A stretch of 64,000 nucleotides of DNA, taken from Lentisphaera profundi. GTDB lineage: Bacteria; Verrucomicrobiota; Lentisphaeria; Lentisphaerales; Lentisphaeraceae. Below, in pieces: positions 1 to 64,000 of the stretch. The position numbers and the translations under genes are program-made. The DNA is taken from NCBI RefSeq assembly GCF_028728065.1, contig NZ_CP117812.1, positions 1,426,001 to 1,490,000 on the forward strand. Reading direction: 5' to 3'. The notes under the pieces were generated by a model. The model was not told where the DNA came from. It worked only from the letters and a program-made list of their open reading frames with translations, and did not search any database. Numbering within the stretch: the stretch's first letter is position 1; each line of letters starts with the position of its first letter.

Positions 1-86
1 CTCTATTCTATTTATGTAAAATACTAAACACAAAGGAGATAAAAATATTTTCAGCGCGTCTCAGACGAGTTCACCCCAAAGTTCTA

Positions 87-245
87 TTATTTATATGTCT
101 TTCCATTGTGCTTCAGCCAGCCATCTGTATGACGCCCAGCGGGGTCGTGGTGAGTCCAGTGAATCACGCCGCCCTTGGAGTTCCATTCGTATTCACCATT
201 GAAGCTTACCGAATTTCCTTGGCGAAGACTTCGATGGCGCTCTTG
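87..245 (-). pseudogene. DUF3465 gene fragment, C-terminal part only
   Basis: Reading the minus strand from about 245 to the TAA at 87-89 gives the C-terminal third of a DUF3465 protein: [17 protein letters not shown], then a stretch with [11 protein letters not shown], ending GWLKHNGKTYK. It is nearly the same as the C-terminus of the intact DUF3465 gene at 22282-22737. The N-terminal part is missing: upstream of about 240 the homology stops and no start is visible. The two copies are inverted relative to each other and enclose the core of the defence island. Function of DUF3465 is unknown. Confidence 0.75.
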
Positions 246-571
246 TTTTAGTGTCGCGTAATCAGGCTATCACTACAAACATTCAATTTCAGTTAAATTG
301 TAGCTCATTCCAATAATCTAGAGAATTAACGTCGCCCATAGTTTTTCTATTTTAATCTTGCCTTCGTTGTGTTTGATTGATTCGTGGAAGCAACAACTTG
401 ATGTTCCTTGGGCTAGATTCATTATTATGAACTGACAGAACAATTACAGTAGCGGTCGCGGTGGTTAATATCACTAATAAAGTCAATTATTATAACCTGT
501 ATATATAACAAACACCTTAGATTAGATGTATACTTCTAAAATCAATACGCGTGGCAAACAGAGAGGATTAA
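246..571. other. Intergenic leader of the RADAR operon
   Basis: AT-rich spacer with no credible ORF. The last 100 bases hold TATA-rich stretches (around 488-510) that could be a promoter for the rdrA gene, and a GAGGATT ribosome site sits just before the ATG at 572. Nothing else is recognised. Confidence 0.4.
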
Positions 572-3097
572 ATGATTGAGAAAACTAAAATTATTCTCAA
601 CCTAGATAAGGTTGGAGAAACAGCTGATTTTAATACGAATGAACTCTTACAAGAAGAGCAATTTGAAGAATTTGTAAGAAAAATAATTGAAGTAAAAGCA
701 CAAAAAGATCGACTTGGAAATGCTGTAGACAGAATTGCAGATTGTCAGATTCATGATGCTATTTTTATTTCAGGTGAGCGTGGTAGTGGTAAAACGACTT
801 TCTTAAAAAACTACCCTAAATTCTTGGAGGAACATCAAACTGAGCTTTCAAAAAACTTCCGGTCTTTACCTATTATTGATCCGACCTTACTTCATGATGA
901 CGAAAAGTTTTTAATAATTACTGTAAGCCATATTATCAACTTTGTTGACGTCACGGTAAATACCCATTCATTGAGCGAAATGAAAAGAGGTATTCTATGT
1001 CAATATCATGAGAAACTTACGGAGATTAGTGAGGCCATTGCAACCTCATCGAATTCAGAATCGATGGTTGAACGCATTATTGATAATCAATATTCATTAG
1101 GCTTAGAGCAAAAACTACATGAATTTTTCGGTTGTATTACAAGACTTTTAGATACTGAGATTCTTCTTTTGCCAATTGATGATATTGACATGTCATTTCA
1201 GCATGGTTTTGAAGTTTTAGAAGTAGTGCGTAAATTCTTATCATCGCCTTACATAATTCCTGTAATTAGTGGGGATTACAAACTTTACTGTACAATTGTA
1301 GAAAAAAAGTTCACTCAGAAGTTACATTCACCATTTTTCGACTCTTCTAAAAATGAAGGTATGAGTATATCCGGAGGTATTAATTCTCACAACTGGAAAC
1401 GCGAAATAATTTCACTTACTGAACAATACTTCGATAAAGTTTTTCCCAAAGATAAAAGAATTGAACTACCATCAATAAAGGAAATTCTGAAACAAAATAT
1501 CTCTGAAATTGAAGTAAGACAAGGTACTTTATCTATAACACTATATGATCTTTGTCGGACTATTAATGAAGCTTTTAATTATCCGATGATGTTTAAAACA
1601 TTATCAGATGAGTCATCTTCTAATCCGATACCCTTAACGTCTTTAAGGATATTTCTTCAAACATTGAGCCGATTAACACCCCATGTTATTGACCGTCAGG
1701 TAAACTTCGTAAGCCACCCCATCGACAGTACGGGACACAAACCACTATTTATCGTTGACAATAATAAATCATTATGTGAAAGCATTTATTATCTAAACTC
1801 TAATTCAAACCCCTTAATCAAACTTTCTGCACAAGCAAATATATCGGCCCTTAGAAAAAATGAAGGGTATATGGATACGCTATTAGCACATGATTTGTTT
1901 GCTTATAAAAAAGAAAAGGGAAATCGTCTTGAAAAAATAAACAAGTTCGGATCAAAGAAAATAGATGGTGTACCCGGCAATAAGAACCTTTACATAACCA
2001 CTGAAAAATATGACTACTTAACAAAGAGAGGAGGTGAAAAAGCCCGTTTTTTACTAGAGCTTTTTACTTATTCAGATTATTATGCGAGCCACCAAAAATA
2101 TCATTTTTTTGTAGCTGTTAAATATTTCGAATTTCTGCTATGTAGTCCTGATAGGACTAATAACAATGAGCGTGTCACTCCTAAGTCATATACCCGTTTT
2201 CTAGATATACCTAATGATAATTATATAGAAACTGAACCTTTATTACCTACCGATGAAGAGTTAACACCTCAGACCTTAGATGTCGATAATATCAACAGCA
2301 CATATCCCCATGACCCATTCGAGATAGCGCCTGAATTATCATTAAGCTGCTCTAAAATGTCGGCTAGTTTCATTTATAAAGTTCGCAATAAATTTATTAA
2401 TAATTTGAACGTCATGTACTACAATAACGATATAGAGTGGGGTAATGAAAACCTCTACACAATGGGACAGCGGATATCCTATATATTTTTAAATAGTATC
2501 GCTTTTTTTGAAAAACTAAATAATCGTTTTTCGTCTAAGCTACAAGGCGTATCAGAGACTAACATTGCTTCAGGAAAAAGCATCGACCTTATAAGTACAA
2601 AAGATAATGCTTATTTATTTAACATAAAGCCATTATTAGGCCATGATCATTATTGGACGACTTGGTTTAGCCAACACCCTTTAATTAGATTATTTTTACC
2701 TCATTTAGATCAAGATAGTAGTAATAGGGACGACATTTTAATAAATTTATTAAATACAACATCTTTGGGAAACGTAAACAATACTTCGGTGCATAGAGGT
2801 CCTACTATCACTAGGAATACCGTGAAAGATTTTAATGCCCTCCAAAGGAAATTTAAGTCTTGTATTAATAGAGTAATAAGTAATAAATCAGCTAAGTCGA
2901 AAGACGAGAATTTATCGTACGCACTACTTGTAATTACAGAAAATCCTAAACTGTCCAATAAACTAAAGAAGGTATTAACGAACATCGTAGCTACTAATGC
3001 AGTTGCATTTCATTCATCCATGTTAGATATAAAAGACTATAATAACAACACGTATAGTAAATTCCGGGAAATCTTCCCTAATTCCACAATGCTTTAA
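572..3097 (+). CDS. rdrA: RADAR ATPase subunit RdrA
   Basis: This 841-residue protein has a P-loop, GERGSGKT at about residues 68-75, and a Walker B-like acidic motif, PIDDIDM, near 201-207, followed by a long divergent C-terminal region. Size, the N-terminal ATPase and the deaminase gene 7 bases downstream identify it as RdrA of RADAR (phage restriction by an adenosine deaminase acting on RNA). In known systems RdrA is a large ring-forming AAA-type ATPase that works with the RdrB assembly. A ribosome site (GAGG) precedes the ATG. The gene is AT-rich. No rdrC/rdrD accessory gene is seen next to it, though the left side is close to the window edge. The assignment rests on architecture and gene pairing, not on an alignment. 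Confidence 0.88.
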   Translation: MIEKTKIILNLDKVGETADFNTNELLQEEQFEEFVRKIIEVKAQKDRLGNAVDRIADCQIHDAIFISGERGSGKTTFLKNYPKFLEEHQTELSKNFRSLPIIDPTLLHDDEKFLIITVSHIINFVDVTVNTHSLSEMKRGILCQYHEKLTEISEAIATSSNSESMVERIIDNQYSLGLEQKLHEFFGCITRLLDTEILLLPIDDIDMSFQHGFEVLEVVRKFLSSPYIIPVISGDYKLYCTIVEKKFTQKLHSPFFDSSKNEGMSISGGINSHNWKREIISLTEQYFDKVFPKDKRIELPSIKEILKQNISEIEVRQGTLSITLYDLCRTINEAFNYPMMFKTLSDESSSNPIPLTSLRIFLQTLSRLTPHVIDRQVNFVSHPIDSTGHKPLFIVDNNKSLCESIYYLNSNSNPLIKLSAQANISALRKNEGYMDTLLAHDLFAYKKEKGNRLEKINKFGSKKIDGVPGNKNLYITTEKYDYLTKRGGEKARFLLELFTYSDYYASHQKYHFFVAVKYFEFLLCSPDRTNNNERVTPKSYTRFLDIPNDNYIETEPLLPTDEELTPQTLDVDNINSTYPHDPFEIAPELSLSCSKMSASFIYKVRNKFINNLNVMYYNNDIEWGNENLYTMGQRISYIFLNSIAFFEKLNNRFSSKLQGVSETNIASGKSIDLISTKDNAYLFNIKPLLGHDHYWTTWFSQHPLIRLFLPHLDQDSSNRDDILINLLNTTSLGNVNNTSVHRGPTITRNTVKDFNALQRKFKSCINRVISNKSAKSKDENLSYALLVITENPKLSNKLKKVLTNIVATNAVAFHSSMLDIKDYNNNTYSKFREIFPNSTML

Positions 3098-3104
3098 AAG
3101 ATGT

Positions 3105-5846
3105 ATGAAAACCACTTTACCTAGTCATTTATATTTAATTACTGAGCTTGCGACAACGTATGCTTTATATAAATTATTTAATAAACCAAAAGATGTGCTA
3201 TCTGCCTTTGCTAAAGGCTCCGAGTCATTTTCGGCAGTTAATTTACGCAGAGAATCTTTAAATAATGCATTAAATTTTAATTCTCTAGAAGAAGCTAAAA
3301 AAAGCGATGACTTAATAGACTTATCCAATATTCTAAGCGCGTATGGCAACGACTTTATAGATATTAACGGATCACAAATTTTCTTTAAGCAAAGCGATCG
3401 AGATGAAGCTCAAACAATTTCTTTACAATTACACCCGTTCCTTCTGGCGACAGGAAAAACCCATACCTTGTTAAACAAAAATAAAATCACTATACAAGAT
3501 TTAATCTGTTTTGCTAAAATGATACGTCCAGGTTTACTATCGAAAGATAATCCTCATAAAACTTATGCAGATAACCATATTCACCTTAATGGCTGTCATG
3601 ATGCAGGTACTTTTATACTTGAAATATGTAATCAAAGTTTTCTTGATACAGGAAATAGTTTACGAAACACCCCTCTCTTGGTTGGCTCAAACTTAAAACC
3701 CTCACTAGAACTTGAACAAGCTATTCATATTTTACGCTATTCATTTAACCTTATTAATCAGGGGTTGATTCAAGAATTAAACATAAATCCAAAACCACAA
3801 TCTGTAGATAATTTTACTTGTATCAAAAATATTATTAATCATCCAGAAAGGGATCACAGTACCTCGCGAATACGCTCATGGAAAGATAATCATTTTCTGA
3901 TGAAAAACCAGAGTAATTCAGCTTCTGATACGATTCAAATATTATTCAAGGCGGTGCATTATTATCATGGGAAAAACCCCGTAGCAAGCTTATTTTTATA
4001 TTATAATTTTCTACTTAGTTTTGATCACGAATTAAAAAACTCTACTCGTTCCAATTCAGTTCAGTGTCGCATGGCTATACGATCTTTTATAATTAGTGCT
4101 AACATAATAAGACGTCACCTTGTGATGTCATCACAAGCAGGTTTGAGTCATTTTACAGATTTCTTTTCTAGTTCAGTTAAAAACTTACCTCAGGAAAAGT
4201 GGGATTATGATCTGCATGCTTATCATAATGTAGCATTAATGGCAGGACAATATAATACACTCAAAGTTTCCCCTAGTACTTTTAATAGTTCTAATTTGAA
4301 ACAACATTTGGCAAAATACCTAAAAGTAACATTGGATCATAAGAGATCTAACCCTCTTCTTGAAAAGCTGTGCCACCAGACTAGAATTGGACAGGAGGAC
4401 CAAAAGAAATATTCACCTTATGAAGACTTCGTCATCAATTATGTTATTCATTTTATCAAAAAATCAGACAGACGAAAACGTAAATATATATCTGGACAGA
4501 TCTCTGATTATAGACATTTACATTTACGTAATAGTATTAAAAAACAAAGTCTCAAACTCGACCGTTTTCTCTGTGATCCGAAATCTCAAAAGAGTGATCT
4601 TTTACAAGTTCTTATCCAAGACAAGTCGTGGTGTAAAAAGGATCTTTGGCAAAATAAAGATATTTACAAAAAACAAAAAATTGATTTAAGCCAATTTCTT
4701 GTAGGTATAGATGCCGCGGGTAATGAGTGCGATACACCACCTGAAGTATTTGCGCCTTCTATACGCTTTCTCCGTACTCAACCTAAATCATTCAAAACAA
4801 AGTCTTTTTCACAAGGATTAAAGCATCATTCTAAACTTAGAATATCTATGCACGCGGGTGAGGACTTTAATCATATTGTTACAGGATTGAGAAGAATAGA
4901 TGAATGTGTGAAGTTTTGTGAGATGGGTAAGCATGATCGTTTAGGTCATGCTCTTGCATTAGGTATAAACCCAAAAAAATGGCTTTTACAGCAACAAGAA
5001 GTACTTATTAGTCAAGAAGAGTATTTTGATAATTTAGTCTGGTTATGGGGGCTTTGTGGTGAAATGTCCAGATCCTATCCACCTGCACTATCTTTTCGCA
5101 ATCATTATGAAAATGAAATCTTTCGTTTGAAGGAAAGCTTATATCCGAATGCGCCCACAACATGCAGTCTATCTAATAATTATGGCGGCCCCCAAAGGTT
5201 ACCCCAAGATTTTTATCGTGCTTGGGAGTTGCGTAAGAATTGCCCTAGTTATTTCTTTCATGCTAGTGAATCTTTATCCAACTCAGATATCATAGCTTCC
5301 TTCAGTCCAGATAAGAATCTATGTGATACAGCAACAAGTATCTATAGAGAGTATCACTATGGAGATCTTTCCGATCGAAAAACAGTACTGAGCTTTCGAT
5401 TTAGTGCATCTACAAAAAAGCCTTTAAGGAAAAAATATTTATTAGTATCCGAAGATGAACTTTCTTTATATGAAGCAATTCAAGATTATCTAATAAGTAA
5501 AACTGAAGAAAATGGATTGATTCTAGAATGCTGCCCTTCTTCCAATATCACCATCGCTGGATTTCCTATTGAAAATCATCCGATTTTTCGATGGTTTCCA
5601 CCTAAATTAAATGTCCTAGAAGACAAAGGTGTATTCAATCAATATAATCTACGTAAGAGTCCCATTAATTGTTGTGTGAACACAGATGATCCAGCACTTT
5701 TTTCAACTGATTTAGAGAATGAATTTATTCTGTTAAAAAATGCTGCCATAGAATTCCATGGCTGTAGTGAATATGAAGCAGAATCTTGGATAGAACTAAT
5801 CAGAGAAAATGGACTAAATATATTTAAACGAGATATGATTCGTTGA
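3105..5846 (+). CDS. rdrB: RADAR adenosine deaminase RdrB
   Basis: A 913-residue protein with every key element of the adenosine deaminase metal site: HxH in NHIHLNG (His158, His160), the MHAGED motif (His583, catalytic Glu586), RLGHAL (His615) and NTDDPA (Asp861-Asp862). Ordinary adenosine deaminases are about 350 residues. The large insert between the first and second motifs (about residues 165-575) is typical of RdrB, which forms a hollow multi-subunit shell. RADAR deaminates adenosine to inosine, reported on RNA and on ATP/dATP pools, during phage infection. The gene starts 7 bases after the rdrA stop, so the two are one operon. With all catalytic residues present the enzyme should be active. 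Confidence 0.92.
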   Translation: MKTTLPSHLYLITELATTYALYKLFNKPKDVLSAFAKGSESFSAVNLRRESLNNALNFNSLEEAKKSDDLIDLSNILSAYGNDFIDINGSQIFFKQSDRDEAQTISLQLHPFLLATGKTHTLLNKNKITIQDLICFAKMIRPGLLSKDNPHKTYADNHIHLNGCHDAGTFILEICNQSFLDTGNSLRNTPLLVGSNLKPSLELEQAIHILRYSFNLINQGLIQELNINPKPQSVDNFTCIKNIINHPERDHSTSRIRSWKDNHFLMKNQSNSASDTIQILFKAVHYYHGKNPVASLFLYYNFLLSFDHELKNSTRSNSVQCRMAIRSFIISANIIRRHLVMSSQAGLSHFTDFFSSSVKNLPQEKWDYDLHAYHNVALMAGQYNTLKVSPSTFNSSNLKQHLAKYLKVTLDHKRSNPLLEKLCHQTRIGQEDQKKYSPYEDFVINYVIHFIKKSDRRKRKYISGQISDYRHLHLRNSIKKQSLKLDRFLCDPKSQKSDLLQVLIQDKSWCKKDLWQNKDIYKKQKIDLSQFLVGIDAAGNECDTPPEVFAPSIRFLRTQPKSFKTKSFSQGLKHHSKLRISMHAGEDFNHIVTGLRRIDECVKFCEMGKHDRLGHALALGINPKKWLLQQQEVLISQEEYFDNLVWLWGLCGEMSRSYPPALSFRNHYENEIFRLKESLYPNAPTTCSLSNNYGGPQRLPQDFYRAWELRKNCPSYFFHASESLSNSDIIASFSPDKNLCDTATSIYREYHYGDLSDRKTVLSFRFSASTKKPLRKKYLLVSEDELSLYEAIQDYLISKTEENGLILECCPSSNITIAGFPIENHPIFRWFPPKLNVLEDKGVFNQYNLRKSPINCCVNTDDPALFSTDLENEFILLKNAAIEFHGCSEYEAESWIELIRENGLNIFKRDMIR

Positions 5847-5997
5847 TTTCAATATGTCATATTCCTATATAGATTTCCGTGTCGTAATATCTAGAATTAA
5901 TCTCATTTAAAACAATGACCCTATACTGAACTAATATGTACAAAGCTTCGAACCCAACGAACTTTTTTAGTGATGATTATCGTCTGGAAGAATGAGC

Positions 5998-8310
5998 TCA
6001 AGAACTAATATTAAAAGCTTTAACTTCACCCATGAGTAGGTCTTCGAGGGCTATGCACCTTGGCTTCTTACTAGCTCGTTCCAGTTTTTTTATAAGTGCT
6101 TCATCTAACTTGATACTTACTTTATTTTCGAAGTCTAATTCATAAACATAATACTGCGCTGCACTCGGCTTAGGATACTTCATCTCATATAGTTCTTGCT
6201 TCGTTACTAAACGCGGTGCCTGACTCTTGATCTTATGTAGTTGCATTCCGTGGTCTTCATTCCATAACAGAGCGTACTTTGCTCCTGCCATTTGAGCTGA
6301 GTAACATTCATTATCACGAATGTTATAGAGTGCATGTTCTTGAATCCACTCTTCTTGCTTCTCTTGATAATAACCCACTAGTACGTAGGGCTTCTGATCA
6401 CTGGCCGGAGCTACACGCTCCACTTTCTTTTTATCTTCTTTCTCACAGTGATACTCAAGAGTCTCAGGTATATCCTCACACACTTCAGGTCCCGAATTAT
6501 CTTTATGAATATGGTAAGTCTGGTAACTCTTTCGTTCATATTGACTACAGCGATTACTGACATGACTAATGACTTCACCGAGGAACTTCTGAATAGCAGG
6601 CGTGCCATCGTCTCCCTGAGGTCGTAAGGGAAAGGCTCCGAGCCCTGGAAGTAACTCGTGATAACCCTGCATGGGTTTAGTATCGTCTGTCCCTGGGTAG
6701 AGGATATACGCGCCAGCCGTTCTGCGAATAGCATCACGATACGCATGCATTTTGAGTAAGTCGGCACGTTTATAAGTTCCTTCACGCTGTTCTTTTTTCT
6801 CTTGGTTCAGCGCTTCTTCATCACTACTCTGCCCAAAGGCATCTTTCAGAAAATCCACTTTGTACTTAGCATCAAAATGAATATGAGAAATCAACTCCTG
6901 AAACTCAGCTTCGTTCTCACCGCGATCATGCTTCGATTCTTTTAAACCCTGAGGCCATAGTGATAAAGTATAATCCGGTCGCATCTGCTTAGTCCATGAG
7001 CCACCATGGGGATAGGCCTTCGCTCCACTAAAGGTACGATTAAAAGAGAAACGAATATTGAGTGCTCGACCCTGCTTATTAAACGTTCCTCCGATATCTA
7101 ATTGCTTTCCCTGCTTAAGCTTCATCGTTAAGCTATGGTTACCTTCTTCGAGGAAAGTCTCTGTAGCTGGTTTTTCTAATTTAAACACATGACATACGAC
7201 ATCTAGCAATTTAAAGAAGCCCCAATACTCATAGAGCGTCGCTACATCTCGTTTACCACCTTTGTATTCATCGTCACCATAAACGTCTTCTCCACCGCTC
7301 CAGCTCAAGCGTGCTGCCAAATCAAACTGTAGCCAGGCACGTAGTATCTGGCGATAACCTTCTTTATTTTGTAGAACTGAGCTCGAAAGAGCCAAGACTT
7401 GAGGTCGTTCAACCTCCTTAAAAAAACCTTCGCTCAATACCTCTTCAAAATAGTTTAAGAGTGAATGCACTTCTTCGGTGAGGCCCGGGTAGCGCAAGGA
7501 TTCATTCTTTTTCTGTAATGATTCCAACTTGGATAAAATATCTTCTAGCGTTAGGCTAAATACCGTCAGCGCATGTTTGATAAAACGGTTTTCTTGGGTA
7601 TCCACGCTATCGCGTTTATCACGTACCTCTATAACTTCAGGCAAAGAGCCTAAAGACTGTAGTGAGTGACCTGCAGGAACATGTTGCCGACGACGAGCAG
7701 AGGCCACCTGACGCATCTCAAAACGTCCCAAGCGTGAACAGCTCGCGAGTGGACGTTCACGTAGCTCCTCCATCCAGCGCGTATTTGGATTGCTAATGAC
7801 TCGATGTACCGCATCACAAAAATCATCACTACCCACTAGAGATTTAAGGAAATAAAGACGCTGGACCAAGGTAGCTTCATCATTGCAATCATCCGGATTA
7901 TAACTTTGCTCAACCGGTGAATCCAACTGAACAAGTAAATCCGTGCAGTACTCGGTAATATCACCCAGCATCGTCTGATACTCAGTTTGGTAATCAATCT
8001 TTGTAGACTGAACATCTACATGAGTCAGGGCTAACTCCACACCAGACTTATCGAGTAGAGTCAACTTGAGTAAACCCACAAATATACCTGGTTCAATCAG
8101 TCCCCGATTTGTCGTCGAGCGACTTGGTCTAATGACGCCGCTCTGGGGTTTTAGCCTATAGGATTTCGGCAACTCATACTCATAGCGCCTTCCCTCAATT
8201 AACTGAAGGGCTTGCGAGTCATCAAAAACATCATCATTGAGTGCAAATATTTTACACTCAATCAGATTCTTATTTGCCGTCTGAAATCGTATGGTTCCAA
8301 AGGAACTCAT
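5998..8310 (-). CDS. McrC-like DUF2357 / PD-(D/E)XK nuclease subunit
   Basis: This 770-residue protein has a DUF2357-like N-terminal and middle region and a PD-(D/E)XK nuclease core: RPDYTL at about residue 445, FDAKYK at about 480, then a helix with MHAYRDAI, which is characteristic of McrC-type nucleases. It starts 2 bases after the stop of the McrB-like gene, so they are translationally linked. Together they form a McrBC-type, modification-dependent (type IV) restriction complex: the AAA+ motor translocates and this subunit cuts. The C-terminal about 150 residues are not recognised. The gene faces the RADAR operon tail to tail, with about 150 bases between the stops. Confidence 0.82.
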   Translation of the reverse strand: MSSFGTIRFQTANKNLIECKIFALNDDVFDDSQALQLIEGRRYEYELPKSYRLKPQSGVIRPSRSTTNRGLIEPGIFVGLLKLTLLDKSGVELALTHVDVQSTKIDYQTEYQTMLGDITEYCTDLLVQLDSPVEQSYNPDDCNDEATLVQRLYFLKSLVGSDDFCDAVHRVISNPNTRWMEELRERPLASCSRLGRFEMRQVASARRRQHVPAGHSLQSLGSLPEVIEVRDKRDSVDTQENRFIKHALTVFSLTLEDILSKLESLQKKNESLRYPGLTEEVHSLLNYFEEVLSEGFFKEVERPQVLALSSSVLQNKEGYRQILRAWLQFDLAARLSWSGGEDVYGDDEYKGGKRDVATLYEYWGFFKLLDVVCHVFKLEKPATETFLEEGNHSLTMKLKQGKQLDIGGTFNKQGRALNIRFSFNRTFSGAKAYPHGGSWTKQMRPDYTLSLWPQGLKESKHDRGENEAEFQELISHIHFDAKYKVDFLKDAFGQSSDEEALNQEKKEQREGTYKRADLLKMHAYRDAIRRTAGAYILYPGTDDTKPMQGYHELLPGLGAFPLRPQGDDGTPAIQKFLGEVISHVSNRCSQYERKSYQTYHIHKDNSGPEVCEDIPETLEYHCEKEDKKKVERVAPASDQKPYVLVGYYQEKQEEWIQEHALYNIRDNECYSAQMAGAKYALLWNEDHGMQLHKIKSQAPRLVTKQELYEMKYPKPSAAQYYVYELDFENKVSIKLDEALIKKLERASKKPRCIALEDLLMGEVKAFNISS

Positions 8311-8312
8311 CT

Positions 8313-10850
8313 TTACGCCTCAGCAAAGCTCGTAAAACCATTCTCCATCAAGCGCTTTTGCATGCGCTGAATTTTAGCTGCACTCACACTGAAACGATAA
8401 ATATCTTCTTCATCTTTACTTGGCGTACAGACTATTAGCAATTGTTCAAGAACGGGTCCCAGCTTCTTGCGCGAGCCATGCAACTTGGGTAAGAGCTTCT
8501 GCATAATCGCTGCATCTATAGCTAGGTCTAGGTCCTTCTCTACTTTTCTGGACCCTAACCCCAGATTTTCCTTCTTTAAAACTTCAAAGAAGGCCTTCAA
8601 TTTATCTGGGGAATTAACACTAGGTACAATAATACGGGCTCCTCTTTTTCTGTCAATATAACGAGTAAAGTTAGGTTCTTTAATATAATCATCCTGCAGA
8701 AATACATTTATTGCTTCTGCCAAATTCTTTTTATTGCCATAAATCTTTAGAGCTTGTCGGAGTAAACCACTAAGCTCGACACTGATATCATAACTCGTTT
8801 CGGTTTTTTTATGCTTGGCTATATAACCGTCAAAATCAAAAGCTTTGACCTGAGGACTGAATTTTTGATGGAAGTAAATGAATCGGCAAATCTCGTGTGC
8901 CGTACGATAGCCAAACTCAGCACCACAACGTTGGAGTTTGGGAAAGAGTTCTACAAGAACTTTTGTTACTTCACCTTTCACACTTGCATCTAAGGTGAAT
9001 TCTTCGGTCTTAGCGTGTTCAACAAAAGACTTAGCGTACTTCGCGCCGAGTCCCGCTAAATTATCGATCTCTGGCTTCTTGGGATCTTCCAAGAAGTTCG
9101 CTATCTCATCTTCGCTAACACGGAACTCAATCACATTCGCTCGATCAAGTACTTTAGGACTAAACATATAAGTTGTTTCGTCTACATTCACCGTGCCGAT
9201 TACAAAGAGGTTCTTAGGGAGTTTTAATTCCGCTGGGACGCCGTTCCAATCAGCTTCTGTAGCATCGTGAAGATGAATTGGCTCGCCTGACTCTATTGCC
9301 GAGAGAAAGTCCGCAAAATAACGCTCTACATGACTAAGATTCATCTCATCCAGGATGAGGAAATAAGGTCGCTCAGGATCATCTTTAGCATCTAAGATAA
9401 GATCTAAGGTACCATTATCTGGCTTACGGTATTGGCCCGGGCTCAAGGCATCGGGATAACCCAAAAGGTTTTCATTACTCGTCCAATCAGCTCCAACCGC
9501 GACGACCTTAGTCTGCAACTCTTCAGAACAACTCAACCATTTACTAAAAGCACGGGCAATTTGTGTCTTGCCTGAACCCGATAAACCAGTCAAAATTGTA
9601 AAGGGCTTCGCCATCAAGGCCGACGTGAAATTTTGACTTAGCTGATTGGATAACTTAAGTGAATGAGCCCCACAGTCTTGATTGAAGCTAGTGGAGAATT
9701 TTTCATTCAACTTTTTAGTGATTTCTTTTCTCTCAAACGTTGCCATGACTTTTTGATAAAACTTATCATACTGAGGATCATCGCCCTCATAAGGTGTTAG
9801 ATCTGTTAAAGTTTTAATTGCTAAGTTAAAATCTATTGGCCACAGGCCTTTTGCTTGCCAAGCTACTTTGCGTAGGTGCTTGTAGCTCTCTCGTTCATCA
9901 TCATAAATATAATCAGAAACAACTTCGCCCCAACCTAATAGAGTTTGTGTGCCTTTTTTGACTATAACCACATCTCCCACTTTCATTTCATTAGCGAATT
10001 GATCATTGGCAGTGGCGTCATTGCTTTTTCTTTTGCTCGTATTATTTAAAGCCTGAAGAGTCTTCTCAATTTCATCTTTACTTTCATATGACTTGAGATC
10101 ATCTAGGCTATCCCAGCCAAGTCCCATAATGCCTTCATTATAGAATTCTTCCCACTTATTAGCGCCTTCGCCAGGTGCATACAACCAATAGCGTTTATCA
10201 TTTGAGATAGATTTATTAAACCATTTATCTTCGATAAATTGAATGACTTCATCTCGGTTTTCTTGGATGTATCCCCAGTCTTCTTCGGAGAATTGAGCCA
10301 CTTTTCTATCTTCCACCCATTCCCAAATATCGTCTTTTACTAGACCTTCATAGGGATCTTTAAACGTAGAACCTTCCTGTATGTTTTTTTCAGCAAGAAT
10401 CGTTTTGTATTTCTCTTTAATCTTCGTTTTCTCAAAACGGTTCTCTTCTGAATTTATAGCAGCTAAAATAAGACAAGGTTTAAATAGTTTATTTGCTTGA
10501 GTCTTTATTTTTGTAAGTCGTTTCAAAAAGACATTCTGTACAACGCCATATTTACTAACGACTGCGTACAATTCGGGTTCGGATAAGTTTACATATTTTT
10601 CATGAATATGTACTCGTGATTTAGAAAGAGGTTTTTGATACCATCCTGCGCGTTTAGTATTAGGGAAAATTGCGTCAAATTCATCACGCATATTTTTGAG
10701 TGTATTGGCATTTTCATTATCTAATAACTTTTCAGCAATTACTTTATGTGCAGCACCTTGGTTATCATAACCTAGGTGCTTGTAAGCAAGCTCATCATAT
10801 TTAGCAATGTAATATGCTACTGTTAACGCCGCTTCATTTTCACTCATCAC
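8313..10850 (-). CDS. McrB-like AAA+ ATPase/GTPase with EVE-type domain
   Basis: An 845-residue protein in three parts. Residues 1-200 are an unassigned alpha-helical region. Residues about 220-325 match an EVE/PUA-like modified-base reader: YWLYAPGEGANKWEEF, a segment with MGLGWD, GDVVIVKKG, a GWGEVVSDY stretch and a W-rich end. From about 400 onward lies a McrB/MoxR AAA+ module with Walker A GLSGSGKT near 420, Walker B LILDEMN near 500, and IGTVNVDETT with the LDRANVIEF sensor region. EVE domains in McrB homologues are thought to recognise modified cytosines in DNA. The partner nuclease follows directly. The system probably attacks DNA with modified bases, so it must tolerate the cytosine methylation laid down by the nearby methyltransferase. 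Confidence 0.85.
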   Translation of the reverse strand: MMSENEAALTVAYYIAKYDELAYKHLGYDNQGAAHKVIAEKLLDNENANTLKNMRDEFDAIFPNTKRAGWYQKPLSKSRVHIHEKYVNLSEPELYAVVSKYGVVQNVFLKRLTKIKTQANKLFKPCLILAAINSEENRFEKTKIKEKYKTILAEKNIQEGSTFKDPYEGLVKDDIWEWVEDRKVAQFSEEDWGYIQENRDEVIQFIEDKWFNKSISNDKRYWLYAPGEGANKWEEFYNEGIMGLGWDSLDDLKSYESKDEIEKTLQALNNTSKRKSNDATANDQFANEMKVGDVVIVKKGTQTLLGWGEVVSDYIYDDERESYKHLRKVAWQAKGLWPIDFNLAIKTLTDLTPYEGDDPQYDKFYQKVMATFERKEITKKLNEKFSTSFNQDCGAHSLKLSNQLSQNFTSALMAKPFTILTGLSGSGKTQIARAFSKWLSCSEELQTKVVAVGADWTSNENLLGYPDALSPGQYRKPDNGTLDLILDAKDDPERPYFLILDEMNLSHVERYFADFLSAIESGEPIHLHDATEADWNGVPAELKLPKNLFVIGTVNVDETTYMFSPKVLDRANVIEFRVSEDEIANFLEDPKKPEIDNLAGLGAKYAKSFVEHAKTEEFTLDASVKGEVTKVLVELFPKLQRCGAEFGYRTAHEICRFIYFHQKFSPQVKAFDFDGYIAKHKKTETSYDISVELSGLLRQALKIYGNKKNLAEAINVFLQDDYIKEPNFTRYIDRKRGARIIVPSVNSPDKLKAFFEVLKKENLGLGSRKVEKDLDLAIDAAIMQKLLPKLHGSRKKLGPVLEQLLIVCTPSKDEEDIYRFSVSAAKIQRMQKRLMENGFTSFAEA

Positions 10851-11536
10851 TCACCTTCATTTAATTCAAATTTCGTATACAATTACCGCAAGTTAGCTAA
10901 TAATTAAGAGCAAATGACATTGCCTACTTGATGGTGTTGCTGCATCCGGCCTACATCAACAACTGCCGCTCCTTTTATCATGATGACTTTCATTGTTTAT
11001 AAATATGACCAACTATAGAAGTTTGATTTAAAAAAGCGACTTTAAACATCCTTATCTTTCGTTAAATATGACCTCTATTTATTTGTCTAAGTAAATAAAA
11101 ATCCTAATTCAGTCGCACCCCTGCCGATATAAAACAAGTTTGGTTCAATGATAATGAAAGCGAAGATAGCATCAGTTTTTATCCCGCGCTCTGGAGCGCA
11201 AAGTATTGATGTCACTACAAAAAATATAATCATCCATCACTATGATTGGAGGTCGTTATGATTAGTCACTACAAGTTACTATTAGTCATGGAACCTAAGG
11301 CTGATTCCAAACGAAAGCATAGTTCTTCTGCTGACGTCAAAAAAACGTTTTTTGAAATTTAATCGTAACGAAAATTCTAACTGAAGTATTGTAAGTAGCT
11401 TCCAAGATCCGTAATTATATCACACATAAAAATACAGCTTAATAAAAAACATACATTAGTAAGCTCGTGCTACCTATAGGTAGTCGACCAATAAGTATCT
11501 AATTTTATCTTAGAGAGACTTTACAAAAGGGCTCTC
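10851..11536. other. Divergent intergenic region between type IV and type II restriction operons
   Basis: A 686-base spacer between the divergently transcribed McrB-like gene and the XRE/methyltransferase operon. No credible ORF is visible. It should hold both promoters. The only strong structure is the palindrome at 11470-11483. A GGAGG followed by an ATG near 11250-11258 opens a reading frame with no recognisable similarity. Confidence 0.5.
11470..11483. promoter_or_regulatory. Palindromic operator candidate (C-box-like)
   Basis: CTACCTATAGGTAG is a perfect 14-base palindrome 53 bases upstream of the XRE regulator start. Controller proteins of restriction-modification systems bind palindromes just upstream of their own genes. 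Position and symmetry fit such a site, but the sequence is not the classical GACT-N3-AGTC C-box. Confidence 0.5.
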
Positions 11537-11749
11537 ATGACAGACATAAATAAGATCGTTTCGGATAACATCCGTAAATTCCGTTTAGAAAAAAAAATTA
11601 CTCAAGAAGGACTCGCCTTAGAGTCTGGTCTCCATCGCGCATATATCGGCCAAGTCGAGCGCAATGAAAAAAATATCGGACTAAGTAACCTCCAAATTAT
11701 CGCAAAAACCTTAAAAGTTGATCTTAAGGATTTTTTGGATGAAAACTAA
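11537..11749 (+). CDS. XRE-family controller-type regulator
   Basis: A 70-residue helix-turn-helix protein. The HTH spans about residues 15-60, with KITQEGLALESGLHRAYIGQ followed by ERNEKNIGLSNLQIIAKTL. This is the size and style of C (controller) proteins that time the expression of type II restriction-modification genes. It overlaps the start of the methyltransferase by 11 bases, giving the order C-M-R. It likely binds the palindrome upstream of its own promoter. A simple XRE repressor unrelated to C proteins is the alternative. Confidence 0.8.
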   Translation: MTDINKIVSDNIRKFRLEKKITQEGLALESGLHRAYIGQVERNEKNIGLSNLQIIAKTLKVDLKDFLDEN

Positions 11750-13010
11750 ATTCATAATGCTTAGTCAACGACTACATTCATTCTTCATTGAAAATCATCC
11801 AGAATTAGAAATCGATGCAACTATTATTGCCTCACTTACTCACTGGTTTCAATCACCTAATTGTGCTTACCCAAATTTAACAAATAAACTTAAAGCTGCG
11901 GCCAGCGAGTTTGTTTCATCACTCGAGAGTAATGATCAAGGCGTAAAAGAAAACGATGTCCCTTACGACCAACCTTCCTTTGATTTCTTAAATGATTTCA
12001 TTCCCTATCCTCCTTTAAAAAAACACGACTTCACTTTTATTGATCTTTTTGCTGGAATTGGAGGAGTGCGTCAAGCTGTACAGAATTCAGGGGGGAAATG
12101 TATTTTTTCATCTGAATGGGATAAATACGCCCAAATGACTTATGAAACCAATTATGGAGAAAAACCTTTTGGCGATATCACCAAAATTGATCCAGCAGAA
12201 ATCCCCGATCATGATTTACTCTGTGGCGGTTTCCCCTGTCAGCCTTTTTCTCTCGCGGGCGTCTCAAAGAAAAACTCCATGGGCCGTGCTCATGGCTTTG
12301 ATGATCCCACACAAGGAACCTTATTTTTTAATATTAAAGAAATTTTACGAATCAAGAGACCTAAAGCTTTCCTATTAGAAAATGTCAAAAACCTCCTATC
12401 ACACGACAAAGGTAAAACTTTTGAAGTGGTCAGACAAAGCCTAGAAGATGAGCTCGGTTACGTTATCGACTATAAAATAGTAAATGCAGCAAAATGGGTT
12501 CCACAGCATCGCCAAAGAATTCTCATTGTCGGTTTTGAGCCTGATAAAACCAACGTAAAAAAGAAATCACAAATCATTATACCAACTGAACCTAGCGAAA
12601 GCTATATTTATCCCGAGCTCAATAAAATCATACTGAAAAAAGTCGATGATAAATTCACCTTAGGACCTGGAACTTGGGATACACTTGTACGCCATAAAGC
12701 CCATCACGCTAAGGCTGGCAATGGCTTCGGATATGGACTCCATCTGACACCTATAAAAAAGGGGGCAATTACTCGAACAATCTCCGCCCGATACCATAAA
12801 GATGGCGCAGAAATTCTCATCGAGCAAAAGGATAAAGTAAGACCACGCCGTCTAACTGTTGAAGAAGCCGCTCAACTTCAGGGTTTCAATATGAGTAAAT
12901 TTAAGTTCCCTGTTTCCAACACTCAAGCCTATAGACAAATAGGAAATAGCGTGGCCATTCCAGCCATTCAAGCAACGGCTAAACAAATTGCTATTAAGCT
13001 AAATAAATAA
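11739..13010 (+). CDS. DNA (cytosine-5-)-methyltransferase, Dcm/M.EcoRII type
   Basis: A C5 methyltransferase with motifs in canonical order: motif I FIDLFAGIGG, motif IV GGFPCQPFS with catalytic Cys167, motif VI FLLENVKNL, motif VIII QHRQRILIVGF, then motif IX/X in RLTVEEAAQLQGF and YRQIGNSVAIP. The preferred start is the ATG at 11739, which overlaps the XRE stop (423 residues); a later ATG at 11757 is possible. The first 100 residues are an extra N-terminal region, also seen in Dcm/M.EcoRII. With the EcoRII-like nuclease downstream, the target is probably CCWGG or a related sequence, with the inner C methylated. Target specificity is inferred, not read from the sequence. Confidence 0.93.
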   Translation: MKTKFIMLSQRLHSFFIENHPELEIDATIIASLTHWFQSPNCAYPNLTNKLKAAASEFVSSLESNDQGVKENDVPYDQPSFDFLNDFIPYPPLKKHDFTFIDLFAGIGGVRQAVQNSGGKCIFSSEWDKYAQMTYETNYGEKPFGDITKIDPAEIPDHDLLCGGFPCQPFSLAGVSKKNSMGRAHGFDDPTQGTLFFNIKEILRIKRPKAFLLENVKNLLSHDKGKTFEVVRQSLEDELGYVIDYKIVNAAKWVPQHRQRILIVGFEPDKTNVKKKSQIIIPTEPSESYIYPELNKIILKKVDDKFTLGPGTWDTLVRHKAHHAKAGNGFGYGLHLTPIKKGAITRTISARYHKDGAEILIEQKDKVRPRRLTVEEAAQLQGFNMSKFKFPVSNTQAYRQIGNSVAIPAIQATAKQIAIKLNK

Positions 13011-13031
13011 TTTACTGCAGGAGGGATGTTT

Positions 13032-14273
13032 ATGGAATTTTCAAATATCAATCAATACTTTGACGGTGTAGCTGCAAAATATCTTTCTGCTGTTGATGCT
13101 GAACATCATCGATCTAATCAACATGAAATTGGAGGATTAGTAAAGGTCGGATTTAAACAACACTTGGGAAGCCCTGGAAAAGGCGACGGCCAAGAAATCC
13201 GATATGCATGTAAAATGGTTTATGTTACCGATGATCTTGAGTCGCCTGAAATTTGTGAGGACACTGTTACTTGGTACGACTCTAGAAGATTAAAGACTAA
13301 TAGAGGTCCTGAATACCGACTTTATTACAAAGATAATGAAGTAACCAATTCAATTTCTGAAGGTGACTTTTTTTTGATTGCCAAACAAACTAGCGGTGAA
13401 TTATTGATAATATTCACTAAAGCAAATTCGGCTATTGAGTTTCAACTTTGTAATTTATTCAGTATTGAAAACGTTACTGAAAAATTTTCAAAAGCTAAAC
13501 TAACGCAAAAAAACTTATTGTTGCCTATAAGATTAATGCTAGAAGGTATCGGAATTGTCTTGCCGTATGAAGAAGATCAAAACCTTCTCGATGAGTTATT
13601 GACGTTATTCCCTGAAAAGTTTCCCACTACAGCTATTTTTTCTCAACTTACCAGAGATAAGTACGCCTTTTCTCCGCTAGAAGCTCCTGATGACACCATC
13701 GTCGGTTGGATGGAAAAAGAAGAGTTTTTGTTTAGAACATACGAGCGTGAAGTTGTTTCCAAAAAGCTTAGACAAGGCTTTGGTGAGAATGGCTGTGATG
13801 TAGATGAATTTGTCTCATATTCTCTCAGTGTCCAAAACCGTCGAAAATCTCGTGTTGGCCATGCATTTGAAAACCACCTAAATCACTTATTTAAAATACA
13901 TAGTCTCAAGTTTGAAAATGGCTCACGTAAATTAGTGACTGAGAATAAAGCTAAACCGGATTACTTATTCCCTAGTTTTGAAGCCTATCATGACCCTCAA
14001 TTTCCAGTAGAACAGCTAAGGCTGCTAGGGGCGAAAACGAGCTGCAAAGATCGCTGGCGCCAAGTATTAGCTGAAGGTGACCGAATTTGCCATAAACACC
14101 TTATCACACTCCAAGCAGGTATTAGCGTAACACAGACTGATGAGATGAAAAATAAAAAACTCACTTTAGTTGTTCCCCGATCTATTCATTCTACATACCT
14201 CACTGAACAACAAACACACCTACTAACAGTCGCTAATTTCATATCAGATGTCAAAGAAATTCAAAAAACATGA
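13032..14273 (+). CDS. EcoRII-like type II restriction endonuclease
   Basis: The C-terminal half carries the EcoRII-C signature: RRKSRVGHAFENHLNHLF at about residue 275, KPDYLFP with the metal-binding Asp, then LLGAKTSCKDRWRQVL with the catalytic Lys, followed by a KHLITLQ segment. The N-terminal half should be the EcoRII effector-site domain. EcoRII is a type IIE enzyme that needs two recognition sites. The ATG at 13026 abuts the AGGAGGG ribosome site, so the second ATG at 13032, with normal spacing, is the better start (413 residues). It lies 21 bases after the methyltransferase stop in the same operon. Confidence 0.9.
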   Translation: MEFSNINQYFDGVAAKYLSAVDAEHHRSNQHEIGGLVKVGFKQHLGSPGKGDGQEIRYACKMVYVTDDLESPEICEDTVTWYDSRRLKTNRGPEYRLYYKDNEVTNSISEGDFFLIAKQTSGELLIIFTKANSAIEFQLCNLFSIENVTEKFSKAKLTQKNLLLPIRLMLEGIGIVLPYEEDQNLLDELLTLFPEKFPTTAIFSQLTRDKYAFSPLEAPDDTIVGWMEKEEFLFRTYEREVVSKKLRQGFGENGCDVDEFVSYSLSVQNRRKSRVGHAFENHLNHLFKIHSLKFENGSRKLVTENKAKPDYLFPSFEAYHDPQFPVEQLRLLGAKTSCKDRWRQVLAEGDRICHKHLITLQAGISVTQTDEMKNKKLTLVVPRSIHSTYLTEQQTHLLTVANFISDVKEIQKT

Positions 14274-14318
14274 TGTTAGCTTTAACTTTCAATTCACGTA
14301 TTAAGGAGATTTAACAGA

Positions 14319-16514
14319 ATGAGTGGAATCAAACATTTTAAGCCTAAGGCTCATATCCTTCGGCTATTGGGAGAGGAATTAATCAAGAGCCCTGTCATGG
14401 CTATTTATGAGCTTGTTAAAAATAGTTACGATGCGGATGCTGAAACTGTAAACGTGAATTTCAATAACATCAAAGATCTAGATAATGTATCTATCAAGAT
14501 TAAAGATAATGGAACTGGCTTAACATCTGAAGTTATCGAAAATGTTTGGTTGGAGCCAGGTACAGATCACCGTAAACCAATTGATGAGAATGGTAATAGA
14601 GTTATCTATAGAAGCCCTTTGTTTGATCGTGTTCCAATGGGTGAAAAAGGTGTCGGTAGATTTGCAGTTCATAAGTTGGGCGAGAAGATCACTTTAATAA
14701 CAAGGCCCGCAACAATTGTTTTTGATGGCAATGGTGAAAATCCCAAGAAAGAGCTTTTAGACTATGAAATAACTTTGAAAATTGATTGGGAAGCATTTTC
14801 ACAATCAAAATATTTGGAAGATATCCCCATTACGTGGGAGACTAATAAGGACGCCTCTAAATTCACTTTTCAAAACGATTCTGGAACTTTAATACAAGTT
14901 GAATGTTTAAAAGAAAACTGGACTAGAGGAATGGCAAGGAGTTTAAAAAGAAACATAGTTTCAATGCTATCTCCTAAGAACAATGCCAATATATTTAAGA
15001 TCGAATTAGATTTTGAGAATGAGTGGTTGGAAGATTTCCCTGATGCTAATAAGGTTCTCGACGTTGCGCCTTATAAATATACCGCATTATTAGATTCGGA
15101 TTATAATTTGACCGTCGACTATGAGTGCTCCTTAGCTTTGAATGAGTCGTTTGGTAAGCGCGAAATAAAAAACCAAACTCAAAATATTAAAGGAAGTTTT
15201 AGAAAATATTATCGAGCAGCAATTAAAGACGAAAATTTAACTGAAGAAGAAATCGAAGCTACACTTGAACTAATGGAAAATGATCAGAATATTTTCGGAA
15301 GTATTCTACTTGAAATATACTCTTTTGACTTAGATCCTGAAACATTAAGAAATTATACCTATGATTCAAAGACACTTAAAAATGTTTTAAAGCTTCATTC
15401 AGGAATTAAAGTTTTTAAAGATGATATGAGAGTCTTTAATTATGGCGAACCTGGTAATGATTGGTTGGAATTGGACATTAGAAGAGTTCAAAATAAGCAA
15501 TGGTTTTCCAACAATCAAAATATTGGATTTGTTTATTTAGATTCCTCCGCCTCTCAGGTATTAATTGAAAAAACTAACAGAGAAGGATTTATAGAAAACA
15601 CAACTTATCAAGCTTTTTACTATAGCATGATAGCAATATTAAATGATTTTAGGATTGAAAGAGATAAAGATAGGGAAAAATGGTTAAGTTTTATTAATCC
15701 CGCTAAAAATAAAATTTCTTATGATGATCAAGTGTCATTATTTAATGAATTGATTGACTCAACCAATTTTTCAGAAAATGAGCAAAAAACTGTACTTAAA
15801 AATGAAGTTGCTAAGCTACAAAAAGATTTTGACGACAAAAAAGAAACTTTGCTAATACCCGCTGGTGTTGGAATGACCGCATCAGTTGCTCTTCATGAGA
15901 TGGAGAAAGTTGTACCACATTTAAAAGAGATAATCTATACACAGCCTTTTCATAAGCTGTCCGCCAAAGAGAAAATTGAGGAACTAGAGGATTATCTAAA
16001 AGGAATCCTGTCAGTTTTACGAAAAGGCGGTAATAAGCCTATAAATCTTGTTGAGTCTATTAATAAATCAATTTCCAATTATAACTCAAAATTCCGACGT
16101 CGAAAAATCACGGTACAAACAGAATTTGATGAGTCCATAGAAACTATAAAGTGTGATAAAAGATATTTTATTACAATGTTAATGAATTTACTGGATAATA
16201 GTATTTACTGGCTCGACACACTATATCAAGAAAAAAAGTCAATCTATATTAAAACACTGAATTACAATAACTTAACGACAGTGATTATCGCTGATAATGG
16301 CCCAGGGTTTAAAGATGACATTACTGACTTAGTAAGACCTTTCTTTACTAGAAAAGACGATGGTATCGGTATTGGCCTGTATTTAATAGATACTTTGATG
16401 ATGAAATACGGTAAGCTCGAGATAATTGATTCAGAAGAAGAGTTTTTGAGTTTAAGTATCCCTCCAACTTATAGAGGTGCTGCAGTTAAATTAATTTTTA
16501 GTAAGGGACAATAA
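14319..16514 (+). CDS. Double-GHKL ATPase (MORC/MutL-like N-terminus, histidine-kinase-like C-terminus)
   Basis: A 731-residue protein with two GHKL ATP-binding modules. The N-terminal module has an N-box ELVKNSYDADA (Asn35), DNGTGL (63-68) and GEKGVGRFAVHKLG (108-121), which is the MutL/Hsp90/MORC style. The C-terminal part has an H-box-like helix, VALHEME with His526, an N-box LLDNS (Asn627), DNGPGF, and an FFTRKDDGIGIGLYLI G2 box, as in histidine kinases. The gene follows the EcoRII-like endonuclease by 45 bases with a strong AAGGAG ribosome site, and ends 1 base before a receiver-like protein gene. MORC-type ATPases linked to restriction systems have been described by comparative genomics. 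This protein could couple DNA sensing to phosphotransfer. No transmembrane segment is seen, so the signal would be cytoplasmic. Confidence 0.75.
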   Translation: MSGIKHFKPKAHILRLLGEELIKSPVMAIYELVKNSYDADAETVNVNFNNIKDLDNVSIKIKDNGTGLTSEVIENVWLEPGTDHRKPIDENGNRVIYRSPLFDRVPMGEKGVGRFAVHKLGEKITLITRPATIVFDGNGENPKKELLDYEITLKIDWEAFSQSKYLEDIPITWETNKDASKFTFQNDSGTLIQVECLKENWTRGMARSLKRNIVSMLSPKNNANIFKIELDFENEWLEDFPDANKVLDVAPYKYTALLDSDYNLTVDYECSLALNESFGKREIKNQTQNIKGSFRKYYRAAIKDENLTEEEIEATLELMENDQNIFGSILLEIYSFDLDPETLRNYTYDSKTLKNVLKLHSGIKVFKDDMRVFNYGEPGNDWLELDIRRVQNKQWFSNNQNIGFVYLDSSASQVLIEKTNREGFIENTTYQAFYYSMIAILNDFRIERDKDREKWLSFINPAKNKISYDDQVSLFNELIDSTNFSENEQKTVLKNEVAKLQKDFDDKKETLLIPAGVGMTASVALHEMEKVVPHLKEIIYTQPFHKLSAKEKIEELEDYLKGILSVLRKGGNKPINLVESINKSISNYNSKFRRRKITVQTEFDESIETIKCDKRYFITMLMNLLDNSIYWLDTLYQEKKSIYIKTLNYNNLTTVIIADNGPGFKDDITDLVRPFFTRKDDGIGIGLYLIDTLMMKYGKLEIIDSEEEFLSLSIPPTYRGAAVKLIFSKGQ

Positions 16515-16515
16515 T

Positions 16516-17859
16516 ATGTTAGAAATAGAACCTAATGTTGTTATCATTGACGATAAAAAAGAAGAAGTTAAAGGGTTAATTGAATTATTTAACATGGAGG
16601 GAATAGGAACAAAATTCTTTAATGCGGATATCACGGAAAAGGATAATCCACCGAACCAACCATATTCCGATGTTAATTTAATTTTTTTAGATCTTCACTT
16701 TAAGAACGATGAATTTGACGTTGAAATGTGCACCGGTTGGATTGAGGACATTATTGAAGTAAATACTTTTTATATTTTAGTCATCTGGTCAAAGGACAGT
16801 GATAGTGATTTAACACAAGAAGTATTAGATGATCTAAAAAAGTGCAATAGGTCCCCATATTTATATTTTCCTGAAGCAAAAGGTACATATAGGAAGGTGG
16901 ATGGTGAATATGACTTTGAAAAATTATATACAAAAATAAAAACAGACTTATCGAAAAACGCAGAATTAGAAGAATTGGCAATATGGAAAAAAAGTATTAA
17001 AAGCTCCTCTAATTCTGTCATTGGCCATTTAGCTAAAGACGTAACCACAGAACAACTCATTAAAAAACTTCAAAAAACCATCTTAGGACATGGTGGATCC
17101 GCTCTGAAAGCTTCCACAAATCATAATGAAAAAAGAAAAACTTTATTTGATGCGTTAGACACTGTACTTATTTCAAACTCCAAAGATTCTATTCCAAAAA
17201 TAGATATCTCAGAATCTAATATAAACAATTTATACAACATCAGAACTTACCCTAAAACTGATATAGATTCTAAATTAAACACATGGTTTCATTTTAAGTT
17301 ATTTGATGAAATAGATAAAGATTCCATAGCGCCAGGTCTTCTATCTATTAATAATCAAAAATTTTTGAGAAAGCTCTATTCTATTCAAGATGACAGCAAA
17401 CTATCACCAAAATTAGTCAATCAATTTAAAAATAAATCTACCGAAATTATTGATGTTGCAGTTATTTTAACTAGGCCATGCGACCTTGCACAAGGTAAGC
17501 ACGGAAAAAACATAAAACTTTTAAGCGGAATAAAAATAACTAATCCTAAAAGATATGTTGCTGGAGACGATTTTTTAAAAGAAATGAAATCAAAAGAAAA
17601 AAAGAAGTATATTGGGGCGCTAGACTTTAATAACAGCATTATGGCAGATTCCACGAAAAAATACGAACATTTACATTTTTCAGATAGTGAACAAGATGTA
17701 GTACTTATGTTTGATTTCCGTTATGTTTTTTCGGTACCCCAAGATGTTTTTGTCAAAAGCTTTAAAAACATCAAAATTTTCAATAAAGAATTACTATCCG
17801 AAATTCAAGTTGAGTACAGTAGTTATTCAAGCCGCTTAGGTATTACACAAATCATTTAA
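16516..17859 (+). CDS. Receiver-like domain protein with unknown C-terminal domain
   Basis: A 447-residue protein. The N-terminus looks like a response-regulator receiver: NVVIIDD (Asp12, Asp13), LIFLDLHF with the likely phospho-acceptor Asp59, and VIWSKDSD with a Lys in place of the usual conserved Lys. No DNA-binding output domain is visible. Residues about 130-447 are unassigned, with a conserved-looking segment VILTRPCDLAQGKHGKN around 320-336. The gene begins 2 bases after the GHKL ATPase stop. The pair therefore resembles a cytoplasmic two-component unit inside a restriction-modification operon, and the C-terminal half may be an effector. The function is not known. Confidence 0.65.
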   Translation: MLEIEPNVVIIDDKKEEVKGLIELFNMEGIGTKFFNADITEKDNPPNQPYSDVNLIFLDLHFKNDEFDVEMCTGWIEDIIEVNTFYILVIWSKDSDSDLTQEVLDDLKKCNRSPYLYFPEAKGTYRKVDGEYDFEKLYTKIKTDLSKNAELEELAIWKKSIKSSSNSVIGHLAKDVTTEQLIKKLQKTILGHGGSALKASTNHNEKRKTLFDALDTVLISNSKDSIPKIDISESNINNLYNIRTYPKTDIDSKLNTWFHFKLFDEIDKDSIAPGLLSINNQKFLRKLYSIQDDSKLSPKLVNQFKNKSTEIIDVAVILTRPCDLAQGKHGKNIKLLSGIKITNPKRYVAGDDFLKEMKSKEKKKYIGALDFNNSIMADSTKKYEHLHFSDSEQDVVLMFDFRYVFSVPQDVFVKSFKNIKIFNKELLSEIQVEYSSYSSRLGITQII

Positions 17860-18446
17860 TATCCATCGCAATATGCGGGGATTCTTAAGGTAGGTTAACT
17901 CCCGAGGACTTCGACTTTCACGAGGTCTCATTTTTACAATCTTTCTTCATCTGCAAAATCTGTGGATGAATAATACAGAAGTCTGGACGGGACAAGAAAC
18001 ATTACATGCACTTCAATTGCATGAAGTCAAAAAACAGCTTATATCGAATTTACATTTAATAAGCTTGCTTCACTAGTAAAAATCCTTCGTTTCTTTACCC
18101 TGAATCACTCGAAATTAAGCTTAAAATCAAAGTGTTCGGTGACCTTTAAAAAAAACTCTATGAGTCATTTTTTTTTGAAGGATTATAATTAGGTAGTTAT
18201 TCGAAAATTTCGAATAACTGAATAGGCCTCTAATTCACCGCCTTGGTAAGGACATGTGCCAGAAGATATTATGGTACTCGCCACAGGGGCGGTAAGATCT
18301 CAGGGACGAGTTTTAGAATATTCACAAGACCACATTATACAATTTATGTTAATCTTTCTTAATGTTTTTCCTGAAAAAAGCCGCTCTTTGTGACTAAACA
18401 GGATTTTAATAAATAAGTCACTTTTTGACCTACTTTATTGCTTCAA
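17860..18446. other. Non-coding spacer after the restriction operon
   Basis: 587 bases without a credible gene. It contains one strong palindrome (18195-18219) and, at about 18270-18292, a degenerate copy (CGCCACAGGGGCGG) of the GCCACACAGGCG repeat found elsewhere in the window. No further structure is recognised. Confidence 0.5.
18195..18219. repeat. Perfect 12-base inverted repeat
   Basis: AGTTATTCGAAA and its exact reverse complement are separated by one base. It could be a binding site for a dimeric regulator or a bidirectional hairpin. It lies about 340 bases after the last gene of the restriction operon and has no T-tract, so a terminator role is unlikely. Confidence 0.6.
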
Positions 18447-18644
18447 CTACATCCAAATCTGTTCTGCGAGTTTCACCACTGGATAAGTGAGAGCTTTTTC
18501 GTAGGCGGATTTAAGTTCGTCTAAGGACTTAAATTTGGGGTAAACATAGCGATGTGGATTGGGAATCATGTGAGGATGATTTCCTGGCACGCACATACGC
18601 AAACTCAGCTTGCCCCAGTCATTGACAATATAATATTTATTCAT
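18447..18644 (-). CDS. Small hypothetical protein (65 aa)
   Basis: The ORF begins MNKYYIVNDWGKLSLR and continues with a Pro/His-rich middle and a helical end (SLDELKSAYEKAL). The ATG at 18644 is preferred over a TTG two codons earlier because AAGG sits 7 bases upstream. Its composition is protein-like, but I recognise no family. It is isolated between repeats. Confidence 0.45.
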   Translation of the reverse strand: MNKYYIVNDWGKLSLRMCVPGNHPHMIPNPHRYVYPKFKSLDELKSAYEKALTYPVVKLAEQIWM

Positions 18645-18750
18645 TTTCAAACCTTGCTTTTCTTAACTTTATCAAACATACTTAGCTACCTAAGACAGTT
18701 TATGTCTTGGCTAATGGAGGATTATAATTTAGTGATTACACTAAACTTTA

Positions 18751-18953
18751 TGAGGAGAGAAAAGATGCAAAAAATTATTAGCTGGTGCTTCGCACACGAG
18801 GGAGCCCTGCCCCTCGAGCTCCCCGCAAGATACTGCCGTATGGGCGAATACTTGTTATCCGTTCGTCTTTTAAGATACTGCCATGGCTTAAGCCGGCGAA
18901 TTGAGTACTCCGTACTTATCTTAGTTCTTGTGAGGAGATAGAAGATGCAAAAA
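18751..18953 (+). repeat. Duplicated gene-start leader flanking a mini-hairpin/repeat element
   Basis: A 23-base leader that runs from TGAGGAGA through AAGATGCAAAAA occurs at 18751-18773 and again at 18931-18953, with 21 of 23 bases the same. Between them lie a GAGGG/CCCTC-rich hairpin at about 18798-18824, the 17-mer AGATACTGCCGTATGGG (18828-18844) and a partial second copy of it (18873-18882). The exact 17-mer recurs inverted at 46144-46160. The reading frame across this stretch is therefore not a real gene. It looks like a repeat inserted at the start of the following ORF, duplicating its leader. Confidence 0.6.
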
Positions 18954-19181
18954 CATAAGGCCTATTTTGAAGAGAGGTACCAGGTCTATTTACAGGACAT
19001 CACCCTGCAATCAGTACTAGAGGATCCTATCAATACGCAGTACTTACGTGGCTTTGATCTCATCAATGGTAGGTGCCGCTGGATTAAATTTCACGCAGAT
19101 GAGTTTTTAGATTGCTTCTACACTAAGAACTCCAAGGATCTGTACTGGATAATGACTTGCACTTGGGTCGGTCAATCATGA
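18945..19181 (+). CDS. Hypothetical protein (78 aa)
   Basis: The ORF starts MQKHKAYFEERYQVYLQD behind a good GAGGAG ribosome site, and its TGA overlaps the next ATG (ATGA), which argues that both are translated. The sequence has an aromatic-rich C-terminus (DLYWIMTCTW). No family is recognised. Its leader is the second copy of a duplicated 23-base segment. Confidence 0.5.
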   Translation: MQKHKAYFEERYQVYLQDITLQSVLEDPINTQYLRGFDLINGRCRWIKFHADEFLDCFYTKNSKDLYWIMTCTWVGQS

Positions 19182-19756
19182 GTGCGAGTTTGTGCCTTGA
19201 AGAGAACTTCATACTCGAGCGCCCGGAATGCTGGGATCAAATCATCCGGCTCAAGGATGCGATAGAAGACTTGCGTCATGATACAATTGATAAGCTATTC
19301 AAAGACTTGGCCAAGGCCTTAGCGGCTCAGTGCTACGAATGCGACCTAGGCTGGGGTTCACAGATGGATCCCTATACTGAGAACTTAGCGATACAAATAT
19401 CGAATAATGAACTCACTTCCCTATTCCCCACTTTCGAGAATGGTATCATCATTGAATACTGCTACGCCAGTGATGAGCTCATCATTGGTTTATATGTGAG
19501 TACAGTGCTGACAACACGGGTCTCCAATGCAAGCCTAAGTCGATTTAAGAAAGATTTCCCTAGTGAGATGGAGGACTCCCGCTGGCATTACGTGCTCGAC
19601 CTAATTCCACAAGGGAAATGCTTTGATGATAGCAATCGCGTCGTAGAACTCACCCAGAAGAGCAAGCGCATGGAATTCGCCCATGAACTCATGATCATAA
19701 TCGATCAATATTGCAAACAAGTTATAAGCCAATTAAAGAGCCACAAAAATGATTAA
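19178..19756 (+). CDS. Hypothetical protein (192 aa)
   Basis: The start at the ATG in the ATGA overlap gives MSASLCLEENFILERPECWD; a reading from 19157 would extend 7 codons but lacks the coupling. The protein is acidic and soluble, with no signal peptide or membrane span. It has the feel of phage or plasmid cargo proteins (NNELTSLFPTFENGIIIEYCY) but no known family is assigned. It forms a two-gene unit with the 78-residue ORF upstream. Confidence 0.55.
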   Translation: MSASLCLEENFILERPECWDQIIRLKDAIEDLRHDTIDKLFKDLAKALAAQCYECDLGWGSQMDPYTENLAIQISNNELTSLFPTFENGIIIEYCYASDELIIGLYVSTVLTTRVSNASLSRFKKDFPSEMEDSRWHYVLDLIPQGKCFDDSNRVVELTQKSKRMEFAHELMIIIDQYCKQVISQLKSHKND

Positions 19757-20033
19757 CGATGAAGGTGCTGCCACACAGGCGGAAAGGATTTTTCAACACG
19801 CCCGCGGAGGCTCTCCGCCCACCGGAGGGTGCTGCCACACAGGCAATCAAAATATCTGGGGCGGAGCCCCAAGTTTGACTCAATGAGGGACGAGTCCCTC
19901 ACACTCCCACCAAGGACTTGCCAGCCCTTGACCCGGCGACTGGGGCGGAGCCCCGCTCAAGGGTTCGAGGAGCCCTCGGGGCCATACTAAAAAAGGTGCC
20001 AGTACTTAATATTAAACAATTAAAAAAGAGATT
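19757..20033. repeat. Mini-hairpin array with two GGTGCTGCCACACAGGC copies
   Basis: A GC-rich repeat block in an AT-rich genome. GGTGCTGCCACACAGGC occurs at 19764-19780 and 19828-19844, 64 bases apart, with GCGGAGGCTCTCCGCCC (19804-19820) between them; the latter recurs exactly inverted at 22102-22118. Short-loop hairpins follow: GGGGC-GGA-GCCCC at 19858-19870 and again at 19942-19954, GAGGGAC-GA-GTCCCTC at 19885-19900, CAAGG-N10-CCTTG at 19911-19930, and CGAGG-AGC-CCTCG at 19966-19978. Related blocks occur at 21035-21117, 22005-22124 and 46104-46265. Confidence 0.75.
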
Positions 20034-21017
20034 ATGAAAGTATATAAAAACAAGATTATTCGCATGCAGCGCTTCCTAAACCTTTTGCGTAAGGAGGCCT
20101 ACCCCAACACCCAAAGCTTTCGTCGAGACTTGGCGGATAGCGATGAGGCCAAAAATGAGAGCTACGCAGTATCTACAAAGACCATCGGCCGTGAGATTAA
20201 GTTCCTGCAGGAAGAGTATAATGCTCCAATTCATTACGATGATTCTGAGTTGGGTTACTACCTCACTGATCCCACTTGGCAATTACCTTTTCAGACTCCT
20301 GATCAAGATGAACTCTTTACGGATCTCTTTGCCTTGCGCATTGCCAACAAATCGATGCCTGCACCACTGCGAGATACTCTAGAATGCTTAGAGGAAGTTC
20401 AGCAAGCCGCATTGAGTGGAAGCCCTGAGGCACTTGATGCCATGAGTTCACTCATTAGCAAAGATCCACGCTTACCGGAGATCAGTCCCGAAGTCTATGA
20501 TGCGGTCCTGAAGGCTTGGCAAGGAAGTCAGCAACTTGAGATTACTTACAGGGGCTCCACTGGCCATAAAAGCCAACGGCTAGTTGATCCACATGCACTC
20601 TACCTAGGCAACGATAGCTGGTACATACATGCTTACTGCTATAAGGCTGAAGACTTCCGTAGCTTCGCCCTGCATCGCATCAGTAAAGTCACTGTGACGA
20701 AAAAGTACTTTAAGAAAGATCAGGCGGTGATTAGCAAGCTCAAATCATCCTCGCCCTTCAGCTACCACATGGCGAAGGATATTGTAATCATTGCCTCCGC
20801 TAATGTAGCCCACATGATTGCCGAGCGTGATTGGTTCCCAGGCCAAATAAATGAATATTTAGAAAACGGCCACCTTCAGATCCGCTACCCTAGTGCCGCC
20901 GAAGACATCATCGTCAGCTGGGTCCTCAGCTACGGTGGCGACCTCCAACTCATCGCCCCACCCTCTGCTGTCAACAATCTAAAACTCAAACTGACTAAAC
21001 TTACAGATATGTATTAA
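20034..21017 (+). CDS. WYL-domain transcriptional regulator
   Basis: A 327-residue protein with an N-terminal winged-helix region (about 1-75; STKTIGREIKFLQEEYNAPI is the recognition-helix style of HTH_11/DeoR-like proteins) and a WYL domain at about 165-235 (LVDPHALYLGNDSWYIHAYC, then RSFALHRI). A WYL C-terminal extension domain follows. WYL regulators sense ligands, often nucleotides or nucleic acid, and many control defence loci. The gene stands alone between two repeat blocks, so its targets cannot be read from context. Confidence 0.88.
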   Translation: MKVYKNKIIRMQRFLNLLRKEAYPNTQSFRRDLADSDEAKNESYAVSTKTIGREIKFLQEEYNAPIHYDDSELGYYLTDPTWQLPFQTPDQDELFTDLFALRIANKSMPAPLRDTLECLEEVQQAALSGSPEALDAMSSLISKDPRLPEISPEVYDAVLKAWQGSQQLEITYRGSTGHKSQRLVDPHALYLGNDSWYIHAYCYKAEDFRSFALHRISKVTVTKKYFKKDQAVISKLKSSSPFSYHMAKDIVIIASANVAHMIAERDWFPGQINEYLENGHLQIRYPSAAEDIIVSWVLSYGGDLQLIAPPSAVNNLKLKLTKLTDMY

Positions 21018-21034
21018 CACAGCAATACTTGCTT

Positions 21035-21117
21035 GAGTTGACGCTTCGCGGAGTTGACGGAACGGAGTTCCTGAGTTGACGGCACTTGGCCAAAGTTGGC
21101 GCTGAAAGCGCTTAAAA
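21035..21117. repeat. Tandem GAGTTGACG repeats with mini-hairpins
   Basis: GAGTTGACG occurs at 21035-21043, 21051-21059 and 21073-21081, with a fourth variant AAGTTGGCG at 21093-21101. Small hairpins lie between and after them: GGAAC-GGA-GTTCC (21059-21071), GGC-ACTTG-GCC, and GCGC-TGAAA-GCGC. It resembles the array at 19858-19978 in layout (short stem, 3-base loop) but uses different stem sequences. Confidence 0.6.
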
Positions 21118-21138
21118 CACAAAGTTACACTGGATTAT

Positions 21139-21210
21139 TGATAATTAATTATCAATAATTTTAGGTTTTGACTTGATTAATCTTACTTGACTAATGATAA
21201 TAGGTTATCA
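21139..21210. promoter_or_regulatory. Two Fur/Zur-like operator sites TGATAA-N4-TTATCA
   Basis: TGATAATTAATTATCA (21139-21154) and TGATAATAGGTTATCA (21195-21210) are 56 bases apart centre to centre, and the second ends 60 bases before the DUF1826 start. The first lies in a longer perfect 26-base palindrome (21134-21159). The sites resemble the TGATAAT-N-ATTATCA core bound by Fur-family metal regulators, with the spacing one base longer. DUF1826 genes are often near zinc-responsive genes, so Zur-type control is the best guess. Confidence 0.55.
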
Positions 21211-21270
21211 ATAGTGAGATAGTGATCGTAAGTTATTTATGCTTGCTATATAAAATCAAGAGGTCTTAAG

Positions 21271-21837
21271 ATGGTTAAAACAAAAAGTAGCTGGTCACAG
21301 GGTTATGAAATTATTAATGATACAGTGAGTTTATCTTCAGTAAGAAATTTAGTAGTCCCCCAAAATGATATGAGGGGCACTTCCTTCCGACATATCGAAA
21401 CTCAGAACTCAGACGATAAGACTTATAGGTTAACGGCGAGAAGTGTTCGTGAAATTAAAGCTTTTGCCACCAATGCACTTTTATCCTTGGGTTATAATGA
21501 TTTTTCTACTTTTGATCAAATAGAAAACTTAGCTGAAAAAATGTTTATTAGACTCAAAACTAATTATCTGAAATGTCGTATGGATTTAGTCAGTTCTGAT
21601 AGCTGCAAAAAATTTCATATGGATAATCTTATGGCACGTGCGATCACAACGCTTATTGGTCCGGGAACAGAATATAAATTCTCTAAAAAGCCATGCCAGG
21701 TTTATCAAGTCAAGACAGGAGATACGATTATACTCAAAGGGGGAAATTATCCGGGTAAGAAATCGAAAATCTTGCATCGTTCTCCTAAAATTTCTCACTT
21801 GGGAATTGAACGTCTCGTATTTGTTATGGATTGTTAA
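21271..21837 (+). CDS. DUF1826 family protein
   Basis: A 188-residue protein with the DUF1826 layout: KKFHMDN (candidate metal-binding His/Asp), an ITTLIGPGTEY segment, TGDTIILKGGNYPG, then a LHRSPKISHLGIERLVFVMDC C-terminus with a second His. These motifs and the predicted beta-rich fold suggest a cupin or 2-oxoglutarate-oxygenase-like metal site. DUF1826 genes elsewhere sit beside CobW-type zinc chaperones. No such partner is here, but two metal-regulator-like operators lie upstream. Biochemical function is unknown. Confidence 0.75.
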   Translation: MVKTKSSWSQGYEIINDTVSLSSVRNLVVPQNDMRGTSFRHIETQNSDDKTYRLTARSVREIKAFATNALLSLGYNDFSTFDQIENLAEKMFIRLKTNYLKCRMDLVSSDSCKKFHMDNLMARAITTLIGPGTEYKFSKKPCQVYQVKTGDTIILKGGNYPGKKSKILHRSPKISHLGIERLVFVMDC

Positions 21838-22281
21838 ATACTCGTGGGTTGCGCTGACGCTTAGTGAGCACGGAGCTGCGCAATTTTTCAATTCTAAATT
21901 TTTAATTGAACAGAAATGTATTTAAGCACAGATCTAGTAGATAGGACAGATGGGCCGCTGAGTTAAGAGCAAAAGACTTAAATTTTGAAGGAGAATGAAG
22001 TATTGGGACTCCGTCCCCCTTCCCTGCAAGTCCGGTTGCCACCGGGAGCAATAAAAAGGTTTTTAGCTTGCGGGTAAATGACGTTTATAAATGCCTCCGG
22101 CGGGCGGAGAGCCTCCGCAGGAGGATAAAAAGAAAAAGATTTAAAACACTGACCTCCACATTGCGACAGTGAAAGCGTATAGCTGTACATTTTTAATAGA
22201 ACTTTTGATGCCGTATACTGGAAATTACTTTTAAATATTGCTATAATCCGAAATCAATTGTAATCACTGGAGGGATTCCTT
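21838..22281. other. Repeat-rich spacer upstream of DUF3465 gene
   Basis: 444 bases with no gene. It holds hairpins of the dispersed family: GGGAC-TCC-GTCCC (22005-22017), CCGGT-TGCC-ACCGG (22032-22045), and CCTCCGGCGGGCGGAGA with its continuation (22094-22124), which contains the exact inverse of 19804-19820. A ribosome site GGAGG lies at 22269-22273. Confidence 0.6.
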
Positions 22282-22737
22282 ATCAAAAATCTATTTTTAA
22301 TCATTGTTATTGCTGCCATCGCTTATGGAGTGAACCAGCAAAAGAGTTCACCCACTAAGAGTACCTCGAGCTCTCTATCGACATCATCGAGCCGTGCTTC
22401 CAATAGTGATCAAACACTTCAGAATGCCTTTAGAAATAAACAGAGTGATTTACAGGTCACGGGATCAGGCTCAGTAATCAAAATTCTACCTGATGATACC
22501 AAGGGCAGCAAACATCAGAAGTTCATACTCAAGCTAAGCACGGGTCAGACGATACTCATAGCGCACAACATCGACCTCGCACCAAGAATCAATAGCCTTC
22601 GTCAAGGTGATACCGTAAGCTTCAACGGCGAGTACGAATGGAACTCCAAAGGCGGAGTGATTCACTGGACCCACCACGACCCCGACCACCGTCACCAAGA
22701 CGGTTGGCTAAAGCACAATGGAAGAGTTTATAAATAG
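22282..22737 (+). CDS. DUF3465 family exported protein
   Basis: The conserved body ([70 protein letters not shown]) is DUF3465. The first ATG/GTG-type start in frame is the GTG at 22330, but that would cut off a perfect hydrophobic leader ([19 protein letters not shown]). Reading from an ATC at 22282, 8 bases after GGAGG, restores a signal anchor. Initiation at ATC, or an ATG mutated to ATC, is therefore likely. The protein is about 151 residues, probably periplasmic, of unknown function. A truncated inverted copy is at the left edge of the window. Confidence 0.75.
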
Positions 22738-22764
22738 CTGATAGTATCATTTGATACTATCAGC
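22737..22764 (+). terminator. Hairpin terminator candidate after DUF3465
   Basis: GCTGATAGTATCA and its perfect complement with a 2-base centre start on the last base of the DUF3465 stop codon. The stem is strong, but no T-run follows, so it may act as a 3' stabilising hairpin instead. Confidence 0.6.
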
Positions 22765-23198
22765 TTATATTCCGTCGAAAAACACACCCAATAGAGTCAT
22801 CTAGGAAGGCATAAAACTCGCCTAGATTTCAGAGTAAAGTCTGTGTACAAGGGGATTAATCATAGCATTTACCCACTAAGTTCAAAAAAATCAATGATTG
22901 GGTCTGACTCAGGTTTTATAGTTTTATTGAAGCTCTAACTAGGAGAATACAATGGAACCCAAAATAAGATTAAAAACTGTTATTTTAAGAACTTGGAGAA
23001 GTATAAGACCTTCTCGTTTAAAGGTCGTATGGTTGGTGGTTCAGTCCGCTACCGAAACTTAGATATAATACGGTTTATTATGGATGATGATAAGTGAAAA
23101 AGAACGGCCGTTCATATCATCCATATAAATTATATTTAACGCGATTGATGAAAGATTGAGGAGTTGATGTATATTTTGGGAATTAATTAGGAAACACA
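22765..23198. other. Spacer with a possible gene remnant
   Basis: 434 bases. One frame at about 22940-23097 reads as a protein tail (NLEKYKTFSFKGRMVGG, then SVRYRNLDIIRFIMDDDK and stop) without a start codon before the internal Met. An ATG at 22952 in another frame gives only 37 codons. It could be the end of a decayed gene. No family is recognised. Confidence 0.3.
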
Positions 23199-23924
23199 AT
23201 GTTTGAAGATGTAGACCAGCTGAAAGCTAAACTTGATGCTTTGCGACCTTTACCGGTAAATACGGTGAAGAGCTTACATGAGCAAATGGTTTTGGAATGG
23301 ACCTATAACTCCAATGCAATTGAAGGCAATACGCTGACCATTAAGGAAACCAAGGTCGTGCTCGAAGGCATTACCATTGGTGGGAAATTGATGCGTGAGC
23401 ACTTCGAAGCCATTAATCATAAAGAAGCTATTCAGTATGTAGAAGATCTTGTTTCGAGTGAAGAAGCCTTTACTGAACATACGATTAAATCCATACATCA
23501 ACTAGTCCTAAAAAACATCGACGTAGATAATGCGGGAACTTACCGTAAAGATAACGTCATGATTTCTGGTGCGGATCACATCCCTCCTGATCATTATGAC
23601 GTAGCATTACAAATGTCCGAGCTTATTGAGACTTATAAAAATTCAAATGTACACCCCATTGAACGTGCGGCGCGTTTACATACGGACTTTGTTAAAGTTC
23701 ACCCCTTTATCGATGGCAATGGCCGTACGGCGCGTTTATTAATGAACTTTGAGCTGATGCGAGCTGGCTATCTACCCGTAATCATCACAGCCTCAGAACG
23801 TTTTACTTATTATGATTCACTGGATAAAGCTCATACTCAAAATGACTATAGCGATTTTATTAAAATTGTAGTAGATGCTGAAAAGGAAGCTATATCAAAA
23901 GTTCTTAAACTCATTGGCGCTTAA
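23199..23924 (+). CDS. Fic family protein (class II, N-terminal inhibitory motif)
   Basis: A 241-residue Fic protein. The catalytic motif HPFIDGNGRTARLLMNF at about residue 168 is complete, so AMPylation or a related nucleotidyl transfer to hydroxyl side chains is possible. The N-terminal SNAIEGN matches the (S/T)xxxE(G/N) inhibitory helix, meaning the enzyme keeps itself in check without a separate antitoxin. The flap segment (DNVMISGADHIPPDHYDV) is present. It stands alone, and a second, longer Fic gene is 2.3 kb downstream. Confidence 0.92.
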   Translation: MFEDVDQLKAKLDALRPLPVNTVKSLHEQMVLEWTYNSNAIEGNTLTIKETKVVLEGITIGGKLMREHFEAINHKEAIQYVEDLVSSEEAFTEHTIKSIHQLVLKNIDVDNAGTYRKDNVMISGADHIPPDHYDVALQMSELIETYKNSNVHPIERAARLHTDFVKVHPFIDGNGRTARLLMNFELMRAGYLPVIITASERFTYYDSLDKAHTQNDYSDFIKIVVDAEKEAISKVLKLIGA

Positions 23925-24000
23925 AGTGAAGAAAACAGCTCCCGCCCTGCTCTCTCATCACTCTAATATTATCTTCCCAAAGAGCTATATAAATAGAATC

Positions 24001-24020
24001 TTCACTGCAGCTCATGCTTA
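24001..24020 (+). repeat. Direct repeat, left copy (esterase flank)
   Basis: TTCACTGCAGCTCATGCTTA here and TTTACTGCAGCTCATGCTTA at 25189-25208 (19 of 20 the same) flank the esterase gene. A weaker relative with GACCGAGATT and CTACAGCTCATG lies at 25856-25905. The layout suggests a unit gained or duplicated with its spacer. Confidence 0.55.
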
Positions 24021-24153
24021 GTATTTGTTTTAATTTCTGTGTGAAAGTTGGTATAAGTCTTGTGTGAATATTTATATTTATTAACTCAGATAATAATTAT
24101 TTCTAAGTTTGAAATTGCCTAGCTAGTTCTTGTAAGAGTGTACTCTTTTGTTA

Positions 24154-25131
24154 TCATCTGTTTTCAGAAAGTAATTCCATCGTATGCATCCAGGTAACAC
24201 AATCGTCCATCCAGTTTAATGCATCATTATCAGATTCTTTTTTGAAAAAACCCTTATAATGACCACCCTTTTCATAGATCTTCAATGTTGTTCTAATGCC
24301 GTGTTTTTTCAAAGCTTCATGAAACAGACGGCTATTTTTCGGAGGCACCCCTTTATCGTCTTTTGCATGGGCAAGAAATGTGGGTGGCGTGTCATGGGTT
24401 ACATTCAGTTCATTCGATAGCTTCTTGAGTAAGCCAGGTGCCGAATCCTTGCCAACTAGGCTATTTGTACAAGGGTGACAAGATTCTTTTGCCTGTGTGG
24501 TAATAACTGGGTAGATCAACATCATAAAGTCTGGCCGGCAATTGATTTTACCGATGTCATCACTTGCCTGTATTGGGCTGTTGAATAACGTGCCTGCGGT
24601 CGATGCTAAATGGCCACCTGCAGAAAATCCAATTATCCCGATTTGATCCGATCGTATATCGAAGGTATCTGCATGATAACGGACTAGCTTAATAGCACGT
24701 TGTGCATCCATTAGTGGCACTGGATGTTTAAAGTTTACGCCCTTTGTTGTGGGCAGGCGATACTTAAGGATAAATACCGTGATTCCTTCTTTAACTAGTC
24801 TCTCTGCAGTAGGCACTCCCTCCAGGTTGAACCCCACGGCTCCATAGCCACCACCTGGGATTATAATAACAGAAGTACCGTTAGGTGTTTTGGGCTTAAA
24901 TAGTGTCAGACTGGGATTATGAATGTTATAAAACATATTCTTGCCGCTGTGAGTTTTTTCAGCAATCGTAGGATTGATACCTTCGGTACCTTCAGGCCAC
25001 AAAGCGATAACCATTCTGTTTTCAATATTTATTATGGTATCGCCTTTTAGATCAATCAAAGGAACCGTTTGACAACTGAAAGTTGTCAAAACTGATATTA
25101 ATGTGCATGAGAGTAAGATAAACTTATTCAT
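24154..25131 (-). CDS. Alpha/beta-hydrolase lipoprotein, acetyl-esterase-like
   Basis: The better start is the ATG at 25131, with GGAAAAG upstream, giving MNKFILLSCTLISVLTTFSCQ, a lipoprotein signal ending in a lipobox (TFSC). The body has an oxyanion-hole motif IIIPGGGYGAV, the nucleophile elbow GFSAGGH, and a late His in GGHYKGF; the acid is likely Asp in AKDDKGVPP. This is the xylan/pectin acetyl-esterase style of hydrolase common in polysaccharide-degrading bacteria. Substrate is not known. It looks out of place among Fic and toxin-type genes and is flanked by 20-base direct repeats. Confidence 0.8.
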   Translation of the reverse strand: MNKFILLSCTLISVLTTFSCQTVPLIDLKGDTIINIENRMVIALWPEGTEGINPTIAEKTHSGKNMFYNIHNPSLTLFKPKTPNGTSVIIIPGGGYGAVGFNLEGVPTAERLVKEGITVFILKYRLPTTKGVNFKHPVPLMDAQRAIKLVRYHADTFDIRSDQIGIIGFSAGGHLASTAGTLFNSPIQASDDIGKINCRPDFMMLIYPVITTQAKESCHPCTNSLVGKDSAPGLLKKLSNELNVTHDTPPTFLAHAKDDKGVPPKNSRLFHEALKKHGIRTTLKIYEKGGHYKGFFKKESDNDALNWMDDCVTWMHTMELLSENR

Positions 25132-25188
25132 TTTTTCTTTTCCTATACTAACGACCGAGATTAGGGATTGCGAGCCTTGGCGAAAATC

Positions 25189-25208
25189 TTTACTGCAGCT
25201 CATGCTTA
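25189..25208 (+). repeat. Direct repeat, right copy (esterase flank)
   Basis: Partner of 24001-24020, one mismatch. It lies just before the esterase leader and after the nucleotidyltransferase stop on the minus strand, preceded by GACCGAGATTAGGGATTGCG, which is partly shared with 25856 onward. Confidence 0.55.
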
Positions 25209-25217
25209 TGTATTGTG

Positions 25218-25664
25218 CTACAGTTCACCAAGTGCTTCTATGTCAGCAAGATCTTTATATCTTCCTGTAGCACGTTTGTTTTTTATGAAATCGTCTTTGC
25301 TAATTATTTTGATTTTGATATCACCATAACTTGTGAGTAATGAATTATTAAAAGCTTCATCAAAATCTACTCCATCAATAGACGTCATGATATCTATTCT
25401 TATAGGAGGATAACCAAGTTGTAATACTTGATCATCTTGAGTTAAATCTTGTTTTGTAATTCCAAGAGCACCAAAACCAAATTCATTTAGTGCATTGATT
25501 ATTTTATCTGCATTTTCAGAAGATGTACGAACCCAGATATCAATGTCTCCTGTAAATCTAGGTGCACCATGGAATGCCAAAGCATATCCACCAACTACGA
25601 GGTATTTAACCTTTTGTTCGTTGAAAAGATGTAACAGATCTCTGAAGTCTTGCTGAATTTCCAA
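25218..25664 (-). CDS. Small nucleotidyltransferase, toxin-antitoxin-like
   Basis: A 148-residue protein of the polymerase-beta nucleotidyltransferase fold: VVGGYALAFHG followed by FTGDIDIWV supplies the GG and the DxD metal pair, and IRIDIMTS a third Asp. The only start is a TTG at 25664, just after an in-frame stop. It overlaps the small gene upstream by 59 bases, so the two are translated together. Such pairs are frequent in islands, and some related nucleotidyltransferases are toxins that modify tRNA. The role here is inferred. Confidence 0.75.
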   Translation of the reverse strand: MEIQQDFRDLLHLFNEQKVKYLVVGGYALAFHGAPRFTGDIDIWVRTSSENADKIINALNEFGFGALGITKQDLTQDDQVLQLGYPPIRIDIMTSIDGVDFDEAFNNSLLTSYGDIKIKIISKDDFIKNKRATGRYKDLADIEALGEL

Positions 25665-25779
25665 TGTATTGCCGCCTTAATTTTTCTACGCAAGATAGTC
25701 GATCTTCAGGTTTTTGAGATTGCCAAAAAGCCAAATCACTATTGCCTTGCTTAGACACTTTATTTACAGTCTTGATCAT
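25606..25779 (-). CDS. Small partner protein of the nucleotidyltransferase (57 aa)
   Basis: A short gene with the ATG at 25779 preceded by AAGAGG. The product has FWQSQKPEDRLSCVEKLRRQ and later RLQRS, the pattern of small proteins that often precede minimal nucleotidyltransferase genes in other phyla. The 59-base overlap with the next gene supports coupled translation. It may be an antitoxin or chaperone-like partner. It is missed by simple length cut-offs. Confidence 0.7.
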   Translation of the reverse strand: MIKTVNKVSKQGNSDLAFWQSQKPEDRLSCVEKLRRQYIGNSARLQRSVTSFQRTKG

Positions 25780-26258
25780 AAAAAACCTCTTTTAATAAGA
25801 TACATTTTGGATGCATTTATTCAAATAACAGGAAACTATTTCTTTTTTACATAAGGACCGAGATTTGAGCGAAGCGAAGAAATTCCTCTACAGCTCATGG
25901 TTGAACGAAGCCACTCAGCGGCAAGCTGTACTCGTGTAATAGTTTCTATCCATAATAGCTATGATACATATCTTCTTGGGCTAATGAAGACTGCGTAGTA
26001 TATTCAATCAGCTCTCGCCCCATAAATGAGAATTAGTTTTCTGAAAAAACGAGCAGGTTTTTATTTTTTTTCAGACCTTAGCAAATAACTAAGCCCAAAA
26101 GGAAAGAATAGCAGCTTGTTTTTCTATCTCTCGAATAGCTTGATTTCCTGGATAAATACTCCAATGGATTAAATATTATTTCAAAATTAACTATAATTGA
26201 GACAACTTAGAGTTTTGGATGTATTGTTATTTCAAAATGAACTATAATTGAGATATAA
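25780..26258. other. Spacer between nucleotidyltransferase pair and second Fic gene
   Basis: 479 bases with no gene. It contains a weak relative of the esterase-flank repeat (25856-25905) and, near its right end, the duplicated promoter-like element described separately. Nothing else stands out. Confidence 0.4.
26176..26253 (+). promoter_or_regulatory. Tandem duplicated promoter/operator of the second Fic gene
   Basis: A 27-base element (TTATTTCAAAAT, then one variable base, then AACTATAATTGAGA) occurs at 26176-26202 and 26227-26253, 51 bases apart, with one mismatch. Each copy has a perfect TATAAT. The second ends 5 bases before the ATG at 26259, too close to be only a promoter, so the repeats may also be operators for the HTH at the C-terminus of the Fic protein. 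Confidence 0.6.
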
Positions 26259-27617
26259 ATGATGAAATTTCCTCCAAAGACAAGAATCCAAGATCCATTT
26301 AACTGTATCTCCAAAAATTCACCAGAACTACTGGGGCAGTATCTGGAGTTATTTTCACCTGTAGACCGTAAAGGGCGCTACCTACCATTTGATGAAATCA
26401 CCTATCGAATCCCCAAGGGTTTAGATGAAGATCTAGTCTGGTCAGTGATTAAAAGTTCCAGAGAGAAACAGCTGAAGAAGCTTATCGTTATCGGTGAGCC
26501 TGTACAGGCGTGTCATTATTATTCAACTCCAACTATTCAAAAAGCCATATCTGAAACGGATCGAAATACGACCACGGCCTCTCTGGAGTGGATGTGTAAT
26601 AAAATTGGTGAAGAAAAGCACTTGGAGTATCTTCTGAATGACTTGATTGAAGATGAGGCTATAAGCAGTAGTCAATTAGAGGGTGCTGCTACGACGACCA
26701 AAATTGCTAAGGATATGCTTAAACGTAAAAGAAAACCCAGAACACCCGACGAAAAAATGATTTTAGGTAATTTTAAAATGATGCAACTTTCCTGGCAGAA
26801 TCGCCATAAGGATCTTTCTGTTGATTTAATCTTAGAGTTACATAAAGTTGGTGTTGAAGATATAGATAACGATCATTATTATCCCGGAGTACTGCGGAAT
26901 ACAGATAACGTTGAGGTTGTGGATGCCGATGGAAATACCGTTCACACACCGCCACCTGCGGAAGGTCTGGAGCAAAGACTGATAAACCTTGCAGAGTGGA
27001 CGAATCAAGACCATGGAGATATTGATAGCGACAAGTACCTACATCCTTTATTAAAGGCTATAAGTTTACACTTTGCTATCGGTTATGAACATCCTTTTAG
27101 AGATGGAAATGGCCGTGTTGCACGAGCCCTATTTTATTGGTATATGTTTAAAAACGACTTCTCCGCATTTAGGTATATTTCCATTAGTCTTTTACTGAAA
27201 TCAGCTCCAGTCAAGTATGGCAAGAGCTACCTCTACACGGAAACAGATGATATGGATTTAACTTATTTCCTGGATTATCAAAGTCATATCATTCTTCGAG
27301 CTATAGGCAATTTTAAGAACTCCTACAAAAAAAGTCTACAAGAAGAATCGGAGTTCAATAAATGGCTATGGGAGTCAGGCTTATACGGCAAACTCAATGA
27401 AAAGCAAAAAACAGTTTTCCAAGTAGCTAAAAGTAAACGTGCCTTGTCTTTTACCGCTATGAATGTTAAAGATAACCTGAATTGCTCTTACAATACGGCT
27501 GCTACGGTGCTAAATGGTTTAGTGGATTTGGGTCTCTTTGAAAAAAAGAAGCTTGGGCGAGAATGGGTCTTTAGTATTCGCGGTCACGATAAAATTATTG
27601 AGTTATGGAAAAACTAA
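26259..27617 (+). CDS. Fic family protein with C-terminal winged helix
   Basis: A 452-residue Fic protein. The N-terminal inhibitory motif SSSQLEGA fits (S/T)xxxE(G/N), and the catalytic motif EHPFRDGNGRVARALFYW lies at about residue 278, with the usual PGVLR and HTPPPAEG flap elements. The C-terminal about 75 residues (ALSFTAMNVKDNLNCSYNTA, then VLNGLVDLGLFEKKKLGREW) form a winged helix-turn-helix. Fic-HTH proteins of this size are widespread and are thought to regulate their own genes. It is the last intact gene before the tRNA scar. Confidence 0.92.
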   Translation: MMKFPPKTRIQDPFNCISKNSPELLGQYLELFSPVDRKGRYLPFDEITYRIPKGLDEDLVWSVIKSSREKQLKKLIVIGEPVQACHYYSTPTIQKAISETDRNTTTASLEWMCNKIGEEKHLEYLLNDLIEDEAISSSQLEGAATTTKIAKDMLKRKRKPRTPDEKMILGNFKMMQLSWQNRHKDLSVDLILELHKVGVEDIDNDHYYPGVLRNTDNVEVVDADGNTVHTPPPAEGLEQRLINLAEWTNQDHGDIDSDKYLHPLLKAISLHFAIGYEHPFRDGNGRVARALFYWYMFKNDFSAFRYISISLLLKSAPVKYGKSYLYTETDDMDLTYFLDYQSHIILRAIGNFKNSYKKSLQEESEFNKWLWESGLYGKLNEKQKTVFQVAKSKRALSFTAMNVKDNLNCSYNTAATVLNGLVDLGLFEKKKLGREWVFSIRGHDKIIELWKN

Positions 27618-27813
27618 CGCACACTTAGTTTTTAGGGTTTATTATGACTGATAAACCCTCGGCTTAACTCCCTCAATTTAACCTTATTACTACTAGTATT
27701 TTTGAAGTAGAAATCGCCTCTAATTAATTAGAGCGAAAATGACATCAAGTAATTTGGAGTATGGAGGGTGCATAACCCCCATAATCAAGGTGTACTTCGT
27801 GCTTAATCTAGTG

Positions 27814-27867
27814 TTTAAAAATCCCCCGCCTTCGGGCGTGTGGGTTCAAGTCCCACCTTCGGTACTA
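27814..27867 (+). tRNA. 3' fragment of tRNA-Leu(UAA), likely attachment-site scar
   Basis: The fragment begins in the anticodon loop (TTTAAAA, containing TAA), continues with the 3' anticodon stem (ATCCC), a variable arm with CGCC-TTCG-GGCG, a perfect T-arm GTGGG-TTCAAGT-CCCAC, and the 3' acceptor strand CTTCGGT-A-CTA. The 5' half (acceptor ACCGAAG, D-arm) is absent upstream. Integrases commonly cross over in tRNA anticodon loops, and the displaced native 3' end then marks one island boundary. The tRNA gene's own terminator follows, so this side is probably the old chromosome. The intact tRNA would lie beyond the left edge. Confidence 0.75.
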
Positions 27868-27870
27868 TCA

Positions 27871-27903
27871 AGCACTTACGTTAATTCGTAAGTGCTTTTT
27901 TTT
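27871..27903 (+). terminator. Rho-independent terminator of the tRNA-Leu remnant
   Basis: AGCACTTACG, TTAATT loop, CGTAAGTGCT, then a run of T. Perfect 10-base stem. It sits 3 bases after the tRNA fragment. Confidence 0.9.
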
Positions 27904-27989
27904 GTCTAAAAATGTGAATGTGTGCCGAACTAGTGTGTGCCATTGGTTTATTTGTGTGTGTTTATGTTTTTTGGATGGTGCTTTTTTTT

Positions 27990-28074
27990 GCCGCCCGTGT
28001 GGCAACAACTCCCCGCTGGAGTGAGGCGACCCACTTCTTTCTAAATGCTTTTTATTCGCCCGTGTGGCAGCAAC
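27990..28074. repeat. Paired CGCCCGTGTGGCARCAAC repeats
   Basis: CGCCCGTGTGGCAACAAC begins at 27992 and CGCCCGTGTGGCAGCAAC at 28057, 65 bases apart. They are the reverse complement family of GTGCTGCCACACAGGC at 19764 and 19828, which are 64 bases apart. The second copy ends 4 bases from the stop of the dead IS200/IS605 transposase. Confidence 0.65.
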
Positions 28075-28077
28075 TCA

Positions 28078-28485
28078 CTATATGATAGCATCGAGTACCT
28101 TAGAGTTTTTACGGTGGTACTCATTAAGCAATTCTTCTGTCAAGTTACCTATACTCCAGCACATAAGCTGTCGTCCAAAAACACTGATCCCTATATCTTT
28201 TTTCAAATCTGGGAAGTCTTTCTGGAGTAAACGTGGGCTACAGCCCTTTAGCATTTTTACTATTTTGCTAATACTCAAATGCTCTGGATATTCAAGGTGC
28301 ATATTGAATATAATATTGACTCACAGAACCTTTCAATATCCGCATATCCAGCGCACTACAAGCTTGCCTAATTGATCTCTATACCTACACTTTAGGATGC
28401 CACTCAATACTTTATATCTATGATTTTGTAAGCGGCAATACATGCACACTAAACTTTGTAAGCGTAGATGTGCGCTTATTGTTTT
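28078..28485 (-). pseudogene. tnpA: IS200/IS605-type TnpA transposase, decayed
   Basis: The last 74 codons read MHLEYPEHLSISKIVKMLKG, then SPRLLQKDFPDLKK, then MCWSIGNLTEELLNEY, which is the C-terminal half of a Y1 (HUH) transposase. Upstream in a shifted frame, RSIRQACSALDMRILKGSVS and an N-terminal piece with FSVHVLPLTK are still legible but broken by at least four stops. The element cannot be active. No tnpB is present. Confidence 0.8.
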
Positions 28486-28578
28486 TTATCTCATTTAATG
28501 ACGTTATTTTCCGCGTTTTTCTATGCTAAGTCCTTCCATCAGTGGAGGGTTAACACCCGCGCCCAGCGACTGATCAAT

Positions 28579-29673
28579 TTAAAAATGATCGCGTGTATCT
28601 AAATTCTCAATCATTTGTAAAAAGTAGACACTACATTCTTCCAGACTCGGCCTGGAATTCACATTCATATCAAGCATATACTCGAGAAAAACAGGGAGGT
28701 CATACTCCTCTAAGTGACTTAAATAATTTTCTCTTTCCTTACTGATTTTAGAGGGGCTAAACTCCTGAAATGGACTTTTACCTGTTAAGAATAGTACTGT
28801 CAATATACCTAATGAATACACTGCTGAATGTTCATCGTGAATACGATGACTAATAGTTTCCGGTGCTAGTGAGTCAATGAAAATATGATGATGCTCATTC
28901 ATTTCTTCAAATATCCCATCGCGAACACCATAATCACATAGTTTCACATCACCCTTTTTATCTAGCATAATGTCTGTCGGTAGGAAAGCTCCAAAAACAC
29001 CTTCTTTCGCTAAGTCCGCTGCAATCAAGGTCGTTTGATAAAGAATTTGTGCTGCCTTTCTAGCTTTTACCACGCCACGCTTTTGTAAGTACACATTCAT
29101 GCGATAAGGCGCATTCGCACGAGTTATAAAATAGCCCGTTTCATCATGCTGAAAGTATTGCGGATTGAGATAGTTATCTACTTTGAGATTTTTAAGCCGT
29201 TCAAGTCGAGCCTCAAGCTTCACTGGATCATGTTCACCCAATTCTAATTTTTCGTAAGTAACTACATCTCCGTGAAAATCATACTTTTTGTTATAGGCCT
29301 GAAAGATATTTATACAGGGAGTTTCAGCAATGTAGTTTTCATAAATGAATTTTGGTGTTTCTACGGGGACTCGAACTCGCACATCACAGCTACCACAAGA
29401 AACTTTATCAAAGAGATTTTGGATATTGGTACAATTTTTAAAGGAGCAACTTGGACAAATAATCCTGATCGCAAAACCCCCTTCTTTTTTCCTGAGAGCT
29501 GGGATTTTGATTTTTAAGCTACCGCCTGAGGACGCACTAATCTGAATATTATCAGGTTTTTTAATTCGTATCGTATCTGCTTTTGTAAGCATTCTATTAA
29601 GACTGAGGTCTTTCTCAACTATCCTGATGGTATCAGAGGATTTTTTCATTTCTTTAGTAGATGTATCACTCAT
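28579..29673 (-). CDS. Zinc-ribbon pseudokinase
   Basis: The N-terminal 60 residues are low-complexity. A zinc ribbon follows (CPSCSF...CGSCD, four Cys at about 75-100), then a protein-kinase fold. The catalytic loop reads VFGAFLPTDIML where an active kinase has VHRDLKPENIML, so the catalytic Asp and Lys are lost. DFG has become DYG, the APE motif is intact (LAPETIS), and no VAIK-type Lys is obvious. It should be a pseudokinase, perhaps a scaffold. The ATG at 29673 is chosen over a TTG one codon earlier. It is divergent from the genes to its right. Confidence 0.75.
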   Translation of the reverse strand: MSDTSTKEMKKSSDTIRIVEKDLSLNRMLTKADTIRIKKPDNIQISASSGGSLKIKIPALRKKEGGFAIRIICPSCSFKNCTNIQNLFDKVSCGSCDVRVRVPVETPKFIYENYIAETPCINIFQAYNKKYDFHGDVVTYEKLELGEHDPVKLEARLERLKNLKVDNYLNPQYFQHDETGYFITRANAPYRMNVYLQKRGVVKARKAAQILYQTTLIAADLAKEGVFGAFLPTDIMLDKKGDVKLCDYGVRDGIFEEMNEHHHIFIDSLAPETISHRIHDEHSAVYSLGILTVLFLTGKSPFQEFSPSKISKERENYLSHLEEYDLPVFLEYMLDMNVNSRPSLEECSVYFLQMIENLDTRDHF

Positions 29674-29727
29674 CAATAGACTCCAAAAGTATTAACAATT
29701 TTTTCAGATAGCTAATTTTCTTATCAA

Positions 29728-29955
29728 ATGTTTAAACACATAATAAAATTAAAATTTGAAATTTTTAGTCCGTTTCGATTAAAATGGACAAAAACATTAA
29801 ATAAATGTTTGTTTCTTAATAAAAAACCTGCCTTTGATAAGTCATTCATCTTGAGCCTTATCGAAAAATATCTTCCGTCCCTAGAAATGAAATCATTACT
29901 TTTTCAACTAATAAGTTTGATACAAGGGGACTTTCAGGATATATATTCAGCATAA
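29728..29955 (+). CDS. Small hypothetical protein (75 aa)
   Basis: A Lys- and Phe-rich ORF (MFKHIIKLKFEIFSPFRLKW) with a helical C-terminus, ending 14 bases before the next gene, in the same direction. It may be translated as the first gene of the export operon, or be chance in AT-rich DNA. No family is recognised. Confidence 0.35.
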   Translation: MFKHIIKLKFEIFSPFRLKWTKTLNKCLFLNKKPAFDKSFILSLIEKYLPSLEMKSLLFQLISLIQGDFQDIYSA

Positions 29956-29969
29956 GCAAGCAGGTATTA

Positions 29970-30368
29970 ATGAAATTCTTTAGTAACAGCATTTTTTTAC
30001 TTAGTGTACTGACTTACATACTAGTCGGCACAGTTCCCATATGGAAATGCCTTAAAGTAAACGAACTTCATATTAGTATGTCTTGTACTGAGGATAAAGA
30101 AGTCGATAGTTGCTGCTCAAAGAAAGTCAGCTCAAAACATCAATTAGAAGATGTCTGTTGTGAGGAAATTGAACAAGTTACTCCTTCTCTCATAATTCAT
30201 TCATTAGATCCAAACTGTGATTTAGAGCAATCTCAGTCTTTGGCTTACCTCATTTTTGACGACCATAGCAACTTAGCTAAGTCTACGGAAATCTTACATT
30301 ATTCTAATGCCACTCCTCCCTCTCAAAAAACCTCCCTTTTCAAACTGCACTGTACTTACCTCTGCTAA
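29970..30368 (+). CDS. Secreted Cys-rich hypothetical protein
   Basis: A 132-residue protein with an N-terminal hydrophobic segment (SIFLLSVLTYILVGTVPIW) acting as signal or anchor, followed by cysteine pairs (SCTEDKEVDSCCSKK and DVCCEE). The CC doublets recall small metal-binding or metal-stress secreted proteins in other phyla. It sits about 100 bases before an export operon, so a role with the transported compound is possible but unproven. Confidence 0.55.
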   Translation: MKFFSNSIFLLSVLTYILVGTVPIWKCLKVNELHISMSCTEDKEVDSCCSKKVSSKHQLEDVCCEEIEQVTPSLIIHSLDPNCDLEQSQSLAYLIFDDHSNLAKSTEILHYSNATPPSQKTSLFKLHCTYLC

Positions 30369-30465
30369 ATTAATTAAGCGATTTATTCGCTAACTAAATT
30401 CAGAATCTCTTGATCAAGAGCTTCCTCTCCCCCATTTATTTAGTAAAATTTTAATTTAGTGTATT

Positions 30466-31803
30466 ATGAAAAGTTTATTTGAAAACGATACCCCTACAGA
30501 TATAAAAGCGCCAAAACGACGATTTTTATATATCATCCCCCTCTTCCTCTTAATTATAATTGCCGGCTTCCTTTTTACGGCTGGCAAAGACAAATTCTTC
30601 CCTCCTCCTCAATACGATATTGCTCGTGCACGTTTAGCGGAGAGTGGGACCAGTGTACAATCTGGACAAACACTCTTTCAAGCTGCCGGTTGGGTTCATG
30701 CCAGTCCTTACCCCATACGAGCTACGGCTTTAGTGAGTGGCGTAGTTGATGAGATTTTCGTCAAAGGTGGTGACAAGGTAGAAAAAGGACAAGTTTTAGC
30801 AAGCCTCAATACTGAAGATCTGGAGCTCAAGCTTTTAGAAGCCAAAAGTAAACACCAGGAACTCAAACTTAATTCGGCTCAGTATTTACTAGCCATTGAA
30901 GTTTTGAAGGCCAAAATTAAAGAAAACCATAGTTTGACCGAAACGGCGCAAGCGGTTGCGACCACCGCAAAAAACCGCTTCGAGCGACTTAAGCAATCTG
31001 GCCCAGGTGTTTCAAAGTTCACTCAAGAACAAGCTGAACTCGAGCACCTAGAAGAATTGAGTAAGATTAAACAGTTTAATTTCAAAAACGAAGTTATTGA
31101 AGCTCAAATCAAACAGAGCCATCATCAAATTTCTATTGCTGAATCACAAGTCGCCATTCAAGACATTAAAATAAAGAAAATCAAACTCGACCTAAGCAGA
31201 AGTGAAATCAAAGCACCCGCAAATGGCATCATTCAAAAGATGTATGCTCGTGTTGGCCGTAAGCAAATGCTCAGTTCTGATAACGAAGTTTCCACCACTG
31301 TGGCGGAAATCTTTGATCCCACACAAATCCTCATCAAAGTAGATGTGCCTTTAAATGAACTCAATAAAGTTCAAATCGGTCAGGATGCTAAAGTTAATTT
31401 AGAATCTATCAAAGAGACTTTGACGGGCAAAGTCATTGCCATCGAAGGCGAAGCCGACTACCAGAAAAATACCCTGGAAGTACAAGTGGGGATTACTGGG
31501 GGACATCCAAACTTACGTCCTCAAATGTTGGCTCAAGTCGAATTTATTTCTTCTCATAAAGCTCAAAAAATAGAAAGTAAAGAGAGCGTATTTATTCATC
31601 GTGAATGTTTACTCAATAATAGCCTTTACCTGATTGACTTAGAAGGCAGAATTAAAATCCAAAAAGTCCAATTAGGCGAAAGAAAAAATGGCGAATGGCA
31701 AGAAATATCAAGCGGGCTTCAAGCCGGCCAAAAAGCTATATACCAACCTAGCAATGAACTTAAAAATGGTCTTTCAATAAAGACTGGGAGAATCTATGAG
31801 TAA
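30466..31803 (+). CDS. Periplasmic adaptor (HlyD/MacA-like)
   Basis: A 445-residue membrane-fusion protein: a transmembrane helix at about 20-40 (YIIPLFLLIIIAGFLF), a lipoyl-like segment (ALVSGVVDEIFVKGGDKVEKGQVLASLN), a long coiled-coil hairpin at about 120-240, a second lipoyl half (IKAPANGIIQKMYARVG) and a beta-barrel domain. It overlaps the ABC ATPase gene by 8 bases. With the ATPase and two FtsX-like permeases it makes a MacAB-type efflux or lipoprotein/peptide export machine. Confidence 0.88.
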   Translation: MKSLFENDTPTDIKAPKRRFLYIIPLFLLIIIAGFLFTAGKDKFFPPPQYDIARARLAESGTSVQSGQTLFQAAGWVHASPYPIRATALVSGVVDEIFVKGGDKVEKGQVLASLNTEDLELKLLEAKSKHQELKLNSAQYLLAIEVLKAKIKENHSLTETAQAVATTAKNRFERLKQSGPGVSKFTQEQAELEHLEELSKIKQFNFKNEVIEAQIKQSHHQISIAESQVAIQDIKIKKIKLDLSRSEIKAPANGIIQKMYARVGRKQMLSSDNEVSTTVAEIFDPTQILIKVDVPLNELNKVQIGQDAKVNLESIKETLTGKVIAIEGEADYQKNTLEVQVGITGGHPNLRPQMLAQVEFISSHKAQKIESKESVFIHRECLLNNSLYLIDLEGRIKIQKVQLGERKNGEWQEISSGLQAGQKAIYQPSNELKNGLSIKTGRIYE

Positions 31804-32494
31804 TGTATTAATTTCTTGCCAAGGCATTTCAAAAATCTACCTAAAAGGCAAACAAGAAATCACCCCTCTCAATGAGCTTGATTTAAATATTATTCAAGGG
31901 GAATTCCTTGCTCTAATGGGCCCCTCTGGCAGTGGAAAAACGACCCTACTCAACATTCTTGCGGGCATTGATTCACCGAGTCATGGAAAACTCTACTTTA
32001 AAGAACAGGATATTAGTCAACTTAATCGCCGTCAACTCACCAGTTTTCGTGCGCAAAACATGGCTTATATTTTCCAGCTCTATCACCTCATCCCCGTCTT
32101 AACCGCTTATGAAAATGTAGAATTGCCTTTGCTAACACATAAGATATCAGCTAAGCAACGTCATCAACGTGTCACTAAGGCTCTAGAACTTGCTCGTATT
32201 GATGATCGTGCCGACCATTACCCCAAGCAGCTCTCTGGTGGCCAAGAACAACGCGTGGCAATTGCACGTGCTTTGGTAACTGATCCTCCGCTCATTGTGG
32301 CCGACGAACCCACTGGTGATCTCGACCAAGAGTCAGCACAGGCTATTTTGACTTTGCTCAAATCACTCTGTACAGAACTCAATAAAACCGTGGTCATGGT
32401 GACTCACGACCCCAAAGCAGCTGCCTTTGCAGACAGAACCCTTTTCCTAGAAAAAGGGGTTTTAATTAAAGGGGATGACAATGTGGCTCATTAA
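31796..32494 (+). CDS. ABC transporter ATPase (LolD/MacB type)
   Basis: A 232-residue ATPase: Walker [11 protein letters not shown]-loop [11 protein letters not shown], signature [15 protein letters not shown], Walker [11 protein letters not shown] and an H-loop VTHD. This is the family that works with FtsX-type permeases, not with importers. Overlaps with both neighbours (8 and 20 bases) show tight coupling. Confidence 0.93.
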
Positions 32495-33629
32495 CCTCAG
32501 CTTATTATCTCTCAAACAAATTCGTCGTCATTGGCTGCGCTCATTACTTACAATTGCGGGCACCGCCTGTGGTATGTTTTTGTTTATGACGGTAGAAACT
32601 TTTCAAGATGGTTTGAAGAGTGCCACCGAAATGCAAGCCGGCGATGATACCCTGGTGGTTTACCGCGACAAGCGCTTCTGCCCTTTCACGAGTCGACTTC
32701 CTGAGGATTATGCTAACAAAATTTCACAAATAGATGGAGTTAAAAGCGTCGTTCCCGTACAAGTCATTGTCAATAATTGTGGTACGAGTTTAGATACCAT
32801 CACTTTCCGTGGTTTTCCTTCGGGAGAAATTCAGAATTATTTTGCCGGGAAAGATATTGACTCTGCTCTTTTTAGTTCGTGGAAAAAGGCTTCTGACTCC
32901 GCTATCCTCGGTAAAGATTTTGCTCAGCGTCGTGGCTTAAATGTGGGTGACCGTTTTGATGCTGCGGGAATTACGGTACGTATTTCTGGCATCCTTGAAT
33001 CCGATGATCCCCAGGATCAAAACACCGCTTTTGTTCATCTCGATTTCTTGCAAAAATCTTCAAAGCGTGGACTCGGTGAAGTGACTCAATTCAATGTTAA
33101 AGTGAATGATCATACTCAGCTTGATCGCGTTGCAAAAGAAATTGACCAAAGCTTTCGTTACGATCGTGAACCCACCCATACTCGCCCAGAGAAAGCTTTT
33201 ATTGCTAACACCGCAAAAGACATGATTGAACTCATTTCTTTTACACGTTGGCTTGGGCTTGCTGCTGTTTTAGCGGTTAGTTTTTTAATTACCAACACCG
33301 TAATTATTGCCGTTCGTGGTCGTGTGATTGAAAATGCGGTGATGCAAGCCATGGGCTTCCAAATTGAACACCTCGCTTGGATGACCATGGCTGAAGGACT
33401 CTTCATGGGTATGATTGGTGGTTTTGTTGGAATTGGAGGAGCCTATCTTTTTTTGAGTACGGGTAACTTTGCGATTTCCGCAGAGGGCTTAAGCATTGTT
33501 TTTAATATCCAAACTAACACTCTACTTAAAGCTAGCGCCCTCGCCATGACCATAAGTTTTGTCGCTGGTATCTACCCTGCTTTCCACTCAGTCCAAGGCA
33601 ATTTAGTTAACCGCCTAAGGAGTCATTAA
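32475..33629 (+). CDS. FtsX-like ABC permease
   Basis: A 384-residue MacB/FtsX-fold permease: one N-terminal membrane helix (LRSLLTIAGTACGMFLFM), a large periplasmic domain (about 45-250) and three C-terminal helices with a conserved AMGF segment. The start may be the second ATG at 32481, which has better spacing from AAAGGGG. Its TAA overlaps the ATG of the second permease. Confidence 0.88.
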   Translation: MTMWLINLSLLSLKQIRRHWLRSLLTIAGTACGMFLFMTVETFQDGLKSATEMQAGDDTLVVYRDKRFCPFTSRLPEDYANKISQIDGVKSVVPVQVIVNNCGTSLDTITFRGFPSGEIQNYFAGKDIDSALFSSWKKASDSAILGKDFAQRRGLNVGDRFDAAGITVRISGILESDDPQDQNTAFVHLDFLQKSSKRGLGEVTQFNVKVNDHTQLDRVAKEIDQSFRYDREPTHTRPEKAFIANTAKDMIELISFTRWLGLAAVLAVSFLITNTVIIAVRGRVIENAVMQAMGFQIEHLAWMTMAEGLFMGMIGGFVGIGGAYLFLSTGNFAISAEGLSIVFNIQTNTLLKASALAMTISFVAGIYPAFHSVQGNLVNRLRSH

Positions 33630-34762
33630 TGTTTACTTATACACTCATGAATTTGGTTAAATCCCCTTTGCGGAGCCTGCAATTATTTGCTAGCTGTTTC
33701 CTCGTCTTCATGCTCATCTTACTCGCTTCATCTTTCCAAGAAAGCATGTCTTCTAGCCTCAAAGTGAATAGCGATGACAAAAACGTCATCCTCTTGGGTG
33801 CGGGAAGTGAGGAAAGCCTTGAGCGTAGTGAAGTTCACCAAAGTGCGATTGCTGCAGCTCGAACAATTCCAGGCCTCAAGAAATCTTTTGACGCCAGTGC
33901 CGTATCACCCGAAATTCACTACAACTCAGTCTTGCAATTTGATGGCATCGAAAAAGAAGCCTTGATTCGCGGTGTTCAAAAAACAGCACTCAATGTTTAC
34001 CCCGCTCTTGAACTAACAGAGGGACATTTTCCTCATAGTGGTCAAATGATGATTGGACGATTTGCTTGGAAGCGCCTTGGCTTAAATCAAGATCAACTTA
34101 AGATTGGCAAAAGTATTGTTTTTGAAAAACAAGAATTTATCGTCTCAGGAATTTTTGCCGCTCCAGGCACACTCATGGAATCAGAGATTTGGATGAATTT
34201 AAATGATATGATTTCACTCACCCAAAGAGATAGTATTTCTTCAATTACTTTACGCTTGGATCAAGCTGAGTACGATGATATTGACCTCTTTGCCAAACAG
34301 CGTCTCGATTTACAACTCGCAGCCATAAGTGAGCAGGATTACTACGCAAAAGTAAGTTCTTTTTACGAACCCATTCAGTTTATGGCTTGGCTAACTGCTT
34401 TACTCATTGCTTCTGGGGCTTTATTTGGTGGTCTCAATACATTTTATGCCGCCATTGAGAGCCGAAAAAAAGAGCTTGCGACCCTTCAAGCTATCGGCTT
34501 CCAGCGCAGTAAGCTCATGATGTCTCTTTATGCGGAATCCGCACTCATTCATCTTAGTGCCTTCCTAGTTGCCATCTCTACGGCACTCTATTTCTTTCCG
34601 TTAGTAAGTATTAACTTTGGAAGTACTTTCTTCACTTTGGGAGTTAGCCACCTCCAAATCTTCTACGGCTTTGCATTGGCACTCGTACTTGCCTTTGCGG
34701 TCATCATTCTTCCTGGGTGGCACTGTCTCCATCCAGCTCTCAACAATACTCTAAACGATTAG
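33629..34762 (+). CDS. Second FtsX-like ABC permease
   Basis: A 377-residue paralogue with the same layout: an N-terminal helix (LQLFASCFLVFMLILLASS), a periplasmic domain and three C-terminal helices with LQAIGFQRSKL. Two unequal permeases suggest a heterodimer around the single ATPase. It is followed 9 bases later by a lipoprotein gene. Confidence 0.86.
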   Translation: MFTYTLMNLVKSPLRSLQLFASCFLVFMLILLASSFQESMSSSLKVNSDDKNVILLGAGSEESLERSEVHQSAIAAARTIPGLKKSFDASAVSPEIHYNSVLQFDGIEKEALIRGVQKTALNVYPALELTEGHFPHSGQMMIGRFAWKRLGLNQDQLKIGKSIVFEKQEFIVSGIFAAPGTLMESEIWMNLNDMISLTQRDSISSITLRLDQAEYDDIDLFAKQRLDLQLAAISEQDYYAKVSSFYEPIQFMAWLTALLIASGALFGGLNTFYAAIESRKKELATLQAIGFQRSKLMMSLYAESALIHLSAFLVAISTALYFFPLVSINFGSTFFTLGVSHLQIFYGFALALVLAFAVIILPGWHCLHPALNNTLND

Positions 34763-34771
34763 GAGTCCCCC

Positions 34772-35305
34772 ATGAAATACCTCAGTATATTATCTATCGC
34801 CATTTTTCTTTTTGCATCATGTACAGAAGAGCAAAAAGTTCAATCCACAGCAGCTAATCTCACCCCCGCAAAACAGGAAGTGACTCTAGACCCACAAGTC
34901 TTTAATCAAAAATTAGACCAAGGCATCTCTATTAGCGAAGCTCGCAAACTCAAAGCCGGTGATGAAGTCCTCATCTCAGGTAAAATCATTGGTGCTCATT
35001 CCGTCTTTGTGGAAAACCGTGCCTCTTTTATTATCGGTGATCACAATATTTTAACTTCTTGTGATTTGCACGAAGGCGATAACTGCCAAGCTCCTTGGGA
35101 TGTCTGCTGTGAAGAAAGCAAAGATATTGCGGCCAACACCCTAAGTATACAATTAGTCGATGACTCCGGCATGATTTTAAAAACAGGCCTCAAAGGCAAA
35201 AATGGTCTCAAGGAATTATCCTTAGTCACTATCAAAGGCTCAGTCTCACCTCAATCAAGTGAAGCAGCCATGATAATCAATGCTACTGCAATCCAATTAG
35301 ATTAA
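34772..35305 (+). CDS. Lipoprotein with OB-fold-like domain
   Basis: A 177-residue protein. The signal peptide ends in a lipobox (LFASC, Cys16). The segment GDEVLISGKIIGAHSVFVEN and the late VTIKGSV read like an OB-fold of the tRNA_anti-like type, with an insert rich in Cys (SCDLHEGDNCQAPWDVCCEE). As the last gene of the export operon it may be the substrate-binding or cargo component. Function is inferred from position only. Confidence 0.6.
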   Translation: MKYLSILSIAIFLFASCTEEQKVQSTAANLTPAKQEVTLDPQVFNQKLDQGISISEARKLKAGDEVLISGKIIGAHSVFVENRASFIIGDHNILTSCDLHEGDNCQAPWDVCCEESKDIAANTLSIQLVDDSGMILKTGLKGKNGLKELSLVTIKGSVSPQSSEAAMIINATAIQLD

Positions 35306-35348
35306 ACGACTAATAACTCTCGTAATTATTACTCGTTTTTTAGATAAA

Positions 35349-35394
35349 TCAGCGGACTAAAGTAAGACCTAGAGGTTTTACTTTAGTCCGCTGA
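35349..35394 (+). terminator. Hairpin terminator of the export operon
   Basis: TCAGCGGACTAAAGTAA and its perfect 17-base complement with a 12-base loop, about 45 bases after the lipoprotein stop. No T-run follows, so it may be a stability hairpin or a factor-assisted terminator. Confidence 0.65.
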
Positions 35395-35501
35395 CTACTT
35401 GCACCTTATTTGATCCCCATCCCTGCTTCTATCATACAGATCTAAAAAAAACCTTAAGCCTAATAAATTATCACATTAAAACTTAGATAATCACTGTACT
35501 T

Positions 35502-35532
35502 TGTTACGTATCTTAAATTTGTAGGTTTATAA
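35502..35532 (+). promoter_or_regulatory. Promoter candidate of the aldo/keto reductase
   Basis: TGTTAC, then 18 bases, then TTTATAAT, 78 bases before the ATG. It is a slightly divergent member of the shared module found upstream of six polysaccharide-locus genes. Confidence 0.45.
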
Positions 35533-35609
35533 TAAACAAGTATTTACAATTTATTAGAGTTCAATTGAAAAAGTAGACAATATAAAATATTCAGTAAAGG
35601 ATTTTCGCT

Positions 35610-36620
35610 ATGGCATCACCTTACTCCAGAAGACAGTTTCTCACTCGTTCAGCACAACTTTCCTCTGCACTGATGATTGCTGGAAGTGCAAAAGCTTATG
35701 AAAATTCATCTGAAGAAAGTGATTCTTTCGGCAAAATTCTAGCTCGTCGCAAACTGGGGAAAACAAGTTTGAATCCCACTATCTATACTGTTGGTGGTTG
35801 GCATGTGGGACGTCAAAGTGAGCTCAATGCTCAAGGTATTATTGATAATGCAATCAAACAAGGTATTCGCTTTTTTGACACGGCTAACATGTACCAAAAT
35901 GGTGGTAGCGAACGGCATTACGGTAAATTCCTCACTCCCAAATACGGTAAGCATGTAGAAATCATGTCAAAGAGTACGGCTAAAAATGGTGATCAATTGA
36001 TCAAGCATATTGAGCAATCTTTCGAAAGCTTAAAAGTTGATCAAATAGACCTCTTTATGATTCATAGTATTGCGAGTGAAAGCGATGTAGATTCTCGTCT
36101 CAAGAATGGTGTTCTTGAAGTTTTACAGGATTATAAAAAACAAGGAAAAATCAAACATATAGGTTTTTCTGGTCACAGGGATTTTAAAGCTCACCAACAC
36201 CTACTCAATAAAAAACTACCCGATATTGAAGCCTGTCTCATGCCGATTAACTTAGCAGATCCCTCGTATAAGAGTTTTATTAATAATACAATCAATATAA
36301 TGACCGAGCAAAAAATCGGTATTCTCGCGATGAAATCACTTTGTAATGGTGGTTTTTTTGGCAATGGTAAATCTGGACGCAAGTACAAAGATGTACCCAG
36401 TGTCATTCCCGATAAAGTTTCTATTGCCCAAGCCCATCACTTTGCCCTCTCCCTTCCTATTTCCACACTCGTGAGTGGCGTTGATAGCCCGGAACAAATC
36501 AATGCTAACCTTAAAAATATCTGGGAATTCAAAGCTCTTAGCAAAAAAGAACAAGCCGAACTCATCGAACTCTGCCGTTCCGCAGCGGAAACGGGAAAAA
36601 TGGAAAATTTCAAAGCTTAG
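35610..36620 (+). CDS. Tat-exported aldo/keto reductase
   Basis: A 336-residue protein. The twin-arginine signal SRRQFLTRSAQLSSALMIAG is followed by an AKR barrel with catalytic residues in FFDTANMYQN (Asp, Tyr), IMSKST (Lys) and FMIHSI (His). A segment GILAMKSLCNGGFFG and the C-terminal SGVDSPEQINANL match the family. Export through Tat means it folds with NADP(H) in the cytoplasm first. Similar periplasmic reductases are abundant in Planctomycetes and Lentisphaerota; substrate unknown. It converges on a pseudopilin gene with 10 bases between. Confidence 0.88.
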   Translation: MASPYSRRQFLTRSAQLSSALMIAGSAKAYENSSEESDSFGKILARRKLGKTSLNPTIYTVGGWHVGRQSELNAQGIIDNAIKQGIRFFDTANMYQNGGSERHYGKFLTPKYGKHVEIMSKSTAKNGDQLIKHIEQSFESLKVDQIDLFMIHSIASESDVDSRLKNGVLEVLQDYKKQGKIKHIGFSGHRDFKAHQHLLNKKLPDIEACLMPINLADPSYKSFINNTINIMTEQKIGILAMKSLCNGGFFGNGKSGRKYKDVPSVIPDKVSIAQAHHFALSLPISTLVSGVDSPEQINANLKNIWEFKALSKKEQAELIELCRSAAETGKMENFKA

Positions 36621-36630
36621 ATATTAGCTC

Positions 36631-37362
36631 TTATGGATTATTGCGATCGAATTTATAGTTATCATTATTTTTATTCTGATCATAGACCGTCATGTTTTTT
36701 ACGTGACCATCAATAAAAGCCATTGTGTATTTATTATTTCCATGCCAGCCAGTACTCCAAATATTGGCACTTCCAGCAGTTGCAAAATGCCAAGCATTCA
36801 CTTCCAAAGCCATTACCATCTCTGAACTAGCTGTTGAGATTTCACTCAATGATACGCCGGTATATTGACCTTTATTATTACCATCTGCATCAAGTCCACC
36901 AATTTTCAAATCTGTATTTGTTCGAGAATTCAAGCCATAAGAAGAACCAATGGCATCATAAGTTGTATCACCTGAAAAAGCAGAATTTAAGGGTTTTTCA
37001 TCTAGGGGACAGTGCGCTACTGGTACACGGTCATCACCAGTGAAATCTCCTAAATAGGGATTCACCATTTTATATTCAGGTTCGTAAACATAACCACCCT
37101 GTTTACCCTTCACTCCTACTAAAGAATACATGGGCAAAGAATTATGAGCTTGGCCTCCATGGATATAATAACCTGGAAAAGTATCTAGATTATCATCGAG
37201 ATATAAGTAAGATGCGGTAGAAATCTGCTTCATATTGGAAACACACACCGCAGTTCTGGCAGTTTTTCTAGCTTTGCCTAAGACGGGAAGAAGAAGTGAA
37301 GCCAAAATACCTATGATCGCAACGACCACTAATAACTCAATAAGCGTAAAATTCTTTTTCAT
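36631..37362 (-). CDS. Pseudopilin-like protein (type II secretion/H-X-G-DG)
   Basis: The start at [20 protein letters not shown] places the prepilin cleavage site normally (after a short basic leader, before FTLIE). The C-terminus has WHGNNKYTMAFIDGHVKNM, the H-X-G-DG tail of the DUF1559-type pseudopilins that are greatly expanded in Lentisphaerota and Planctomycetes. It likely sits in the inner membrane as a pseudopilus subunit or anchored surface protein. Its upstream region carries the shared promoter module. Confidence 0.85.
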   Translation of the reverse strand: MKKNFTLIELLVVVAIIGILASLLLPVLGKARKTARTAVCVSNMKQISTASYLYLDDNLDTFPGYYIHGGQAHNSLPMYSLVGVKGKQGGYVYEPEYKMVNPYLGDFTGDDRVPVAHCPLDEKPLNSAFSGDTTYDAIGSSYGLNSRTNTDLKIGGLDADGNNKGQYTGVSLSEISTASSEMVMALEVNAWHFATAGSANIWSTGWHGNNKYTMAFIDGHVKNMTVYDQNKNNDNYKFDRNNP

Positions 37363-37396
37363 AAGCACATCCTCTTCTACAGTATTATAATATAAC

Positions 37397-37427
37397 TATA
37401 AAACCCCAAATAAGTCAAAGGTTAACA
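37397..37427 (-). promoter_or_regulatory. Shared promoter module, copy 1
   Basis: On the minus strand TGTTAACCTTTG begins at 37427 and TTTTATA ends at 37397, 31 bases in all, about 35 bases upstream of the pseudopilin ATG. The -35/-10-like spacing is the same in all copies. Confidence 0.6.
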
Positions 37428-37560
37428 GTATCGATAAAAAATATGCAATATTTCATACAAAGACACCCACCCCAGAATGGATCAATTTCCACTTAGCCTT
37501 ATTTACTGCACACTTATCCCCCCTACTCGAGAAACTATAGGATCATGCGTTTTCTATCCA

Positions 37561-39162
37561 TTAGTATTTTTTTGGCTCAAAATTATCGGTCCTAAATGGA
37601 TAAGTAGGTAAATCTTCATTGTTATATAAATTGGCAAGCGGGAAATTGTACCAAGCATAACGAACATGTTTAGGACTTGCTACCTTGTCGGACCATAGCT
37701 CGATAGTGCTTGCATCTACAATTCTTGCTTGAGCCGTATGATACTTTTGCTCAGGGCCACACACGGTAAATCCATAAAGTTTATCTGCGTCAACTTTAAT
37801 CTTACCATTATCCAAAACCAAGGGCTTCGTTTTAAGGCCACTACCAGTGTTTTCAAAAGCGACAAGAATTTTATTATTTTTGATAGCAAAAGATTTATAT
37901 GTGGGACCTTGGTGAACCACATCTTCATTGTAAGTGAGTTTTCTAGCTAACAAGGCCAGTCTATCTCCAGCAAACTTTTTATAGGGAGGATGAATATCTT
38001 TCTGCATCCCAACATCAATCACACAGGCCATCGCTCCATTTTTTACGAGCCCCTGAACCTTATCCATAGTATGTCGCATCCAAGGCCAAGAATCATCCTG
38101 TGGCTTATCAACTTTATTCTTATACGCGGCGAGTTGTACCCAATAAAAAGGTAAATCACCTAGACCCCACCCTGCTCTCCAGCTTTTGATCAGATCGGGG
38201 AGCTGAGATTCGTAGGCTTTAACTCTTTCAAAATTATTAGCATTAGCTTCACCTTGGTACCAAAGTATTCCTTTAATCGGAAACTGATGAAGGGGTGCAA
38301 TCATTTTGTTATAAAGCGCTGACGGGAGCTTGGTACTATTAGGACCTATAGGCTCCCTGGGCATTGTTCTCCTTATTGCCGCGGGTACTTTATGAAGTGC
38401 TAAATCATTTACTTGATGCTTTTTTTGCCATTCCTTTAAATCTTCCTGATAGATTTCATTTTTTGCGGGAAAATCTGCAAGTAATTTTTTATACTGATCA
38501 GAATCTTTTTTGTAGAGTGGATTTGAATGTATGACCGGAGTCGGTATCCAAAGATCAATCGCAGTGGCACTTAAACAGCTTTGGATTAAGCCTATTGGCA
38601 CATTTATGCTTTCCTGTAAATTAACGCCAAAATAATAGGCTGTAGCACTAAAGAAACGAATGTTATCTGGATTAAGTTCTTTCCATTGATGATTCAGTAC
38701 TAGCTCATCTTGGGGTATAGAACTTCCGCCAGCATTGGTTTTGACGATTCTGATTTGGGAATTCACATACGTCTTAGATTTATCTCCAATGATTTCGGGA
38801 TATTTTTTGTAATACTGATAAAAGTAGTACTGCATATTGGATTGCCCGGAGCAGAGCCACACATCTCCCATTAATAGCTCATTCAGCACAATTGTGTTAC
38901 TGCCTTGCACTTTGATTGTAAAAGGGCCACCAGCTTTTTGAGGATTGAAGAAAACCTTCCACTTACCATCTTTTGCTAGGGTCGTCTGAGTCTCGCCGGC
39001 AAAAGTAACGGTAATTTCCTCGCCATCTTTAGCAGTGCCGTATATGGGCAACTCTACATCCCGCTGGAGTACTGCTCCTGAGGTGAAAATGCTATTCAGT
39101 TTTACCTCTCCAAAAAGAGAGGCCTGTAGTAAGAGCAAGGAAAATAAAATAATTTTATTCAT
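37561..39162 (-). CDS. Sialate O-acetylesterase-like SGNH esterase
   Basis: A 533-residue exported esterase: signal peptide (KIILFSLLLLQASLFG), an N-terminal beta-sandwich with LQRDVELPIYG, block I GQSNMQYYF with the nucleophile Ser, WYQGEANANN, and a catalytic Asp/His region IHPPYKKFAGDRLALLA. Family members remove O-acetyl groups from glycans, not only sialic acid. Here it probably strips acetyl groups so that the GH95 and sulfatase can act. A close paralogue follows upstream in the locus. Confidence 0.88.
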   Translation of the reverse strand: MNKIILFSLLLLQASLFGEVKLNSIFTSGAVLQRDVELPIYGTAKDGEEITVTFAGETQTTLAKDGKWKVFFNPQKAGGPFTIKVQGSNTIVLNELLMGDVWLCSGQSNMQYYFYQYYKKYPEIIGDKSKTYVNSQIRIVKTNAGGSSIPQDELVLNHQWKELNPDNIRFFSATAYYFGVNLQESINVPIGLIQSCLSATAIDLWIPTPVIHSNPLYKKDSDQYKKLLADFPAKNEIYQEDLKEWQKKHQVNDLALHKVPAAIRRTMPREPIGPNSTKLPSALYNKMIAPLHQFPIKGILWYQGEANANNFERVKAYESQLPDLIKSWRAGWGLGDLPFYWVQLAAYKNKVDKPQDDSWPWMRHTMDKVQGLVKNGAMACVIDVGMQKDIHPPYKKFAGDRLALLARKLTYNEDVVHQGPTYKSFAIKNNKILVAFENTGSGLKTKPLVLDNGKIKVDADKLYGFTVCGPEQKYHTAQARIVDASTIELWSDKVASPKHVRYAWYNFPLANLYNNEDLPTYPFRTDNFEPKKY

Positions 39163-39242
39163 ATCAATGACGCCTGATTGGATTTTTAAGGTTTCTTTAA
39201 AAGCTGGCTTATGCGCTTATTAAGAATAAGAGTTATTATCAT

Positions 39243-39273
39243 AGATAAACTCCGAGAGTAGCTGTTATTAACA
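39243..39273 (-). promoter_or_regulatory. Shared promoter module, copy 2
   Basis: Minus strand: TGTTAAT begins at 39273, 24 bases later TTTATCT ends at 39243. It overlaps an AGCTGTTA/TAACAGCT palindrome. It is the least conserved of the minus-strand copies. Confidence 0.45.
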
Positions 39274-39301
39274 GCTATAAGTTAATTTGTCATCAGCTCG
39301 A

Positions 39302-40768
39302 TTATTTCCAATCATAAGTTCTAAATGGTGAGGCGGGTAACTTTTCCGCATTAGCAAAATTGGGGATGGCAGCTTCATGCCATGAGAATCGTACCGCCAT
39401 TGGCGATCTTATATTAGAGCTCTCTACAAGGATTGTTTTTCCTACTACACTTGCTTTAGCCTCAATAAACTTTCTATCTTTACCCGCAATCTGAAAATGA
39501 GTGAGTGCTGCACCGTCTAAAGTAGTTAATCCGCTACCCACATGATCAAATTCTATAATGATCTTATTTCCACTCACTTTATAAGATTTGTAGAGAGGTC
39601 CGGAATATACGATATTTGGTCTGCCATAGTTTTTGGCCATGGCCCATAAGGAAAGGCGGTAACCCACAACAGCTTTATTAGTTGGATGAATGCCTTGAAC
39701 CTTATCTATTTTATCAGACACCACAACCATTCCTGAATTCGGAATTGTCTTAAGGCAATTCATTTGGGCCTCATTAAACAAAGGCAATGATTCCACTGTC
39801 AGTGTTTTTGTGCATTGCTTTTTGAATCTTCCAACATAAAGAAATGGTGGCATTTGAACAAAATAAAAGGAAAGATCTTCTTGTTGAAAATTATCACGTA
39901 AACCCTTGATCAAAGCGTAAGTCTTGTCGGTGTAAATAGCGCCATCGCCTTTTTGTCCTAGGCTACACTCACCTTGATACCATATCAGACCTCTTAATTT
40001 AAGCTTAAGTAGTGGGTGAATCATCGCAAAATAATACGCCGACGGGCTCGTGTGTAATACTCTTGTATTTTTTGTATAGCCAGCAACTAGATCTGCATAT
40101 TCTTTAAGAATTTCTTTTTGTTGAAAACCTTCAAGTGGAGTCCAAGGTTCAATTTGAGTCCCTCCCACTGCCGCAGAAATTAAGCCAATCGGAATATTTA
40201 GATTTTCATGAAGATTCTTTCCGTAGTGGTAAGCGACTGCAGAAAAGGTTGCCACTGATTCTGGAGTGCATTTTTGCCAAGATCCCTGAACATTATCTAA
40301 ACCAAAAGCAGACTTATTTTTTTTCACATGAAACAAGCGAATATTGGGGTACTTGGCTTTTGCAATATCATCTTTATTAGCGGTTTGGTTCATACGAAAT
40401 TCCATATTGGATTGGCCACTAGCCAACCAAACTTCTCCGATCAGAACATCTTTGATTCTGATCGTATTATTGCCTTTAATAGTTAATAATTGACCTTCAC
40501 TATTCGCTTTTTGTGCTTTAAGTGAAACTGACCATTGACCACTCCTATCTGCTTTAGTTGTGGCGCTATCATTTCCGAGACTGACTTTAAGTTTTTCTTG
40601 AGCATCAGCCCAACCCCAAATTGTGATAGCTTTATCACGCTGAAGTACCATGCCGTCAGTAAGTACCGTTGGTAGCCTAATATCAGCAATGACCGTCGTT
40701 AGGAAAAATAGCTGTAAGCCCATAAGTAAAATGAGATTTTTACTTTTCATAATTAGTTTATTATGCAT
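39302..40768 (-). CDS. Sialate O-acetylesterase-like SGNH esterase (second copy)
   Basis: A 488-residue exported protein with a signal peptide (SKNLILLMGLQLFFLTTVIA), LQRDKAITIWGW sandwich, GQSNMEFRM with the nucleophile Ser, WYQGECSLGQ and IHPTNKAVVGYRLSLWA. It shares fold and layout with the esterase at 37561 but is clearly diverged, so the two may act on different acetyl positions. AAGGAC 8 bases upstream supports the ATG at 40768. It is 82 bases downstream of the GH95 gene and probably cotranscribed. Confidence 0.88.
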   Translation of the reverse strand: MHNKLIMKSKNLILLMGLQLFFLTTVIADIRLPTVLTDGMVLQRDKAITIWGWADAQEKLKVSLGNDSATTKADRSGQWSVSLKAQKANSEGQLLTIKGNNTIRIKDVLIGEVWLASGQSNMEFRMNQTANKDDIAKAKYPNIRLFHVKKNKSAFGLDNVQGSWQKCTPESVATFSAVAYHYGKNLHENLNIPIGLISAAVGGTQIEPWTPLEGFQQKEILKEYADLVAGYTKNTRVLHTSPSAYYFAMIHPLLKLKLRGLIWYQGECSLGQKGDGAIYTDKTYALIKGLRDNFQQEDLSFYFVQMPPFLYVGRFKKQCTKTLTVESLPLFNEAQMNCLKTIPNSGMVVVSDKIDKVQGIHPTNKAVVGYRLSLWAMAKNYGRPNIVYSGPLYKSYKVSGNKIIIEFDHVGSGLTTLDGAALTHFQIAGKDRKFIEAKASVVGKTILVESSNIRSPMAVRFSWHEAAIPNFANAEKLPASPFRTYDWK

Positions 40769-40850
40769 GATTTTAAGTCCTTAGCATTAGTTATATTATT
40801 GATCTCTGGAGTCATCACACTATTGAATAAATAGTCCGATAATTAAATCC

Positions 40851-43343
40851 TTAGAGTAAGGCTTTATTTAAACTCATTTTTTCGCCCTTCTTCAGATTCA
40901 AGCTTACTTTTTTACCTTTATAAGTCACGACACAGGGATTTCCATTTTTTGAGAGAATCGAAACATCTAGCAAGCTAGCTTTTTCCCATTTCATTGAAAT
41001 CTCAAATCCACCGCGAGCCACGAGTCCGCTGATCATGCCCTGGTCCCAGGCTTTAGGCAGTGCAGGAAGAAGCTTGATCTCACCCGTATGACTTTGGAGA
41101 AGCATTTCTGCAATAGCACCTGGATAACCGTAATTAGCATCATTCACTAAACCCTGACTTCCCATGCCATTAGGGTTGAATGCACCACAGCCACGTACTT
41201 TTTTACTAGGGTGCATCGAGCGACTTAGGCTATTGATCCAATAAAGAGCTTTATCACCCAAGCCGAAACGAGAGTAGAAATTGACATAGTAGATATTACT
41301 CCAGGGAACAATTCTTCCACTGCGATTCGTATCGGTACGAATGTCCAAAGTTTTCTTACCTGCCTCCATCATTTTTGGAGCGTTATCTACATGAAACTGA
41401 TTACCTGGAAACATGGCCCACATATGTGAGATATGACGGTGGTCGGGCTCTGATGAGATGTAATCTTTACTCCATTCCATAATTGTACCATCGGCACCAA
41501 TTTTCGTGGGAGCGAGTTGCTCACGCTTAGCTTTAACTTCAGCTACAATTTCATCATTGATACCCAAAACTTCGGAAGCCTCTAGAAAGTCGGTAAAGAG
41601 TTGATGAACAATTTGTTGACTCATTGCACTACCCATATCTTCATGTCCCCAGCGACGGTTCTTACGATCCTCTTCGGTAATTGCATAAGCTGTTTCAGGA
41701 GAATAATCAGGACCTGCAACTAGCTTGCCATTACGTGGATCTTTTACCAACCAATCAAGTGACCACAAAACATGATCCTTTATGATATCATAACTGTAAT
41801 TTTCTAAATAGTCTTTATCTTGACCAAAGCGGTAGTGTTCCATAATATGCGTCGCATCCCAAGGTCCAGCCATTCCCCACATTGCCCGCGGTGGTTCAGG
41901 TGGATAAGCAGTCAAATAACCACCATGACAGAGTGCAATATAGACTCCGCGACTGCCAAACATTTCTTTAGCCACTCGGCTACCACGTTTTCTCATGACC
42001 TTCAAGGAATCAAATAAGGGAGTGTGACATTCACTCATATTAGTCACTTCCGCCGACCAATAAGACATCTCAATATTGATATCATGGTGATAATCAGAGT
42101 TCCAAGCGGCTTTCAGATCTGAACTCCAAATGCCACGTAGATTGACCCACATTGAACCTGGTCGTGACGAGGTGATTAATAAGTAGCGACCCATGTGAAA
42201 CATCTGACTTATGAAGTAATGATCATATTCGTTTTCACCAAGCTCTTTGGCTGCTCGAATGCGGACATCGAGTGGAATATCATTTTTTCCTTCGGCTCCG
42301 AGGCGTATATCAACGCGGCCAAAAATATTGTTATGAGCCTTTACTGCTCCCGTAAATGCACCATCCCAAGTTCGATCATTAACATCGTTTAAAAGTGATT
42401 TACATTTTTTGCTTAAGTCTTCTGCTAAAGGTTCAAAAGGCTTATCAATATTATAGTTAGTCGTTCCCGAGATCCATACCGTCATATCAGACGTATTCGT
42501 CACCGCGAGGATGCCATTTTCAGATTTGCTTGAGCCATCAGCGACTTTGACTTGAGCAATTGATTCGTAACTTGTTGAATACTTGGATTCATCATAGCCA
42601 TGTGCCTTACCTGAGATAGAAATACTATTAGGACCACATGATTCGATTTTAGGAATCTGATGATCAAAGTAACTCGGGCGAAAGAGATTCATTTTTGCTG
42701 AAAATTTAGCACCGCCAATGGCTCTCATGCGAATGCCGATCACATCTTTATCATTGACCACAAAAACTTGACGTTCAAACTTTGTTTCGCCGATCTCAAA
42801 GTACGTTGTCGTAACTCCCGTTTCCATATCGAGACTACGTGAATATTTCTTAACAGATCCTTTCTCTAACTTACTAGCAAAGTCATACTCAAAATGTAAT
42901 TCTGCAAAAGGCTGATATGAACCAACATCATATTTCTTTTGAACCTTTTTCGCAATAAGATCATGGGCTTCAGGAGCTTTACCATCAAAGATCAATTGAC
43001 GCACTTGGCTAATTTCTTTTTCTCTATTCGGGTATGCCTTTTCGAACTCCGCTGGATCTAAACTTGGTGGTGACCATAAGGTATCGTGATTAAATTGTAC
43101 CACATCTTTAGTTAAACCACCAAAATCCATCGCTCCAAAACTACCATTTCCCAATGGCAGAGCTTCGATCCAGTTCAATGCTGGATACTGAAACCAAAGT
43201 GTGGTGGCTTTTTCAAAAACTGGCTGGTACTTGGCAAAAACAAAGCGCCCTGGATAAGCCTCTTTTAATGTGGTCGTGGTCTTTGGGCGGGGTTTAATTT
43301 TATCATAATAAGGTAGCCAAATCTCTAGATACTTTGCGTGCAC
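40851..43343 (-). CDS. Glycoside hydrolase family 95 (alpha-fucosidase/galactosidase type), lacking its own signal peptide
   Basis: An 830-residue GH95-like enzyme: N-terminal ALPLGNGSFGAMDFG and FNHDTLWSP, a catalytic-barrel segment HHDINIEMSYWSAE, and a C-terminal beta domain. In characterised alpha-1,2-fucosidases two Asn (N-x-N) sit in the NINLQMNYW-like motif; here the first is Asp (DIN), so specificity may differ. The listed start is a GTG, but the frame is open upstream to the preceding ORF's end (KKLEKTKAYQTVIKE...YKAVHAKYLE), and no signal peptide is present in it. The upstream ORF supplies one, which suggests a single gene read through a -1 frame change. Confidence 0.85.
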   Translation of the reverse strand: MHAKYLEIWLPYYDKIKPRPKTTTTLKEAYPGRFVFAKYQPVFEKATTLWFQYPALNWIEALPLGNGSFGAMDFGGLTKDVVQFNHDTLWSPPSLDPAEFEKAYPNREKEISQVRQLIFDGKAPEAHDLIAKKVQKKYDVGSYQPFAELHFEYDFASKLEKGSVKKYSRSLDMETGVTTTYFEIGETKFERQVFVVNDKDVIGIRMRAIGGAKFSAKMNLFRPSYFDHQIPKIESCGPNSISISGKAHGYDESKYSTSYESIAQVKVADGSSKSENGILAVTNTSDMTVWISGTTNYNIDKPFEPLAEDLSKKCKSLLNDVNDRTWDGAFTGAVKAHNNIFGRVDIRLGAEGKNDIPLDVRIRAAKELGENEYDHYFISQMFHMGRYLLITSSRPGSMWVNLRGIWSSDLKAAWNSDYHHDINIEMSYWSAEVTNMSECHTPLFDSLKVMRKRGSRVAKEMFGSRGVYIALCHGGYLTAYPPEPPRAMWGMAGPWDATHIMEHYRFGQDKDYLENYSYDIIKDHVLWSLDWLVKDPRNGKLVAGPDYSPETAYAITEEDRKNRRWGHEDMGSAMSQQIVHQLFTDFLEASEVLGINDEIVAEVKAKREQLAPTKIGADGTIMEWSKDYISSEPDHRHISHMWAMFPGNQFHVDNAPKMMEAGKKTLDIRTDTNRSGRIVPWSNIYYVNFYSRFGLGDKALYWINSLSRSMHPSKKVRGCGAFNPNGMGSQGLVNDANYGYPGAIAEMLLQSHTGEIKLLPALPKAWDQGMISGLVARGGFEISMKWEKASLLDVSILSKNGNPCVVTYKGKKVSLNLKKGEKMSLNKALL

Positions 43344-43441
43344 TGCTTTATATTTAGGATCTACGCTCTGTAAATACTCGCGGATTTTTTCATCCTGAGC
43401 TTTACGCTCTTTAATGACTGTTTGATAAGCCTTTGTTTTCT

Positions 43442-43705
43442 CTAATTTTTTATAATACCGATTCTTTCCGCTTGCGCGATACCACCTTTAATACCAGCAT
43501 CCTTCTGCATCTTTTGAAATTTGTGATTATGAGCTATTAAAACCTTAAATAGTTTTTTATACTCTCCATCTTTTTTGAACTGTTCTTTCGAAAGCCGATA
43601 AGCCGCCTCTGATTTATCACGGGCTTCTTTGAGCCCTTTCGGCTGTGCAGCATATACGGCACTACTAATAACGATCAGTAATAGGTAAATGGTTTTTTTA
43701 ATCAT
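43442..43705 (-). CDS. Signal-peptide ORF, probable N-terminus of the GH95 gene
   Basis: An 87-codon ORF: signal peptide MIKKTIYLLLIVISSAVYAAQ, then a charged helical stretch (SKEQFKKDGEYKKLFKVL) ending in KN and TAG. The last codons are ATA AAA AAT, an A_AAA_AAT slippery heptamer in the correct phase (minus strand 43451-43445). A -1 slip there continues into the open GH95 frame (LEKTKAYQTVIKE). The simplest reading is one exported GH95 protein of about 950 residues, made by frameshifting, or broken by a one-base change in the A6 run. Confidence 0.6.
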   Translation of the reverse strand: MIKKTIYLLLIVISSAVYAAQPKGLKEARDKSEAAYRLSKEQFKKDGEYKKLFKVLIAHNHKFQKMQKDAGIKGGIAQAERIGIIKN

Positions 43706-43791
43706 TTTAGATCCTCGTATTCTAATTATTTATTTTAAACAACACTCTGAGTTCGCATCCTTGATGCTTTACTCAGCATAAACTTCTTATT

Positions 43792-45228
43792 TTAATGAGA
43801 TTTTTTATTACCGTGCAAGCGTTTCGCCAATTGCTTTTGATTCAATTCTTCGGCAAATTGAAATTCAGGCTTTATTGATTTTACATGGGCTTTTTTAAAT
43901 ATTTGACTTAATTCAGATACCCGATCTGGATGAGTCTTGGCCAAATTATTTTTTTCATGGGGATCATTACTTAAATCATAAAGCTCTATGCGAGGCTTTA
44001 ATTTTTTTCCTATACCGAGATGAATTAACTTCCACTTACCTTGACGAACAGCGCGTTTCCCTCCCTCTTCATGAAACTCCCAGTATAAATAATCATGTTT
44101 CTCTTGAGTTCCTTTAGCAAACAAAGTCGGTAGTAAAGATATCCCATCAGTATCCGCCTGAGCTTCTGCACCCGCAAGCTCGCGCATCGTAGGTGATATA
44201 TCCCAAAAGCCAGAGAGATGATCTGTCGTTGTTCCCGCTTTAATTTTACCGGGCCACCAAGCAATTGTTGGAACGCGTACGCCGCCTTCATAAAGATCGC
44301 GCTTTCCACCACGTAAGTCAGCATTGGAATTAAAGCTACTACGTTTATGACCACCTTCTTGCATCGCACCATTATCACTAGAAAACATAACGAGAGTATT
44401 TTTATCTAGCCCGAGTTCTTTGAGTTTTGCTATAATCAAGCCAACATTGTGATCCATATAGGAGACCATGGCAGCAAAAGTGGTCTTAGGCTCACGCTCA
44501 TATGAGTAGTGACCATGTTCTTTTGGAGGAAGTAGTTTTTCTTTTAAAATGGGACGGTATTTGGCTTTCCATTCTTCTTTCGCACGCAAACTGGCATGAG
44601 GAATCTGAAAGGCTACATGAAGAAAAAAGGGACCGTCTTTTTGTTTATCGAGGAAATTGAGTGTCTCATCCATCACTAAGTCAGAACTATATTTATCTCC
44701 GTCATGCAATGTATTGTTCGGGTAGTTTTGCTTCTTACCATTCTTCCATAGATAATTTGGAAAATACCAATGGGCCCTGTAATGAGCGGTGAAGCCAAAA
44801 AAGGAATCAAATCCTTTTGTCGCGGGGAATGAACCATCATCTGAATTACAGGCTAAGCCTGACTTACCTATAGTGGCAGTATGATAGCCGACCTTCTGAA
44901 GTGCTCTAGGAAAAATCATATCTAAGGGATCTGGGCGCATCTTTAAGAAACCATTGCCACGTAAATATGTATGCCCCGTATGTCTACCTGTAAGCATCAC
45001 ACTACGCGAGGGACCACAGACCGTACTACCCGCATAGTGCTGAGTGAACTTCATCCCTTCTGAAGCCAGCTTATCTATATTCGGTGTCTTAATGATTTCT
45101 TGGCCATAACAGCCAAGGTCACCATAACCTAGATCATCCGCTAGGATGTAAATAATATTGGGTTTTTCTGATGCGTTTATCGCAAAAAAACTAAATATAA
45201 ATAAGATTAATTGTTTTTTTATTACCAT
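43792..45228 (-). CDS. Exported S1-family sulfatase
   Basis: A 478-residue sulfatase with a signal peptide, the metal motif ILADDLGYGDLGCYG, and the formylglycine motif CGPSRSVMLTG (C-x-P-S-R), plus the conserved MFSSDNGAMQEGGHKRS and LRGGKRDLYEGGVRVPTIAWWPG. It removes sulfate esters, here most likely from the same sulfated glycan as the GH95 and esterases attack. It needs a formylglycine-generating or anSME enzyme encoded elsewhere. It carries the shared promoter module 72 bases upstream. Confidence 0.92.
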   Translation of the reverse strand: MVIKKQLILFIFSFFAINASEKPNIIYILADDLGYGDLGCYGQEIIKTPNIDKLASEGMKFTQHYAGSTVCGPSRSVMLTGRHTGHTYLRGNGFLKMRPDPLDMIFPRALQKVGYHTATIGKSGLACNSDDGSFPATKGFDSFFGFTAHYRAHWYFPNYLWKNGKKQNYPNNTLHDGDKYSSDLVMDETLNFLDKQKDGPFFLHVAFQIPHASLRAKEEWKAKYRPILKEKLLPPKEHGHYSYEREPKTTFAAMVSYMDHNVGLIIAKLKELGLDKNTLVMFSSDNGAMQEGGHKRSSFNSNADLRGGKRDLYEGGVRVPTIAWWPGKIKAGTTTDHLSGFWDISPTMRELAGAEAQADTDGISLLPTLFAKGTQEKHDYLYWEFHEEGGKRAVRQGKWKLIHLGIGKKLKPRIELYDLSNDPHEKNNLAKTHPDRVSELSQIFKKAHVKSIKPEFQFAEELNQKQLAKRLHGNKKSH

Positions 45229-45299
45229 ATCTTTCCTTGGTCATTTTAAAGTGAGATCATTTCTGAGATGAATTATTAAATAATCATTCCGGTTTATTA

Positions 45300-45330
45300 T
45301 ATAAAACCCGTAAGAGAGGCAAGGTTAACA
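45300..45330 (-). promoter_or_regulatory. Shared promoter module, copy 3
   Basis: Minus strand: TGTTAACCTTGCC begins at 45330, TTTTATA ends at 45300. Upstream of the sulfatase gene. Confidence 0.6.
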
Positions 45331-45414
45331 AGTACATTGTCAATTTATGCAATCTTTTCTTTAAGTTGATACCCATGAAACAATAACTAAAACAATTCTG
45401 TACTTATTAGGCTC

Positions 45415-46062
45415 TTAAAATTTACCATATTTCAGGTAGGCATCCACGGGGTCGACTCCTTCAAGAATGGCTTTTCTAACTAAGTTTTCAGTTCCAATTA
45501 ATTCTTCCGCACGTGTACATACCGCTTCTGCAATATCAGCAGGTATAATCACCACCCCATCACGATCTGCAAAGGTATAGTCACCTGGATTAATCGTGAC
45601 GTCACCAATAATAATGGCTTTATCAAATGATTCTGGAACCCAGCGCCCTACTACGTCGCGAGGTGTGAAATAACGATTCCAAACTGGAAAACCTACTTTC
45701 TCGATAAATTCGGAGTCGCGTACACCACCATCCACGATATAACCACGAACCTTTTTATAGCTCAAAACCTCCGAAGAAAGTTCACCCATGTGGGAGACTG
45801 TGCTATCATTTGGCTGGCAGACCATCACATGATCAGTGGGTGCTTTCGAGAGCATTGTACACCATTGGACTAATGAGTCGTGCTCATTCATGTCTTCTAC
45901 TATGCGACCACTAATTGTAAAGACACGGCCCGCTATTTTTTTATCGAGTAAAAGCGGGCGAATCGTATTGGGTAAGAGGCAGTCGGGATGGCCCATTGAG
46001 CGCAGTACGTCATAGAGGATTCCTGAGTAAGTTTTTTCGAGTCTATTTGATAATTCGTCCAT
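45415..46062 (-). CDS. RraA-like aldolase/decarboxylase family protein
   Basis: A 215-residue protein with the RraA/HMG-aldolase core: VRGYIVDGGVRDSEFIEKVGFPVW, and FADRDGVVIIP. Family members include 4-hydroxy-4-methyl-2-oxoglutarate and related 2-keto acid aldolases, as well as the RNase E inhibitor. Beside a FucP-type transporter and UxaA-like dehydratase subunits, a role in splitting a 2-keto-3-deoxy sugar acid (for example from fucose) is plausible. The exact substrate is not readable from sequence. Confidence 0.75.
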   Translation of the reverse strand: MDELSNRLEKTYSGILYDVLRSMGHPDCLLPNTIRPLLLDKKIAGRVFTISGRIVEDMNEHDSLVQWCTMLSKAPTDHVMVCQPNDSTVSHMGELSSEVLSYKKVRGYIVDGGVRDSEFIEKVGFPVWNRYFTPRDVVGRWVPESFDKAIIIGDVTINPGDYTFADRDGVVIIPADIAEAVCTRAEELIGTENLVRKAILEGVDPVDAYLKYGKF

Positions 46063-46103
46063 AATATTTTCCTTTAATTTAAATAAAATTTTAGTCGCCC
46101 GTC

Positions 46104-46265
46104 GTGGGTGGATGTTGCCACACAGGCAAACAAGTCTCTAAGGCCCATACGGCAGTATCTCACTGCATTCGGGGCTGGCCCCGAGGTTTTAATTATATTG
46201 GGACTTTGTCCCATACCCTACTCAAGGATACGAGTACCCTTAAGAATCTCAACGTTAGTCGCTGC
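46104..46265. repeat. Mini-hairpin repeat block between rraA-like and uxaA-like genes
   Basis: Contains GTTGCCACACAGGC (46114-46127), CCCATACGGCAGTATCT (46144-46160, exact inverse of 18828-18844), GGGGC-TG-GCCCC (46171-46182), GGGAC-TTT-GTCCC (46200-46212), and a weak CTCAAGGATACGAGTACCCTTAAG-like hairpin. It is the only copy of this repeat family outside the island region. It splits an otherwise compact operon. Confidence 0.7.
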
Positions 46266-46328
46266 GCGCCCGCACTTAACCTTAAGAATCCATATCTTTG
46301 ATTAAAAAATCATCTCGCACATTCATAT

Positions 46329-47531
46329 TTACATCCCACACAGAGTTTTCTGAGCCATCTCTCCTTTATACAGCAGTACCGATTCACGGTGACCTAGCGC
46401 TTCACTCAGGCTCTGTTCACCTTTCATGAGGCCTTCTACTTTTAGAACAATTTCTTCACTCACTTGGAGAAGTGTTTTCTCACCAGTTAAAATCGAGCCC
46501 GCATTTATATCCATATCCTCAGATAAGTTCTCATAAGTCTTGGGATTAGCGCAAACTTTGATCACGGGCGATACAATCGAGCCCACAACTGAGCCTCGTC
46601 CAGTGGTAAAGAGTATGATATGCGAACCACTCGCAATGAGCTCCATTATTTCTGAACTATCATTGATATTGGGGAACCCGAAACGCGGCTCACCCTCGGG
46701 CACCACGTCCATGAGGTAGAGCCCTGTGGCTTCTGGAATATCGCCGGGTGCAATCACTCCCGAAATCGGGCTATCTCCACTCTTGCAGTAAGACCCCAGG
46801 GATTTTTCTTCAACCGTAGTTAAGCCACCATCCGCATTGCCCGGAGCAAAAGAGCCATGGCCCATAAGTTCATAGTAATAAGAAGCTTTCTGGATTGACT
46901 TCACTAAAGCGTCGCCGACTTCTTCATTGATGGCTCGTGGGCGAATGCGTTCTTCGCAACCAATGAGCTCACCCGTCTCCTCAAAGATACAACGAGCACC
47001 ACGGCTAATCATAAGGTCAAAAGCTCCACCCACGGCTGGATTAGCGGTAATCCCTGAAGTCGCATCACTACCTCCGCAAATAGTCCCTACAATGAGTTCA
47101 TCCATACCCATATTCACACGTTCAAAAGATTTCTTTACTTCCTTGGCTTGCTCAATTAAAGCTCGCCCTTTCGCAATAGTAGAACTCGTACCACCATTTT
47201 CCTGAATGACTAAAGTTTCGGTCCAACGTCCGCTATTATTAGCCATCTCTGCCAAGGCAGTACGATTCATACCCTCACAACCAAGTGAGACAAAAAGCAC
47301 CGCTCCGGTATTGGGATGCTTAGCAATATTACTAATGATTTTTTGAGAATAGTCATTCGGGTAACAGCCCGACCAAACCATGAGATGTACATCACCTTGC
47401 TCTTCATAAGGACGCACAATCTGTTCAGCAACATGACGCGCGCACTCGACCAAGGCCACTACCAAAGTAATATTGCGAATTCCTTTGCGTCCATCTGCAC
47501 GTAAATAAGCCTTCTCTGTAATAATTTCCAT
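46329..47531 (-). CDS. UxaA/GarD-family dehydratase, large subunit
   Basis: A 400-residue protein of the altronate/galactarate dehydratase C-terminal type: CARHVAEQIVRPYEEQG, VLFVSLGCEGMN, GTICGGSDATSGITANPAVG with its Cys and LILFTTGRGSVVGS-like motifs. In UxaA the SAF-type N-terminal domain is fused; here it is a separate gene 3 bases upstream. The enzyme likely dehydrates a sugar acid in the fucose-type pathway, but sulfolactate-lyase-like chemistry belongs to the same family. Confidence 0.82.
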   Translation of the reverse strand: MEIITEKAYLRADGRKGIRNITLVVALVECARHVAEQIVRPYEEQGDVHLMVWSGCYPNDYSQKIISNIAKHPNTGAVLFVSLGCEGMNRTALAEMANNSGRWTETLVIQENGGTSSTIAKGRALIEQAKEVKKSFERVNMGMDELIVGTICGGSDATSGITANPAVGGAFDLMISRGARCIFEETGELIGCEERIRPRAINEEVGDALVKSIQKASYYYELMGHGSFAPGNADGGLTTVEEKSLGSYCKSGDSPISGVIAPGDIPEATGLYLMDVVPEGEPRFGFPNINDSSEIMELIASGSHIILFTTGRGSVVGSIVSPVIKVCANPKTYENLSEDMDINAGSILTGEKTLLQVSEEIVLKVEGLMKGEQSLSEALGHRESVLLYKGEMAQKTLCGM

Positions 47532-47534
47532 ACT

Positions 47535-47834
47535 CTATTTCTCCTTATCCGAACCATCAAAAACATAAGTCGCCACATAGTCACTTTTCATATTGTGTAA
47601 ATGAACCCATTCACCTTTCGCAATGGAAATTTTTGTGGAACCAATAGCAATACCATATTTGTAAATCAAAGAGCCCTTGGCTAGATCTGACAAAGCAATT
47701 TTATCACCCAAGGAGAGCTCTTTATTAATCTTGAATACTTCCCCTTCCAGCTTAAGCTCGGTGCCTTTCTCCAAATCCGAGGTCAGTACGGCGACATTAT
47801 CTTCAGGATGAAGTTTCATTATTTTATTTGACAT
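47535..47834 (-). CDS. UxaA-family small subunit (SAF domain)
   Basis: A 99-residue SAF-domain protein, beginning MSNKIMKLHPEDNVAVLTSD, with the GTELKLEG and LHNMKSDYVATYVFDG motifs that end the UxaA N-terminal domain. The ATG at 47834 is preferred because a longer reading runs back into the transporter gene. Split small/large UxaA pairs are common in bacteria. It is cotranscribed with the transporter. Confidence 0.85.
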   Translation of the reverse strand: MSNKIMKLHPEDNVAVLTSDLEKGTELKLEGEVFKINKELSLGDKIALSDLAKGSLIYKYGIAIGSTKISIAKGEWVHLHNMKSDYVATYVFDGSDKEK

Positions 47835-47844
47835 AGAGGACCTC

Positions 47845-49245
47845 TTATTTAGCTTGATTAGTTTCGTGGATGATGCCCACATCTGCTTCTTTCTTGTGAG
47901 CCATAAAGCCGTAGATCGCAATGATCACAAAGCAAAAAAGTGGCATGTAATAGGAGTTTGCAGGGCTGTACTCAAAGCCTATGGCATCAAAAACACTCTT
48001 GATGGGGCTAAACAAAGTATTGAGCACCCTATCGAGGATAAAGTCTCCTGTAGGCAACTTTCCATCATTCATAAAACCTTGTAGAGGAACAAGTATCGCA
48101 CCTCCTACAATCGCCATGATAATACCCGATCCGCCGATCTTTTTATCGTCGCCCTCTAAACCCATTAGACCTAAGCCATAAATTGTCGGAAAACCAAGTG
48201 ACATCGTGGCAGAGATCATAACAACGCTAATAACACCAAGCATTCCACTACTATGAATTGTCAGTAAAGTGAAGAGGCAGCTGAGCACCATCGCCACCGA
48301 CAAAAGTCTTGCAGGGTCTATGAATTTCATTAAGCCAGTATAGACAAAGCGCATGAACACAAAAGCAAATAATGAGTAGATATAAAAATTGGCGGCGTCA
48401 TTGCTGTTATCATAACCCGCTCCCGAGGCCATAACATAGGGAACAATAAATGTCCAGATACCAATTTGAGCCGCGACATAGAAGAATTGTGCCATCACAG
48501 AAAACATGTAATTCTTATTCTTAACGAGTCGTCCAATCGAGGCCTTAACTGAGGAATGGTTTTGCTCTTCTGCAATGACAGGAAACTTTTTAAACGCAAT
48601 TGCGGCAGCCACGATAAGAGCAATGACTCCTACAATAGCGTAGGCATTCACAACTAAGCCTAAATCATGGGATTGAGCTGCGGCCTTCTCCGCACCCTCG
48701 AGTATCGCCATTTCTTCGGATGAAGTCAGATGTTTTAAAATCACAAATTTCCCTAAACAGATTCCCCCTAAGGAGCCAACTGGATTAAAAGATTGTGCCA
48801 AATTGATTCGTTGTGTCGCGGTTTCTTTGGGCCCCATAGAAAGTATAAAGGGTGCCACCGAAGTCTCTATCATTGCACAGCCAAAAGCAAAGACATAAAA
48901 CGCCGTCAAGAAAAATGAAAAACTATCTGCTTGACTCGCCGGGTAACAGAGAAAGGCACCTAGCGCATAAAGTGAGAGCCCTACGATACCGCCGGTTTTA
49001 TAACCACACTTTTTAATAATCAGAGCGGCGGGAATTGGCGCTAAAAAATACGCTCCATAAAATACGGTCTGAATTATAGACGCTTGAAGCGATGACATAC
49101 CCTTTACCTGCTTAAACACTGTCACCAAGAGATCCGTCATGTTATTAGCCGCACCCCACAAGGCAAAACATGTGGTAATTAAGGCAAATGATATGATTAG
49201 ATTTTTGGGAACTACTTTCTTTGTATGATCGTATCTTACACTCAT
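47845..49245 (-). CDS. FucP-type MFS sugar symporter
   Basis: A 467-residue MFS transporter with twelve predicted membrane helices. Signature segments: FALWGAANNMTDLLVTVFKQV in the first helix, IIQTVFYGAYFLAPIPAALIIKK, and RINLAQSFNPVGSLGG. These match the L-fucose:proton symporter family (FucP). The ATG at 49245 is preferred over the TTG two codons earlier. With RraA- and UxaA-like enzymes in the operon and a GH95 nearby, L-fucose or a related deoxysugar is the expected substrate. An AraC-type regulator lies divergently upstream. Confidence 0.88.
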   Translation of the reverse strand: MSVRYDHTKKVVPKNLIISFALITTCFALWGAANNMTDLLVTVFKQVKGMSSLQASIIQTVFYGAYFLAPIPAALIIKKCGYKTGGIVGLSLYALGAFLCYPASQADSFSFFLTAFYVFAFGCAMIETSVAPFILSMGPKETATQRINLAQSFNPVGSLGGICLGKFVILKHLTSSEEMAILEGAEKAAAQSHDLGLVVNAYAIVGVIALIVAAAIAFKKFPVIAEEQNHSSVKASIGRLVKNKNYMFSVMAQFFYVAAQIGIWTFIVPYVMASGAGYDNSNDAANFYIYSLFAFVFMRFVYTGLMKFIDPARLLSVAMVLSCLFTLLTIHSSGMLGVISVVMISATMSLGFPTIYGLGLMGLEGDDKKIGGSGIIMAIVGGAILVPLQGFMNDGKLPTGDFILDRVLNTLFSPIKSVFDAIGFEYSPANSYYMPLFCFVIIAIYGFMAHKKEADVGIIHETNQAK

Positions 49246-49405
49246 GCTCAACTGACTCCCTTATTGATGATATTCCCAAGGTTCAACTTATTAAATTCAA
49301 ATCAGTAATCTTGGATTTTCTTAAGTAAGTTTAAGTCATCAAAAGCTAAAAAACTATTGGAAAAGCCTTGTTATTGATTGTACATTCCTTTGATAAGGAG
49401 AGCTA

Positions 49406-50218
49406 ATGGCTAGTGTTTTTCAAAATTTCAAACTTTTTTATGATGTCGGTGATTTCACTGAATTACGTGATTTATGGCAACGCCCCAAGCATTTATCTAG
49501 CTATAACCGACTCTATGCGATACGAAGTGGTGAAGCTACTTTTACGATTGATGATCAAATCATCGATTTAAAACCAAATTGTACCTACCTTTTCCCTAGT
49601 GGTCGTATGACATCCTATCGTTTTACACAAGATGCGTCGCTTGATTGGGTACATTTTGACGCCCGTCTCTACGGTAACCTCAATCTATTTGATTACTTAA
49701 ACTGCCCATTGAACTTGCCCACTCCCATGGATAGTCTCAGTCGCCATTTATTTAAACGCTTGTTTGATTTACAAAAGAATAATTTTTCCGAAGCTCCCTA
49801 CGAAACACCCGCTATTCTACAGATCCTCCTAGCCCCATTTTTAGCTCGTGGTGAGATGAGTCATGAAGCCGATGCTTTAGCCCGTTTAAGTCCCGTCTTT
49901 GAATATATAGAAAAGAACCTCACTATTGCTCCACGCACCGCTGAGCTCGCCGCTCTACTAAAGCTAGAGCAAAATTACTTTATTGATTTATTCTCTAAAA
50001 CTGTGGGTATTCCACCCGCAAAATTCATCAATAAGAGACGCATGGAAATTGCTAGTACATTCATTATGACGGGGCTACCACTTACTGAAGTCGCTCAAAA
50101 GCTCGGTTATTATGATTCGCCCCACTTCTGTCGCGTCTTCAAAAAGAGCCAGGGACTCAATCCCAGCCAATACAAAACTCAATTCGATCAAGAGCTCAAA
50201 GGTTTAAGTTCTTCCTGA
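49406..50218 (+). CDS. AraC-family transcriptional regulator
   Basis: A 270-residue AraC regulator: cupin-like sugar-sensing N-terminus (SYNRLYAIRSGEATFTIDD, YLFPSGRMTSYRF), and a C-terminal double HTH (about 165-260) with GIPPAKFINKRRMEIA and VAQKLGYYDSPHFCRVFKKSQG. It is divergent from fucP with 160 bases between, so it likely regulates that operon, and perhaps the whole locus, in response to the imported sugar. Confidence 0.9.
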   Translation: MASVFQNFKLFYDVGDFTELRDLWQRPKHLSSYNRLYAIRSGEATFTIDDQIIDLKPNCTYLFPSGRMTSYRFTQDASLDWVHFDARLYGNLNLFDYLNCPLNLPTPMDSLSRHLFKRLFDLQKNNFSEAPYETPAILQILLAPFLARGEMSHEADALARLSPVFEYIEKNLTIAPRTAELAALLKLEQNYFIDLFSKTVGIPPAKFINKRRMEIASTFIMTGLPLTEVAQKLGYYDSPHFCRVFKKSQGLNPSQYKTQFDQELKGLSSS

Positions 50219-50308
50219 ATCCGTGACTTAGATTTAAAAGAATCTTGACTGAAGGTTAAGGCATATCTATTATTGTCTGAATACCGTTTAAGCTTTTCAG
50301 CTATACGC

Positions 50309-51994
50309 CTAATTTTCCATAACTAAAGTCATGATTGAACGAGCGGGGATTTCAATTTTTTGATTGGCTTTTTTCATCCCCATATAGCTCATATTTTTCT
50401 CCACTTGGCTCGTCGTCAAATAAGACTTTAATTGTCGTGATAAGTGATCACTAACCACAAAATCTCTCGCCTCATTACCATAGTTAATAATGACCCAAAC
50501 TTTCTCTTGAGTCTCCTTATCTCCATATACCGAAACCATTAAATCCTTATTCTCAGACGCTTCGTCATCAATGCCTTTAACTAAATAGCGTTTCATGCCG
50601 GGACGAATCCATCGACTAAAATGACCTAGTGCCCATAAGAGTTTTGTCGGTTCTGTTTCTAACGTACCTTCCTCTATTTTTGCCGTCACTAAATTAAATC
50701 GGGGTAAGCTACCATGTAGCTCAGGGTGGAAACTCGACCAAAATTGCCATGATGTGGCTTGAGCTATTGTGAGATCATGATGGATGACTTTTGCCAAAAA
50801 CAAAGCACAATCCATGGCACTCATACTTTTATGACTTTCTCGTCCTTCTAAATAAGCTTTCTCGAGTAAGCTGTACTCACTCTGCCAGAAACGAAGCTGG
50901 GGTGCAACTTCGGCCATTTTTTTTCTGAGTGCCTTGCGAGTCGAGATCAAACTCTTTTGCTCATCGACAAAGTAAGTATGACCGGCGACAAGTGGTTCAA
51001 CTGATGTCATTGAGTTCAATGAATAGGGACTTTTTTTACCCCAAAAAGCTTCAATTTGATTAGAAGATGCCGCCGCAAAGCCTTTAGTCTCTTTATAGAG
51101 GTACTTTATATGAGCGGCCTCTGGAGTCACTATTTTGGCATTTACTTGTGTTGTGTTAAAAGCTTTATCTATCTCTTTAGTCACTTCAAAAATCTCTTGA
51201 TTAGTCCAGGGACTTCCTTCTTGTTTGGCTTTGCCCTTGGAAAAGCTCCACGGCCATTGAGGTTCATTAAAAGGAGAAATATAATCAAAGCCTTTACCCT
51301 GACGCTGATAATAACGAGCAATCGTGGCGAGATATTTAGCGTAAGTTACATATTTATCTTTGGGTAAATTAGTCGACATACTTTCTTCCGATTTATATGT
51401 CAGTCCATTTTTATTCATAAAAAATGGAGCCGAATTTGAGTAAGCGATAAGTTTATCCACTTCATAGCGATGGGCCGCTTTAATCCACCAATCTGTTCCT
51501 AAGGCATATTTACTGCTGTATTTCCCTTCCTTATTCATGAATGAGTGTGTTTGGCGCCAGGGCTTCACTATCCCACCGCCATTAGCCTGTGTAGCACTTC
51601 CTGCTCCAAGTTCTACTCGAAAACATGAGAGCCCTATACCTTGTGCTTGGCCAGATTTGATCTTTTTACTAAATAAAAGGCTCGCAAGTAAGTTGCGATC
51701 TTGCTCACTCTTGAGTTGCTCAATTATATAAGCACCATACATGCCCGTAGAACTACCGAAATGCTCAAGTGTTTGTTGTGGTTTGTCCCACTGAGCCTCA
51801 ATATATAAGACATCATTTTCTTGTGAAAAAGTCGTAAAACTCATTAAAAAAAATAAGCTTGAAAAATATAATTTGATTTTTGATGATAAACTCAACCATC
51901 CAATACCTATGGATTTATCTTTTATAATGAATGTGATTCGTCTCATACATTTAAACCCAAAGTTCGTATTATAAATACATTGTTTAACTCTCAA
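50309..51994 (-). CDS. Glycoside hydrolase family 30
   Basis: A 561-residue exported hydrolase: a signal peptide (KIKLYFSSLFFLMSFTTFSQ) preceded by a doubtful 35-residue extension. The acid/base Glu is in SPFNEPQWPW and the nucleophile Glu in FWQSEYSLLE, as in GH30. The N-terminal LEHFGSSTGMYGAYI is the family's GxGG-like start. GH30 members act on beta-glucan, xylan or beta-linked fucose. The start is uncertain (a TTG at 51994, or an internal ATG at 51946). It lies 19 bases after the GH36-like gene, so the two form an operon. Confidence 0.85.
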   Translation of the reverse strand: MRVKQCIYNTNFGFKCMRRITFIIKDKSIGIGWLSLSSKIKLYFSSLFFLMSFTTFSQENDVLYIEAQWDKPQQTLEHFGSSTGMYGAYIIEQLKSEQDRNLLASLLFSKKIKSGQAQGIGLSCFRVELGAGSATQANGGGIVKPWRQTHSFMNKEGKYSSKYALGTDWWIKAAHRYEVDKLIAYSNSAPFFMNKNGLTYKSEESMSTNLPKDKYVTYAKYLATIARYYQRQGKGFDYISPFNEPQWPWSFSKGKAKQEGSPWTNQEIFEVTKEIDKAFNTTQVNAKIVTPEAAHIKYLYKETKGFAAASSNQIEAFWGKKSPYSLNSMTSVEPLVAGHTYFVDEQKSLISTRKALRKKMAEVAPQLRFWQSEYSLLEKAYLEGRESHKSMSAMDCALFLAKVIHHDLTIAQATSWQFWSSFHPELHGSLPRFNLVTAKIEEGTLETEPTKLLWALGHFSRWIRPGMKRYLVKGIDDEASENKDLMVSVYGDKETQEKVWVIINYGNEARDFVVSDHLSRQLKSYLTTSQVEKNMSYMGMKKANQKIEIPARSIMTLVMEN

Positions 51995-52013
51995 TAAAAA
52001 ACTCAGAAGAAAT

Positions 52014-54170
52014 TTATTTTCCTATAACTGTATATTGATAGAAGCGGTAATCCGCTGCTTTATCAATAGCAAGAGAAATTGAACCATCGGCACCTGCTCG
52101 CTGCACTTGCTTCTCTCCCGTCATTAAATTTGTCAATTCTAGTTCTTGATTAGCTACAAATTTCAGCGCTATTGATTTTTTTGTCTCATCATTATTGATC
52201 TGTCTAAATATAGTTAGGAAACCCTTGTCAGATTCAGAATTATAATTCTGAAAACCCGACCAGCTTTTATTATCTGGCATTTCACCTACAGGAAAGACAT
52301 AGCCTCTGTACATATCAGATCTGACTGCTTTGTATGCCTTCAACAAAGGCTTAACTAATTCTCTGGCTTCATCTGAATAATAGTGTGTCTCCTGAAAGAA
52401 AATCGGGGAACCCATCAGTGTTTGAGCCACTAAGTAATCAGCTGTATGCTTGTGTGCATCACTTACTTGCTTATTACAACGATCACCATTTTGAACTGAA
52501 ATCTGAAATTTATTCAAGTTATTATATTTGGAGAGCTCCCAAGCATCACGTAAAACTAAGTGAGGAATATAGACAACATTTGCTGGAGACATTGTCTTGC
52601 GGTTTTCTAAATAAATATTTCCGTATTCTCTACCAAAGAAGTAACCAATTCGTGGTGGATGCTCGGTCACATCCCAGTTCATGCGTACTTGATGATTTGT
52701 ATATTGAACAAACTTGCGGACTTTAGTCATAATTTCATTTAAGTTAGTGAAATCTCTCGCATTAACAAAATCAATTTTATAAGATTTGAAGCCACCCTGA
52801 TCAAAATTCCATTTCAGATCCTCTAAAGGAACTCGTGCATGTGCCCATAAACCTAAGCGAATATCATCTTTTTTTGCCTGAGCCTTGATTGTGCTCCAGC
52901 CATTCGGATACATCTCATAGACTTTAGCATTTTTGAGATAGACTTCACCATCTTCAGATTTTTGATTTTTCTTCTTTTTATTTTTCTGACGCATCATCTC
53001 TTTGAAATCAAGTTTAGCTACAGGGCGCCAGTGAGGCCCTGCAGTCATCCAACCCTGCCAACCGTCATCAACCTGCTGAACATCGATACCTAAATCATTT
53101 TGACTCGCTATTTCAACTAAAACATTTTCTTCACGAGCGGCTGATTGAGAGCAGTTTTTTGATTCACCCGAACCCCAAGTATTCGCCATAATATAAATAT
53201 CGCGTTTAGGATCTATCGAGTAGCGAACTCTATCAAATTCTTTAAGTGCTAATTCACGTTGCTCAGCAGTTTTCCCATCATGTACGATGACCCAATTTGC
53301 CCAGAAACCTTGATATGTAGTGGTCAAATCTTGAGGTAAGATACCCCAACCCGTTGAACTCACATGATTTTTTTCTACTTCAAAAACTCCCGTATTCACT
53401 CCTGCTTGATTAACACATTTATGAGATTCTTTCACTAAGAACACACCGCCCTCTTTATTTTCTAAACTCAAGATGCTCGCCCAGCCTAAATTCCCTGATT
53501 CATGTAAGGACTCATGAACGAGAGGTGTTTTTAACTGATTTCGCCCTTGAGTATGATTATAATAACCCATGCCGCGTTTTACCAAGCCTGTCGTATCAAT
53601 TGCTAAGCTCTCGGTTCTTCCTGTTAAAATTTTACTTGACGATGTTTTATTATACTCATCATGCTTTGGGGTAATATCATACTGAAGTTTATTCCCTGGA
53701 TTCAACTTCATATGGCTTTTGATTTTAACTTGGGTTCTCAATCCCTTCGCACCGGGGAACGCCCATACAATATATTTCACTGAAATTTTGGCGTACTCTA
53801 CTTCTGCAGTTAACTCCATGTGTGGCTCAGCAAAGCCTCCATCATTTGAAACTTCGGCTTTCAAGCTCAGAAGTTTACCGCTATTAGCCGGCATATAGCC
53901 ACGATAGTTCCAATCTGATGTCTTTTTGTTATTTAGATCTAACCATTGCTTATCATTCTTTAAATCCTTAAGACTCGTAGTCACAAGGCCATTACCGCCC
54001 CACTTCCACTGACGCTCGACTCGGCCTGTACCAAGAATAATTTTGTCACCCTCAACACGGGCATAGGCCTGGTCGAGTTTTTTATCTATAGCAAAATCTT
54101 TTATTGACGCTGCCTGTGACGTAAGCATGACACTCGAAAATAATAAAAACATACGAGAATTGAATTTCAT
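52014..54170 (-). CDS. GH36/GH27-like alpha-galactosidase family protein
   Basis: A 718-residue exported protein with a beta-sandwich N-terminal region and a barrel: IYIMANTWGSGESKNCSQ, DVQQVDDGWQGW, AHARVPLEDLKW, YKIDFVNARDF (candidate nucleophile Asp), and MNWDVTEHPPRIGYFFG. This is the layout of clan GH-D enzymes. The signal peptide is MFLLFSSVMLTSQA. It begins the operon with GH30 and carries the shared promoter module about 100 bases upstream. Family assignment within the clan is uncertain. Confidence 0.7.
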   Translation of the reverse strand: MKFNSRMFLLFSSVMLTSQAASIKDFAIDKKLDQAYARVEGDKIILGTGRVERQWKWGGNGLVTTSLKDLKNDKQWLDLNNKKTSDWNYRGYMPANSGKLLSLKAEVSNDGGFAEPHMELTAEVEYAKISVKYIVWAFPGAKGLRTQVKIKSHMKLNPGNKLQYDITPKHDEYNKTSSSKILTGRTESLAIDTTGLVKRGMGYYNHTQGRNQLKTPLVHESLHESGNLGWASILSLENKEGGVFLVKESHKCVNQAGVNTGVFEVEKNHVSSTGWGILPQDLTTTYQGFWANWVIVHDGKTAEQRELALKEFDRVRYSIDPKRDIYIMANTWGSGESKNCSQSAAREENVLVEIASQNDLGIDVQQVDDGWQGWMTAGPHWRPVAKLDFKEMMRQKNKKKKNQKSEDGEVYLKNAKVYEMYPNGWSTIKAQAKKDDIRLGLWAHARVPLEDLKWNFDQGGFKSYKIDFVNARDFTNLNEIMTKVRKFVQYTNHQVRMNWDVTEHPPRIGYFFGREYGNIYLENRKTMSPANVVYIPHLVLRDAWELSKYNNLNKFQISVQNGDRCNKQVSDAHKHTADYLVAQTLMGSPIFFQETHYYSDEARELVKPLLKAYKAVRSDMYRGYVFPVGEMPDNKSWSGFQNYNSESDKGFLTIFRQINNDETKKSIALKFVANQELELTNLMTGEKQVQRAGADGSISLAIDKAADYRFYQYTVIGK

Positions 54171-54266
54171 ATTCCACCTAAATCTTGAATTGTTTTGTAC
54201 AATTTAAGCCAAAAAACAATATGTTTAATCAGCTTAAAATACTTGAGAGATAATTTTACTTACTTA

Positions 54267-54297
54267 TAAATAAACGCTTCAGTCCATCAAGTTAACA
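54267..54297 (-). promoter_or_regulatory. Shared promoter module, copy 4
   Basis: Minus strand: TGTTAACTTGATGG begins at 54297, TTATTTA ends at 54267, upstream of the GH36-like gene. The 312-base gap around it (54171-54482) holds no gene. Confidence 0.5.
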
Positions 54298-54482
54298 GAT
54301 ACCATGAAATTTAAAGAAAAAGTTCTTCATTATTTTATTAATCAAGAAAGAATAATCGTCCTCTATTTAAGAAGACTATTGAGGAAAAATGATAATTAAA
54401 AAGTATATTTAAAGCAGTTTTCACAGTCATTCCAGTGAAACATCAAAGGGAAATAAACCCTAAGCTAAACTTATATCAATTC

Positions 54483-55730
54483 TTAAAATAATTGATACAA
54501 GGGTTTGCCTTTATGAGCGACAGTAAATGGACGTCCTTCGGGAGATGTTATAACTTTCTTGACATCTAAACCTGCTGCGTAGGCAATCGTCGCATTAAAA
54601 TCGGGTACCGATACTTTATTTTCTTCTATATCTCTACCATCTGCACTCACTTTTCCATAAGCTTGTCCACCACTGATCCCCCCGCCTGCTAAAAGACAAG
54701 TGTAAGCCTTGGGGTAATGACCTCTCCCTTTACCTGGACTCAAATCTGGCGTTCTTCCAAACTCTGTCGATAAGACGACTAGAGTTGAGTTAAGCATACC
54801 ACGCTGAGATAAATCATGAATAAGTGCCGCCAATCCCTGATCCAATTCAGCGGCCTGTTTAGGAAAATCTTCGTAAATACCATTGTGATGATCCCAAGCA
54901 TTGGATTTGACCTCAATAAACTTCACTCCAGACTCAGCTAAACGCCTCGCCAATAAACAGCCCTGTCCAAAATCGTTATTCCCATAAGCATCTAGGTATT
55001 TTTTCTTTTCATTGTTTATATCGAAAACATCTAAATCTTTACTTCCCATCAAACGGACCGCATTATCATAAGCAGCGGAATAAGTTTCAACCATTTTATG
55101 GGAACGTTTCTTACTGTAAGTTTTATTTAAAAGGGAGAGCATTTGCAAGCGTTGATCAAACTGTTTTTTATCTACATGTCGATGACGGCTTGAGTACTGT
55201 AAGCCACTGGAGGCCTTAGCTATAGGCAAAGCTCCATATTTACCCTCAAAAAAACCTGCACCCGAACTTGCTGTAGCACTTATTTTTACAAAGGCAGGTA
55301 AAGTCATTCTACTATCACCCTTAAATCGCGAAACCCATGCACCTAATTCAGGGTGAATAATGGAACTTCTAGGAACGTAACTCGTATGAGTATAATAATC
55401 TCCTTCTGCATGTGCTCCCTGATTCGTATGCATTGAATTTATCAGTGCTACATGGTGCATTTGTTTCGCCATACGTGGAAAAAAATGACTAATTCGAATT
55501 CCATCCGCCGAGCTTTTTATCGCTTTACTTTGGCCACTAATTTCTTTGTTATCTGCTTTGATTCCAAAGCTATCTAATTGACTCAGCCCTCCGCTCACAT
55601 TTACATAAATTACCATTTTGGCGTTTTGCTTTAATTGCCTAGGCTGGGCTTGTAGGCTATTGGCCAAAGGGCTAAAACCACAAAGTGCTCCAGTTGAATA
55701 ACGAAAAAAATCTCTACGGTCAAAGTTCAA
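54483..55730 (-). CDS. DUF1501 family protein, Tat-exported
   Basis: A 415-residue protein with a twin-arginine signal (DRRDFFRYSTGALCGFSPLA) and the DUF1501 body (YVNVSGGLSQLDSFG, QLQMLSLLNKTY, VVLSTEFGRTPDLSPGKGRGHYPKAY), related to alkaline-phosphatase-like sulfatases. DUF1501 proteins are nearly always paired with a DUF1549/DUF1553 cytochrome-like protein, as here, 12 bases away. Their role is unproven, but they are abundant in polysaccharide-degrading Planctomycetes and Lentisphaerota. Confidence 0.85.
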   Translation of the reverse strand: MNFDRRDFFRYSTGALCGFSPLANSLQAQPRQLKQNAKMVIYVNVSGGLSQLDSFGIKADNKEISGQSKAIKSSADGIRISHFFPRMAKQMHHVALINSMHTNQGAHAEGDYYTHTSYVPRSSIIHPELGAWVSRFKGDSRMTLPAFVKISATASSGAGFFEGKYGALPIAKASSGLQYSSRHRHVDKKQFDQRLQMLSLLNKTYSKKRSHKMVETYSAAYDNAVRLMGSKDLDVFDINNEKKKYLDAYGNNDFGQGCLLARRLAESGVKFIEVKSNAWDHHNGIYEDFPKQAAELDQGLAALIHDLSQRGMLNSTLVVLSTEFGRTPDLSPGKGRGHYPKAYTCLLAGGGISGGQAYGKVSADGRDIEENKVSVPDFNATIAYAAGLDVKKVITSPEGRPFTVAHKGKPLYQLF

Positions 55731-55742
55731 AATAAATCCCCA

Positions 55743-57824
55743 CTAATTATAAAATTTGAATTCATTACTATTAAGTAGTACCCACATCAAATCATCTATG
55801 GGCTTTCTTGACATCTCACTAAAGTAAGGACGAAGCTTGTCTATTTCCTCTTTACTTGCTTCTCGACAAAGTATGGCTAGAAAAATGACCTTCATGGCTT
55901 CTTCTGGAGTTCGACAACTTTGTATGTCTTGAGTTAAATAATCCTTCATTGGCTTAATGATTTGCTCTTCTACTTTTTGACTATTGAGTAGATTAAGTGC
56001 CTGTGGAATAGTTGGTTCCGTCAATGCCCCTTCTACTTGCGTACGAGCTGATGCTCCAAACTGCCTTAAGAAATGATCCGGTCGCACTGGCGAAGGGTTT
56101 TCTGATGCGCGTAAACGTACTAAGTGAGTGTGCCCTTTCTGTTCTTTATTCTTACCATGTAATATTGCTTCGTCACTCGCAACTTTATCATATAATTTCT
56201 CGCCTGATTTTGCAATCTTATTAAAATATTCAATTAATTCTTCATAACTTTTCTCTTTAAGAATCTTATAAATTTGATTCTCAGTATGAACTGTTTTTTG
56301 ATTGAGATAAATATCTGGATTTTCTAAAATTAGGGAACTCAATGAATCCCAAAGTTGCTCCGCACTTAATCGTCTAAATACAGGACCTTGAAATGCGTAT
56401 GTTTCATCCCCTGCTAGGACCTTCATTGTAAGTGCACTTTGATAAGTTCGAGTCCTATATAGAACTCTTGAAAATTCTCTTAAATCAAAGTCAACTTCTT
56501 TCATTAAATCAATAAGTTTTTGACTTAATCCTGGGTTAATACCCATTTCATTTTGCTTAAGATCTGTAGCTGAAGCAATGAGCGGAGCCCCCATAATACG
56601 AAGCCAAAGTCGATTGACAATCGTTTTGGTAAACATCGGATTATCGCTAGAGCTCAACCATTTGGCAAAATCCTTTCTTCGTTCCAAATCATCTTTTGGC
56701 CCAAGGAGATGTTGCTTATCTTTATACTTATTATCTAATAATGACGTCGCGAAGGGAACTTCTGCATAGATTTTTTCAAAGGCTTTGTAATCGTCATATT
56801 TATAATCATGTGGTAACTCAATGACGCCGGAACCGCTCTTAAAAACACCTGTTTTAAAAGTATACATTCCTGTAACCATCGCCGCTTTCAATTTTAAATT
56901 ATGATCATTTTCAATTCTGTAATCTCGTAATTCTTTGAATTTTGGTATGGAGTACATCTGACGTGGCGTATTCACTTCTGTTCCAGAAGTAAATGCGGCT
57001 AACTTATAAAAGTCTACCTGAGTCCAATCTTCATAGGGGTGATCATGACATTGAGCACAAGTAATATCTGTACCTAAAAATATTTTCATGGTATTAGAGA
57101 TATTATCTAAAGGCATGCCTTCATCTCGCAGATAGTAACCCGTAGCTCCATTGCCATCTTTATAAGCATGTCCTTCGGCAGCAATCATTTCATACACAAA
57201 CTGATCATAGGGCTTATTACTACGAATAGAGTCTTTGATATAAGCTATATAATTGCCTCCATGCTTGTGCTTCGGCATATTGTTAATCACTCGAAGAATA
57301 TCGGCCCAATAATTAAAATTATGACTGAAATAAGACTCGCTCGCAAGCAGCGTATCTATCAATTCTGATCGCTTATTCTCTGAGGTATCAGATTGAAAAT
57401 CTTTACGCTCTTTTATCGAAGGAATACGCCCTGCTATATCTAGATAAACTCTGCGTACAAACGTTAAATCATCTATTTCTGCGTTTCTTTTAAGTGCCAT
57501 TGATGAAAGCTTGTTTCCCACAAGCTTATCTATTTCACTTACAGCGGATTTTATATCTATCTTTTGCGAAAATAGTTTTTTACTTTTAGGGGACAGATCA
57601 CTTTGTTGAGTTTTATCTACTTTGGACTGATTAACTTTTTGAACATAGTTCTTTGGAACCGCATTAAGTTCATTAGGTAAATTTTTCCATATAAAATAAG
57701 CGGCTCCTCCCAAGAGCAGAGTGAAAATTATAAGTGGAATCGAAATAGAACGAGAGTTCTTTTTATTTTGAGCTCTCTTGGCACGATTTTTTAAGTGCCC
57801 TTGAGTCTTAAGCTTTTTTTTCAT
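55743..57824 (-). CDS. DUF1549/DUF1553 (PSCyt2/PSD1) protein
   Basis: A 693-residue protein. A basic N-terminus is followed by a membrane helix (IPLIIFTLLLGGAAYFIW). DUF1549 at about 90-300 has DIAGRIPSIKERKDF and a heme-binding CAQCH motif (CDHPYEDW follows). DUF1553 is at about 380-690 (NRLWLRIMGAPLI, RPDHFLRQFGASAR, EFKFYN end). A covalent c-type heme is likely. It is the first gene of the pair with DUF1501. The shared promoter module is not seen upstream. Confidence 0.88.
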   Translation of the reverse strand: MKKKLKTQGHLKNRAKRAQNKKNSRSISIPLIIFTLLLGGAAYFIWKNLPNELNAVPKNYVQKVNQSKVDKTQQSDLSPKSKKLFSQKIDIKSAVSEIDKLVGNKLSSMALKRNAEIDDLTFVRRVYLDIAGRIPSIKERKDFQSDTSENKRSELIDTLLASESYFSHNFNYWADILRVINNMPKHKHGGNYIAYIKDSIRSNKPYDQFVYEMIAAEGHAYKDGNGATGYYLRDEGMPLDNISNTMKIFLGTDITCAQCHDHPYEDWTQVDFYKLAAFTSGTEVNTPRQMYSIPKFKELRDYRIENDHNLKLKAAMVTGMYTFKTGVFKSGSGVIELPHDYKYDDYKAFEKIYAEVPFATSLLDNKYKDKQHLLGPKDDLERRKDFAKWLSSSDNPMFTKTIVNRLWLRIMGAPLIASATDLKQNEMGINPGLSQKLIDLMKEVDFDLREFSRVLYRTRTYQSALTMKVLAGDETYAFQGPVFRRLSAEQLWDSLSSLILENPDIYLNQKTVHTENQIYKILKEKSYEELIEYFNKIAKSGEKLYDKVASDEAILHGKNKEQKGHTHLVRLRASENPSPVRPDHFLRQFGASARTQVEGALTEPTIPQALNLLNSQKVEEQIIKPMKDYLTQDIQSCRTPEEAMKVIFLAILCREASKEEIDKLRPYFSEMSRKPIDDLMWVLLNSNEFKFYN

Positions 57825-57992
57825 CTTTGGCGAAAATTTCCTTTCATCGGATTCATGATCAACTCTATTTCACTTATGTTTATTTTACTTTTCAAAGATT
57901 ACGCAGATCTGCCTGAAAAATAAATATTTTAAGTCAAAAACTTATTTATTGTAATTTTGATAAAATCATATTTCATCTTAGATAAACTCTTT

Positions 57993-58700
57993 TTAAGGAG
58001 CTATTTTTGATAACCATAAATAATTGCCATTCGCCTTAGTCGTTGGCATATATTTAATCTCTCCATGACCATCACCTAAGATCACCGGATTACGAAAACC
58101 ATTATCATGATGATTAGGATCAGCACCGTTAGCGATAGTATCTGTCACCCAATTTAATCCTGCATTCCCTGCCATATAAGCTTGGCCCGGATTGCCAACA
58201 TATATGGCCTCTTTCGCCATTTCGTTAAGAATTATTGTTTGCGATGGATCTGATAACGCGTCTACTTGAAGCGATGGAGCGTCTCCTGCTTCTCTCTGAA
58301 AAATAATAGCATGTCCACCCTCGTTATAAGAGTTTACTTGATAAGTGCGTGCTCCTCTATCTCCAGTCCTCTCCATATCATCTAAGGGACAGTGAAAAAT
58401 CTTAAAACCTCCTCTGTCCGTTGGATTAGCTTCCGCTTTTTCTGTATCACTTAATTCTATTCCGAGATAATCAGAAATGTTATCACCCCAGGTTATATTT
58501 CCATTCGTAGCGGGGGAGTAATAAGCATCATTATCCAGTGTATACATAAAGCTTGCCGTTTGGAGTTGTCTCATGTTACTTAAGCTAAGGGCTACTTGTG
58601 ATGTTTTACGGGCTTTTCCTAATGCCGGTAGAACCATTGAAGCTAGAATTCCTATAATGGCGATAACAACAAGTAGTTCAATTAAAGTAAATTTTTTCAT
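57993..58700 (-). CDS. Pseudopilin-like protein (second copy)
   Basis: A 235-residue protein beginning [21 protein letters not shown], a prepilin leader with a cleavage site before FTLIE, and ending in a [24 protein letters not shown] tail. It has the same family layout as the gene at 36631 but is diverged in the middle. The shared promoter module lies 33 bases upstream. Confidence 0.85.
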
Positions 58701-58732
58701 TTTTAATTTCCGTCTTGGTTTAATCTATACCT

Positions 58733-58763
58733 TATAAAAACACTTTGTCGTAAAAGGTTAACA
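58733..58763 (-). promoter_or_regulatory. Shared promoter module, copy 5
   Basis: Minus strand: TGTTAACCTTTTAC begins at 58763, TTTTATA ends at 58733, just upstream of the second pseudopilin gene. Confidence 0.6.
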
Positions 58764-58921
58764 GTTAATGAATAATTATTTCAAATGAATTCTAAGAAAG
58801 TGAGTATGTATAGAAAATGAGTTACACCCTGATGAGCTGTTTTTCATAAAGTAAGAGCTTAATTCTATAGAAAATAAGAGTCGCTTATCATTTAATACAT
58901 AATTCAACAGCCAAATACTAT

Positions 58922-59725
58922 CTAGTTTAGGCTTTTACCTGTAGCTTTAGTTTGGCTAAAAAGCCAAGGAATTAATTCTGCTGTATTCCATGCTGGTTTT
59001 GATGAACCATGACCCACTCCTGGGAATTCGGTGTAAATCCAATTTTCATTCCCAAGCGCTTTCATTTTTTTATCCATTTGCCTAGATGCCGAAAAAGGAA
59101 CTACGGTATCTTTATCACCATGAAAACACCAAATAGGTAGGTGAGCAAGGTTTTGTGCTTGACTCAAATCACCAGCGCCACAAACGGGAATAGCCGCAGC
59201 AAATAAATGCGGACGTCGCATAATGATATCCCAAGTGCCATACCCTCCCATAGATTGTCCCGTTGCGTAAATTCGATTTCCGTCAATCGCAAATTCTTCT
59301 CGTACAGATTCAATAATTTCTAGTACTAAAGCAATAGGCTCAGAGATTTCTACTTTATCAATAGAGTAAGTACCTTTGCCCCATGGAGTGTTTGCCCATT
59401 GTTTCTTGGAAGGACACTGAGGTGTAATAATAAAAGCTGGATACTTTTTACGGATAGCGGGATCCGATAAAAATGTAAAGGCATCAATGGCACGACTTTT
59501 ATTGTCTGTACCTCGACCCCAGGCACCGTGAAGTGCCACAATGAGTGGGTACTGTTTTTCAGGATCATAATTATCTGGTTTCACTATCCTGTAAGGAAGC
59601 GATCCTATTTCACTTTTAAATACACGAGCTTCAATTATTGCGTCGTCCGCAAAGCTGCCTAATGAGATGCAAGATAATAGCGCTAAGATAAAAACCTTAT
59701 TAAGGCAGTTATATATATGTTTCAT
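58922..59725 (-). CDS. Exported prolyl-oligopeptidase-like esterase
   Basis: A 267-residue secreted alpha/beta-hydrolase: signal peptide (FILALLSCISLGSFA), PLIVALHGAWGRG for the oxyanion hole, nucleophile elbow GQSMGGYGTWD, Asp in FHGDKDTVVPFS, and His in GVGHGSSKPAW. This is the fold of CE1-like or polyhydroxybutyrate-depolymerase-like esterases found in polysaccharide loci. It may cut ester decorations. The shared promoter module is 88 bases upstream. Confidence 0.85.
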   Translation of the reverse strand: MKHIYNCLNKVFILALLSCISLGSFADDAIIEARVFKSEIGSLPYRIVKPDNYDPEKQYPLIVALHGAWGRGTDNKSRAIDAFTFLSDPAIRKKYPAFIITPQCPSKKQWANTPWGKGTYSIDKVEISEPIALVLEIIESVREEFAIDGNRIYATGQSMGGYGTWDIIMRRPHLFAAAIPVCGAGDLSQAQNLAHLPIWCFHGDKDTVVPFSASRQMDKKMKALGNENWIYTEFPGVGHGSSKPAWNTAELIPWLFSQTKATGKSLN

Positions 59726-59812
59726 TGATTTTATTCCTTATAAAATAGTTCTACTGAAAGACAATGGTTTACGCTCTTAAATGACATTTTCCTACTGTCT
59801 TAATTCAATCTA

Positions 59813-59843
59813 TATAACACCTTAGTCATGACAAAGGTTAACA
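59813..59843 (-). promoter_or_regulatory. Shared promoter module, copy 6
   Basis: Minus strand: TGTTAACCTTTGTC begins at 59843, TGTTATA ends at 59813. Upstream of the esterase gene, in a 374-base divergent spacer (59726-60099) with no ORF. Confidence 0.55.
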
Positions 59844-60022
59844 ATTCATCTGAAAAACTTACTAAAAACGTTAACCGTAGTATGCCCTTATATACTAGAA
59901 AATTATCAAACTATTCTTGAGAGCCACTTCATTATACGAATATTATACAGTCTCTTTAATATCATATGGTTGAGCATGTAGACATGATTTATCTAAAACT
60001 CAACAGATATAAATATGAATGC

Positions 60023-60053
60023 TGTTAACTATTCCTAAACACATGTGTTACTA
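60023..60053 (+). promoter_or_regulatory. Shared promoter module, plus-strand candidate
   Basis: TGTTAAC begins at 60023 and GTTACTA ends at 60053, with the same spacing as the minus-strand copies, 46 bases before the ATG of the small secreted protein gene. The -10 part is weaker. Confidence 0.35.
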
Positions 60054-60099
60054 GGAATAATAAGCAGAATATATCCCCTAAATAAATACGGAGCCACAA

Positions 60100-60435
60100 A
60101 TGAAAAAGCTAACTTTTGTACTCATCATTCTCTTCATCTCTCTTATAAGTGTACAAGCTAAAGACACCGCCATTAACACAAAAGAGAGAGTCGAGCTCAC
60201 AGGAAGTCTAAATACTGAAAAAAATATTATATTTCTATCTACACACAAAGGTGAAAAATACCGAATTATTGATATTGAATACCTCACTAAGTCAAAAATA
60301 GCCATGGGAGAAGGTCTCACTCTCACAGCAATTTTAGGAATAAGTAAAAATGGAATTTACATCCAGACAATCTTTGGACATAAAAAAATATCTGATTCGA
60401 ATAAGGATATATCATCAAAAAAAATATTTATTTAA
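60100..60435 (+). CDS. Small secreted hypothetical protein (111 aa)
   Basis: A signal peptide (MKKLTFVLIILFISLISVQA) is followed by a beta-rich domain (ERVELTGSLNTEKNIIFLST, EGLTLTAILGISKNGIYIQT) and a Lys-rich tail. No family is recognised. The GGAGC ribosome site lies 8 bases upstream. It is divergent from the esterase and convergent with the kinase gene. Confidence 0.6.
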   Translation: MKKLTFVLIILFISLISVQAKDTAINTKERVELTGSLNTEKNIIFLSTHKGEKYRIIDIEYLTKSKIAMGEGLTLTAILGISKNGIYIQTIFGHKKISDSNKDISSKKIFI

Positions 60436-60498
60436 ATGAAGCTAAAAGCCTTCCGAGTAAGAAAAAATGTGACGCTAATTAATCATCTATGAAATGAT

Positions 60499-62577
60499 TT
60501 ATTGGACGACAACAGTAAGCCCTACTCTTAAATGGGATAATTGCTTATCAGTAAATTGACCCTTCCCAACTATCAGAGTCTTTACATACTTATTTTTGAG
60601 CAGTACCAAATTTTTGACTGGGGTATTGCGGATATCTAATTCTTCGATCTGAAGTTCATCAAGTTGTGAAAGGTTTCCTATGCCAGTGGAACTCAGATCT
60701 AAAACACGAGGGTTGAGTGTTTTAATGAGGGACATAAAGCTATTCTCTTTTCTTTTTCCAAGAAGTGAAAAATGCTTAGTTTCTAAAGCTAAAATATTTA
60801 AATATGCACCACTAAGAATCAGTTTACGATCTTCAACAAAATACTCCATCTGACTTGAATCCCACTGGGGATTATAGAGTGAAATAAAACGCCTGACCAC
60901 TTCACTATGTTTACTTAAAGATGAGCGAATATAAGAATCATAACGCAACATAATCAGCATTTGGGCCTCATACTTTTTACCAAAACCTGATAAATCATCT
61001 AATAAACTATTTAAATCGTAGGTTCGTAATGGTTTTCCCGGTTCCGATTGAAAGGCGTACTTATTTGCGAGTTCTATAAAATTATTATCTGCCCGATTAT
61101 TCATTGCGTAATCGACCTTAGCAGACATGAAATTTTGCATGAGGAAATGAACATAGGCACGTTGGTTATAGGCCCAATTAAAGGATGACTGCTCTTCAAT
61201 AAGACGATTGAGATAACTCAGTGCCATCTTAAAGCCATTCCGTGAATCATCATAAATAAGACGATCGGTATACTTATAAACTTCTCGCTTAATCAAGTGA
61301 AAGTTTTCATCTATGAAGTCACTACTCCACTCTTTTTCTCCTTGATAAAGACTGAGAATTCGATTGGCTCGATCTTTTTCTTGTATCGCTTCTTGCCTAT
61401 TTTTTTCGCTTAACTCACGGGCTTCTTCCGCCTTGCGACGACTATCCTGTAAGCTATCAATGAAATAAATAGTGAAAATAATAATAATAAATAATGATGT
61501 GAGTGCGCTTAAGCAAACGTTTTTATTCCTTCTATAAAATAATTTAAGCTCACGAAAAAAATCGGCTTCTTCTGCTTGAGTCGAATAACCTTCCAAGTAC
61601 TTTTTGATTTCGGCACTCAATTCCAATACCGAACTATAACGATCTTCCACTTTAAGTGCCGTGGATTTGAGAACAACGGCATCTAAACTTGCTGGGATAT
61701 TTTTTTTCGGAAATTTTCTCAGTGGTGAAAGTACGCCTTCATTCACCGTTTTATCAATAACTTGCTCTACAGATTCGGCTTCAATAGAATTGGCATCAGT
61801 TAAAATAAAATAAAGAACACAGCCTAAGGAATAAATGTCTGAGAATTGATTAATTTCACTTTTTTTGTTAATTTGCTCAGGAGACATAAAGCCAGGTGTC
61901 CCCTTTATATTTCCTGTAAGAGTCAAATGATTCAATAAATCCGGATTCAGTAATAAAGGTCCTATTTCGCCCCCTACTTCTTGGCCGTTCACCACTTTGC
62001 CTAAACCCCAGTCACAGACTACAACCTCACCAAATGTTCCTACCTGTATATTGCTGGGTTTCAGATCTAAGTGGACGACGCCTTGCTCATGAGCGTAGGC
62101 AATAGCATCGCATATTTTTTGAAAAACTTCTAAACGCTGAGTTAGGCTGGGCTTCGGAGATTGCTCCATGAAGGTCCGTAAAGTTTCTCCTCTTTGGAGT
62201 TCCATTGTAAAGTATGGTACTTCGCCATCGACTCCCATATCGAAAATACTAATAATATTAGGATGCTCTAATAAGGCCGTTAAACGGGCTTCACGAATAA
62301 AGGAGTCGTAAAGATCCGTAGGAGCATCTTCATGTAGGCGAGCCATCGCTATATAACGATTACTGCGTAGGTCCAAAACTTTGCCAATACATTTCATTCC
62401 ACCCTTGGCTATTAATTCAAATTCACCATAGTGTTCTGTAAGTTCTGACAAAGTGCAGAAAATGGGGGCAATTGTAGTGAGATCATCGACATGATCTTGC
62501 TTAGCCAGATCAAGCAATGACCGCATCTGGCCTAGCATGTCTGAACTTAAATCTTCTGAATCAGTCTGAATACTCAT
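60499..62577 (-). CDS. Atypical transmembrane Ser/Thr protein kinase with C-terminal repeats
   Basis: A 692-residue protein. The kinase domain lies at about 35-320: the catalytic loop VVHLDLKPSNIQV retains Asp and Lys, DFG is DWG, and the activation end is GTPGFMSPEQ. The VAIK Lys position appears to hold Arg (AMARL), and the glycine loop is weak, so activity may be unusual. A membrane helix at about 350-372 (VCLSALTSLFIIIIFTIYFI) is followed by a coiled-coil, TPR-like and leucine-rich extracytoplasmic region. It overlaps the sigma factor gene by 17 bases, suggesting that the kinase controls that sigma factor. Confidence 0.82.
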   Translation of the reverse strand: MSIQTDSEDLSSDMLGQMRSLLDLAKQDHVDDLTTIAPIFCTLSELTEHYGEFELIAKGGMKCIGKVLDLRSNRYIAMARLHEDAPTDLYDSFIREARLTALLEHPNIISIFDMGVDGEVPYFTMELQRGETLRTFMEQSPKPSLTQRLEVFQKICDAIAYAHEQGVVHLDLKPSNIQVGTFGEVVVCDWGLGKVVNGQEVGGEIGPLLLNPDLLNHLTLTGNIKGTPGFMSPEQINKKSEINQFSDIYSLGCVLYFILTDANSIEAESVEQVIDKTVNEGVLSPLRKFPKKNIPASLDAVVLKSTALKVEDRYSSVLELSAEIKKYLEGYSTQAEEADFFRELKLFYRRNKNVCLSALTSLFIIIIFTIYFIDSLQDSRRKAEEARELSEKNRQEAIQEKDRANRILSLYQGEKEWSSDFIDENFHLIKREVYKYTDRLIYDDSRNGFKMALSYLNRLIEEQSSFNWAYNQRAYVHFLMQNFMSAKVDYAMNNRADNNFIELANKYAFQSEPGKPLRTYDLNSLLDDLSGFGKKYEAQMLIMLRYDSYIRSSLSKHSEVVRRFISLYNPQWDSSQMEYFVEDRKLILSGAYLNILALETKHFSLLGKRKENSFMSLIKTLNPRVLDLSSTGIGNLSQLDELQIEELDIRNTPVKNLVLLKNKYVKTLIVGKGQFTDKQLSHLRVGLTVVVQ

Positions 62578-63139
62578 GAATCAGCCTTTTAATTTCCTCA
62601 ACACAACGACTTTTAACTCGGCTCTTCAAAACTTTCACAGAATCAATTTTTATTTCAGTTTTTTCGCTAATTTGGTGATGAGAGTTGCCTTCTAAGCTCA
62701 GCTTAAAAACTTCAATGGCTTGACCTGAAAAAACACTTTCTAGATTTTTCAGGGCCGTTTGGAGAATGAAATTTTCCCATTCCTTTTCGATTATCTCATC
62801 AATATGAGGCTCGTCAATTATAATCGGTTCTTCAGCAGTAAATTCTAATTTTTTATTTTTATTTGATCTAAAGTAATTTAATACTTCATTGCGCGCGACA
62901 GTTGAAAGCCAACTGCGGAATTTGCCTTTACTATTGTCATATTTGGGAAGTGACTTCCATAAGTGCATAGTAATTCGCTGATAAAGATCATCAATATCAT
63001 TGACGTTAATATTCATCTTACGAAGAAGGAAATAAATAAAGTTTCTATAAAACTCTAAAAATTCTTCCCAGGCTTTAAGGTCATCTCCATCACAGGCTCG
63101 CATTAATAAAGATTGGCGTGTTATGTAATTATCACTCAC
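62561..63139 (-). CDS. ECF-type RNA polymerase sigma factor
   Basis: A 192-residue sigma factor: region 2 at about 20-90 (DIDDLYQRITMHLWKSLPKYD, FRSWLSTVARNEVLNYFRS) and region 4 at about 130-185 (LSLEGNSHHQISEKTEIKIDS). No anti-sigma gene is adjacent; the overlapping transmembrane kinase is the likely regulator, a pairing seen in Planctomycetes and Lentisphaerota. Its target promoters are unknown. Confidence 0.88.
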   Translation of the reverse strand: MSDNYITRQSLLMRACDGDDLKAWEEFLEFYRNFIYFLLRKMNINVNDIDDLYQRITMHLWKSLPKYDNSKGKFRSWLSTVARNEVLNYFRSNKNKKLEFTAEEPIIIDEPHIDEIIEKEWENFILQTALKNLESVFSGQAIEVFKLSLEGNSHHQISEKTEIKIDSVKVLKSRVKSRCVEEIKRLIHEYSD

Positions 63140-63218
63140 TATTTACCTTTATTTACAATTGAAATAAGTACTTCAAGCCATCCCTCCAAATAAAAACTAC
63201 CATGAAGGTATAAGCAAA

Positions 63219-63944
63219 TTAAATCTCGAAATCTGAACCTAAATATATCTCGCAAGCTTTTTTATCTGTCACTAAGAATTCACTCGTGCCTTCACATAGA
63301 AGTTCGCCTTTATTCATGATATAACCATAGTCAACGATCGAAAGCATATCGCGAACAGAATGGTCAGTAATGAGAATCGAGATACCACGATCTTTTAAAC
63401 GACGTATGATTTTCTGAACTTCACTTACAGCGATGGGATCAACTCCCGCAAAAGGTTCATCTAGCATCAGAAAACTTGGGTTTGTCACTAAAGCACGAGC
63501 AATCTCTAAACGGCGACGTTCACCACCAGAAAGAGTGACTGCAGCCTGATCGGCAACTTTTTCTAAGCCCAATTCATCAATTAGATTATGCATGCGTTTA
63601 ACGCGCTCAGCCTTATCTAATTTTAGCATTTCAAGAATGGCCATGATATTGTCTTTCACGCTAAGTCGTCTAAAAACAGAAGGTTCTTGAGCGAGGTAGC
63701 CCATGCCCATACGAGCACGTTTATACATCGGGAGCTTAGTTACATTTTCACCATTAAAGAGTACTTTCCCTTCTTCTGGACGTACAAGTCCCACTACCAT
63801 ATAAAAAGAAGTGGTTTTACCTGCACCATTAGGCCCAAGTAAGCCAACAATTTGACCTCTTTCTACATTGAAAGAAACGCCTTTTACAACACGTTTTTTC
63901 TTATATTCTTTGACCAAGCCTTCAGCTTTTATAATGTAATCCAT
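63219..63944 (-). CDS. lptB: LPS export ABC ATPase LptB
   Basis: A 241-residue ATPase: Walker A GPNGAGKTT, Q-loop YLAQEPSVFRRLSV, signature LSGGERRRLEIARAL, Walker B LMLDEPFAGVDPIAV, and the H-loop ITDHSVRDML. The YLAQEPSVFR and FAGVDPIAV segments are specific to LptB. It starts directly after the stop of the preceding gene. It powers lipopolysaccharide transport, so the cell has a Gram-negative outer membrane. Confidence 0.95.
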   Translation of the reverse strand: MDYIIKAEGLVKEYKKKRVVKGVSFNVERGQIVGLLGPNGAGKTTSFYMVVGLVRPEEGKVLFNGENVTKLPMYKRARMGMGYLAQEPSVFRRLSVKDNIMAILEMLKLDKAERVKRMHNLIDELGLEKVADQAAVTLSGGERRRLEIARALVTNPSFLMLDEPFAGVDPIAVSEVQKIIRRLKDRGISILITDHSVRDMLSIVDYGYIMNKGELLCEGTSEFLVTDKKACEIYLGSDFEI

Positions 63945-64000
63945 TTATTTAGCCTTCTCTAGGCTATTATCACTTTCAATTGTAATAGGTCCCGACTCGA
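63945..64000 (-). CDS. C-terminal end of the gene upstream of lptB (partial)
   Basis: The last 17 codons of an upstream gene (ESGPITIESDNSLEKAK, stop at 63945-63947) directly abut the lptB ATG. Position suggests lptA or a related Lpt component, but too little is present to say. Confidence 0.45.
   Translation of the reverse strand, partial: ESGPITIESDNSLEKAK

Follow-up and report, generated by a model that had tools for sequence, protein, structure and literature searches.

A glycoside hydrolase gene of family GH95 in Lentisphaera profundi is split in the genome assembly into a short open reading frame (ORF) carrying the signal peptide and a long ORF carrying the enzyme, with the second lying in the -1 frame relative to the first. 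Most likely (with a probability of about 0.86), this split is due to a one-base indel within a non-conserved spacer, either as a recent real mutation or as an assembly error. We prefer such an indel over recoding, since the frame change is an isolated one, while homologues of the gene are continuous in the relatives L042 and L070. Unless labelled otherwise, positions below refer to the window, the stretch of 64,000 nucleotides that was analysed (positions 1,426,001 to 1,490,000 of contig NZ_CP117812.1); the GH95 gene and its parts lie on its minus strand.

Layout of the split gene

The 0-frame ORF (43442..43705) starts with ATG, comprises 87 codons, and encodes the signal peptide plus the first part of a lysine-rich spacer. 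Its protein begins MIKKTIYLLLIVISSAVYAAQPK, of which MIKKTIYLLLIVISSAVYA was judged by eye to be the signal peptide, and a Pfam search with this ORF gave no match. The 3' end of the ORF reads ATT ATA AAA AAT TAG, with the TAG at positions 43444-43442. Read in the -1 frame, the GH95 ORF extends to position 40851 and is closed upstream by a TAA at 43490-43488. The two frames therefore overlap only in 43487-43445, and this zone, in which both are open, is bound to hold the frame change, as indicated by the TAA and by the change-point profile described below. The first ATG, GTG or TTG of the GH95 frame is a GTG at 43343, 98 nucleotides past the TAG, from which an intact frame of 830 amino acids runs (40851..43343; assigned by Pfam, PDB relatives and L042). 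The remainder of the lysine-rich spacer lies ahead of this GTG in the -1 frame (43344..43487), as codon statistics indicate.

A preliminary description of this locus had separated the signal-peptide ORF from the GH95 frame; its coordinates were right, and the split is present in the assembly. It had also noted an A_AAA_AAT heptamer just before the stop codon in the exact phase for -1 slippage, which we found at 43451-43445, containing a run of six A and directly abutting the TAG. Its statement that the GH95 frame is open through this region applies from 43487 on, but not farther upstream because of the TAA.

Codon statistics and the position of the break

For the codon model, 359 long ORFs served as the training set; they came from 864 kb of the organism's own genome, sampled as stretches. 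The log-likelihood ratio in favour of coding was +23.9 nats for the 0 frame ahead of the TAG (the 87-codon ORF) and +12.4 nats for the stretch from the TAG to the GTG at 43343, read in the -1 frame. As coding is backed on both sides of the break, the signal-peptide and GH95 pieces were very probably one gene formerly.

The same evidence bears on another explanation, that the locus comprises two separate genes, one for a small secreted peptide and one for a GH95 enzyme whose translation begins internally, at GTG 43343 or at a rare start codon, and which is normally not exported. A start at this GTG would retain the entire GH95 core. However, coding signal in the -1 frame is present well ahead of it, close relatives carry the signal peptide directly on GH95, and no clear ribosome-binding site was seen ahead of the GTG when the sequence was read by eye. 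Two separate genes are thus very unlikely, and a single interrupted gene is the reading that we follow.

The codon change-point posterior was about 0.82 for positions 43460-43445, with positions up to 43487 staying possible. A change at the A-run, as proposed in the preliminary description, is consequently plausible, but the exact site is unproven and could be anywhere in 43487-43445. Repeats between the two halves of the spacer, sought in order to place the break by register, did not rise above shuffled sequences (958 of 2000 shuffles reached the score). We infer that the two spacer halves were formerly fused; since no copy with the same spacer was found in another strain or species, the argument for an uninterrupted ancestral spacer is the one from codon statistics alone.

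The GH95 enzyme and its relatives

The N-terminal, catalytic and C-terminal GH95 models of Pfam were all matched (E values of 1.4e-48, 1.1e-114 and 4.3e-23, respectively), giving the complete three-domain match that is seen in the family (PF14498, PF22124 and PF21307). The match starts at residue 49 of the ORF counted from GTG 43343, and the GH95 body carries no further damage. PDB relatives of this body are 2RDY (BH0842), 4UFC, 8ZBV and 7KMQ. When aligned with BH0842 and with the GH95 enzyme 4UFC, the protein retains the Glu (in MEWS) and the Asp (in VNDANYG) of the catalytic region, whereas in the N-I-N motif an Asp stands at the first Asn position, both here (D-I-N codons at 42078-42086) and in L042. 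The Asn-x-Asn, Glu and Asp residues presumably play the catalytic roles assigned to them in work on a bifidobacterial enzyme. The Asp in place of the first Asn may mark a subgroup with altered catalysis or specificity. Compared with known GH95 enzymes, the protein has an extra lysine-rich spacer ahead of the core, and it is within this spacer that the frame is broken.

In the two closest relatives, one from a Verrucomicrobia MAG (L042, 63% identical) and the other L070 (44% identical), signal peptide and GH95 are encoded in one frame, with the signal peptide followed by a short linker and then by the motif PGRYVFEKHAPAIEKPTTLWF or its counterpart. The comparison with relatives that had been suggested for this locus thus revealed a continuous gene in both, though both are without the spacer. 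Because these nearest relatives are single-frame, a single secreted-enzyme gene is the natural prior state.

The lysine-rich segment, as delimited on the sequence, spans roughly 100 residues (43280-43640) between the signal peptide and the GH95 core and is absent from L042 and L070, so the site of the break has no counterpart in either. No homologues of the spacer were found in the organism's own genome, in six relatives or in viral contigs. With a 296-amino-acid query against 388 genomes of the phylum, relatives aligned only from about residue 65, past the spacer. None of the relatives found has the spacer or the frame overlap, and the slip site is not conserved. By these comparisons, the spacer is lineage-specific and non-conserved.

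The A_AAA_AAT heptamer

Programmed -1 ribosomal frameshifting at A_AAA_AAT would mean that some ribosomes slip before the TAG and yield a secreted GH95 enzyme, while most release the 87-residue peptide. The heptamer is in the exact phase and touches the stop codon, and the change-point profile gives most weight to the last 16 nucleotides ahead of the stop. Moreover, some weak motifs such as A_AAA_AAC serve insertion elements (PMC4066793). However, the identical heptamer occurs in the same slip phase twice more inside the GH95 body (42282..42288 and 40944..40950), where slippage would truncate the enzyme. Codon shuffling of 505 ORFs of the genome gave a mean of 139 A_AAA_AAT sites in slip phase (range 119-164), and the real sequences hold 175, so the genome does not avoid the motif. 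Rarity of a motif in other genes is not a strict criterion for programmed frameshifting; in E. coli, avoidance and efficiency of motifs were not correlated (PMC4066793). By E. coli rules, AAU would count as heterogeneous, and the ribosome of this organism may differ.

The motif alone is not a strong surprise. An in-phase X_XXY_YYZ heptamer (Y = A or T) occurs in about 8% of random 15-codon coding stretches, and a run of six A in 7.6% of random 46-nucleotide coding stretches; as the segment is lysine-rich and A-rich, the chance of an in-phase heptamer here is above this 8%. In addition, a break beside an A-run is to be expected in the absence of recoding, since indels favour homopolymers.

Downstream of the TAG, the first 60 nucleotides fold better than shuffled sequences (z of -3.55; longer stretches, z of -2.0 to -2.2), which we count against the indel, though among pseudoknot-free structures the fold consists only of separate 4-bp hairpins, the first about 14 nucleotides away. 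No Shine-Dalgarno-like or AGGAG-like element was seen by eye just upstream of the heptamer, and neither hairpin folding nor this upstream reading revealed a well-placed stimulator nearby. As in dnaX and the IS1/IS3-family transposases, which use programmed -1 frameshifting, an X_XXY_YYZ heptamer is in phase within overlapping frames. Unlike in these, the site is not conserved, no stimulator of a known type was seen, the heptamer is common in ordinary genes, and the gene is not part of a mobile element. The A_AAA_AAT here is thus not special, and with no support for programmed slippage beyond a common motif, and no relative found sharing the site, we consider it very unlikely. The same low likelihood applies to the notion that the lysine-rich spacer and the heptamer together form a young, species-specific recoding switch, with -1 slippage setting the level of GH95 export. 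Were frameshifting programmed here, the locus would provide a rare example of a bacterial polysaccharide-degrading enzyme whose secretion is under the control of recoding.

Transcriptional slippage, in which RNA polymerase would add or drop bases on the six-A run and thereby restore the frame in some mRNAs, is highly improbable: the run does lie within the frame-change interval, but it is short of the roughly nine or more bases that efficient slippage of this kind usually needs in bacteria, and ten other runs of at least six A in the gene would disrupt it equally.

Other frame transitions and the gene neighbourhood

A scan of 864 kb of the genome flagged seven frame transitions, the GH95 case and six others, and A_AAA_AAT was absent from the overlaps of these six. 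Of the six, two are probably just adjacent genes and two could be read either way, whereas at least two appear to be single carbohydrate-acting enzymes that have been split. One such case is an SASA-type esterase (C2:1754322-1755892), apparently interrupted by a -1 shift in an interval that contains six G. Another is a protein with ThuA-like and 3-keto-disaccharide hydrolase parts (C2:1302424-1304014), seemingly interrupted by a +1 shift. A third candidate, at C2:1147530-1149063, sits at a run of ten A, with an SGNH hydrolase on one side and an esterase on the other. Taken with the GH95 case and the six-G interval, it draws attention to possible assembly indels at homopolymers.

In a survey of 1106 prokaryotic genomes, only 146 clusters with signs of recoding emerged from 206,991 predicted frame transitions, and BLASTp-validated singleton transitions were expected to stem mainly from errors of sequencing and not from indel mutations (PMC3711429). 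The GH95 case resembles the "singleton fs-genes" of GeneTack in that study (PMC3711429) in having a single frame change that no relative shares and an otherwise intact downstream frame.

The GH95 gene is flanked by a sulfatase and two SASA-type esterases, with RraA-like, altronate/galactarate dehydratase, MFS and GH30 genes nearby. This neighbourhood fits a polysaccharide-use cluster. An alpha/beta hydrolase at 58922-59725 is similar to the L042 gene that lies immediately downstream of GH95 (5465-6466), and this likeness suggests that the cluster is common to both.

Discussion

The preliminary description had left a choice between slippage and a recent one-base deletion. An indel is backed by the continuous relatives, whereas slippage has only the common motif in its favour. 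In the sequence of events that we propose, the ancestral gene would have encoded a signal peptide, the lineage-specific lysine-rich spacer and the GH95 core as one secreted glycoside hydrolase. The frame would then have changed by a net one base somewhere in 43445-43487, with the six-A run or its vicinity as the probable place, either through a recent indel that the organism itself acquired or through a homopolymer indel of the assembly. The undamaged GH95 body is what one would expect after a recent event, or if the assembly is wrong, and a functional recoded gene would account for it too.

If the mutation is real, ribosomes that begin at the proper start would terminate after 87 codons, leaving the GH95 core without export; internal initiation, for instance at GTG 43343, could at most supply an unexported core. 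Loss of this gene could be tolerated, as nine other GH95 regions in the genome match much of the core without internal stops. If, instead, the assembly is in error, the gene would simply be intact. In annotation, this GH95 gene should be flagged as frameshifted, and be described neither as a leaderless enzyme starting at GTG 43343 nor as a recoded gene.
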